Shown one piece after another: positions 1-32,365 of a stretch of 32,365 nucleotides of DNA. Under the pieces are notes generated by a model that was not told the origin of the DNA, made no database searches, and saw only the letters and a list, made by a program, of their open reading frames with translations. Positions within the stretch are counted from its first letter, which is position 1; every line of letters starts with the position of its first letter. Where the stretch lies: IMG/VR virus record IMGVR_UViG_3300024306_000058, positions 1 to 32,365 of that record. One strand, given 5' to 3'. Source of the stretch: a virus. The position numbers and the translations under genes are program-made.

Positions 1-1
1 C

Positions 2-754
2 AGCCCTGAGGGCGAGCTGATGGGCGATGAGGTGTACGACAACGAGCGGGTGAGCAACTTCGAGCCCGGCGTGTTCAAGTATCTGGCGCCGGGCGAGAGC
101 GTGACAGTGCCGCAGCTCGATGCGCCCGATGGGCAGCTGGAGCCGTTCCTGCGGGCAATGCTGCGCGCGATGGCGGCCGGTGTGGGCTGTAGCTACGAGA
201 CGATCAGCCGGGACTTCAGCCAAACCAACTACAGCAGCAGCCGGCTGAGCCTGCTCGAGGACCGGGAGAACTGGAAGTCGCTGCAGCATTTCATGATCGA
301 AAACTTCCACAAGCCGGTGTTTGAGGCATGGCTTGAGATGGCGGTGCTCGGCGGTGCGTTGAATCTGCCGGCCTATGAGACCGATCCCGATCGCTACCGG
401 CGTGTGCGGTGGATGCCGCGCGGTTGGGCGTGGGTGGATCCGGCTAAGGAAGTGCAGGCGTACAAGGATGCTGTGCGCTGCGGGTTCAAGACGCAGGCGG
501 ATGTGGTGGCGGAGCAAGGCGGCGACCTTGAGGAGCTGCTGCTGGCGCGCGCTGCTGAGCTGCAGATGGCCGATGAGCTTGACCTGATGTTCGACACCGA
601 CCCGCATGAGGTGAACGGTTCGGGCACCGAGCAGCCCAGCGATCCGGCGGAGGATCAAGCCGAGGAGATGAACCCGGCCAGTGATCCCGATGAGGCCGAC
701 GATAATGTGGAAGACAACGTAGATGCAGAGAGCACCGATGGACCTATCGCGTGA
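2..754 (+). CDS. Phage portal protein, lambda gpB family, C-terminal part
   Basis: Portal proteins form the dodecameric ring at the capsid vertex through which DNA is packaged and to which the neck is joined. The frame is open to the left edge, so the true start and roughly the first half lie outside the window; 250 residues are visible. The stretch SYETISRDFSQTNYSSSR resembles the conserved segment of lambda-type portals, and WVDPAKEVQAYKDAVRCGFKT is the usual DP..E..A....G..T pattern near their ends. The last 60 residues are very acidic and of low complexity, which is common for portal tails. The stop lies inside the start of the protease-capsid gene (overlap of 17 or 32 bases depending on its start), so the two are probably co-translated. 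The family call is firm; the terminase genes expected upstream are not in view. Confidence 0.88.
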   Translation, partial: SPEGELMGDEVYDNERVSNFEPGVFKYLAPGESVTVPQLDAPDGQLEPFLRAMLRAMAAGVGCSYETISRDFSQTNYSSSRLSLLEDRENWKSLQHFMIENFHKPVFEAWLEMAVLGGALNLPAYETDPDRYRRVRWMPRGWAWVDPAKEVQAYKDAVRCGFKTQADVVAEQGGDLEELLLARAAELQMADELDLMFDTDPHEVNGSGTEQPSDPAEDQAEEMNPASDPDEADDNVEDNVDAESTDGPIA

Positions 755-2627
755 TCTTGAAGGGCAGCTGCTGAAGCGCGCCGAGGTAGCTGACTTCACG
801 GTCAGCGAGGACCAGCGCACTATTGAGTTCCCCTTCAGCTCTGAGTATCCCGTCGCCCGGTATTTCGGGAATGAAGTGCTGCAGCACGACACGCGCAGCG
901 CCGATCTGAGCCGCCTGAACGATGCAGCGCCGCTGCTGTTCAACCATGACCCCGGCAAGGTGATCGGCGTGGTGGAACGCGCCTGGATCGACGGAGAGAA
1001 GAAACGTGGTTACGCCACGGTGAAATTCAGCCGCAATGCCTTCGCACAAGAGGTGCTGGCTGACGTGAAGGATGGCGTTCTGCGGAACGTATCCTTCGGC
1101 TACGCAATCAACGAAATGGAGCAAAGAGGTAGCGGCGACTTCGTTGCTACCAGCTGGGCTCCCTACGAGATCAGCGTGGTTAGCATACCTGCAGACCCCA
1201 CTGTGGGTGTGGGTCGGTCTCTCGAGACCGATCCTGCGGCCCCAGCCGCATCACCAACCCCCGAAACAGAACCTGAGGTTCCGATGGAAAACACCCCCGA
1301 TCTGACGGCGGTGCGGGCTGAAGCGGCTGCTGAGGCTGCCAAAGCTGAGCGCGCCCGTATTGCCGGCATCACTGCCCTGACCGAAAAGCACGGCATGGCC
1401 GATCTCGGTCGCCAGCTGATCGACGGCGGCCGCAGCCTTGATGAGGCTCGCGCCGTTGTGCTCGACAAGCTGGGCGCCAAGCCCGTTGAGACTGTCGCCC
1501 CTGTGGAGATGGCCTCTGAGGAGCGCGCCTCCTACAGCATCACCGCTGGCATCCGCGCCATGCTGACCGGCGACTGGTCCAGCCGCGAGGCCGGCCTGGT
1601 GCGCGAGCTGTCGCGTGAGGTGGAGAAGTCCGGTGTGTCCAAGACCACCGAGCGCAGCTTCTTCGTTCCCTTCGCTGCCCTGAACCAGCGCGCCACCTAC
1701 GTGACCTCTGGTGCCACCACCGGCGGCAACCTGGTGCAGACCGATCTGCTGGCTGAGGACTTCATCGAGTTCCTGCGGAACAACGCCCTGATGCTGCAGC
1801 TGGGCGTGCGCACCATGCCTGGCCTGGTGGGCAACGTGGCGATCCCCCGCCGCTCTGGTGTGGCTTCGACCTACTACCTGAGCACCCAGACCACCGCGAT
1901 CACCCAGTCGGAGAGCACCTTCGACCAGGTGACCATGAGCCCCAAGAACCTGGCCGCTCTGTCCAAGTACAGCCGCCAGACCCTGCTGCAGGGCACCCCT
2001 GGCATCGAGGAGCTGGTGCGTCGTGACCTGACCGATGGCATCAACCTCGCCATCGACCTGGGCATCCTGAACGGTTCTGGCTCCAGCGGCCAGCCCACCG
2101 GCATCATGCAGACCTCCGGCATCGGCTCTGTGGCGATGGGCACCAACGGTGGCGCCATCACCCTCGAGAAGGTGGTTGATCTGGAAGCTGCCGTGATGCA
2201 GGTCAACGGTGCGGTGAACCCCGCCAACGTGGCCTACCTCACCAACTACAAGGTGATGGCAGCCCTCAAGAAGCTGCGTGCTGGTGGCTCCACCACCGGC
2301 GACGGTCCGTTCCTGTTCAACACGGATCTGGCCGGTATCGGCCGCGGTCCTACCCCCGCTCAGCTGAACGGCTACCCCCTCGCTGCCACCAACCAGGTGC
2401 CCAGCACCCTGACCAAGGGCTCCAGCTCGGGCGTCTGCTCCGCGCTGGTGATGGGTGACTTCAGCCAGGCAATGGTTGGTTTCTGGGGCAACGGCCTCGA
2501 GATCACCGTGGGCGAAGATCAGGACGACTTCAGCAAGGCTCTGACCAGCGTTCGCGGCATCGTCACCTATGACGTGGCCGTGCGCGATCCCAAGAGCTTT
2601 GCAGCCATCCTGGACATCACCACCTGA
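723..2627 (+). CDS. Prohead protease-major capsid protein fusion (HK97 type)
   Basis: One 634-residue frame joins three parts normally encoded by two or three genes. Residues 20-165 are an HK97-type prohead protease (S78/U35 family): His75 in LLFNHDPGKVIG and Ser124 in LRNVSFGY fit the catalytic His and Ser, followed by the family signature EISVVSIPADP. Residues 165-265 form an Ala/Glu/Pro-rich, partly helical linker (AEAAAEAAKAERARIAGI) that looks like a delta/scaffold domain. Residues 270-634 are an HK97-fold major capsid protein, with SGATTGGNLVQTD near the usual mature N-terminus. The ATG at 723 has GGAAG upstream; the ATG at 738 is an alternative. In the expected mechanism the protease domain cuts itself and the linker away, leaving a shell protein of about 350 residues. 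There is no frameshift or stop between the parts. Confidence 0.9.
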   Translation: MQRAPMDLSRDLEGQLLKRAEVADFTVSEDQRTIEFPFSSEYPVARYFGNEVLQHDTRSADLSRLNDAAPLLFNHDPGKVIGVVERAWIDGEKKRGYATVKFSRNAFAQEVLADVKDGVLRNVSFGYAINEMEQRGSGDFVATSWAPYEISVVSIPADPTVGVGRSLETDPAAPAASPTPETEPEVPMENTPDLTAVRAEAAAEAAKAERARIAGITALTEKHGMADLGRQLIDGGRSLDEARAVVLDKLGAKPVETVAPVEMASEERASYSITAGIRAMLTGDWSSREAGLVRELSREVEKSGVSKTTERSFFVPFAALNQRATYVTSGATTGGNLVQTDLLAEDFIEFLRNNALMLQLGVRTMPGLVGNVAIPRRSGVASTYYLSTQTTAITQSESTFDQVTMSPKNLAALSKYSRQTLLQGTPGIEELVRRDLTDGINLAIDLGILNGSGSSGQPTGIMQTSGIGSVAMGTNGGAITLEKVVDLEAAVMQVNGAVNPANVAYLTNYKVMAALKKLRAGGSTTGDGPFLFNTDLAGIGRGPTPAQLNGYPLAATNQVPSTLTKGSSSGVCSALVMGDFSQAMVGFWGNGLEITVGEDQDDFSKALTSVRGIVTYDVAVRDPKSFAAILDITT

Positions 2628-2635
2628 TAGGAGCC

Positions 2636-2663
2636 GGGGGCGGGCAACCGCCCCCCTTTTTTT
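2636..2663 (+). terminator. Intrinsic terminator after the capsid gene
   Basis: An 8-bp perfect stem (GGGGGCGG at 2636-2643, CCGCCCCC at 2648-2655) closes a GCAA tetraloop and is followed by one C and seven Ts. This is a textbook rho-independent terminator, eight bases after the capsid stop codon. The next start codon is only two bases beyond the T tract. All downstream morphogenesis genes point the same way, so it probably acts as a partial terminator that lowers expression of downstream genes relative to the capsid protein. Confidence 0.85.
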
Positions 2664-2665
2664 AG

Positions 2666-2857
2666 ATGAAGGTTCTCATCTCTAGCGACTGCGCAGCACG
2701 CGGTGAGTATCTCGAGGCCGGCAAGGTCTACGAGCTGGACTCTGACGTGGCTGCTGAGCTGCTCCGCATGGGCCGCGCTGTGGAGGCGCCGGCCGAGGAA
2801 CCCAAGCCTCGGGTGACCCGCAAGGCCAAGGCGGAGGCCGCCAATGGCGCTGACTGA
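2666..2857 (+). CDS. Small head-region protein, unknown
   Basis: A 63-residue protein directly after the capsid terminator. The N-terminal half has the pattern MKVLISSDC...G..LEAGKVYELDSDVAAELLRMGRA, typical of short phage proteins encoded between capsid and head-tail connector genes. The C-terminal 20 residues are Lys/Arg/Ala-rich (RVTRKAKAEAANGAD). There is no Shine-Dalgarno sequence: the start lies two bases after the T tract of the terminator. It overlaps the next gene by 14 bases. Position suggests a head-completion or decoration role, but no function can be assigned. Confidence 0.7.
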   Translation: MKVLISSDCAARGEYLEAGKVYELDSDVAAELLRMGRAVEAPAEEPKPRVTRKAKAEAANGAD

Positions 2858-3122
2858 GGATCTGGCAGTCTTCCTGAATGACTTTGGCGTCAGCTGCACC
2901 GCTGGCGCGATCACTGCGCTGGGCATCCTCGACATGCCGACGCAGGTGCTGGCCGGCGAGATGGTGCTCAGCACGGATTACACCCTAACGGCGCGGTTCG
3001 CAGATTTCGGCGGGCTGAAGTATGGCGACCCGATCAGCGTGGCCGGTGTGAACTATCAAGTCCGCGAGACGCGCCAGCTTGACGATGGTGCTTTCGTAGA
3101 GATTGGGCTGCAGAAGGTATGA
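2844..3122 (+). CDS. Head-tail joining protein, lambda gpFII-like
   Basis: A 92-residue protein in the place of lambda gpFII, between the capsid gene and the tail terminator. It contains the connector-like beta-rich pattern ..FGGLKYGDPISVAGVNYQVRETRQLDDGAFVEIGLQKV, close in size and layout to gpFII-type attachment proteins, which bind the bottom of the portal vertex and receive the finished tail. GGAGG six bases before the ATG is a good ribosome-binding site. The stop overlaps the next start as ATGA, which implies coupled translation. The call rests on size, fold pattern and order rather than a single diagnostic motif. Confidence 0.6.
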   Translation: MALTEDLAVFLNDFGVSCTAGAITALGILDMPTQVLAGEMVLSTDYTLTARFADFGGLKYGDPISVAGVNYQVRETRQLDDGAFVEIGLQKV

Positions 3123-3547
3123 CGACCCGCCGCGAGACAATCCTGGCCGCTGTGCGCACCGCTCTGACGGGCACCACGGGCGTGAGCACGCGGATCTACC
3201 GCAGCCGTGTTGAGCCGATGGCAAGGGCCGAGAGCCCGGCGATCGTGGTGGAGCCGGTGAGCGATACCGCCGAGCAGAACACCAGCCTGCCCACGCTGGA
3301 CTGGAGCCTGACGGTGCGGATCGCGGTGATCGTGCGTGGCGCCATCCCTGATCAGCTGGCCGATCCGATCGTGGAGGATCTGCACTCCAAGCTGATGGCA
3401 GATCTGACCCTAGGAGGAGTAGCGATGGACATCAGACCGCAGGCTGTGAATTTTGAGCTAGTCGAGGCTGATCAGCCAGCAGGTGTGATCAGCTGCGACT
3501 ACCTGATCCGCTACCGGACCGCTAACGCTAACCTCGCAACAGCGTGA
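3119..3547 (+). CDS. Tail terminator / minor tail protein U-like
   Basis: A 142-residue protein starting in an ATGA overlap with the head-tail joining gene. Pattern: a helical N-terminus (ETILAAVRTALTGTTGVSTRIYRSR), a central PAIVVEPVSD and a C-terminal strand-rich part ending SCDYLIRYRTA. This is the layout of tail terminator proteins, which cap the growing tail tube as a hexameric ring and bind the head-tail joining protein. In lambda the same position is filled by Z and U. The stop overlaps the next small gene as TGATG. The function comes mainly from order and fold pattern. Confidence 0.6.
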   Translation: MTTRRETILAAVRTALTGTTGVSTRIYRSRVEPMARAESPAIVVEPVSDTAEQNTSLPTLDWSLTVRIAVIVRGAIPDQLADPIVEDLHSKLMADLTLGGVAMDIRPQAVNFELVEADQPAGVISCDYLIRYRTANANLATA

Positions 3548-3714
3548 TGGCTACGATGTTGGATGAATACCACGGGCAAGGCGGGACCTACCTGCTGGAC
3601 CCCAAAACCGGCAAACGGAAGCTCATCGAGCGGACAGAGCCGGCCAATCCCTCTGAACCCCAAGCCGAGGAACTGAGCGATGGCTCTGACACGCAAGAGA
3701 CTGATCCAGGTTAA
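3547..3714 (+). CDS. 55-residue conserved-type phage protein, overlapping
   Basis: A very short gene with a TGATG junction to the previous gene, overlapping the next gene by 35 bases in another frame. The protein begins MATMLDEYHGQGGTYLLDP and continues KTGKRKLIERTEPA before an acidic tail. The phrase GG.Y..DPKTGKR.L.ERT recurs, from memory, in small proteins beside tail genes of many siphophages, which is why I take it as real despite its size. The region between the two flanking genes would otherwise be an unexplained gap of about 130 bases in a tightly packed operon. No function is known to me. Confidence 0.7.
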   Translation: MATMLDEYHGQGGTYLLDPKTGKRKLIERTEPANPSEPQAEELSDGSDTQETDPG

Positions 3715-4609
3715 AAAGGAGTCCACCTACGGAACCGACAGCACCCCTGCCGGAACCGATGCGCTGCTGGTCCGCAACCTGGAGATCACCCCGATTGAGG
3801 CTGACATTGTTAGCCGCGATCTGATCCGCAACTATCTGGGCAACAGCCCGCAGCTGCTGGCCAACAGCCGGGTGAGCATCACCTTCCAGGTGGAACTGGC
3901 TGGTTCCGGCACTGCTGGCACGGCACCCCGATACGGCGCCATTCTGCAGGCTTGCGGCCTGTCGGAGACGATCGTTGCCAGCACCAGCGTCACCTATGCG
4001 CCGGTGAGCAGCAGCTTCAGCTCTGCCACGATCTACTTCAACAACGACGGCATCCGCCACATCCTGACCGGCTGCCGCGGCACCTTCACGCTGAACGCCG
4101 AGGTGGGTCAGATCCCCACCATCGACTTCACCATGATCGGTGTCTACAACGCACCGACCGACACGGCGCTGCCCACCACCACCTACAGCGCACAGGCCAG
4201 CCCGCTGATCTTCAAGCAGGGCAACACCTCGGCCTTCCAGTTCTTCAGCTACGCAGGCTGCCTCCAGTCGGTGTCGTTCGACATCGCCAACGAGACGGTC
4301 TACCGCGAGCTGGTGGGCTGCACGAAAGAGGTGATGATCACCAACCGTGCCCCCAGCGGCACCGTGCTGATCGAGGCTCCTGCTCTGGCGACGAAGGATT
4401 ACTTCAGCCTCGCTCAGACCGAGACCACGGGTAACCTCACCTTCCTGCACGGCACCACCGCCGGCAACCGTGTCACCTTCACGGCTGGCCAGTGCGACAT
4501 CTCGAATCCGTCCTACGCGGATCAGGATGGCGTGCAGATGCTGAGCATCCCCTACGTTGCCGTTCCGACCACGGCCGGCAATGATGAGCTGAGCCTCGCC
4601 TTCACCTGA
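3680..4609 (+). CDS. Major tail tube protein
   Basis: A 309-residue protein beginning MALTRKRLIQVKKESTYGTD, typical of long-tail tube subunits of the phage_tube family, whose N-terminus reads as ..K.E.TYGTDP... The rest alternates beta strands and Ser/Thr/Gly-rich turns (LTGCRGTFTLNAEVGQIPT, FDIANETVYRELVGC). These subunits stack as hexameric rings around the tape measure to form the tail tube. Position before the G/GT chaperones and tape measure agrees. GAGG lies 9 bases before the start, and the gene overlaps the 55-residue gene upstream. Confidence 0.85.
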   Translation: MALTRKRLIQVKKESTYGTDSTPAGTDALLVRNLEITPIEADIVSRDLIRNYLGNSPQLLANSRVSITFQVELAGSGTAGTAPRYGAILQACGLSETIVASTSVTYAPVSSSFSSATIYFNNDGIRHILTGCRGTFTLNAEVGQIPTIDFTMIGVYNAPTDTALPTTTYSAQASPLIFKQGNTSAFQFFSYAGCLQSVSFDIANETVYRELVGCTKEVMITNRAPSGTVLIEAPALATKDYFSLAQTETTGNLTFLHGTTAGNRVTFTAGQCDISNPSYADQDGVQMLSIPYVAVPTTAGNDELSLAFT

Positions 4610-4621
4610 TAGGAGCCCTGC

Positions 4622-4966
4622 ATGGCGTTTGTTCTCAAGCAGTCCGACACCTACGTCTGGCCGGTCACCGTCGAGATCCCCATCGACGGCGGCCGGTTCG
4701 ACCGGCAAACATTCGACGCGGAGTTCAAACGCCTGCCGCAGGCTCGCAACAATGCGATCATCCAGGCGGCACGCGCTGAGACCACCACTGACCTCGAGGT
4801 AGCGGAGGAAGTGCTGGCCGGCTGGAAGGGCATCACCGACGATGCCGGCAAGGACATCCCCTACAGCGAAACCGCCAAATCCCAGCTGCTGGACGTGCCC
4901 GGCGTCTCGGCCGCAGTGGTGGAGGCGTACATCAACTCGCTGCTGGGAGCGAAGCGAAAAAACTGA
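4622..4966 (+). CDS. Tail assembly chaperone gpG-like
   Basis: A 114-residue protein between the tail tube and tape measure, the position of lambda gpG. It begins MAFVLKQSDTYVWPVTVEIP and carries the motif RFDRQTFDAEFKRLPQ, typical of gpG-type chaperones, which coat the tape measure before tube polymerisation. AGGAG seven bases upstream sets the start. Its last sense codons CGA AAA AAC form the slippery heptamer A AAA AAC just before the TGA. A fraction of ribosomes should therefore slip back one base and read on to 5286, giving a 221-residue gpGT-like fusion. Confidence 0.85.
   Translation: MAFVLKQSDTYVWPVTVEIPIDGGRFDRQTFDAEFKRLPQARNNAIIQAARAETTTDLEVAEEVLAGWKGITDDAGKDIPYSETAKSQLLDVPGVSAAVVEAYINSLLGAKRKN
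4957..4963 (+). other. Programmed -1 frameshift slippery site (A AAA AAC)
   Basis: The heptamer AAAAAAC sits in the zero frame as CGA AAA AAC TGA, an ideal X XXY YYZ arrangement with the stop codon immediately after it. In the -1 frame the sequence continues CTG ATC GAG GCC without a stop to 5286. Position and layout match the G/GT frameshift conserved in long-tailed phages. GC-rich sequence follows, but I did not identify a specific stimulatory hairpin or pseudoknot. Confidence 0.85.
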
Positions 4967-5001
4967 TCGAGGCCGCTGAGCATTGGGCCGGCGGCGGGAT
5001 C

Positions 5002-5286
5002 GTGGACGAAACAGAGTCCGACGCGGCGGCGCTAGGCATCGTGATGCCGGAGCAACCGCCGGAGGACTTTGAGGTGTGGGAGGAAAACTGGCCGGTGGTG
5101 GAGCTGTTCCTGCGTGTGCAGACACAGTGGCGCATCAGCATGAACAGGCCGATCGGCTTGGACTATGGCGCTGTGGCGTGGATCCTTAAACTGACAGCAG
5201 AGGAAACCACTCACCGCCCCCTGCTGGAGGAACTGCAGATCATGGAGGGCGCAGTGCTGGCCTACATCGCAAAGCAGGAGAGCTGA
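5002..5286 (+). CDS. gpT-like extension of tail chaperone, made by frameshift
   Basis: The frame is open from the slippery site at 4963 and needs no start of its own; a GTG at 5002 is the first formal start codon and lacks a convincing ribosome-binding site. The fused product would contain gpG (114 residues) plus 107 residues beginning LIEAAEHWAGGGIVDETESD. The T part has Trp/aromatic-rich helices (EVWEENWPVVELFLRVQTQW) and is expected to bind tail tube subunits while the G part binds the tape measure. The next gene starts 4 bases after its stop. Product and mechanism follow from the conserved G/GT arrangement. Confidence 0.8.
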   Translation: MDETESDAAALGIVMPEQPPEDFEVWEENWPVVELFLRVQTQWRISMNRPIGLDYGAVAWILKLTAEETTHRPLLEELQIMEGAVLAYIAKQES

Positions 5287-5289
5287 AGC

Positions 5290-7854
5290 ATGGCGATGAA
5301 CATGGATGCCATGCTCCGCATCAAGGCGGACGTTGACGGGCAGAACAAGATCGTCGCGCTGAACCGCGGCCTGCAACAGGTGGGCACCACGGCCGCTGGT
5401 GTGACCGGCGCTATGCGGGGCATGACAGGCGCTGCAGCCGGCCTCTCCGGCGCGCTGGGCACCCTTGCCCCGCTGCTCAGTGCAGCCGGCCTGGCGAGCA
5501 TGGTGAAGGGCACACTGGAGGCCGGCGATCGCATGAACGATCTGGCGCAGTCCACCGGCGTATCGGTCGAGGCATTGAGCCGGTTCAACAAGGCCGCAGC
5601 GGTGAGCGGCACCAACCTTGAGGGCGTCAGCAAGGGTCTGGTCAAGCTGAACAAGGCAATGCTGGATGCTGCGACGGGCGGCAAAGCATCATCTGCCACG
5701 TTCAGCGCGCTGGGCATCAGCGTGAAGAACGCAGACGGCACGCTCAAGTCCGCCGATCAGGTGATGCTTGAGGTGGCCAACCGCTTCAAGGCGATGCCTG
5801 ACGGTGCGGCCAAGACGGCTTTGGCGCTCAGGCTGTTCGGCAAGTCCGGTGCGGAGCTGGTGCCGCTGCTCAACATGGGCGGCGATGCCATCGACAAGAT
5901 GAGCACCAAGATGACCACCGCCTTTGCGCAGAAGGCGGATGAGTACAACGACAAGCTGGCCATCCTCGGCGGCAAGGTTCGCGGCCTGGCGATGGATCTG
6001 ACCATCGCGCTGCTTCCGGCGCTGAACCAGATCACCGATGCGCTCACCGTGGTGGTGAGTGGCTTTAGCCAGCTGCCGGAGCCGCTGCAGGCTGCTGCCG
6101 TGGGTGCTGCCACCCTGGCGATCGCCTGGGGGCCGCTGACCGGCCTGCTCGGCGGCAGCGTCAAGCTGTTCGCCTCTGTGGCCAACGGGCTTGAGATCAT
6201 GCGTTATCAGAGCGCGCTGGCTGGTGGTGCCATCCCGATGATCACCGGCAACCTGCAGGCCATGAGCGCGGCGATCCTTGCTATCCCCGGCTGGGGATGG
6301 GCGCTGGCTGGTGTTGCTGCCCTGGGGCTGCTTAGCAAGGCGCTGTACGACAACAACGAAGGTTTCAGGAGCTGGGTCAACAACGTCGGCACGATCATCG
6401 CCAGCGACTTCCAGAACGCGATGAAGAACATGGTGGAACTGGGCTCTGCTGCTGCTCGCGGTGTCAGCCAAGCCTGGGATTGGCTCAAGGGCATGACTAG
6501 CAACGCTGCGGCGGCGATCGGCAACGCCTTCAGCGGGCCGTTCGGGTTCATCGCCAACGCTGCTAGCAGCGTGTTCGGCATTGTGCAGCGCAAGATCGCA
6601 GAACTGTGGAACAACATCCCTGCTCCGATCCGCAAGGCTCTGGGTCAAGCCGGTCAGATGGCGATCAACTCAACCCCGATTGGCTACATGGCGGGTGTGG
6701 GCGTTCGCGCTTTCCAGATGGGGCCGCAGCAGACGGTCAACCGGGCTGGTAAGGGCGACCTGCGGGGCGGCGGCGGCGGTGGCTTCACCCCCAACCTGAG
6801 CGCGCTGGAGGGCGGCGCTGGTGGTGGTGCCACGGCTGCAAAGGATGCGGCCGATAAAGCGCGGCAAGCACGCGAGGCGCTGCTGGCATCCAAGAACAAG
6901 CTGGATCAGGCCAAGGCCGAGCTGGCGCTGGTGCGCGAGCTGGACCCGATCAGGAAGATCGAGCTGGAGTATGAGGAGAAGCGCCGGGTGGTGCGCGCAG
7001 CTGCTGCTCAGGAGTTGAGCAAGGCGCTGACCATTGAGGAAGAGGCGAACATTCAGCGCACCCGCGCGATCGACCTCCAGCGCATTGGCGTGGAGGAAAC
7101 AAACGCGCTGAAGGACAAATACAAGGAGCTGGGCGAGGCAGCCTATGAGGCTGCGATGAATACCTCGATCTGGAGCAGCGCAGCGGAGGCAGCCAACGGC
7201 GCGATGGTTGGCTTCCGTGATGGCATCAGCTCCTACCTCGACAGCATCGGCACGCTGGGCGAAGGCATCAGCAACCTGACTCAGAACGCCATCAAGGGAC
7301 TGGAGGATGCGATCGTTTCGCTGACCACCACCGGGCAATTCAGCTTCAGGGAGTTTGCGCTTTCGATCGTGGAGGAAGTGACCCGCCTGGTCACCAGGTT
7401 GATGATCATCGCCCCGATCCTGCAGTGGCTACAGAACCTGCTGCCGGGCGGCGGCTTCCTGAGCGGTGCCGGTGCGCTTTCAGGCGGCAAGCTGTTCTCA
7501 GGCGGGATCTTCGCCAACGGTGGCGCCTTTGATCGCAACGGCCTGCAGGCATTTGCAATGGGTGGCGTGGTCAACCGCCCCACGATCTTCCCATTTGCCA
7601 ACGGTGGCGCCGGCCGCCTTGGCCTGATGGGCGAAGCCGGTCCTGAGGCAATCATCCCCCTAAAACGCGGCAGTGACGGCAGACTCGGCGTATCGGGCGG
7701 CGGCAGCACCAGCGTGGTGGTGAACGTGGATGCCAAGGGCACCACCGTGCAGGGTGACAACGGCCAAGGCCAGGCGCTCGGCCGTGCCATCAGTGCTGCT
7801 GTGCAGCAGGAGCTGATCAAACAACGCCGGCCTGGCGGCCTTCTCGCGGCATAA
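5290..7854 (+). CDS. Tape measure protein
   Basis: At 854 residues this is the second-longest gene here and sits after the G/GT pair. It is helical and Ala/Gly/Leu-rich. Residues 1-250 resemble the TP901-type tape measure core (GDRMNDLAQSTGVSVEALSR, ALRLFGKSGAELVPLL). A hydrophobic segment lies near 327-350 (PGWGWALAGVAALGLL) and another near 697-717. A Gly-rich linker near 495-515 is followed by a charged coiled coil to about 620. The C-terminus has the familiar GEAGPEAIIPLKRG motif near residue 780. Tape measures set tail length and enter the host envelope during DNA ejection. At the rule-of-thumb 0.15 nm per residue the tail would be about 125-130 nm. AGGAG supports the start at 5290. Confidence 0.92.
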   Translation: MAMNMDAMLRIKADVDGQNKIVALNRGLQQVGTTAAGVTGAMRGMTGAAAGLSGALGTLAPLLSAAGLASMVKGTLEAGDRMNDLAQSTGVSVEALSRFNKAAAVSGTNLEGVSKGLVKLNKAMLDAATGGKASSATFSALGISVKNADGTLKSADQVMLEVANRFKAMPDGAAKTALALRLFGKSGAELVPLLNMGGDAIDKMSTKMTTAFAQKADEYNDKLAILGGKVRGLAMDLTIALLPALNQITDALTVVVSGFSQLPEPLQAAAVGAATLAIAWGPLTGLLGGSVKLFASVANGLEIMRYQSALAGGAIPMITGNLQAMSAAILAIPGWGWALAGVAALGLLSKALYDNNEGFRSWVNNVGTIIASDFQNAMKNMVELGSAAARGVSQAWDWLKGMTSNAAAAIGNAFSGPFGFIANAASSVFGIVQRKIAELWNNIPAPIRKALGQAGQMAINSTPIGYMAGVGVRAFQMGPQQTVNRAGKGDLRGGGGGGFTPNLSALEGGAGGGATAAKDAADKARQAREALLASKNKLDQAKAELALVRELDPIRKIELEYEEKRRVVRAAAAQELSKALTIEEEANIQRTRAIDLQRIGVEETNALKDKYKELGEAAYEAAMNTSIWSSAAEAANGAMVGFRDGISSYLDSIGTLGEGISNLTQNAIKGLEDAIVSLTTTGQFSFREFALSIVEEVTRLVTRLMIIAPILQWLQNLLPGGGFLSGAGALSGGKLFSGGIFANGGAFDRNGLQAFAMGGVVNRPTIFPFANGGAGRLGLMGEAGPEAIIPLKRGSDGRLGVSGGGSTSVVVNVDAKGTTVQGDNGQGQALGRAISAAVQQELIKQRRPGGLLAA

Positions 7855-7857
7855 CCG

Positions 7858-8196
7858 ATGGCAACTTTCACCTACACACCAGATTTCGGCGCCACGCGCT
7901 CCAGCCGGCCAGCGGTCACCACTGTGAAGTTCGGTGATGGCTACGAGATGCGGCAGGCGACGGGAATTAATGCCGACCTCAAAAGCTGGACGCTGACTTT
8001 TGCGGCCCGCACCGACACCGAAGCCAATGCGATCGAGGCGTTCCTTGATGCACGCGCCGGTGTTGAGAGCTTCGACTGGACGGCGCCTAACGCTGCGGCC
8101 TCGCGGAAGTACGTCTGCCGCGAATGGCAGCGCACGCTGGATGCCTGCAACCTGAACACCATCCAGGCCACCTTCGACCAGCTGGCTGAACCATGA
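7858..8196 (+). CDS. Minor tail protein M-like
   Basis: A 112-residue protein starting MATFTYTPDFGATRSSRPAV, with VKFGDGYEMRQATGIN and a terminal NLNTIQATFDQ: the signature of lambda gpM-type minor tail proteins (Phage_min_tail family). These belong to the tail-tip initiator complex below the tape measure. The gene lies directly after the tape measure and its stop overlaps the L gene as ATGA. The order H-M-L-K-I-J is complete, which makes the call secure. Confidence 0.88.
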   Translation: MATFTYTPDFGATRSSRPAVTTVKFGDGYEMRQATGINADLKSWTLTFAARTDTEANAIEAFLDARAGVESFDWTAPNAAASRKYVCREWQRTLDACNLNTIQATFDQLAEP

Positions 8197-8927
8197 CCGC
8201 TCCCACCCCCGTCATCACCGAGCTGCAGAAACTGGCACCCAGTGCGCTGATCGAGCTGTTCGAGCTGCAGCTGTTCAGCAACCTGCACGGCGCGGCAACC
8301 ACCTACCGCTTCCATGCCGGCACCAACGGTCTGCAGCAGGATCTGATCTGGGCCGGCAATACCTACAACCGCTGGCCGGTGGAGGCCACAGGCTTTGAGT
8401 ACGGCGGTGGCGGCCAGCTGCCGCGGCCGAACATCAGGGTTGCCAACGTGCTGAGCACCATCACCGCGGTGCTGCTGAGCGTGAACGCGGCCACACCAGG
8501 CAACGACCTGAACGGTGCCAAGGTGACGCGGATCCGCACGCTGGCGAAGTTCCTCGATGCTGCCAACTTTCCCGGCGGCACCAACCCGACCGCAGACCCC
8601 ACGGCCGAGATGCCGCGCGAGATCTACTACGTCGATCGGAAGGTGACGGAGAACCGCGAGCTGGTCGAGTTCGAGCTGGCCTCAGCCCTTGACCTGGTGG
8701 GGATGCGCCTGCCCCGGCGCCAGACCATTCAGAACGTCTGCCAATGGGGCTATCGCTCAGCCGAGTGCGGATACACCGGCGGGCCGGTGGCGGACGTCAA
8801 CGACAAGCCCACCAGCAATGCGACGCTGGACAGCTGCGGCAAGCGGCTCGCCAGCTGCAAACTGCGGTTTGGCGCCTACTCTGAGCTGCCGTTCGGTTCC
8901 TTCCCTGGCGTGGGGCAGTTCTCATGA
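8193..8927 (+). CDS. Minor tail protein L-like, Cys4 (Fe-S type)
   Basis: A 244-residue tail-tip protein of the lambda gpL family. The C-terminal domain has four cysteines, C183 (NVCQWGYR), C192 (AECGYTGG), C215 (LDSCGKRL) and C222 (ASCKLRFG), spaced 9, 23 and 7 residues apart. Lambda gpL is known to bind an iron-sulfur cluster through four cysteines in this domain, and the spacing here agrees with what I recall for lambda. GpL links the tail tube to the central tip protein J. It overlaps both neighbours by ATGA junctions and ends LPFGSFPGVGQF, a family-typical C-terminus. Confidence 0.9.
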   Translation: MTAPTPVITELQKLAPSALIELFELQLFSNLHGAATTYRFHAGTNGLQQDLIWAGNTYNRWPVEATGFEYGGGGQLPRPNIRVANVLSTITAVLLSVNAATPGNDLNGAKVTRIRTLAKFLDAANFPGGTNPTADPTAEMPREIYYVDRKVTENRELVEFELASALDLVGMRLPRRQTIQNVCQWGYRSAECGYTGGPVADVNDKPTSNATLDSCGKRLASCKLRFGAYSELPFGSFPGVGQFS

Positions 8928-9637
8928 AGCCGAAGCTTCTGGCCGCTGCACTGGAACACGCGCAGGCGGAAGCGCCGGGCGAGAGCTGCGGTCTTGAGGT
9001 GGTGGTCAAGGGTCGCCGGCGCTATTGGCCGTGTCGCAACATTGCCACCGATCCCGAGGAGATGTTCACGATCGACCCGGAAGACTACGCAGCAGCCGAG
9101 GATGCCGGCACGATCATCTCCGTGATTCACAGTCACCCGCACACACCACCGGCACCAAGCCAGGCGGATCGTGTCGCGTGCGAGCGTTCAGGGCTCCCCT
9201 GGTGGATCGTGAACCCCAACACCGGCACGTTCGACGGCTGCCAGCCTGAGGGCTACCAGGCGCCGCTGGTGGGTCGTGAGTATGCCTGGGGCGTGCTCGA
9301 CTGCTGGACGCTTGTGCGCGACTGGTACACCCGCGAGTGGGGGCTGGAGCTGCCGGACTGGCCGCGGCCGACGCCGGATGCGTTCGAGGATGCGCCGATG
9401 TTCGAGGGCTGCTTCAAGGAGGCCGGTTTCCGGGAGGTGAGCCTCGAGGAGATCGAGCCGGGCGATGCCCTGCTGATGGCGCTTGACCGCAACGATGGCC
9501 GCGCCAATCACGTCGCTGTGTACTTGGGCGACCAGCTGATCATTCACCACCTGCGCGGGCGATTATCAAGCCGGGACCTGCTGGGTGGCTACTATCTGAA
9601 GCAGACCGGGAAGGTCGTGCGCCATGAAAGTCGTTAA
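8924..9637 (+). CDS. Tail-tip protein K-like: JAMM plus NlpC/P60 domains
   Basis: A 237-residue two-domain hydrolase of the lambda gpK type. Residues 1-115 form a JAB/JAMM metalloprotease-like domain with Glu20 (GESCG), His69 and His71 (IHSHPH), Ser79 and Asp82, the complete ExnHxHx7Sx2D zinc motif. Residues 115-237 form an NlpC/P60 cysteine peptidase domain with Cys127 (VLDCWTLVRDWY) and His196 (ANHVAVY). Such proteins are needed for tail-tip assembly and are thought to process tip proteins or local peptidoglycan. It starts in an ATGA overlap with L and overlaps the I gene by 14 bases. Confidence 0.9.
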   Translation: MKPKLLAAALEHAQAEAPGESCGLEVVVKGRRRYWPCRNIATDPEEMFTIDPEDYAAAEDAGTIISVIHSHPHTPPAPSQADRVACERSGLPWWIVNPNTGTFDGCQPEGYQAPLVGREYAWGVLDCWTLVRDWYTREWGLELPDWPRPTPDAFEDAPMFEGCFKEAGFREVSLEEIEPGDALLMALDRNDGRANHVAVYLGDQLIIHHLRGRLSSRDLLGGYYLKQTGKVVRHESR

Positions 9638-10277
9638 GGTCTACGGCCGGATCGCAGAGTTTGTGGGCGCACGCAGCTTCAAGGCTGACGTGGCATCACC
9701 GGCCGAGGCAGTGCGATTTCTGCTGGCCAACTTCCCCGGCCTCGAGAAGTTCTTGGTCGATGGCGACCGCGAGGGCTACGGCTATCGCGTGCGCGTGGGC
9801 GGCCGTCCGGTGGGTGATGCCGATGAGCTGCAGATCCCAAGCGAGCGCGCCAAGACGATCAGCATCGTGCCCGTGCTGAGCGGCGCTGGTGGCGGCCTCG
9901 GGCAGATCTTTGCCGGCATTGGCCTGATTGCTGCGTCGATTCTGCTTGGTCCGGTGGGCGCGATCATCGGCGGCCTTGGTGCTGGTGTGATTGGCGGCAC
10001 TGCTGCAACCATCGTCGCCGGCATCGGCTTCAGCTTGGCGCTGGGTGGTGTGGCGCAGATGCTGTCGCCGGTGCCAAAGCTCAGCACCTCAATGCCATCA
10101 CAGCGGGCCAGCTATGCCGGCGCGCAGAACGGCGATCGAGCTGATCCCAAGCGGCTCGAGTCATACAGCTTCTCCGGCATCCAGAACACCTCAGCGCAGG
10201 GGCTGCCGGTGCCCATCATCTACGGCCGGGTGTGGGTCGGATCCGTCACCATAAGTGCAGGGATCGACGTGGCATGA
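9624..10277 (+). CDS. Tail assembly protein I-like
   Basis: A 217-residue protein of the lambda tail_I family. The N-terminal 90 residues are ubiquitin-like (MKVVKVYGRIAEFVGAR, ending ERAKTISIVPVLSGAGGG). A long Gly/Ala/Ile-rich hydrophobic middle follows (GQIFAGIGLIAASILLGPVGA and beyond, about residues 95-150), and the family-typical end is GLPVPIIYGRVWVGS. GpI is required for lambda tail-tip assembly and may be cleaved or released during it. It starts within the last 14 bases of K, and its TGA overlaps the J start as ATGA. Confidence 0.88.
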   Translation: MKVVKVYGRIAEFVGARSFKADVASPAEAVRFLLANFPGLEKFLVDGDREGYGYRVRVGGRPVGDADELQIPSERAKTISIVPVLSGAGGGLGQIFAGIGLIAASILLGPVGAIIGGLGAGVIGGTAATIVAGIGFSLALGGVAQMLSPVPKLSTSMPSQRASYAGAQNGDRADPKRLESYSFSGIQNTSAQGLPVPIIYGRVWVGSVTISAGIDVA

Positions 10278-13200
10278 CGCAGTTCATTTCGGGCGCTGGT
10301 GGCGGCAACAGCGCCCAGAAACGCGCGGAGAAACGTGCCAAGAGGCAGCAGAAGAAGATCAAGGCGCAGCTAGATCGGATTGAAGCCAAGCTTGAACCGT
10401 ACAAGCCAACAGAAGCGCCCGACAGCCTCGAGAGCGCAGCCTATGCCTACCTGCTCGACTTGATCGGAGAGGGCGAGATCCAGGGGCTGGAGAACAGCTG
10501 GCAGTCCGTGCTGCTGGATGACACGCCGCTGATGAACGCAGACGGCACGTTCAACTTCTCAGGCGTCCAGATTGAGACTCGCTACGGGACGCAGAACCAG
10601 AGCTACATCCAAGGCTTCTCCGACATTCAGCGTGAGGTCGCGGTCAACACCGAGCTGGAATACAACGCCAGTCAGGTGCGGCAGATCACAGACACCAACG
10701 TGAACGCTGCGCGCGTCACGATCACGTTGCCATCGCTGCAGTTCACGGAGGACGACGGCGACATCGTGGGCACGTCCGTGCGCATCACGGTCGATGTGCA
10801 ATACAACGGCGGCAGCTACAGCACCGTGATCGACGACACGATCACCGGCAAGTCCAGCTCGGCCTATCAGCGGGACTACCGCTTCCCGATTGGAGGCGCG
10901 TTCCCGGTGAACGTCCGCGTCACGCGACTGACCGAAGATTCAACTTCAGTGCGGCTGCAGAACCAGACCTTCTGGACGGCCTACACCGAGATCATCGACC
11001 AGAAGCTGCGCTACCCCAACACCGCATTGGTGGCGCTGAAGTTCGATGCGCAGCAGTTCGGTGCCATCCCAACCCGCGCCTATCTGATGCGTGGCATCAA
11101 GGTGGCGATCCCAAGCAACGCCACGGTGGACACCTCCACCTATCCGGGGCGGATCACCTACAGCGGCGTCTGGGGCGGTACGTTCGCAGCGGCGCAGTGG
11201 ACATCGGACCCGGCCTGGTGCCTGTGGGATCTGCTCACCAACACCCGCTACGGCGCCGGGCTGCCGGCAGCCTCGCTTGATAAGTTCAGCTTCTACGCGA
11301 TCAGCCAATACTGCAACGAGCTGTTGCCTAATGGCTTTGGCGGCTATGAGCCGCGCTTCTCCTGCAACGTGAACATCCAGACGGAGGAGGAAGCGTTCAA
11401 CCTGATCGAGGAGATGACGACCATCTTCCGCGGTATGGCGTGGTGGTCGGCCGGCTCCGTTGCGCTGAGCTGCGATCGGCCGGTGGATAGCAGCTACCTG
11501 CTCACCCCGGCCAACGTGGTGGAGGGGCTGTTTGTCTATGAGGGCTCCAGCCTGAAGTCTCGGCACACGGTCTGCATCGTCCAGTACATGGACATGGACA
11601 AGCGGGACGTGGCCTATGAGTACGTCGAAGATGCCGCGGCCGTCTCTAAATACGGCCTGATCGTCTCGCAGCTGTCGGCCTTTGCCTGCAACAGCAGGGC
11701 ACAGGCTCGGCGCGTGGGTGAATGGCTTCTCTACACCGAGCAGAACGAAACCGAGACCGTCACGTTCTCCGTGGCGCTCGATGCCGGCATCCTGCTGCGC
11801 CCCGGCATGGTGATCGAGATTGCAGATCCGCTGCGCGCTGGCGAACGCCGCGGCGGCCGGATCATGGCGGCCACCAGCACCACGATCACGCTGGACGATG
11901 ACCTGAACATCACCGGCGCCGCTGAGCTATCGGTGATCCTGCCTGATGGCACCATCGCCACGCGCGGCATCCAGTCGATCAGCAACCGCGTGGTGACGGT
12001 CACCAATGCCTTCACGACCTTGCCGGCCGTGGGCTCCATCTGGGTGATCGAGACCACCGACATCCTGACTTCAACCTGGCGCGTGGTCAGCATCACCGAG
12101 GGCGATCAGGGTGTCTTCCAGGTGACGGCGCTGGCCTACAACGCCTCGAAGTTCGACTACATCGAGCGTGATGTGCCGCTGGAGCGGCGCGATGTCACGA
12201 ACCTTTCAGCACAGCCGGACGCACCCATCAACCTGCGGGTGACGGAAAACCTCTACGAGTCAGGCTCGACCGTGCTGGTGCGCGTGAACCTGAGCTTCAA
12301 CCCTGTGCAACGCGCGGCCGGTTATGTGGTCGCCTACAAGGCTGGCGAGGACAACTGGATCACGCTGCCGGAGACCACCTCACCGGAGATCTCGCTGCCT
12401 GATGCGCGTGAGGTGCGGCATTACTTTCGCGTTCAGGCGGTCTCATCGCTGGGCGTGCGCTCCTCCACCGCCGAGATCTCCTATGAGGTGATCGGCAAGA
12501 CGGCAGTGCCTGTGAACGTGAGCGGCGTCTCACTGCTGCCGATTGACCAGGCCAGCGCCATCATCAGCTGGACGCAGGCGCCGGATCTCGATGTGCGCGT
12601 CGGTGGCAAGGTGCTAATCCGCCACACCCCGCTGCTGGTCGGTGCGCTGTGGGAGGAGGCCGCCGAGATCGTGCCATCAGCGGCTGGCAACCAGACGCAG
12701 AAGCAGGTGCCGCTGCTTGAGGGCACTTACCTGCTGAAGTTCGAGGACTCGACCGGCAACCGCTCCCTCGAGGCCACCACGATCGTCACAGACCTGCCGG
12801 AGCCGCAGCCGCGCCTGCTGATCCAAACCTATGCCGAGGACCAGGAGGTTCCGAAGTTCCAGGGCAACTACACCGACATGTTCTACAGCGAGGAGCTGGA
12901 CGGTCTGGTGATCTCGACCGGCCTGGCGGTGGACAGCATGGCCACAGATAACAACTGGGACGGTCTGGCCTCTATCGACAGCGTGGGCGGCGTGCTCAGC
13001 TCCGGTGAGTATGAGTTTGGCTCGACGCTTAGCCTGCCGGGCACTTTCGACGTGAACCTGCTCCGGCGCTTTGTCACCCGCCCCTACCTGCCGGGTGATC
13101 TTTGGGACGACCATCTCAACCTGATCGACACCTGGGACCTGATCGACGGTGCCGCACCCGACCGCGTGAACGCGCGGCTCTACGTCCGCTCGACACCGGA

Positions 13201-13597
13201 CGATCCATCCGGCACACCAACCTGGGGCAGCTGGCGGGAGTTCAGCAACGCGCTGGTGCGCGGCCGTGGCTTTCAGTTCAAGGTGCAGGCCACCAGCGAC
13301 GACCCGACGCAGAACATCGTGGTGGACGAGCTGGGCTGCACCGTCGAGATCCAGCAGCGCGTGGAGCAGTCCGCCGTTCTCACGAGTCCTACCGCCAGTT
13401 ACTCCGTACCCTTTGAAAACAATTTCTACCAGGCACCAAGCGTTGGTATCACTGCTCTCAACATGGGCACAGGCGACTACTTCGAGCTGGGTAGCGTGAC
13501 ACGCACGGGTTTCCAAGTAACATTCAGGAACAGTGCCGGCAGTGCCGTGGCTCGCAACTTCACCTACACGGCCGTGGGGCACGGCAAGGAGGTCTAA
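10274..13597 (+). CDS. Central tail-tip / host-specificity protein J-like
   Basis: The 1107-residue central tip protein, the largest product here. The ATG at 10274 overlaps the I stop (ATGA) and gives MTQFISGAGGGNSAQ; an upstream in-frame GTG at 10232 would overlap I much further and is not preferred. The N-terminal 600 residues show the gpJ core: SAAYAYLLDLIGEGEIQGL, DPAWCLWDLLTNTRYGAG, RLRPGMVIEIADPLR-like turns. Two fibronectin III-like repeats lie at about 640-840 (INLRVTENLYESGST; YFRVQAVSSLGVRS). The last 70 residues (VPFENNFYQAPSVGITAL to YTAVGHGKEV) resemble an H-type lectin module, a possible glycan-binding tip. J-type proteins end the tail and contact the receptor. Confidence 0.9.
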   Translation: MTQFISGAGGGNSAQKRAEKRAKRQQKKIKAQLDRIEAKLEPYKPTEAPDSLESAAYAYLLDLIGEGEIQGLENSWQSVLLDDTPLMNADGTFNFSGVQIETRYGTQNQSYIQGFSDIQREVAVNTELEYNASQVRQITDTNVNAARVTITLPSLQFTEDDGDIVGTSVRITVDVQYNGGSYSTVIDDTITGKSSSAYQRDYRFPIGGAFPVNVRVTRLTEDSTSVRLQNQTFWTAYTEIIDQKLRYPNTALVALKFDAQQFGAIPTRAYLMRGIKVAIPSNATVDTSTYPGRITYSGVWGGTFAAAQWTSDPAWCLWDLLTNTRYGAGLPAASLDKFSFYAISQYCNELLPNGFGGYEPRFSCNVNIQTEEEAFNLIEEMTTIFRGMAWWSAGSVALSCDRPVDSSYLLTPANVVEGLFVYEGSSLKSRHTVCIVQYMDMDKRDVAYEYVEDAAAVSKYGLIVSQLSAFACNSRAQARRVGEWLLYTEQNETETVTFSVALDAGILLRPGMVIEIADPLRAGERRGGRIMAATSTTITLDDDLNITGAAELSVILPDGTIATRGIQSISNRVVTVTNAFTTLPAVGSIWVIETTDILTSTWRVVSITEGDQGVFQVTALAYNASKFDYIERDVPLERRDVTNLSAQPDAPINLRVTENLYESGSTVLVRVNLSFNPVQRAAGYVVAYKAGEDNWITLPETTSPEISLPDAREVRHYFRVQAVSSLGVRSSTAEISYEVIGKTAVPVNVSGVSLLPIDQASAIISWTQAPDLDVRVGGKVLIRHTPLLVGALWEEAAEIVPSAAGNQTQKQVPLLEGTYLLKFEDSTGNRSLEATTIVTDLPEPQPRLLIQTYAEDQEVPKFQGNYTDMFYSEELDGLVISTGLAVDSMATDNNWDGLASIDSVGGVLSSGEYEFGSTLSLPGTFDVNLLRRFVTRPYLPGDLWDDHLNLIDTWDLIDGAAPDRVNARLYVRSTPDDPSGTPTWGSWREFSNALVRGRGFQFKVQATSDDPTQNIVVDELGCTVEIQQRVEQSAVLTSPTASYSVPFENNFYQAPSVGITALNMGTGDYFELGSVTRTGFQVTFRNSAGSAVARNFTYTAVGHGKEV

Positions 13598-13600
13598 CGA

Positions 13601-14203
13601 GTGGCGCAGCACGACTACAGCATTGCTAACCAGTCCGGCCTTGCCTTCCGGCAGGACCTGAACAACGCGCTGGCGGCGATCGTCAGCCAGAACAGCGGCG
13701 CAACAGAGCCCAGTACGCTGTATGCCTACCAGCTGTGGGCGGACACCACGGCCAACGTGCTGAAGATCCGCAACGCGGCGAACACCGCGTGGATCAACAT
13801 TGGCACCTCGCTGGGCAGCACGCACCTCGGTTTGGCGCCTACTGCTTCCCCCAGCTTCTCGGGAACTGCGACGTTCTCGGGCAGCATCAACATGTCCGGC
13901 ACCGGCTATCTCGACATCCCGACCGGCACCACAGCGCAGCGGCCCGGCACGCCCAACTCGGGCATGATCCGCTTCAACAGCACGCTGTCGCAGTTTGAAG
14001 GGCACAACGGCACAGCATGGGGGCAGCTTGGCGGTGGTGCTACAGGCGGTGGATCTGACACGGTGTTCATCGAGAACGGCCAAACCGTCACTACCAACTA
14101 CACGCTGAGCACCGGGAAAAATGCAGTTTCTGCCGGACCCGTTACGATCAACTCGGGTATCACCGTGACGGTGCCCTCTGGCGCCAGCTGGGTGGTCGTC
14201 TAG
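13601..14203 (+). CDS. Tail appendage / fibre protein
   Basis: A 200-residue protein starting at GTG with AAGGAGG eight bases upstream, only three bases after J. The N-terminal part (FRQDLNNALAAIVSQNSG, YQLWADTTANVLKIRNAAN, WINIG) is a module common in cyanophage tail fibres, followed by repetitive Ser/Gly/Thr-rich segments (SGTATFSGSINMSGTGYLD). The end, TINSGITVTVPSGASWVVV, is a beta-helix-like cap often seen at fibre C-termini. It probably attaches to the tip formed by J. No enzymatic motif is seen. Confidence 0.7.
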   Translation: MAQHDYSIANQSGLAFRQDLNNALAAIVSQNSGATEPSTLYAYQLWADTTANVLKIRNAANTAWINIGTSLGSTHLGLAPTASPSFSGTATFSGSINMSGTGYLDIPTGTTAQRPGTPNSGMIRFNSTLSQFEGHNGTAWGQLGGGATGGGSDTVFIENGQTVTTNYTLSTGKNAVSAGPVTINSGITVTVPSGASWVVV

Positions 14204-14214
14204 GAGGTAACACC

Positions 14215-14634
14215 ATGCCAATCACAATTAACGGATCAGGCACCGTCACCGGCATCAGTGCTGGGGGATTGCCTGATGGTGTCATCACGACGGATGACAT
14301 TGCAGCTAATGCGGTCACGCTGGGCAAGATCGGCGCCACCGAGCAGGGTCAACTCTGCAAAGCCTGGGTGAACTTCAACGGCACTGGCACTGTGGCGATC
14401 AGGGCTAGCTTCAACGTGAGCAGCATTACTGATAACGGGACGGGGGACTATACGGTGAACTTCACGAACGCTTTGGCGGATGCAAATTACGTCGCTGTTG
14501 CCTTAGCAGATGGAGGAGGAGGTATCGCTAACTATGAACATTGGGGTGGTGGAGCAGGTGCTTACTCTTCTACCTTCTGGCGAGGCAGTATGGCTGCCGA
14601 TAAAGCTTTTTGTCACGCCGCAATTTTCCGCTAA
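14215..14634 (+). CDS. Short tail fibre-like protein
   Basis: A 139-residue protein with a strong AGGAGGT ribosome-binding site that overlaps the preceding stop codon. It begins MPITINGSGTVTGISAGGLP and carries DDIAANAVTLGKIG, a repeat-like anchor seen in many phage appendage proteins. The C-terminal domain (QLCKAWVNFNGTGTVAIRAS, DYTVNFTNALADANYVAVAL) is a small beta-sandwich type common at the ends of cyanophage and other phage fibres. It is likely a receptor-binding or decoration module. Codon use is slightly more AT-rich toward its end than in the tail genes upstream. Confidence 0.65.
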   Translation: MPITINGSGTVTGISAGGLPDGVITTDDIAANAVTLGKIGATEQGQLCKAWVNFNGTGTVAIRASFNVSSITDNGTGDYTVNFTNALADANYVAVALADGGGGIANYEHWGGGAGAYSSTFWRGSMAADKAFCHAAIFR

Positions 14635-14640
14635 CCCATC

Positions 14641-15054
14641 ATGAAACGAATCATCTACCCCACACCTGAAGGCGGCGTAGCGGTGATCATCCCCGCCGAG
14701 ACCGTCGAACTGGCACTGAAAGACGTGCCTGAAGGCGTCCCCTACGAGATCGTCGATGCTGACGAGATCCCCTCTGATCGCTTCTTCCGTGGCGCTTGGA
14801 CGATGGGTGACTGCTGCATCGAACACGACCTTGAGAAGTGCAAAGAGATCGGCCACCAGCATCGCCGTCAGCAACGCGCTGAAGAGTTCGCACCACACGA
14901 TGAAGTGATCGCTAAACAGATCCCCGGCGTGGATGCTGTGGAGGCTGAAGCAGCCCGTCAGCAGATCCGCGAGAAGTACGCCGCTGTGCAAGACGCGATT
15001 GAAGAGGCGTCTACCCCAGATGAAATCAAGGCTGCCCTGGAGGTGACCCCATGA
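14641..15054 (+). CDS. Tail fibre assembly chaperone-like protein
   Basis: A 137-residue charged, non-repetitive protein between fibre genes. It has the layout of tail-fibre assembly proteins: a short N-terminal sheet (IYPTPEGGVAVIIP), a DRFFRGAWTM segment, then a long helix (EKCKEIGHQHRRQQRAEEF, REKYAAVQDAIEEASTPDE). It contains Cys-Cys and Cys-x-His elements near residue 58-68. No Shine-Dalgarno is obvious. Its stop overlaps the next start as ATGA. Function is inferred from layout and place. Confidence 0.5.
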   Translation: MKRIIYPTPEGGVAVIIPAETVELALKDVPEGVPYEIVDADEIPSDRFFRGAWTMGDCCIEHDLEKCKEIGHQHRRQQRAEEFAPHDEVIAKQIPGVDAVEAEAARQQIREKYAAVQDAIEEASTPDEIKAALEVTP

Positions 15055-15686
15055 CACTCAGATTGAATGGATCAACATCGGGCTACACCGAGATCGACGC
15101 ACCGGCAGTAGCAGGCTCCAACACGCTGGTGCTGCCTGGTGGCAACGGCTCCGCTGATCAGGTGCTGGCAACCAACGGCAGCGGCACGCTCAGCTTCGTG
15201 GATCGTGGCCGGATGGTGCTGGAGACTGCCAAGGCATCAACCAGTGGCACCTCGATTGACTTCACCGGGATTCCGAGTTGGGTGAAGCGGGTGACGGTGA
15301 TGCTTAACGGGGTGAGCACGAATGGTACGAGCGTGGTACAGATTCAGCTTGGACATTCTGGTGGCATCGAAACTAGCGGTTATCTAGGCTCGGCTTCCTA
15401 TATCTCGTCAACTCTAAATACCACGGGCAGCACAAATCTTTCATCTGGCTTTATTACAACATTTGGCAGTGCTAGTAACATAAGACACGGTTCTATTGTA
15501 GTTCAAGCCATTTCTGGCAATATTTGGTCTGCAAATGGAGCCATTGGGTTGTCCGATATCGGCTCGGTGCAATTTACAACTGGCACTAAATCCCTCTCTG
15601 GCACCCTAGACCGCATCCGCATCACCACCGTGAACGGCACCGACACCTTTGACGCGGGGTCGATCAACATTCTCTACGAGGGCTGA
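15051..15686 (+). CDS. Tail fibre protein with AT-rich variable interior
   Basis: A 211-residue protein. The N-terminal 55 residues (MTLRLNGSTSGYTEIDAPAV, LVLPGGNGSADQVLATNGSG) are a fibre shaft/anchor module common in cyanophages, encoded by GC-rich DNA. From about 15340 to 15600 the DNA turns clearly AT-rich, with codons such as TTA, ATA and AAT that are rare in the tail genes, while the last 30 residues (LDRIRITTVNGTDTFDAGSI) return to GC-rich sequence. This suggests a swapped receptor-binding segment between conserved ends. It starts in an ATGA overlap. Confidence 0.7.
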   Translation: MTLRLNGSTSGYTEIDAPAVAGSNTLVLPGGNGSADQVLATNGSGTLSFVDRGRMVLETAKASTSGTSIDFTGIPSWVKRVTVMLNGVSTNGTSVVQIQLGHSGGIETSGYLGSASYISSTLNTTGSTNLSSGFITTFGSASNIRHGSIVVQAISGNIWSANGAIGLSDIGSVQFTTGTKSLSGTLDRIRITTVNGTDTFDAGSINILYEG

Positions 15687-15688
15687 TT

Positions 15689-16816
15689 ATGAGCACCTTA
15701 AAAACAACCAACCTTCAAAACCCTTCAGCAGGCTCACCAGCGATTGTGCTGGCGTCTGATGGCACGGCAACAGCTCAGCTCAGCAGCATCAACGGTGGAC
15801 CGCTGGCTGGGGCGAGGAATCGCATCATCAATGGGGATATGAAGATTGATCAAAGGAATGCTGGAGCGAGTGTGACAGTTAATGTTGCAAGCAGCGTTTT
15901 TTCAGTAGATAGATGGTTTGGATATGGTCAAGCAACTGACGGCGTATTTACATTGCAGCAATCAACGGATACTCCAGCAGGATTTGTAAACTCATTAAAA
16001 GCAACTGTTACTACGGCAGATGCTTCTATTGGAGCGAGTCAAATCTATTTGCTTACTCAGATTGTTGAGGCAAACAACATTGATGATCTTGATTGGGGCA
16101 AAGCAACCGCAAAATCAGCAACGCTTTCTTTCTGGGTTAAATCTTCACTTACTGGAACGTTTGGTGGCTCCATAACAAACAACAGTAACTTCTCATATCC
16201 ATTTTCTTATTCCATTTCGGCTGCTAATACTTGGGAATACAAAACAGTCTCAGTCACGGGTCCAACAAGTGGTACCTGGGGAACAGGGGTAAATGCTGGT
16301 TTAACTGTTCGACTGGCATTAGGAGCAGGGTCTTCTCAAGTTGGTACGGCAGGTGCTTGGACTGGAAGCCATTTATTTGGTGTAACAGGTCAAGTTAATG
16401 TCATTGGCACTCTTAACGCCACCTTCTACATCACCGGCGTGCAACTTGAAGCCGGCAGCGTCGCCACCCCATTTGAGCGCAGGAGCTACGGGCAGGAGCT
16501 GGCGTTGTGTCAGAGGTATTATTTCAAAAACACCTATTGGGGTCAGGGCAACGGCGATACTACAAACATTGCCAATGTTAATGTAACTTTGCCAGTTACA
16601 ATGAGGGCTCAGCCGTCAGTGACTAACGATGCCGACACAAACGGCATTGCCGCAAATGGCAACCTTTACAATTTGACAGCAGCATCTGCTCAAATTCAAA
16701 ATGGTTGGTGGTGGGGACACCACGGGTATGTAAGTATAACTACAAATGCTCAAATCACTAGGTGGACTGCTTGTTCCGCCAGAATTTTAAACTTTCAAGC
16801 CTCTGCTGAGCTGTGA
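15689..16816 (+). CDS. Large tail fibre protein, mosaic
   Basis: A 375-residue protein. Residues 1-60 carry the anchor ILASDGTATAQLS-type segment and RNRIINGDMKIDQRNAG, which recurs in fibres of diverse phages. The middle (about 60-240) is a carbohydrate-binding-like beta sandwich (VDRWFGYGQ, ATLSFWVKSSLTGTFGGS). The phrase FYITGVQLEAGSVATPFERR near residue 250 and QELALCQRYYFK mark the conserved end of that domain, and a variable C-terminal part follows. DNA for the middle and the last 250 bases is AT-rich, while both conserved joints are GC-rich. It is probably the main adhesin; no catalytic residues are recognised. Confidence 0.75.
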   Translation: MSTLKTTNLQNPSAGSPAIVLASDGTATAQLSSINGGPLAGARNRIINGDMKIDQRNAGASVTVNVASSVFSVDRWFGYGQATDGVFTLQQSTDTPAGFVNSLKATVTTADASIGASQIYLLTQIVEANNIDDLDWGKATAKSATLSFWVKSSLTGTFGGSITNNSNFSYPFSYSISAANTWEYKTVSVTGPTSGTWGTGVNAGLTVRLALGAGSSQVGTAGAWTGSHLFGVTGQVNVIGTLNATFYITGVQLEAGSVATPFERRSYGQELALCQRYYFKNTYWGQGNGDTTNIANVNVTLPVTMRAQPSVTNDADTNGIAANGNLYNLTAASAQIQNGWWWGHHGYVSITTNAQITRWTACSARILNFQASAEL

Positions 16817-16818
16817 TT

Positions 16819-17088
16819 ATGTCTTACACCTACCAACTGATCGCTCCAGTCGGCGGCTTTGCTGAAGTCACCTCAGTCCGCCGCTCTGACGGCTGGGCAA
16901 TCCCCTTCGACCCCGCCAACACCGACTACCAGGCGTACCTGGAGTGGGTCGCTGCCGGCAACACCCCCTTGCCTGCCCCTGAACCCGAACCAGCCCCAGT
17001 GCTCACCACTGAGCAGAAGCTCGAGGCTGCGGGCCTCACCGTGGCGGAGCTGCGCGAGCTGTTCGGCCTCCCTGCCCCTGACGCCTGA
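16819..17088 (+). CDS. Small fibre-associated protein, unknown
   Basis: An 89-residue protein after the large fibre gene. The start is ATG 16819; a GTG six bases earlier overlaps the previous stop and is an alternative. It has an N-terminal strand region (YTYQLIAPVGGFAEVTSVRR), the pattern IPFDPANTDYQAYLEWVAAG, a Pro/Glu linker and a C-terminal helix TEQKLEAAGLTVAELRELFG. This layout is common in short proteins next to phage fibres and could be a fibre chaperone, but function is unproven. Its stop overlaps the next start as TGATG. Confidence 0.65.
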   Translation: MSYTYQLIAPVGGFAEVTSVRRSDGWAIPFDPANTDYQAYLEWVAAGNTPLPAPEPEPAPVLTTEQKLEAAGLTVAELRELFGLPAPDA

Positions 17089-17225
17089 TGGCAGTACGCA
17101 GCAAGACCGGCACCGGGCGGCTCGATCACAAGGCTGGGCCGCCTAAGACCACACGGCAGGGATACGGCCAACATTCGCGGCCACGCCGCAGAGGCCGCAA
17201 GAAACTCCGGGGACAAGGCCGCTAA
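17088..17225 (+). CDS. 45-residue basic protein, cyanophage type
   Basis: A tiny gene with a TGATG junction to the preceding one. The product begins MAVRSKTGTGRLDHKAGPPK, contains TTRQGYGQHS and ends RKKLRGQGR, with about one third Arg/Lys. Short proteins with the phrase PPKTTRQG and a terminal RGQG(K/R) occur, as far as I recall, in many cyanophages near structural genes. No function is known to me. The strong positive charge and small size would fit nucleic-acid binding or a minor virion component, but that is speculation. Confidence 0.7.
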   Translation: MAVRSKTGTGRLDHKAGPPKTTRQGYGQHSRPRRRGRKKLRGQGR

Positions 17226-17248
17226 CTCCCGCTTGCCATCACCACGAT

Positions 17249-17268
17249 GAGGCGGCACCGTCCGCCTC
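17249..17268. other. Hairpin between tail and lysis genes
   Basis: Perfect 7-bp stem GAGGCGG (17249-17255) and CCGCCTC (17262-17268) with loop CACCGT, in the 73-base gap before the lysis genes. No T tract follows, so it is not a standard terminator. It could slow RNA decay or separate late-gene and lysis expression. Confidence 0.5.
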
Positions 17269-17298
17269 GTTACGATGTGATCGACGCAGGGCGCCCCG

Positions 17299-17532
17299 AT
17301 GGTGGACGAACCCAAAACCGTTGGCGGAGTGCTCGCTGCTTCTCTCCCGGCAGCACTCGCAGCAGGCATGGTGGCCATCGGGGCGCTGCTGATCTCGATG
17401 CAGGTGCAGTCCGCCAGGATCGAGGCCACGCTGGTGCAGATGGCCAAGTCGGTGGATGAGCTGAAGACTGATGCGCGCTCGCAGCTGGCGGAGCTGGATC
17501 AGCGCGTGCGTGCCCTTGAAATGAAGCCCTAA
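17299..17532 (+). CDS. Small membrane protein with coiled coil, holin or lysis candidate
   Basis: A 77-residue protein. Residues 9-34 (VLAASLPAALAAGMVAIGAL and following) form one clear membrane helix. Residues 35-77 are a charged helix (RIEATLVQMAKSVDELKTDA, LAELDQRVRALEMKP) likely to be a coiled coil. One membrane span with a long cytoplasmic or periplasmic helix, two genes before the endolysin, fits a holin or a lysis regulator. No family signature is recognised, so the role rests on topology and position. Confidence 0.65.
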   Translation: MVDEPKTVGGVLAASLPAALAAGMVAIGALLISMQVQSARIEATLVQMAKSVDELKTDARSQLAELDQRVRALEMKP

Positions 17533-17547
17533 CGTTGGAGCACCAAC

Positions 17548-17697
17548 ATGGATGCCATGAGCCCCGAAACCGTCGCCGCGATCGCCATCATCGTCGCTGC
17601 CGGCTCTGAGCTGATCGCCATCAGCCCCCTGAAGTCCAACAGCTGGCTGCAGCTGATCCTGCAGGCCGCACGCCTCGCCTTTCCGAAGCGCCGCTGA
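17548..17697 (+). CDS. 49-residue hydrophobic protein, second holin candidate
   Basis: A short gene whose TGA is followed after one base by the endolysin start. The product MDAMSPETVAAIAIIVAAGS has a hydrophobic N-terminal helix, then ELIAISPLKSNSWLQLILQA and a basic end FPKRR. The SEL/SEIIA.SPLK.NS..QL motif recalls very small membrane proteins encoded beside cyanophage endolysins. One membrane helix, a basic C-terminus and close linkage to the endolysin make it a plausible holin or antiholin. GTTGGAG lies upstream. Confidence 0.65.
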   Translation: MDAMSPETVAAIAIIVAAGSELIAISPLKSNSWLQLILQAARLAFPKRR

Positions 17698-17698
17698 C

Positions 17699-18781
17699 AT
17701 GGCCAACACCGCGCCGATCACGCTTGAGCAGCTGTTTCGGTTCTATCGCGGGCTGCCACACCAGGCTGCTGCCATCCAGCAGCTGGAGCAGGATCTCGCG
17801 GTGAACGGCTACGCAGCAGCAATGCGGCGCGATCGGGCATGGTTCAACACCTGGAGCCAAGACGGCAAGCAGGCTGACCTCGGCGCGGCCCTGAAGCTCA
17901 TTCAAGAGTTCGAGGGCTGCCACCTCGATGCCTACCCCGATCCGGCCAGCGGTGGCGCACCGTGGACGATCGGCTGGGGCACCACGCGCTACAGCGACGG
18001 CCGGCCGGTGCAGAAGGGTGATCGGATCAACCGCGTCGAGGCCGACATGCTGCTGCGGCAGGAGGTGGATCAGATCGCCGGCAAGCTCCGCAGCACCATC
18101 CCCTACTGGGTGGAGATGACCGATGCGCAGAAGTGCGCGCTCATCAGCTTCGCCTACAACCTCGGCTCTGGGTTTTACGGCGCCAAAGGTTTCGAGACCA
18201 TCAGCAAGCGGCTGCGCGAAAAGGACTGGGCCGGTGTGCCCGATGCCCTGCTGCTCTACCGCAACCCTGGCACCAACGTTGAGGCCGGCCTCAAGCGGCG
18301 CCGCATCGCAGAAGGTGACCTGTGGGGCCGCGAGCGGCAGACCAGCGGGCCCATCGAGGCGATGTTCACGCCTGAAAGCCCGTTCTCGCATCGCATCACC
18401 CCGCACATCACCTACGGCGAGTTTGCGCTCGGCCAAGAGGCGCGCAGATTCGACCATCAGCACCAGTGCGATACAGCGCTGAAGCTGGCGCAGTTTCTCG
18501 AGAAGGTGCGCGCGCAGTTCGGTGGCCGGCCGGTGGTAATCACCTCGGGCTATCGCAACGCTCAGGTCAATCGCCAAGTAGGCGGGGCAAGCCAGTCGGA
18601 GCACCTTTACAGCCGCCCCATGGAAGGGGCTGTGGACTTTGTGATTGACGGAGTTGACATGATGGCCGTGCAAGCTTGGTGCGATCGCGAATGGCCGTTC
18701 TCGCTGGGCTATGCGGCACCGCAGTTCATTCATCTTGGACGCCGCTCTGACGGTCAACGCCGTCGCTGGGACTACGCCTAA
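17699..18781 (+). CDS. Two-domain endolysin: GH24-type lysozyme plus M15-like peptidase
   Basis: A 360-residue lysis enzyme. Residues 60-212 form a T4-lysozyme-type muramidase: Glu72 in EFEGCHLDAYPDP, Asp81 and Thr90 in WTIGWGTT form the catalytic set, followed by CALISFAYNLGSG. Residues 230-360 resemble the M15-type metallopeptidase fold: GYRNAQVNRQVGGASQSEH places His302 as a zinc ligand, with Asp313 (GAVDF) and His345 (FIHLG) as the others. His302 and Asp313 are 11 apart, four more than in the usual SxHxxGxAxD motif. No signal peptide or membrane helix is visible, so a holin is needed. The first 50 residues are unassigned. It should cut both glycan and peptide bonds. Confidence 0.88.
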   Translation: MANTAPITLEQLFRFYRGLPHQAAAIQQLEQDLAVNGYAAAMRRDRAWFNTWSQDGKQADLGAALKLIQEFEGCHLDAYPDPASGGAPWTIGWGTTRYSDGRPVQKGDRINRVEADMLLRQEVDQIAGKLRSTIPYWVEMTDAQKCALISFAYNLGSGFYGAKGFETISKRLREKDWAGVPDALLLYRNPGTNVEAGLKRRRIAEGDLWGRERQTSGPIEAMFTPESPFSHRITPHITYGEFALGQEARRFDHQHQCDTALKLAQFLEKVRAQFGGRPVVITSGYRNAQVNRQVGGASQSEHLYSRPMEGAVDFVIDGVDMMAVQAWCDREWPFSLGYAAPQFIHLGRRSDGQRRRWDYA

Positions 18782-18797
18782 GCTGCAGCCGCCCTTT

Positions 18798-19322
18798 ATG
18801 CCCCGCATGGTTCTGCCCGACCACCAGATCCGCTGGTTCTGCCAAAAGCACGCCATGGTAGTGCCTTTCTCGGAAGATCAGCTCAACCCAGCCAGCTATG
18901 ACGTGCTGCTAGGCGATCGGCTGATGATTGAAGTGCCCGAGCACCGCGATCTGCAGATTCACGGGATCGCCGGCCACACTGCTGAGGATCCGTACTGGCT
19001 GCAGCCTGGTGAGTTCGTGCTCGCTCAGACGCAGGAGATCTTCAACATTCCCGACAGCGTAGCCGCGCAGTTTGTGCTGAAGTCAAGCCGCGCACGCGAG
19101 GGCCTTGAGCATCTGCTGGCCGGCTGGTGCGATCCAGGGTGGCATGGCAGCCGCCTGACGCTCGAGCTGAGCAACGCGCGCAAAATGCACCCGATTGCGA
19201 TCTGGCCCGGCATGAAGATCGGCCAGATGGTGTTTCACAAGATGGAGGGCATCCCTGGCCGCAGCTATGCGGTGACTGGCCGCTACAACGGCGACCTGGC
19301 GGTGACCGCCAGCAAGGGCTAG
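18798..19322 (+). CDS. dCTP deaminase-like protein (Dcd/Dut family)
   Basis: A 174-residue protein that would deaminate dCTP to dUTP, feeding thymidylate synthesis. The conserved blocks are present: MVLPDHQIRWF, LNPASYDVLLGD, KSSRAREGLEH, GWCDPGWHGS, LTLELSNA and WPGMKIGQMVF. The residues equivalent to E. coli Dcd Ser111, Arg115 and Glu138 appear intact as Ser96, Arg100 and Glu123, so it is probably active. The ATG at 18798 avoids overlap with the endolysin and matches the family's first motif; an in-frame start at 18711 would add 29 unrelated residues. Its TAG shares a CTAG with the convergent gene. A nucleotide gene beside the lysis cassette is an unusual position. Confidence 0.85.
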   Translation: MPRMVLPDHQIRWFCQKHAMVVPFSEDQLNPASYDVLLGDRLMIEVPEHRDLQIHGIAGHTAEDPYWLQPGEFVLAQTQEIFNIPDSVAAQFVLKSSRAREGLEHLLAGWCDPGWHGSRLTLELSNARKMHPIAIWPGMKIGQMVFHKMEGIPGRSYAVTGRYNGDLAVTASKG

Positions 19323-19507
19323 CCCGTTATCTGGTGGCGAAGCGGCGCCATGCGTTGGCGGTGGATCCTGCCCGGTGCCTCAGCCGGATCGTCCAGCGGG
19401 ATCAGTGTGTAGTCATCGCAGCCGTGGCTCTCAGCGAAGTGCTGCGCCGAGATGTGGGTGGGGAACGGCCCGACGTGCCACGGGCCGATGCGGAGGACGT
19501 ATTGCAT
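19319..19507 (-). CDS. 62-residue unknown protein
   Basis: A small leftward gene, convergent with the dCTP deaminase-like gene and sharing a CTAG in which both stop codons lie. The product begins MQYVLRIGPWHVGPFPTHIS, then AQHFAESHGCDDYTLIPLDD and a basic end. The dense pattern of aromatic and His residues looks like a real folded protein rather than chance translation. It resembles short phage proteins that I cannot name. No Shine-Dalgarno sequence is clear. Confidence 0.55.
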   Translation of the reverse strand: MQYVLRIGPWHVGPFPTHISAQHFAESHGCDDYTLIPLDDPAEAPGRIHRQRMAPLRHQITG

Positions 19508-19538
19508 GGTGGGAGTAGCGAGCGGCTAGGTCGGCCGA

Positions 19539-19712
19539 TCAGGCCATCATGGCCTCGATCGTGAAGGCCAGGTCAGGGTCGCGGTTGCAGGCTTCGTCCA
19601 GAGCGGCGTCAAAGCAGGCGTTGAAAACTTCCTCAGCGATCAGCTGGCGGATCAGCTCGAGCAGATCGGCGGTGGCAAGGGTGGTCAGCTTGGCGGTGAA
19701 GGTGGCGAGCAT
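19539..19712 (-). CDS. 57-residue unknown protein
   Basis: A leftward small gene read from ATG 19712 (MLATFTAKLTTLATADLLEL). A longer in-frame start at 19787 adds 25 Arg-rich residues that run through the likely promoter, so it is not preferred. The product is helical, with an acidic end (ALDEACNRDPDLAFTIEAMM). A TATAGT -10-like box lies 26 bases upstream on the same strand. No family is recognised. It may begin an operon continuing with the 62-residue gene. Confidence 0.55.
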   Translation of the reverse strand: MLATFTAKLTTLATADLLELIRQLIAEEVFNACFDAALDEACNRDPDLAFTIEAMMA

Positions 19713-19848
19713 CGGTTGGTTGGCTGTCGATGTGTGAACTATACACCGCCCACGGGGCACCCTCCCCCTCGGCAGCGACCCGTTCACAATCCGTCACAGT
19801 GGCTGTTCCTGTTCCCGTCGCTACCGTGGCACCAGCGGCGGCCAGCCC
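19713..19848. promoter_or_regulatory. Divergent control region with TTCACA sites
   Basis: The region separates the leftward 57-residue gene from the rightward 61-residue gene. On the minus strand TATAGT (19738-19743) is a good -10 box, immediately followed by TTCACA (19733-19738). A partial palindrome GTGT-N7-ACAC spans 19732-19746. On the plus strand TACCGT (19822-19827) fits the cyanobacterial TANNNT pattern, 21 bases before the ATG, with TTCACA (19783-19788) and GTCACAG (19793-19799) upstream. No strong -35 is seen. The repeated TTCACA may be an operator. Confidence 0.4.
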
Positions 19849-20034
19849 ATGCGGGCGTTCTACCTCGAGATCTCCGCCAAGCTCATCATCCGATCCGACA
19901 CCGACCCCGACGACCTGCCGGCTGACATCTACTCCCAGCTGGCTGAGTTCATCCCGTCCGATGAGGACATCATCGACATCGAGGTGAACGCCATCCCCCT
20001 CCCGCCGGACCTCTGTGGATCAGCACCACATTGA
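19849..20034 (+). CDS. 61-residue acidic unknown protein
   Basis: A rightward small gene starting MRAFYLEISAKLIIRSDTDP, then DDLPADIYSQLAEFIPSDED and a strand-like IIDIEVNAIPLPP. The acidic central part and the ordered alternation suggest a real small folded protein. It overlaps the HNH endonuclease start by 20 bases and so probably forms a two-gene operon with it. No family is recognised. Confidence 0.6.
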   Translation: MRAFYLEISAKLIIRSDTDPDDLPADIYSQLAEFIPSDEDIIDIEVNAIPLPPDLCGSAPH

Positions 20035-20335
20035 TGAGACCCGCCTGGTCACCCGGCGATCGGCCCGTGATCAGATCCACCTCGCCTGGAGCTACCGCTG
20101 CGCCTACTGCGGCGATCAGCTGGGCCGCAGCCCCACCCTCGACCACGTTGTGCCCAAGGTTCACGGCGGCCTTACCGTGCGGGAGAACCTGGTCTCCTGT
20201 TGCCTGATGTGCAACAGCCAGAAAGGCCACAAGTCCTGGATCGACTGGTACAGGCAGCAGCCCTTCTGGTCTGCGCTCGGAGAGTGGGCAATCGCGCAGT
20301 GGGTGGCTGGCGAGGGCTATAGTGACGGCTCCTGA
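20015..20335 (+). CDS. HNH endonuclease, Cys4 zinc type
   Basis: A 106-residue protein starting at GTG 20015; no in-frame ATG exists. The motif is complete: Cys29-x2-Cys32 (RCAYCGDQ), Asp43-His44 (LDHVVPKVHGG), Asn58 (ENLVSCC), and Cys63-x2-Cys66 (CLMCNSQKG). This is the McrA-like HNH fold, with zinc held by the two Cys pairs and His44 in the metal site. Small phage HNH proteins often nick DNA near cos and assist the terminase, or act as mobile nucleases. The C-terminal helix is Trp-rich (WIDWYRQQPFWSALGEW). Its distance from the terminase region favours the mobile or accessory role. Confidence 0.85.
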   Translation: MDQHHIDETRLVTRRSARDQIHLAWSYRCAYCGDQLGRSPTLDHVVPKVHGGLTVRENLVSCCLMCNSQKGHKSWIDWYRQQPFWSALGEWAIAQWVAGEGYSDGS

Positions 20336-20353
20336 ACTTCAGCTCAGGGGCGT

Positions 20354-20372
20354 CCGCTGCGGCCGGCAGCGG
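20354..20372. other. Hairpin between convergent operons
   Basis: Perfect 7-bp stem CCGCTGC (20354-20360) and GCAGCGG (20366-20372) with loop GGCCG, in the 79-base gap between the HNH gene (+) and the leftward small-gene cluster (-). No T tract on either strand. It could block transcripts from both sides, but the evidence is structural only. Confidence 0.4.
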
Positions 20373-20414
20373 TGAGGCTGACACCGCGTGAGGACCAGCC
20401 ACCGGCCACCCCTA

Positions 20415-20501
20415 TCAAGGCAGGATCCGACTGCAGACGTACAGCGCGATCCAGCACGTCACCCAATACTCAATCGACAAAATCAGGATGTCGTGCAGCA
20501 T
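20415..20501 (-). CDS. 28-residue putative membrane peptide
   Basis: The last and smallest frame of the leftward cluster, coupled to the gene before it by a TGATG junction. The product MLHDILILSIEYWVTCWIAL, ending YVCSRILP, is almost wholly hydrophobic with aromatic residues, as in a single membrane span. Its reality depends on the coupling and composition; it could also be chance. Confidence 0.4.
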   Translation of the reverse strand: MLHDILILSIEYWVTCWIALYVCSRILP

Positions 20502-20671
20502 CAGCGCGCCAGCAGGTGGTCCAGGTATAACTCCGCCTGCCATAGGTCGCTTGAGTAGCGGCAGATCCCACCAACGCAGCTGCGGTAGTAGATCTCGCCA
20601 TGCACCGGCATGAGCGTCTCGATGTAGCCGCCATCTCGATCGGTGCGGCTGATCACCTCCGGTCCGAACAT
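20501..20671 (-). CDS. 56-residue unknown protein
   Basis: A leftward small gene giving MFGPEVISRTDRDGGYIETL, then MPVHGEIYYRSCVGGICRYS and SDLWQAELYLDHLLAR. The ordered run of Tyr, Cys and Trp and the absence of low-complexity sequence argue for a real protein. It lies 22 bases after the 108-residue gene's stop and fills what would otherwise be a gap. Two close cysteines (CVGGIC) could bind a metal or form a disulfide. No family is known to me. Confidence 0.6.
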   Translation of the reverse strand: MFGPEVISRTDRDGGYIETLMPVHGEIYYRSCVGGICRYSSDLWQAELYLDHLLAR

Positions 20672-20693
20672 CGCCCGTGCTCCTGATCTTCCT

Positions 20694-21020
20694 TCAGTCT
20701 GCCGGCAGGAACACCTCGCATCGGGTGGCGTAGCGGCCGCCGCTCTGCTTCGCCTCTGGGAAGTCCAGGCTGCAGCGTTTCCGCGCTTGGTCCCATTGCA
20801 CGCAGTCCCAGCACATCCGCGGCTCCGTCACCGGCCTGATGCGCACCACCGCTGCGTTGTAGATCGAGTGGGCGCGCAGCAGCGCATCCTGCAGCCGGAT
20901 GGCGCCGGTGTCGGCCTCGAGCTGGTGTTCAGGCTTCGGCCCGAGCACCACCCGGCAGTGCCACGTCCGATCTGCGCTATCGCAGAACAGCAGCAGCCTG
21001 CCGGCGTGGAGGCTGATCAT
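20694..21020 (-). CDS. 108-residue protein with Cys-rich C-terminus
   Basis: Starts in an ATGA overlap with the gene before it. The N-terminal half is strand-rich (LLLFCDSADRTWHCRVVLGP). The C-terminal 40 residues, MCWDCVQWDQARKRCSLDFP followed by EAKQSGGRYATRCEVFLPA, hold four cysteines in a CxxC...C...C layout that looks like a small zinc-binding module. I have seen similar CWDC..W....C...FPEA endings in hypothetical phage and cyanobacterial proteins but know of no function. Confidence 0.65.
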   Translation of the reverse strand: MISLHAGRLLLFCDSADRTWHCRVVLGPKPEHQLEADTGAIRLQDALLRAHSIYNAAVVRIRPVTEPRMCWDCVQWDQARKRCSLDFPEAKQSGGRYATRCEVFLPAD

Positions 21021-21247
21021 TCTTCCTCGCCGTAGCTGGGCTGGTGGTAGAGGCGCTCCAGCAGCATTGACGCTGGCTCCCGCTCACCATTGGTGACGTA
21101 GCAGGCCACATCATCCGTAGGATCGGCCGCCACGAACACGGTCGGCCAAAGGTGCTCCTTCACCACCACCAAGCTGGTGCGGGGGCTGCGGACCAGGATC
21201 CACAGCGCCAGTCGCTCGATCAGGTTCAGACCGGGCAGGTGCATCAT
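21017..21247 (-). CDS. 76-residue unknown protein
   Basis: The start lies in an ATGATG overlapping the DUF3310 gene's stop, with GGAGGG just upstream; ATG 21244 is the alternative. A longer in-frame extension to 21409 is only the shadow of the DUF3310 gene. The protein has a helix-rich N-terminus (LNLIERLALWILVRSPRTSL), then VVKEHLWPTVFVAADPTDDV and an acidic end. It could be a small nucleic-acid or host-modifying protein; nothing diagnostic is seen. Confidence 0.6.
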   Translation of the reverse strand: MMHLPGLNLIERLALWILVRSPRTSLVVVKEHLWPTVFVAADPTDDVACYVTNGEREPASMLLERLYHQPSYGEEE

Positions 21248-21456
21248 CCCTCCAGTTTGCCGAGCAGGCGGTTGAGATACCACCGCGCCTTGGCAAGTGA
21301 GACCGTCTCCCCCTTGTGGCGCTCCCGCCAGGTGTACTTGATCACGTTGCCTTTGCAGTAGCCGCGAAACTCCTCCGGTGTCAGCGCAGCCTCGATCGCG
21401 TCGATGCACTCGAGGCCGCCCATCCGGTAGTGATCGGGGTTGATCTGATCAGTCAT
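21244..21456 (-). CDS. DUF3310-family protein
   Basis: A 70-residue protein starting MTDQINPDHYRMGGLECIDA and ending NVIKYTWRERHKGETVSLAK plus ARWYLNRLL. This is the DUF3310 pattern: NP.HY..GG.E.ID.I near the N-terminus and GN.IKY..R...K the hallmark in the middle. The T7 gp1.7 nucleotide kinase includes a related domain, so a nucleotide-metabolism role is possible but not shown. An upstream in-frame start at 21516 lies inside the preceding gene and is rejected. It overlaps genes on both sides. Confidence 0.85.
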   Translation of the reverse strand: MTDQINPDHYRMGGLECIDAIEAALTPEEFRGYCKGNVIKYTWRERHKGETVSLAKARWYLNRLLGKLEG

Positions 21457-21742
21457 TGACCCATGCCCATTGCCTACGCGCGCAGATGCGCGCTGCATGA
21501 TGCTTGCTGATGCCATACCGAATGGCCAGCTTGCCGTAGCTCATCCCATCAGCGCGCAGCCTGCGAAGCTCACGGACCTTCTCAGGAGTTAACACTGCTG
21601 CGATGTTTTTCTCGCCACGGCCGAATGGTTGCGGCGTCCGCTTCACCAATCCGTGCCGGGCATAAACCAGCAGCGGATCATCGGCCGGTACATGCTCAGC
21701 TAGCCGATCGGCCAGCTCTAGGCATAACGCTCGCCAGTTCAT
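21449..21742 (-). CDS. Small DNA-binding protein, HTH type
   Basis: A 97-residue protein starting MNWRALCLELADRLAEHVPA in an ATGA overlap with the gene before it; a GTG six bases earlier is an alternative. The C-terminal half, LTPEKVRELRRLRADGMSYG followed by KLAIRYGISKHHAARICARR, is a resolvase-like helix-turn-helix with a clear recognition helix. Such proteins are frequent in phage accessory operons. It is a likely DNA binder and possible regulator of this cluster; no catalytic domain is present. Confidence 0.65.
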   Translation of the reverse strand: MNWRALCLELADRLAEHVPADDPLLVYARHGLVKRTPQPFGRGEKNIAAVLTPEKVRELRRLRADGMSYGKLAIRYGISKHHAARICARRQWAWVND

Positions 21743-22029
21743 CGCCACTTATCTCCAAGCAACTGCTGACGGCAGACCTCGATCGCCTGCTGCGCCTGCT
21801 TCTGGCTGAACACCGACTCGGTGGCATCCATGGCGCGCACCACGCGGGCGAGCAGCTCGGGGTAAGGCGTGTCGCGAAAGTTGGCCGCCAGATCGTGGGC
21901 AAACTCATCCCACAGGCCGGTGTAAGTGCTGCGCAGCGGGTGGCCGTAGGGCAGCTGATCGCGGCCGCTGTGCTGATAGAGGCTCTCCATCATGTCGGCG
22001 CGTTGCTGGTCCAGCTGTTGGGAAGTCAT
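21739..22029 (-). CDS. 96-residue unknown protein
   Basis: Starts MTSQQLDQQRADMMESLYQH in an ATGA overlap with the 67-residue gene before it. It continues SGRDQLPYGHPLRSTYTGLW and ends in a helix with Gln and Cys (QAQQAIEVCRQQLLGDKWR). It is helical and polar with no membrane segment. The tyrosine-rich centre suggests a small domain of its own. Not recognised. Its stop overlaps the HTH gene. Confidence 0.6.
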   Translation of the reverse strand: MTSQQLDQQRADMMESLYQHSGRDQLPYGHPLRSTYTGLWDEFAHDLAANFRDTPYPELLARVVRAMDATESVFSQKQAQQAIEVCRQQLLGDKWR

Positions 22030-22229
22030 GAGGACATCAGGGCTTGAAGAATGTTGAGCAGCTCCTCGCGGCGCGCGGAGATGTGCGGATGGCTTGGCAG
22101 GTTTGCCAACTGATCCAGGCGAACCCGCAGCAGGTTGCCCAGTCGCACACGCTCCTCTTGCCGACCGGCATTGAACATGCCGGAATCGCTGATCAGGGCT
22201 TCCAGTTTGGCGCGGATGTGGTCAGCCAT
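22026..22229 (-). CDS. 67-residue helical unknown protein
   Basis: Starts at ATG 22229 in a TGATG junction with the preceding gene. The protein is highly charged and helical (MADHIRAKLEALISDSGMFN, then AGRQEERVRLGNLLRVRLDQ). The periodic Leu/Arg pattern suggests an amphipathic helical bundle or coiled coil. Not recognised. It is coupled by ATGA to the 96-residue gene. Confidence 0.6.
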   Translation of the reverse strand: MADHIRAKLEALISDSGMFNAGRQEERVRLGNLLRVRLDQLANLPSHPHISARREELLNILQALMSS

Positions 22230-22465
22230 CACGCCACCTCCACCGTGGCGCCCGGCCAGCGGTTCTGCGCGTAGCGGATCGCGTGCCGCTTACTCTCGGC
22301 GCGAGTGATCCAGGTCATCGGCCTGGCGCCTACGGGGTAGACGATCAGGCGAAACTCTTTGGTGCGGGTCTTGGGCCGCGGCCGGCTGATGCCGTCGCCG
22401 TGCTTGCTGGTGGGTTCATCCTCTGCCCATTGCCAGGGCAACATCGCTCCGGTGACTTCAGGCAT
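22229..22465 (-). CDS. 78-residue unknown protein
   Basis: The product starts MPEVTGAMLPWQWAEDEPTS, then a basic stretch (RPRPKTRTKEFRLIVYPVGA) and WITRAESKRHAIRYAQNRWP, ending GATVEVA. The last part looks like a small alpha/beta unit in which a helix precedes a final strand; short proteins of this pattern are common in phage early operons. It overlaps the 57-residue gene by eight bases. Not recognised further. Confidence 0.6.
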   Translation of the reverse strand: MPEVTGAMLPWQWAEDEPTSKHGDGISRPRPKTRTKEFRLIVYPVGARPMTWITRAESKRHAIRYAQNRWPGATVEVA

Positions 22466-22631
22466 GGCAGTTGGGATCGGTGACGGTTTCAGGGTTCAGC
22501 CATTCCAGCTCTGACCACCACGGCAGCCAAGACTGAGCAGCGATGGCCTTGGCCTCGCACAAGCTGTGGGCCGTGATGCACTCCACCACGTTGGCGCTGC
22601 GGATCTGGAAGTAAAAGCGGCGTTCAGTCAT
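22458..22631 (-). CDS. 57-residue unknown protein, Trp-rich
   Basis: Starts at ATG 22631 in an eight-base overlap with the 110-residue gene; the longer in-frame form from 22706 is a shadow of that gene. The product MTERRFYFQIRSANVVECIT, AHSLCEAKAIAAQSWLPWWS has a strand-helix-strand layout like the preceding 78-residue protein (RFYFQI...EAKAIAAQSW versus FRLIVY...ESKRHAIRYAQNRW). The two may be distant duplicates. Not recognised. Confidence 0.6.
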   Translation of the reverse strand: MTERRFYFQIRSANVVECITAHSLCEAKAIAAQSWLPWWSELEWLNPETVTDPNCHA

Positions 22632-22956
22632 CGAGCTGCTCCAGTGCGCGGCGGATGGTGTCACTGCGACCGTTGACATAAAGGCACCCGCTGGATTCAG
22701 CTTCACGCAACGCCTCCAGCGCCTGCTCCTTCAAACTCGGCGGCTTGGGGCGGCGCTGCTCTTGGATGTGGCTCACCAACATTCGCCGCTGGTGCTTGGT
22801 GCCACAGACAGGATCTGTCAGTGCAATGGCACAGCACGCTTCCAACTCCTGATCTGCTCCCCATTGGGCAACAAGCACAAAAATTTCTCGAAGGCTTAAC
22901 GACAAATTGTTCCAGTACGACACCAGCTCAGTGGGTGGTGTGATGGGGTGTGTCAC
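22624..22956 (-). CDS. 110-residue unknown protein
   Basis: A GTG start at 22956 with GGAGG seven bases upstream and a GTGA overlap with the preceding membrane peptide. The much longer in-frame extension (to 23160) is Arg/Pro/His-rich shadow sequence and is rejected. The product starts VTHPITPPTELVSYWNNLSL and ends in KEQALEALREAESSGCLYVN with ALEQLDD. The central part has two paired cysteines (ACCAIALTDPVC). Helical, no membrane span, not recognised. Confidence 0.6.
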   Translation of the reverse strand: MTHPITPPTELVSYWNNLSLSLREIFVLVAQWGADQELEACCAIALTDPVCGTKHQRRMLVSHIQEQRRPKPPSLKEQALEALREAESSGCLYVNGRSDTIRRALEQLDD

Positions 22957-23084
22957 TTGCGCACCTCCACCAGCTGCTGGTTGCCGGAGTGGGTGGCGCC
23001 GGACTGGTTGCCGGACTCGATGCCGATCATGGCGAACACAGCCGCGACGATCAGCAGGCAGATGGCGTTGTTGAGGCGGTTCAT
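22953..23084 (-). CDS. 43-residue membrane peptide
   Basis: A short gene in the leftward cluster. MNRLNNAICLLIVAAVFAMI is a clear signal-anchor-like helix, followed by a polar Gly/Ser/Asn/Gln tail (GIESGNQSGATHSGNQQLVE). This tail looks exported or periplasmic. Its GTGA overlap with the next gene supports coupled translation. A role at the host membrane, for example exclusion or lysis control, is possible but not shown. Confidence 0.6.
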   Translation of the reverse strand: MNRLNNAICLLIVAAVFAMIGIESGNQSGATHSGNQQLVEVRK

Positions 23085-23122
23085 GGTGGTGTTTGTGGAG
23101 TAGAGGGAGAGCCCCGGAGGGC

Positions 23123-23293
23123 TCAGGCGGCGATGAACGCCTCGACTTGGCGGCGGTCATACCAACGAGTGCCGTTTCCTCCGATTTCCACGATCAGCAG
23201 GCTGCCCCAGAATTCGACAAACTGGTCGAGGGTGTAGCCGGCTTTCTCCAGGGTGTAGAGGATGTCGGCGGTGAGGAAGGCGGGGCTGGTCAT
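23123..23293 (-). CDS. 56-residue protein, first gene of the small-gene cluster
   Basis: The product MTSPAFLTADILYTLEKAGY, TLDQFVEFWGSLLIVEIGGN, ending GTRWYDRRQVEAFIAA. The end resembles the second half of a MerR/excisionase-type winged helix (a wing strand, then a YDRRQVEAFI helix), so DNA binding is plausible although the first helix is not typical. It is the promoter-proximal gene behind a structured control region, where an autoregulator would be expected. No Shine-Dalgarno is clear. Confidence 0.6.
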   Translation of the reverse strand: MTSPAFLTADILYTLEKAGYTLDQFVEFWGSLLIVEIGGNGTRWYDRRQVEAFIAA

Positions 23294-23380
23294 GACTGAG
23301 GAGCGGTGGCCTCGTTGGCCGTGCGCTAAGTATGCCCCCTTGCCGGGGCACTGCGCTAATCGCTGTGACAGTTCTTCACA
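23294..23380 (-). promoter_or_regulatory. Compact control region of the leftward small-gene cluster
   Basis: Four elements in 60 bases. Two exact direct repeats TGCGCTAA (23322-23329 and 23352-23359) lie 30 bases apart, three helical turns. Between them is a 6-bp hairpin TGCCCC/GGGGCA (23333-23350) with loop CTTGCC. Upstream on the minus strand is the palindrome TGTGA-N7-TCACA (23364-23380). CATACT on the minus strand (23329-23334) is a possible -10 box. This arrangement looks like operators around a promoter. Confidence 0.45.
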
Positions 23381-23630
23381 CTGGCTCTACTTCCGGCACC
23401 TGCAGCTGCACCGGCACCCGCAGGCATGGCTTGCTCTGGCCGCTCGGCCCCAGCCGCTCCCAGCCGCAGATGTAGGTGGGCACTTCCAGCTCCACCGTGT
23501 TCCACGTCTTGCCGCAGCTCCGGCAGCGCCGCTTGCGCACCGTATGGTCTGGATGGGCGTTGTTCACGCCTTCCACCGTGCTGCTGTCGTTCCCGCACTT
23601 GGGGCACTTCACAGGTTCGCTATCGTGCAT
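23376..23630 (-). CDS. Zinc-ribbon protein, NrdR-like N-terminus
   Basis: An 84-residue protein with two zinc knuckles: Cys9-x2-Cys12 (VKCPKCGND) and Cys36-x2-Cys39 (RRCRSCGKTWNTVE). The layout CPKCG..STVE....VRKRRCRSCGKTWNTVE closely follows the zinc ribbon of the NrdR repressor of ribonucleotide reductase genes, but the ATP-cone domain of NrdR is missing. The remaining 40 residues are Pro/Val-rich. Phage proteins with only this ribbon are likely DNA-binding regulators. A TACCGT box lies 12 bases upstream of the start. Confidence 0.75.
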   Translation of the reverse strand: MHDSEPVKCPKCGNDSSTVEGVNNAHPDHTVRKRRCRSCGKTWNTVELEVPTYICGWERLGPSGQSKPCLRVPVQLQVPEVEPV

Positions 23631-23671
23631 GTGTACCCCGCCACGGTAGCACTGTGAACTTCGGAGAGTGG
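23631..23671. promoter_or_regulatory. Divergent gap with TTCACA site
   Basis: The 41-base gap between the zinc-ribbon gene (-) and the 61-residue gene (+). On the minus strand TTCACA (23653-23658) directly precedes TACCGT (23643-23648), a TANNNT -10-like box. A repressor on TTCACA would block this promoter. GGAG before the rightward ATG is a modest ribosome-binding site. Confidence 0.3.
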
Positions 23672-23857
23672 ATGGCGGTTCAGCTCACGCCAGAGCAGCA
23701 GTTCGAGATCGAAAAACAAGCCCGCACCCTGCTCGATAGCAAGGATGCGGGCGCCATGGCCGCGGCTCTCCTCAAACAAGCCTGCTACCAGCAGCAGCTG
23801 CTGCAGCAGGCCGTCAACGAGATCGCACGCCTCGAGTGTGAGCTGATGAAGCTCTAG
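23672..23857 (+). CDS. 61-residue helical unknown protein
   Basis: A single rightward gene within the leftward block. The product MAVQLTPEQQFEIEKQARTL, LDSKDAGAMAAALLKQACYQ, QQLLQQAVNEIARLECELMK is fully helical and probably a small coiled coil. Similar LTPEQQFE..KQAR.L.DSKD sequences occur in cyanophages in my memory, with no known role. GGAG lies upstream of ATG 23672. Its TAG and the stop of the convergent 108-residue gene share one CTAG. Confidence 0.65.
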   Translation: MAVQLTPEQQFEIEKQARTLLDSKDAGAMAAALLKQACYQQQLLQQAVNEIARLECELMKL

Positions 23858-24180
23858 AACAGATCAGCCTCGGTGATCTCGCTCACCACGCCGTCAGTCG
23901 CCTTGGCCAGGCTCTGAGCGGCGCTCTGCGCGGTCACCGGGGGCACCCAGTCACGCGGCGGCTGCGCCACTGCGCTCACATAGGCGAGGCCCTTGCTGCT
24001 GGTCTTCTTCCAGCCGCTGATCGGCACCTGCACGCTGCCGTACTGATCAGGCGTCTGGCTCATCACGAACGCGCAGAAGGCGTCCAGCTCCTCCACCTTC
24101 ACGTTCATCATCCCGGAGAAGTCCAGCTTGCTCTCGGGTTTGGTGCTCTTGAAGATGCTCAGGTTCAGCTTGAAGCTCAT
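23854..24180 (-). CDS. 108-residue protein of the recombination operon, SSB-like tail
   Basis: Starts in an ATGA overlap with the HTH gene, last of five coupled genes with RecE- and RecT-like products. MSFKLNLSIFKSTKPESKLD starts a strand-rich part with GSVQVPISGWKKTSSKGLAY, followed by a flexible Ala/Gln linker and the acidic end VSEITEADLF. A small beta-rich domain plus a flexible linker plus an acidic tip with terminal Phe is the general plan of single-stranded DNA-binding proteins. A role in the RecET pathway is likely from context; SSB function is a hypothesis. Confidence 0.6.
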   Translation of the reverse strand: MSFKLNLSIFKSTKPESKLDFSGMMNVKVEELDAFCAFVMSQTPDQYGSVQVPISGWKKTSSKGLAYVSAVAQPPRDWVPPVTAQSAAQSLAKATDGVVSEITEADLF

Positions 24181-24404
24181 GGTCTCGGTTGATTGGGTGG
24201 ATTGTTTGGCATCCCGCGCAGGTTCCGAAGCTCATACGCCTCGACCTCCGCGACGGGATACAGCACGCGGCCTCCGATCTTGACGAACCTCGGCCCACGG
24301 TTCTGGCTGCGCCAGTTGTCGAGCGTGCTCAGCGTGACGACACCACGCCACCGCTCAGCCAGCTCACGCGGCTGGAGATAACCAGCCTCAGAAGATTTCG
24401 TCAT
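24177..24404 (-). CDS. Excisionase/AlpA-like HTH protein
   Basis: A 75-residue protein. YLQPRELAERWRGVVTLSTL followed by DNWRSQNRGPRFVKIGGRVL and YPVAEVEAYEL is the HTH_17 pattern shared by excisionases and AlpA-type regulators: a turn helix, a recognition helix, and a wing ending with P..EVEAY. The start at ATG 24404 overlaps the RecT-like end by 17 bases. It may be an excisionase or an operon regulator. No integrase is visible, so excision cannot be claimed. Confidence 0.75.
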   Translation of the reverse strand: MTKSSEAGYLQPRELAERWRGVVTLSTLDNWRSQNRGPRFVKIGGRVLYPVAEVEAYELRNLRGMPNNPPNQPRP

Positions 24405-25062
24405 CAAGCACTCCCTCCTTCTCCTCTACTGTCGCCGTCTTGGCGATCTTCTGGTTCAACTCTTCAATGCTGGCCTTCACCGGCGCCTCGGTGATCGTCA
24501 CCGGCTCCACGTCGAGCACCTCCTCCTGCGTCTGGATGCCCACCAGCAGCTCCGGGATGTACAGCCGGCCCCAGAAGGCCGCGGCGCGATACCGGATCAT
24601 CAGCTCGGGCATGGTCTGCCACTTGCTGCCGCTTTTGGTGGCCCAGCCTTCCTTCTTGGCCATCGCCATGCTCACGGTCGGACCCTTGAGATCCTTCCCG
24701 CTGCTCAGCTCGGTGGCCTCGCAGTAGCAGGCCATGCTGTCGCCCTCGCCGCTGATCTCATACCGCAGCGGGCTGAAGCGCCCGCAGCCGTTGATCAGGC
24801 CGATGATGAACTGGCTCGACCAGCTCGGCCGGCCGTGGATGATGTGGAGATTTTGGACAACAACGAAGGGTGACATCCGCATTCGATGCGCAATCTCTAA
24901 GGCAACCAAGCAGTTTGCAAAGCCTGCTTGCCCTTGGAACTGCGGCGGCACCAGCGTGGAACTGGCAAGCGACTTGGCCATCCGTTGCGCGTCCTCGAAC
25001 GCCGCGATGCCGCTAAAGGCTGAGCCGTTGGTGGTCGTGAGTGCTGTGGACTGATCAGACAT
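24388..25062 (-). CDS. RecT-family single-strand annealing protein
   Basis: A 224-residue protein. The core, FEDAQRMAKSLASSTLVPPQ, ANCLVALEIAHRMRMSPFVV, VQNLHIIHGRPSWSSQFIIG and MIRYRAAAFWGRLYIPELL, matches RecT-type annealases, including the conserved WSSQF and R.RAA.FWGR blocks. They coat 3' single strands made by the partner exonuclease and anneal them to homologous DNA. ATG 25062 starts the protein, overlapping the HNH stop by eight bases; a longer start at 25077 is less likely. The last 20 residues are acidic and end LDDEIF. An HNH gene now separates it from its exonuclease partner. Confidence 0.9.
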   Translation of the reverse strand: MSDQSTALTTTNGSAFSGIAAFEDAQRMAKSLASSTLVPPQFQGQAGFANCLVALEIAHRMRMSPFVVVQNLHIIHGRPSWSSQFIIGLINGCGRFSPLRYEISGEGDSMACYCEATELSSGKDLKGPTVSMAMAKKEGWATKSGSKWQTMPELMIRYRAAAFWGRLYIPELLVGIQTQEEVLDVEPVTITEAPVKASIEELNQKIAKTATVEEKEGVLDDEIF

Positions 25063-25534
25063 GAGCGTATTCACCAAAAAGTTGGGTTTTGGCTGCAGCG
25101 TGCGCAGCTCTTGCCTCCTCGGCGGTGTCGAACATGCCGAGGTGAACGCAGGTGCGGTCTTTGTAGACGTAAGCCTGAAACCTGCCAGACGACTTCCGCT
25201 GGTGGATGCCGTTCGTGAACTTGTTTGCGCAGTTTTGGCTGCGGGTAGCTAGTCGCAGGTTTTCGGGGCGATTGTTGGTTTTGTCGCGGTCGATGTGGTC
25301 AACGTCGAAATCGCCAGGATCGGCACAGTTACAGATTGCCCAGATGATGCGATGTGCCAAGAAGGACACGCCGCAAATCCTGACAGCCAGATAGCCGCCA
25401 CGCATGGGTGACCCGACAGGATCGCCCGCTTTGCGGCCACCGCCAGCATTGAGCTTGCGAATTAGGGTGCTATCGCTGCGCACCGCAAACCTGCGGCGCA
25501 ACTCTGTGATTGGTGGAAGCGGTTTGGCTTTCAT
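25055..25534 (-). CDS. HNH homing-type endonuclease with AP2-like end
   Basis: A 159-residue protein. The HNH_3 centre is GDFDVDHIDRDKTNNRPENL with RLATRSQNCANK: His80 with Asp79 in VDHID, Asn88 and Asn92, and the typical NLR.AT..QN ending. The C-terminal part GRFQAYVYKDRTCVHLGMFD followed by TAEEARAAHAAA is the AP2-like DNA-binding module often fused to such nucleases. This pairing is typical of free-standing homing endonucleases. It lies between the RecE- and RecT-like genes with almost no spare DNA on either side, three bases after the first and overlapping the second. Confidence 0.88.
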   Translation of the reverse strand: MKAKPLPPITELRRRFAVRSDSTLIRKLNAGGGRKAGDPVGSPMRGGYLAVRICGVSFLAHRIIWAICNCADPGDFDVDHIDRDKTNNRPENLRLATRSQNCANKFTNGIHQRKSSGRFQAYVYKDRTCVHLGMFDTAEEARAAHAAAKTQLFGEYAHV

Positions 25535-25536
25535 GG

Positions 25537-26415
25537 TCAGAAGGTCTCGATCTCGGTGATGGTGGGCATGGATCCATCCGGCCGCGGCCGCATCCAAGGC
25601 GGCAGGCTGATGGTCTCGATCTGGTCGCTGTAACCAGGCCAGCTGTTGGCGGCCTTGCAGGCGGCCAGCGTCTCAAGGTCGAGCCGCGCCTGCTTGGTGC
25701 CGGCCACCACCATCTCCACGTCTGCGGCATAGACCGCGACTGCATGGGGTGGTTTCTTCTCCACCACGATGAAGATGAACTGATCCGGGCACTGGCCTGT
25801 CGCCTGCGTCAGCCCGCCCAGATACCAGCTGGCCTGGACGTGATACCGCCAGTTGGCGATCGACTTCCTGAAGCCTGCCGGGCTCGCATCCTCAGTGGTC
25901 TTGAGGTCCACGATCAGGCTGCCGTCATCGGTCAGCCAATCCGGCCGGCATTTGCACTGCAGACCCGTGGCCTCATCGGTCCACATGTGCGTGGTCTCAG
26001 CCTTGCCTGGCAACGCCAGCAGCATCGCAGCAGCAGGGTGGCGGAACACAGAGTGCGCCATCGCCATCACCTGATCGGCGTCGGCCTTGCTGATCACCGT
26101 CCGGCCGGTGGCAGCCACGCTGAAGGCTTCCCATTCCGCCTTCCCTTGCTTGGTGCGGCGGTCGATGCCCTCCGGCGCCATCACATAACGCTGGTCCCAC
26201 TGGTCCAGCTCTAAGACGTGGGTGTGCAGTGCAGTGCCGATCAGCATCGCTGGCGTCGGCTCAGGCTCCACCCGGTTCGGGTCCAGATACCGCGCCCAGT
26301 AATGCAGCGGGCTGCGTGCCACCAGATCGAGGTGGCTTTTCGATACCGCGCTGTGGCGGTGGTATTCGGCGTTCTCCAATCCCTCCCAGTCTTCGGGGCT
26401 CTCAGAGCTTACCAT
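25537..26415 (-). CDS. RecE-like / PD-(D/E)XK exonuclease
   Basis: A 292-residue nuclease of the DUF3799/RecE C-terminal type. NAEYHRHSAVSKSHLDLVAR and GTALHTHVLE are the family's N-terminal motifs. Asp159 (CKCRPDWL), Asp170 and Lys172 (LIVDLKTTED) form the metal site, and YHVQASWYLGG supplies the conserved Gln. It digests 5' strands of double-stranded ends to load the RecT-like protein. GGGAGG five bases before ATG 26415 decides the start; the frame extends to 26559 but the extra 48 residues overlap the helicase gene. The C-terminus is ITEIETF. Confidence 0.88.
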   Translation of the reverse strand: MVSSESPEDWEGLENAEYHRHSAVSKSHLDLVARSPLHYWARYLDPNRVEPEPTPAMLIGTALHTHVLELDQWDQRYVMAPEGIDRRTKQGKAEWEAFSVAATGRTVISKADADQVMAMAHSVFRHPAAAMLLALPGKAETTHMWTDEATGLQCKCRPDWLTDDGSLIVDLKTTEDASPAGFRKSIANWRYHVQASWYLGGLTQATGQCPDQFIFIVVEKKPPHAVAVYAADVEMVVAGTKQARLDLETLAACKAANSWPGYSDQIETISLPPWMRPRPDGSMPTITEIETF

Positions 26416-26517
26416 TGGTTCCTCCCTTGTCACTCCTCTTCCCGCTAAGCCACTGAAATCATTTGGCTTTCCGGGCTTCGACTCGGATACCACTACGGCG
26501 ATCTCGGGTCTAGTCCA
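26416..26517. promoter_or_regulatory. Divergent promoter region, recombination versus replication operons
   Basis: A 102-base gap between the leftward RecE-like operon and the rightward helicase operon. On the plus strand TTGGCT and GATACC with 17 bases between could be a weak promoter for the helicase. The minus strand has the strong GGGAGG ribosome-binding site of the exonuclease (26421-26426). No clear operator repeat was seen. Promoters are expected here from gene arrangement; the exact boxes are uncertain. Confidence 0.3.
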
Positions 26518-27903
26518 ATGAGTCTCACTCTCCGTCACTACCAACAGCGCGCTGTTCACGATCTCCGCCTCGCCTTCCGCGATGGCGCACGCGCTCCGTT
26601 GTTTGTCATGTGCACCGGAGGAGGCAAGACAATCGTCATGGCCGAAATTCTCCGTTCACTGGCGACCCGCGGCCGCAGCGCCTTTGTCCTGGTCCACCGC
26701 CGTGAACTGATCGCCCAGACCAGCCACAAGCTGGACCTGGCCGGTGTCGAGCACGGCATCATCGCCGCTGGTCACCCTGGTGCAAATGCACCAATTCAGG
26801 TCGCATCTGTGCAAACGCTCGCCCGCAGGCTGGAGCGTGTCACCACCTCCCCCGATCTGATCCTGATTGATGAGGCGCACCACGCCACCGCAGGCAGCTG
26901 GGCAAGCGTGATCGGCCACTGGCCTGATGCCCTCCGCCTTGGAGTCACCGCTACCCCCGTTCGACTGGATGGTCGCGGCCTGTCGGCAGTCTTCGACCGC
27001 CTTGTTCTCGGCCCGTCTGTCGCGGACCTTGTTTTTCTGGGCTATCTCAGCCCGGCGAGGATCTACGCGCCTCCCGTGCGTGCAGATCTGAACAGACTCG
27101 CCAAACGTGCAGGCGATTTCGCAGCGGGGGATTGCGCTGAGCGCATGGATCGCCCCACCGTCATCGGTAATGCAATCGAGCATTACCGGCGCCTGGCCGC
27201 TGGGCAGCGCGCGATCGCGTTCTGCTGCACCGTTCAGCACGCAGAGCACGTCGCTGGATCGTTCCGCGCAGCAGGCATCGCCGCGGCCACGCTGCTGGGC
27301 TCATCACCAGATCGTGATCAGATCGTGAACCGCTTCGCCACCGGCGAGCTGCAGGTGCTGGTCACCGTCGATGTGGTCTCCGAAGGCTTCGACATCCCGG
27401 CCGCCAGCTGCGCCATCTTGCTGCGCCCCACCGCCAGCCTCGGCCTCTACCTGCAGCAGGTTGGCCGCGTACTCAGGCCAGCACCAGGCAAGCAGTCAGC
27501 AGTGATCCTCGATCACGTCGGCAACGTCCACCGGCATGGCTTCCCCGATGATCCGCGCGACTGGTCGCTGGACGATCGCCTCCGCTCTGGCCGCGGTGGT
27601 GGCCAGGCAGCGCCATCAGTGCGCACCTGCCCCAGCTGCTTCGCTGCGTTCAAGCCGGCGCCCACCTGCCCTGTGTGCGGCGCAGCATGTGCGCCACCAC
27701 CCAAGCAGCTCCGCCAGGTGGATGGTGAGCTGCGCGAGCTGAAGCGCACCGCCAAGGTGATCGAGTTCGAAGAGCGCCACGCCAAGCGCACTGAAGTCGG
27801 TCGCGCTCGCACTCTCACGCAGCTGCTCCAGGTCGCTAAGAACCGCGGCTACTCGCCCGGATGGGCCTATCGGATCCACAATGCGCGCAGCCGATCAGCC
27901 TGA
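26518..27903 (+). CDS. SF2 DEAH-box helicase
   Basis: A 461-residue helicase. The motifs appear in order: Q-like RHYQQRAV at the N-terminus, Walker A MCTGGGKT at 31-38, LVHRRELIAQ, DEAH at 118-121 (LILIDEAHHA), GVTATPVRLDG, and the C-terminal RecA domain with VSEGFDIPAASCAILLRPT and motif VI QQVGRVLRP near 315. After about residue 365 two CxxC pairs (RTCPSCFAAF, PTCPVCGAAC) form a probable zinc ribbon, followed by a charged helix. This is the phage type of XPB/RecQ-neighbouring helicase often found with VRR-NUC nucleases. It is the first gene of the replication operon; its end overlaps the nuclease start. Confidence 0.9.
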   Translation: MSLTLRHYQQRAVHDLRLAFRDGARAPLFVMCTGGGKTIVMAEILRSLATRGRSAFVLVHRRELIAQTSHKLDLAGVEHGIIAAGHPGANAPIQVASVQTLARRLERVTTSPDLILIDEAHHATAGSWASVIGHWPDALRLGVTATPVRLDGRGLSAVFDRLVLGPSVADLVFLGYLSPARIYAPPVRADLNRLAKRAGDFAAGDCAERMDRPTVIGNAIEHYRRLAAGQRAIAFCCTVQHAEHVAGSFRAAGIAAATLLGSSPDRDQIVNRFATGELQVLVTVDVVSEGFDIPAASCAILLRPTASLGLYLQQVGRVLRPAPGKQSAVILDHVGNVHRHGFPDDPRDWSLDDRLRSGRGGGQAAPSVRTCPSCFAAFKPAPTCPVCGAACAPPPKQLRQVDGELRELKRTAKVIEFEERHAKRTEVGRARTLTQLLQVAKNRGYSPGWAYRIHNARSRSA

Positions 27904-28303
27904 CGTGGCCAACGCCGAGACCGACCTGCAGCAGCGCATCCGCCTGGCGCTCGGTCTGCGGCCTGATCTGCGCCTGTTCCGCAACCAGGTTGGCCAGCTG
28001 CCAGACCCCCGCACCGGCAGGCCCGTGCAGTTCGGTCTCGCACGCGGATCCGCAGATCTAATCGGCTGGCGCACAGTGGTGGTGACACCTGAGATGGTCG
28101 GCCAGCGGATTGCCGTGTTCACCAGCATCGAGGTCAAGACGGCAACGGGCCGGCTGGCGCCTACGCAGCAGCAGTGGCTCCATGCCGTGCGAGCTGGTGG
28201 TGGTGTGGCCGGCGTGGCGCGTTCCGTTGGCGATGCGTTGCGCATGGTCGAAATGCCGCTAGAGTTTCCCCAGCGATCCCCCAGCGATCCCCATGCAGCC
28301 TAA
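27881..28303 (+). CDS. VRR-NUC nuclease
   Basis: A 140-residue nuclease. FGLARGSADLIGW, FTSIEVKTATGRLAPTQQQW and VAGVARSVGDAL are the VRR-NUC motifs: Asp59, Glu84 and Lys86 form the PD-(D/E)XK metal site and Gln96-98 the conserved Q. Stand-alone phage VRR-NUC proteins probably cut branched structures during replication, next to an SF2 helicase as here. The ATG at 27881 overlaps the helicase by 23 bases; a GTG at 27905 is the alternative. Its 3' end contains two copies of an 11-base repeat just before the next gene. Confidence 0.88.
   Translation: MRAADQPDVANAETDLQQRIRLALGLRPDLRLFRNQVGQLPDPRTGRPVQFGLARGSADLIGWRTVVVTPEMVGQRIAVFTSIEVKTATGRLAPTQQQWLHAVRAGGGVAGVARSVGDALRMVEMPLEFPQRSPSDPHAA
28269..28290 (+). 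repeat. Tandem 11-bp repeat before the RHH gene
   Basis: CCCAGCGATCC occurs twice in exact tandem (28269-28279, 28280-28290), two bases before the start of the ribbon-helix-helix gene and within the end of the VRR-NUC frame, where it codes for a Q/R/S/P/D-rich tail. The repeat unit is about one helical turn, the arrangement many RHH repressors bind. Confidence 0.6.
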
Positions 28304-28445
28304 GCGCCAACAGCGCCGCACCATCACCCTCGACCTGCCACCCGAGCAGATCGCCTGGCTCGATCAGCAGGCCGGCCTCCTCCTATCCCGCTCAGCTTTT
28401 GTTCGGCAGCTCATCGCTAACGCCATGCAGCAGGAGCAGAAATGA
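28293..28445 (+). CDS. Ribbon-helix-helix DNA-binding protein
   Basis: A 50-residue protein, MQPKRQQRRTITLDLPPEQI followed by AWLDQQAGLLLSRSAFVRQL and IANAMQQEQK. RTITLDLP is the N-terminal ribbon strand; the two helices and SRSAFVRQLI are typical of CopG/Arc-type regulators. It overlaps the VRR-NUC end by 11 bases and the next gene by ATGA. RHH proteins bind as dimers to short repeats; the tandem 11-bp repeat next to its start is an obvious candidate for autoregulation of this operon. Confidence 0.75.
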   Translation: MQPKRQQRRTITLDLPPEQIAWLDQQAGLLLSRSAFVRQLIANAMQQEQK

Positions 28446-28798
28446 CGGAGTGCCCGCAAGGTGATTGCCCACTGCGAGCTGGCATGGAAGCTGTCAAGCA
28501 TTGCCACCGTATGCAATGCGGCCTCAGCCTTTCCCTAGAAGGTTCCGATCGCTTCAAGCGCAAGATGCGCGCCCAACTGGCGGACCTGATCACCGCCGAT
28601 GTGCTCTATCAGGCATACACCGGCGAGGAGGACATCTACAAACTCGATCGCATCCGCGGATGTTCAATTAACGATCCACTGATCACCAATGCTGCCAAAC
28701 ATTGGCCGGATCGTCTTCGCGCGCTCGAGGCCAAACGCAAGCAAGAAATAGAAGACAACCGCCTCGCAGTTCAGCAGTACACGCTCGGCCTTTTCTGA
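28442..28798 (+). CDS. 118-residue Cys-rich unknown protein
   Basis: Starts in an ATGA overlap with the RHH gene and ends in a TGATG junction with the primase. The N-terminus MTECPQGDCPLRAGMEAVKH followed by CHRMQC holds Cys4, Cys9, Cys21, Cys26 and two His, a possible metal site. The rest is helical and charged (ADLITADVLYQAYTGEEDIY, RLRALEAKRKQEIEDNRLAV). Position between regulator and primase suggests a replication accessory role. No family is recognised. Confidence 0.65.
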   Translation: MTECPQGDCPLRAGMEAVKHCHRMQCGLSLSLEGSDRFKRKMRAQLADLITADVLYQAYTGEEDIYKLDRIRGCSINDPLITNAAKHWPDRLRALEAKRKQEIEDNRLAVQQYTLGLF

Positions 28799-31314
28799 TG
28801 ACCCGCATCACAGATCTCGCTATCGGCCACTGGCCGTCAATCCTTGGCGCCCTTGCTGGTCTCTCCAGCGATCAGCTCACTGACAAGCATCAGCCCTGCC
28901 CGCTGTGCGGTGGTGAGGATCGCTATCGCTTCGACGACCAAGACGGCTCCGGCTCCTGGTTCTGCAATCAGTGCGGCGGCAAGAACCAGTCCGGTGGTGC
29001 CGGCAATGGCATGGATCTCCTCCTTCGCCGCACCGGCTGGACCTTTGCCGAAGCAGCCAAGCGCATCGAGCAGCACCTCGGCATCGCCCCGCAGCGCCCA
29101 ACACCTCCAACCAAGGGCGCCGAGAACGTCTGGCGCTACAGCGACAGCTTCCTGGTCTGCCGCTTCCCCGGCAAGAAGATCCGCCCCCTTTGGTGGTCCG
29201 GCAGCCGCTGGGAATGGAAGGCCCCACCAGCGCCTCGACCGCTGCTCAACCTCGACCAGCTGCGCAGTCGCACCGGCACCGTCCTCATCGTTGAAGGCGA
29301 GAAGGCAGCCGATGCAGCAGCCAAGCTCTACCCCCGCGCTGTCGTCACCACCTGGCCATCAGGTTGCAAGGCGATCGACAAGGCTGACTGGTCACCACTG
29401 GCCGGCCGTCGCGTCATCCTCTGGCCTGATGCTGATGCCGTTGGCCAGCAGGCTATGGATCGCCTCGCGCAGCTGCTGCTCCGCCTCCCCGTCGATCGCG
29501 TGCAGATGGTCACCCCACCAGCAGGCTCACCTGAAGGCTGGGATCTGGCTGATGCCACCTGGACGCCAGAGGAGGCCGCGGCCTACATCAAGGCCAACCT
29601 TTCCTCTTTCCTCGAGCTGGATCCTGAGCTGCCCGAGCAGCCGGAACTGCAGGGCGAGCCCGACACCGAGCCGGACCTTCCCGATCTCGATGCAAATCGC
29701 CATTTCACCTGCCTCGGTTTCGATGGTGATGCCTACTACTACCGCCCGCACAACACCGGCCAGGTGGTGCGCCTCACCCGCGCATCGCACACCTCAACCA
29801 ACCTGGTCTCTCTTGCCGGTCTGAAGTATTGGCGCGAGCTATGCCCGACTGATCGTGGTGGCGTTGACTGGACAAAGGCCGCATCCATGCTGTTTGCGAT
29901 CAACGCTGAACGTGGCTTCTACAACCCCGATCGGATCCGCGGCCGCGGCGCATGGTGGGATGAGAAGCGCACCATCCTTCACCTCGGTGATGAGCTGGTG
30001 GTCGATGGCAAGCGTCACCCCGTTCTTAAACCCTTCAAGTCGAAATACCTCTACCAGCGCATGTCAGAGCTGGAGGGGCCGGGCTCAACCAAGCCGCTGA
30101 GCGATGCCGAGGCCCTCGTTATCTGCGAGCTGGCCGAACGCTTCCACTGGGAGGTGCCAGCATCCGGCCTGCTCCTCGCCGGTTGGGTCACCCTTGCGCC
30201 GATCTGCGGCGCCCTCCCCTGGCGGCCGCACGCTTGGCTCACTGCAGCAGCTGGATCCGGCAAGTCCGCCATCCTCGATCGCTACGTCGCCATCCTGCTC
30301 GGTGACATGGGCCTCATCGTTGCCGGCAACACCACTGAGGCCGGCCTCCGCCAGACCCTCCGCTGTGATGCTCTGCCTGTTGTGTTCGATGAGGCCGAGT
30401 CCAACGAGAAGGCCGATCAGGTGCGGATGCAGAACATCCTCGCGCTGGCTCGTGTTGCGTCCAGTGAGTCTCACGCAACCATGCTCAAGGGCAGCCCCGG
30501 TGGTGATGTCACCCGCTTCAACATCCGCTCGATGTTCCTGATGTCATCCATCGCCACCGCTCTCAAGCAGGGCGCCGATCGCAGCCGCTTCGCTCAGCTC
30601 ACCCTGCGCTCACCGAACGAGTTGCCCAAGGCCGAGCGCATCGCCCACTGGGAGCAGCTGGACCGCGATCTCGATCGCCACATCACCAACGAGACAGCTC
30701 GCAGGCTCATCGCGCGCACCGTTTCGCTGATCCCCACCATCCGCGCCAGCGTCCGCATCTTCACCAAGGCCGCGGCTGAACATTTCGACTCGCAGCGCCT
30801 CGGTGATCAGTACGGCACCCTCCTCGCCGGCGCGTGGTCGCTGATGTCCAGCGAGGTGCCCACACCAGAGCAGGCGCGCACCCTCATCGATCAGAACGAT
30901 TGGGAGCCCTACAGCCAAACCACTGAGGTGCCCGATGAGCAACGCTGCATCCAGCGCATCCTCCAACATCAGGTCCGAGTTGAGACTGATGAGAAAACCG
31001 TCACCCGCACCCTGGGTGAGCTGGTCGAGATCGTCGGCCACACCATGAACGACATGGACGTGTCCAGCCGCCAGGCTCAGGAGAGCCTCGGGAGGCATGG
31101 TCTGCGGGTCGATAAGGACGCCGATCAGCTGCTGGTCAGCAACACCGCCGAGGCGTTGGCATCGATCCTGCGTGACACCCCCTGGTCTCACAGTTGGGCA
31201 ACAGTGCTCGGCCGCTTGCCCGGTGCGAGCAAGGCAGGGGCCACCCGTTTCAGGGGTGTGGGGGCCATCTCCAGGGCGATTGCGTTACGGATTTCGGCCT
31301 TGCAACGGGGGTGA
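28798..31314 (+). CDS. Primase-helicase: zinc ribbon, TOPRIM and ATPase domains
   Basis: An 838-residue replication protein. Residues 30-62 form the primase zinc ribbon with Cys34, Cys37, Cys56, Cys59 (CPLCGGEDRYRFDD, WFCNQCGG). Residues 160-225 are a TOPRIM domain (VLIVEGEKAADAAAKLYPRA; Glu166, and Asp211/Asp213 in ILWPDADAVGQQA). A C-terminal P-loop ATPase from about 470 has TAAAGSGKSAILDRY near 482 and VVFDEAESNEKADQ near 525, resembling plasmid and phage helicase domains. TGATG coupling fixes the start at 28798; the upstream in-frame start at 28702 is rejected. It probably unwinds and primes at the adjacent origin-like tract. Confidence 0.9.
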   Translation: MTRITDLAIGHWPSILGALAGLSSDQLTDKHQPCPLCGGEDRYRFDDQDGSGSWFCNQCGGKNQSGGAGNGMDLLLRRTGWTFAEAAKRIEQHLGIAPQRPTPPTKGAENVWRYSDSFLVCRFPGKKIRPLWWSGSRWEWKAPPAPRPLLNLDQLRSRTGTVLIVEGEKAADAAAKLYPRAVVTTWPSGCKAIDKADWSPLAGRRVILWPDADAVGQQAMDRLAQLLLRLPVDRVQMVTPPAGSPEGWDLADATWTPEEAAAYIKANLSSFLELDPELPEQPELQGEPDTEPDLPDLDANRHFTCLGFDGDAYYYRPHNTGQVVRLTRASHTSTNLVSLAGLKYWRELCPTDRGGVDWTKAASMLFAINAERGFYNPDRIRGRGAWWDEKRTILHLGDELVVDGKRHPVLKPFKSKYLYQRMSELEGPGSTKPLSDAEALVICELAERFHWEVPASGLLLAGWVTLAPICGALPWRPHAWLTAAAGSGKSAILDRYVAILLGDMGLIVAGNTTEAGLRQTLRCDALPVVFDEAESNEKADQVRMQNILALARVASSESHATMLKGSPGGDVTRFNIRSMFLMSSIATALKQGADRSRFAQLTLRSPNELPKAERIAHWEQLDRDLDRHITNETARRLIARTVSLIPTIRASVRIFTKAAAEHFDSQRLGDQYGTLLAGAWSLMSSEVPTPEQARTLIDQNDWEPYSQTTEVPDEQRCIQRILQHQVRVETDEKTVTRTLGELVEIVGHTMNDMDVSSRQAQESLGRHGLRVDKDADQLLVSNTAEALASILRDTPWSHSWATVLGRLPGASKAGATRFRGVGAISRAIALRISALQRG

Positions 31315-31571
31315 AACAGGGGCTGTTACGGCTCAAATCCCTTGCGCTGCAACGGGTTAGCAAAAAGCGTAACGGTGTAACGGTTTTTGGCCGACATACT
31401 CTCTCTCTCTTACAGAGAGACATGTGTGTGTGAACCCTCTTAGACCCCCCTTTATAAATAATTCTATTCTTAAAAATAGTTGTTACATGGTTACGGGGGG
31501 CTCAGACCCGCTGCCCCGCAATCGGTCTTGATGTAACACCCCCTGTTACGCAGGCGTTACAAGCGTGACGG
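31283..31571. other. Putative replication origin with GTTAC iterons and AT-rich core
   Basis: A tract of 312 bases without a gene (31315-31626), which the repeats enter from the end of the primase gene. The pentamer GTTAC occurs at 31284, 31325, 31482, 31490, 31545 and 31556, and its complement GTAAC at 31369, 31377 and 31533, mostly as [CT]GTTAC[GA] or GTAACGG. Nine copies in 277 bases compare with roughly one expected. TGTAACA-CCCCC-TGTTACG (31532-31550) forms a hairpin. A core at 31451-31480 has only 3 G/C in 30 bases, in an otherwise GC-rich genome. Iterons plus an unwinding element beside a primase gene fit an origin. Confidence 0.6.
31399..31432. repeat. Dinucleotide repeats (CT)6 and (TG)5 with hairpin
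   Basis: (CT)6 at 31399-31410 is followed by GAGAGA (31415-31420), so TCTCTC-TTACA-GAGAGA can form a 6-bp hairpin, and then by (TG)5 at 31423-31432. It lies inside the origin-like tract, between the iterons and the AT-rich core. Such tracts can ease strand opening or stop a transcript from the primase operon, but no T run follows directly. Confidence 0.6.
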
Positions 31572-31626
31572 TCAAGCTCACGCCATTTCGCTTCCTTGGC
31601 TCGGCCTCCCTGCCTACCCTTGGCGC

Positions 31627-32316
31627 ATGGCGACCCTCACCCTCGACATCCAGTCAGAGCTGCCCAAGGCCATCAGGTGGACCGACACCATGACCAAGCA
31701 GCTTCCCTTCGCCATCAGCCAGGCGCTCAACGCCTCAGCGTTCGACGTGCGCACCGCACTCAACGGCGCCACCCGCCAATACTTCGACAAGCCCAACAAG
31801 TTCACACAGTCCGCCTTCCTGGTGCAGAAGACCAACAAGCGGGAGCTGGAGGCCAAGGTCTTCGCCAACGATCAGCAGGGCCGTGACCGCGCGCGTTACC
31901 TGCGCTTCGGCATCCATGGTGGTGCTCGACCGCAGAAGGGCTTCGAGCGCAAGTTCCTCGCTGAGATTGTGGGCACGCGCACTATCCCCGCAGGCGCACA
32001 GCTGCAGCCCACATCGCTGGTCAAGCGCGATGGCTCGGGCAACGTGAGCCTCAGCACCATCAAGCGCATCCAGAAGGGACTGAACGGCAACGCACGCGGT
32101 GGCTTCTTTGTTGGCACACCCAAGGGCGGCGATCGCCCGGCCGGTATCTACCGCCGCAGCCGCGAGCAGCTGTTCCCCTACTTCATCGCCACCGAGCAGC
32201 GCAGCAGGTATCGGCCACGCTTCCCAATGGCTGAGATCGGCTCCAAGGCCGTTCAGCGTCGATTTGGGGACTACCTACGCAGCAGCCTCGAGAAGGCCGT
32301 TGCAAGCGCACGCTGA
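31627..32316 (+). CDS. Virion protein, gpZ-like tail/neck component
   Basis: A 229-residue basic protein. The N-terminal half reads LPFAISQALNASAFDVRTAL, then QYFDKPNKFTQSAFLVQK and RARYLRFGIHGGARPQKGF, a pattern of phage minor virion proteins. The end, RYRPRFPMAEIGSKAVQRRF, resembles lambda gpZ (KNRYPIDVVKIPMA.PL..AF in my memory). GpZ is needed to complete the tail end joined to the head. Here it lies alone between the origin-like tract and the presumed cos end, not with the other tail genes. It may also be an unrelated head protein. Confidence 0.45.
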   Translation: MATLTLDIQSELPKAIRWTDTMTKQLPFAISQALNASAFDVRTALNGATRQYFDKPNKFTQSAFLVQKTNKRELEAKVFANDQQGRDRARYLRFGIHGGARPQKGFERKFLAEIVGTRTIPAGAQLQPTSLVKRDGSGNVSLSTIKRIQKGLNGNARGGFFVGTPKGGDRPAGIYRRSREQLFPYFIATEQRSRYRPRFPMAEIGSKAVQRRFGDYLRSSLEKAVASAR

Positions 32317-32365
32317 GGCCGCTCGCGGGTCCTCCCGGCGCCATCGGTCGTGGGTAATTCGCGCG
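32317..32365. other. Non-coding right end, cos-like sequence
   Basis: After the last gene the window ends with GCGGGTCCTCCCGGCGCC and, further on, GGGTAATTCGCGCG. From memory, the lambda right cohesive end reads GGTCCTTTCCGG, about a dozen bases, then GGTTACG, which is similar in content and spacing. CGGG-TCCT-CCCG is a short inverted repeat. A cos site here would sit between this gene and the terminase-portal genes, the standard place. The cut site itself cannot be defined. Confidence 0.4.

Follow-up and report, generated by a model that had tools for sequence, protein, structure and literature searches.

In a tailed phage of picocyanobacteria, the 277-bp repeat tract at the 3' end of the primase-helicase gene is likely a replication origin, bound by the primase-helicase encoded upstream. 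Both binding and origin activity are inferred, as no experiment was performed. Gene and tract lie in a 32,365-bp viral record (the window, meaning the whole stretch of DNA analysed) that also encodes an endolysin and has tail genes of lambda-like type; its replication region includes a VRR-NUC protein and a helicase besides the primase. Inverted iteron groups flank an AT-rich core 3' of the primase-helicase in about 180 distinct relatives, most of them phages or prophage-like loci of picocyanobacteria. Within each lineage the iterons have changed in concert, and this change is associated with a single primase residue, 849, and the C-terminal hairpin to which it belongs.

Iteron array and primase-helicase of the window

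GTTAC/GTAAC pentamers occur nine times in the tract, at 31284, 31325, 31369, 31377, 31482, 31490, 31533, 31545 and 31556, spanning 277 bp (31284–31560). When the whole window was shuffled 300 times with dinucleotide content preserved, the densest 277-bp stretch held no more than three, placing the observed cluster far above chance. Only three of the 30 bases in the AT-rich core (31451–31480) are G or C; among the 32,335 30-mers of the window, so few are found only in those starting at 31451 and 31452. A first-pass annotation made from sequence alone had reported nine pentamers in 277 bases, GTAACGG and TGTTACG variants (two of each in the tract), a 30-base core with three G/C, and repeats beginning within the primase 3' end. 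All of these held: the exact positions were confirmed and iteron 1 lies inside the ORF. The inverted pair with a CCCCC loop that it described as a hairpin is also present (GTAACA-CCCCC-TGTTAC, 31533–31549). Its arms are, however, two iterons facing each other, and other lineages retain the facing pair with a different loop, which makes it probable that the hairpin as such is incidental. Iteron orientation was inferred from relatives with non-palindromic iterons, giving the layout F F - R R - core - F F - R - F F (F, forward; R, reverse). The features are as follows.

28702–31314, plus strand: primase-helicase ORF, 870 aa from TTG; likelier start ATG at 28798, giving 838 aa
30919–31140, plus strand: predicted winged-helix-like region, aa ~740–813 (AF2 model of aa 640–870)
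31228–31290, plus strand: predicted C-terminal beta-hairpin, aa 843–863 (AF2 strands 843–849 and 856–863)
31246–31248, plus strand: codon CGT of Arg849, the position that follows iteron base 5
31284–31288, plus strand (forward): iteron 1, within the primase ORF
31325–31329, plus strand (forward): iteron 2
31369–31373, minus strand (reverse): iteron 3
31377–31381, minus strand (reverse): iteron 4
31451–31480, no strand: AT-rich core, candidate unwinding element and lowest-G+C 30-mer of the window
31482–31486, plus strand (forward): iteron 5
31490–31494, plus strand (forward): iteron 6
31533–31537, minus strand (reverse): iteron 7
31545–31549, plus strand (forward): iteron 8
31556–31560, plus strand (forward): iteron 9, followed by a degenerate copy, GTGAC, in 31561–31572

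The tract is intergenic and upstream of other genes. An Rfam search of 30900–32000 returned no match. Stem-loops within the two spacers were rejected as a candidate element: many arrays contain TTGCGCTGCAA-like palindromes, yet none form in the left spacers of L057 and L067.

The primase ORF, whose stop codon ends at 31314, comprises a zinc ribbon, a Toprim domain, a D5-like AAA+ helicase and a predicted C-terminal DNA-binding region. Pfam assigned a T7-like zinc ribbon (Zn_Ribbon_Prim, 4e-16) and, weakly and under the curated cut-off, Toprim (9e-4). No confident Pfam family was obtained for the helicase part, and no HUH family was among the matches to the ORF. The ORF matched phrog_35358 (DNA primase) at 3e-145 across aa 319–860, and its Walker A region (G518–S522) is conserved. 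Foldseek with a whole-protein AF2 model retrieved AsfvPrimPol, the NrS-1 CTR, D5/E5 and SaPI PriRep1 (7pds) at E-values of 2.5e-7 to 4e-5, together with the T7 primase fragment 1nui (6e-5).

The last 231 residues (aa 640–870) were modelled separately, with a pLDDT of 90. The predicted helix-strand pattern is winged-helix-like, with helix 745–755, strands, helices 771–778 and 789–798, and strands 801–804 and 809–813. This C-terminal region gave no significant PDB fold match and only two confident matches in a viral structure library. PDB sequence searches with the C-terminal and full profiles returned only weak Toprim and P-loop matches.

Other features of the window were also recorded. No Rep protein was found among the ORFs scanned, which did not include every ORF. 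An endolysin ORF (17699–18781) carries phage lysozyme and peptidase M15 domains. G+C falls from ~63% to 49–52% at 14500–17000, covering a tail-fibre-like gene (15689–16816), which suggests acquired DNA. On the minus strand at 24388–26559, a RecT-like ORF just under the Pfam cut-off lies near a DUF3799 PD-(D/E)XK nuclease, and the two likely constitute a recombination pair.

Array conservation and residue 849 in relatives

Scans of IMG/VR and GTDB genomes yielded several hundred loci, the majority from environmental phage contigs or from genomes of Synechococcus, Cyanobium and Vulcanococcus; a Bdellovibrio primase used as scan seed matched nothing but itself. The first 80 loci comprised two main classes, one with GTTAC arrays of near-identical spacing and one with none. 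Reading the latter by eye revealed an array in the equivalent place, every copy being GTTAGG, GTAAGA, GTGAGA or GTGAGG. Between lineages, the iteron sequence changes in all copies together, and the types seen were GTTAC, GTCAC, GTTCC, GTCCC, GTTAGG, GTGAGG, GTATGG, GTAAGA, GTGAGA, GTATGA, GTTAGA and GTAAT. A common layout, FFF-RRR-core-FF-R-FFF, could be read in the non-palindromic lineages and is retained over several iteron types. Most relatives with other iteron types likewise have a low-GC core between the half-arrays. The cluster is the only one in each of the nine genomes or records compared, with 9–13 copies against no more than three elsewhere. Primase loci in the Synechococcus, Cyanobium and Vulcanococcus genomes (L162–L194) often carry shorter or weaker arrays, such as GTCAC in five copies; these host-genome loci could be prophages or domesticated elements.

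The gene following the tract in the window encodes a minor tail protein (phrog_1924). Across lineages the product of the gene after the array varies between a tail protein, a sliding clamp, an RHH-like protein and a PD-(D/E)XK nuclease, and hence no downstream protein is constantly adjacent. In L081 (6969–8006) and in phage S-H1 (L082, MK105819; 18187–19236) the array is followed at a short distance by a gene for the sliding clamp of DNA polymerase III; the S-H1 array occupies ~17.65–17.98 kb of its record.

Primase tails share the pattern xXF[KR]G....SRAV.IP, in which X (position 849) sorts with the iteron. This rule was recorded before further loci were fetched and was then applied to 63 new ones. 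Unrestricted typing of base 5 covered 182 distinct arrays, 167 of them clear. Arginine at 849 accompanied GTnnC in 100/100 loci. Tryptophan and tyrosine both accompanied GTnnG (30/30 and 16/16), with base 6 mostly G for tryptophan and mostly A for tyrosine. Histidine was found with GTnnG in 14 loci (base 6 mostly A) and with GTnnT in seven; the latter class was unforeseen and broadens the rule for histidine. For arrays under the count threshold, the pattern of 849 versus iteron holds where readable. An early typing scheme limited to C or G at base 5 had missed the histidine/GTAAT arrays L242, L244 and L245 and was replaced by the unrestricted one.

Column 849 ranked first of ~840 for base 5 and explained all base-5 entropy in the first set. 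The next-best column explained 0.78 and lies in the same hairpin; the ranking after 849 was 861, 853, 571 and, in fifth place, 856. Independent phylogenetic contrasts for base 5, on trees built without the C-terminal part, agreed in 7/7 cases (p = 0.016), and in 8/8 with more rows (p = 0.008). The base-6 contrasts (tryptophan versus tyrosine or histidine) agreed in 4/4 cases (p = 0.125), too few for significance. L236 (tyrosine, GTATGA) and L253 (tryptophan, GTATGG), both among the 63 new loci, are largely alike in the hairpin and share the core GTATG. A whole-protein Mantel scan had placed its top windows at aa 811–870 (partial r 0.25–0.40). As this signal was moderate and confounded by relatedness, the scan was replaced by the per-column and tree-based tests. 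Contact between residue 849 and iteron bases 5–6 is an inference, for which there are no binding data.

Exceptions and cassette exchange

Locus L330 carries a chimeric array (~5690–5990), with GTGAGA left of the AT core, GTTAC right of it, and tyrosine at the 849 position; it is either a natural recombinant or an assembly chimera. The 849 code is broken by Pararheinheimera phage KLER1-1 (L386; 37.6% identical), which combines arginine with GTAAGC/GTTAGC-type repeats at 7670–8100. Serratia phage MQ-4 (L086) has 15 GTTAC copies and an AT-rich core at 6300–6600, 1.7 kb downstream of the primase, with lysine at X. Acinetobacter phage Acjo_20 (L385) has 11 copies and an AT-rich core at 3130–3450, 3 kb before the primase end, with arginine. 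The array can therefore lie apart from the gene 3' end. No array was found in the stretch searched around the primase gene of the distant phages ZRG1, PBb001, Dolphis and Mwe-JY13. In Synechococcus phage MinM1 (L389), a 12-copy GTGAG array (~7690–7930) directly follows a helicase gene of ~25% identity. The MinM1 helicase has a different C terminus, and a CHC2 zinc-finger gene is separate; this is the same origin style with a different protein arrangement.

The main confounder of the 849 association is the position of the hairpin codons right beside the array: recombination may move both without any contact between them. Natural recombinants do swap the C-terminal domain and array as a cassette, reader and address together. 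L152 and L146 share ~93% DNA identity in the flanks on both sides, against 0.44–0.59 across the C-terminal domain and array. Their low-identity stretch runs from ~240 bp before to ~240 bp after the match end, with shoulders at 0.78 and 0.69. The L081/L103 pair shows a milder form of this exchange. Inside the exchanged part, a perfect match to the iteron is confined to one column and is not shared by the columns around it. This sharpness disfavours pure linkage and is the sole argument against it.

Proposed origin assignment, rival explanations and known systems

The first-pass annotation had proposed a probable origin recognised by the primase-helicase itself. This is supported and remains the best-supported reading, since array and layout are conserved in ~180 relatives, the iterons change in concert and the change tracks residue 849; binding and firing are inferred. 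Its suggestion of a self-contained primase-origin module fits the natural swaps of C-terminal domain and array. The GC-skew check it had put forward gave partial support, in the window's clade only. In the window and two clade-mate phages, the array and the skew minimum are ~1 kb apart, although in the window the minimum sits at the record edge. In other clades, among the genomes and records compared, skew minima were not at the array, and GC skew was rejected as general proof of an origin.

In the proposed mechanism, iteron binding would depend on the winged-helix-like region and the terminal beta-hairpin of the primase-helicase. With the enzyme bound to both inverted half-arrays, two helicase rings would be loaded at the AT-rich core, which the enzyme would melt before priming replication. 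Helicase loading on binding, ring assembly and replication start at the array are inferred by analogy to SaPI Rep and SaPI origins. A bolder reading invokes a two-part code, in which residue 849 would read bases 5–6 and the hairpin loop bases 3–4. Origin identity would then change by concerted iteron change and cassette swap, perhaps driven by competition from other phages or from satellites. We regard this extension as tentative, the balance tipping slightly against it.

The primase-helicase could also read the iterons while the array serves mainly to regulate transcription of the next operon or to partition the genome, with replication starting elsewhere. The intergenic position upstream of other genes and the displaced skew minima of several clades are compatible with this. 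However, inverted half-arrays, an AT-rich core and a helicase as likely reader resemble known origins (PMC7581432, PMC9894130), and the genes after the array vary so widely that a conserved operator for them is improbable. We consider this alternative unlikely. Less likely still, a separate regulator could use the repeats as its operators; the RHH-like protein whose gene follows the array in some relatives would be a candidate. A weak RHH/NikA-like match lies just 3' of the array in L052 and a NikA-like one in L070. Against this, the next gene encodes a tail protein in the window and a sliding clamp or PD-(D/E)XK nuclease in others, and iteron type follows residue 849 regardless of the next gene.

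Packaging and attachment sites also have short repeats and AT-rich DNA. An assignment of the tract to either, or to a chance cluster, can nevertheless be almost entirely dismissed: the shuffles rule against chance, and concerted change tied to a primase residue is unexpected for packaging or attachment sites. An origin bound by the upstream primase-helicase thus remains our preferred reading.

This reading has precedents. The C-terminal domain of SaPI Rep recognises an iteron origin just 3' of its gene (PMC7581432), and SaPI origins have oppositely oriented repeats on which two head-to-head helicases are loaded (PMC9894130). As in SaPI Rep/PriRep1 and SCCmec Cch2 self-loading helicases (PMC7581432, PMC9894130), a D5-type AAA+ helicase is here joined to a C-terminal DNA-binding part, which in our case is inferred. 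As in SaPI origins, short iterons in opposite orientations directly follow the gene, with an AT-rich core between the groups. Unlike SaPI Rep and Cch2, the present proteins belong to tailed phages and prophage-like loci of picocyanobacteria and carry an N-terminally fused T7-like zinc-ribbon/Toprim primase. A single protein family also spans more than ten iteron types, tied to one residue. The window is not a satellite island, having its own tail and lysis genes, and the likeness is one of working mode only.

P4 alpha, which reads origin repeats, similarly unites Toprim primase, helicase and C-terminal DNA binding (here inferred) in one protein (PMC4234260). It differs in that the C-terminal domain studied here has no PDB structural match and its array adjoins the gene. 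No crr-like second element was seen, each of the nine genomes or records having one iteron cluster, although other sequences were not sought. pRN1 ORF904 is also a primase-helicase with a C-terminal winged helix (here predicted and winged-helix-like) and an origin 3' of its gene, but that origin is a large stem-loop without iterons and the primase is of the archaeo-eukaryotic type (PMC4234260).

In PLE RepA of Vibrio cholerae satellites, DNA-binding domain and origin likewise covary and are swapped as a module, and cognate pairing was shown experimentally; RepA is, however, a RepA_N initiator with ~30-bp semi-palindromic iterons and two specificity groups (PMC8263062). Geminivirus Rep shares the use of 5–6-base iterons whose positions are retained while their sequence varies between relatives. 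It is an unrelated rolling-circle Rep of plant ssDNA viruses, so the likeness is in behaviour only, and the requirement of iteron identity for geminivirus replication has been questioned (PMC12548392).

SaPI Rep thus already provides an example of an initiator recognising an iteron origin 3' of its own gene, and P4 alpha one of origin-repeat binding, so the module is not new in kind; exchange of reader and origin is also known from PLE RepA (PMC8263062). A search of the open-access literature, which leaves most subscription papers outside, found neither this origin nor an iteron code for phage primase-helicases described. Environmental cyanophages known mostly from sequence gain a precise, testable origin and initiator. 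The relatives provide many natural variants of one initiator-origin pair, including the near-minimal pairs L236/L253, L081/L071 (tryptophan in both, with GTGAGG and GTTAGG respectively) and L152/L146, in which a shift of protein-DNA specificity at a dozen sites simultaneously can be examined directly. If the association reflects recognition, one residue could predict much of phage origin type.
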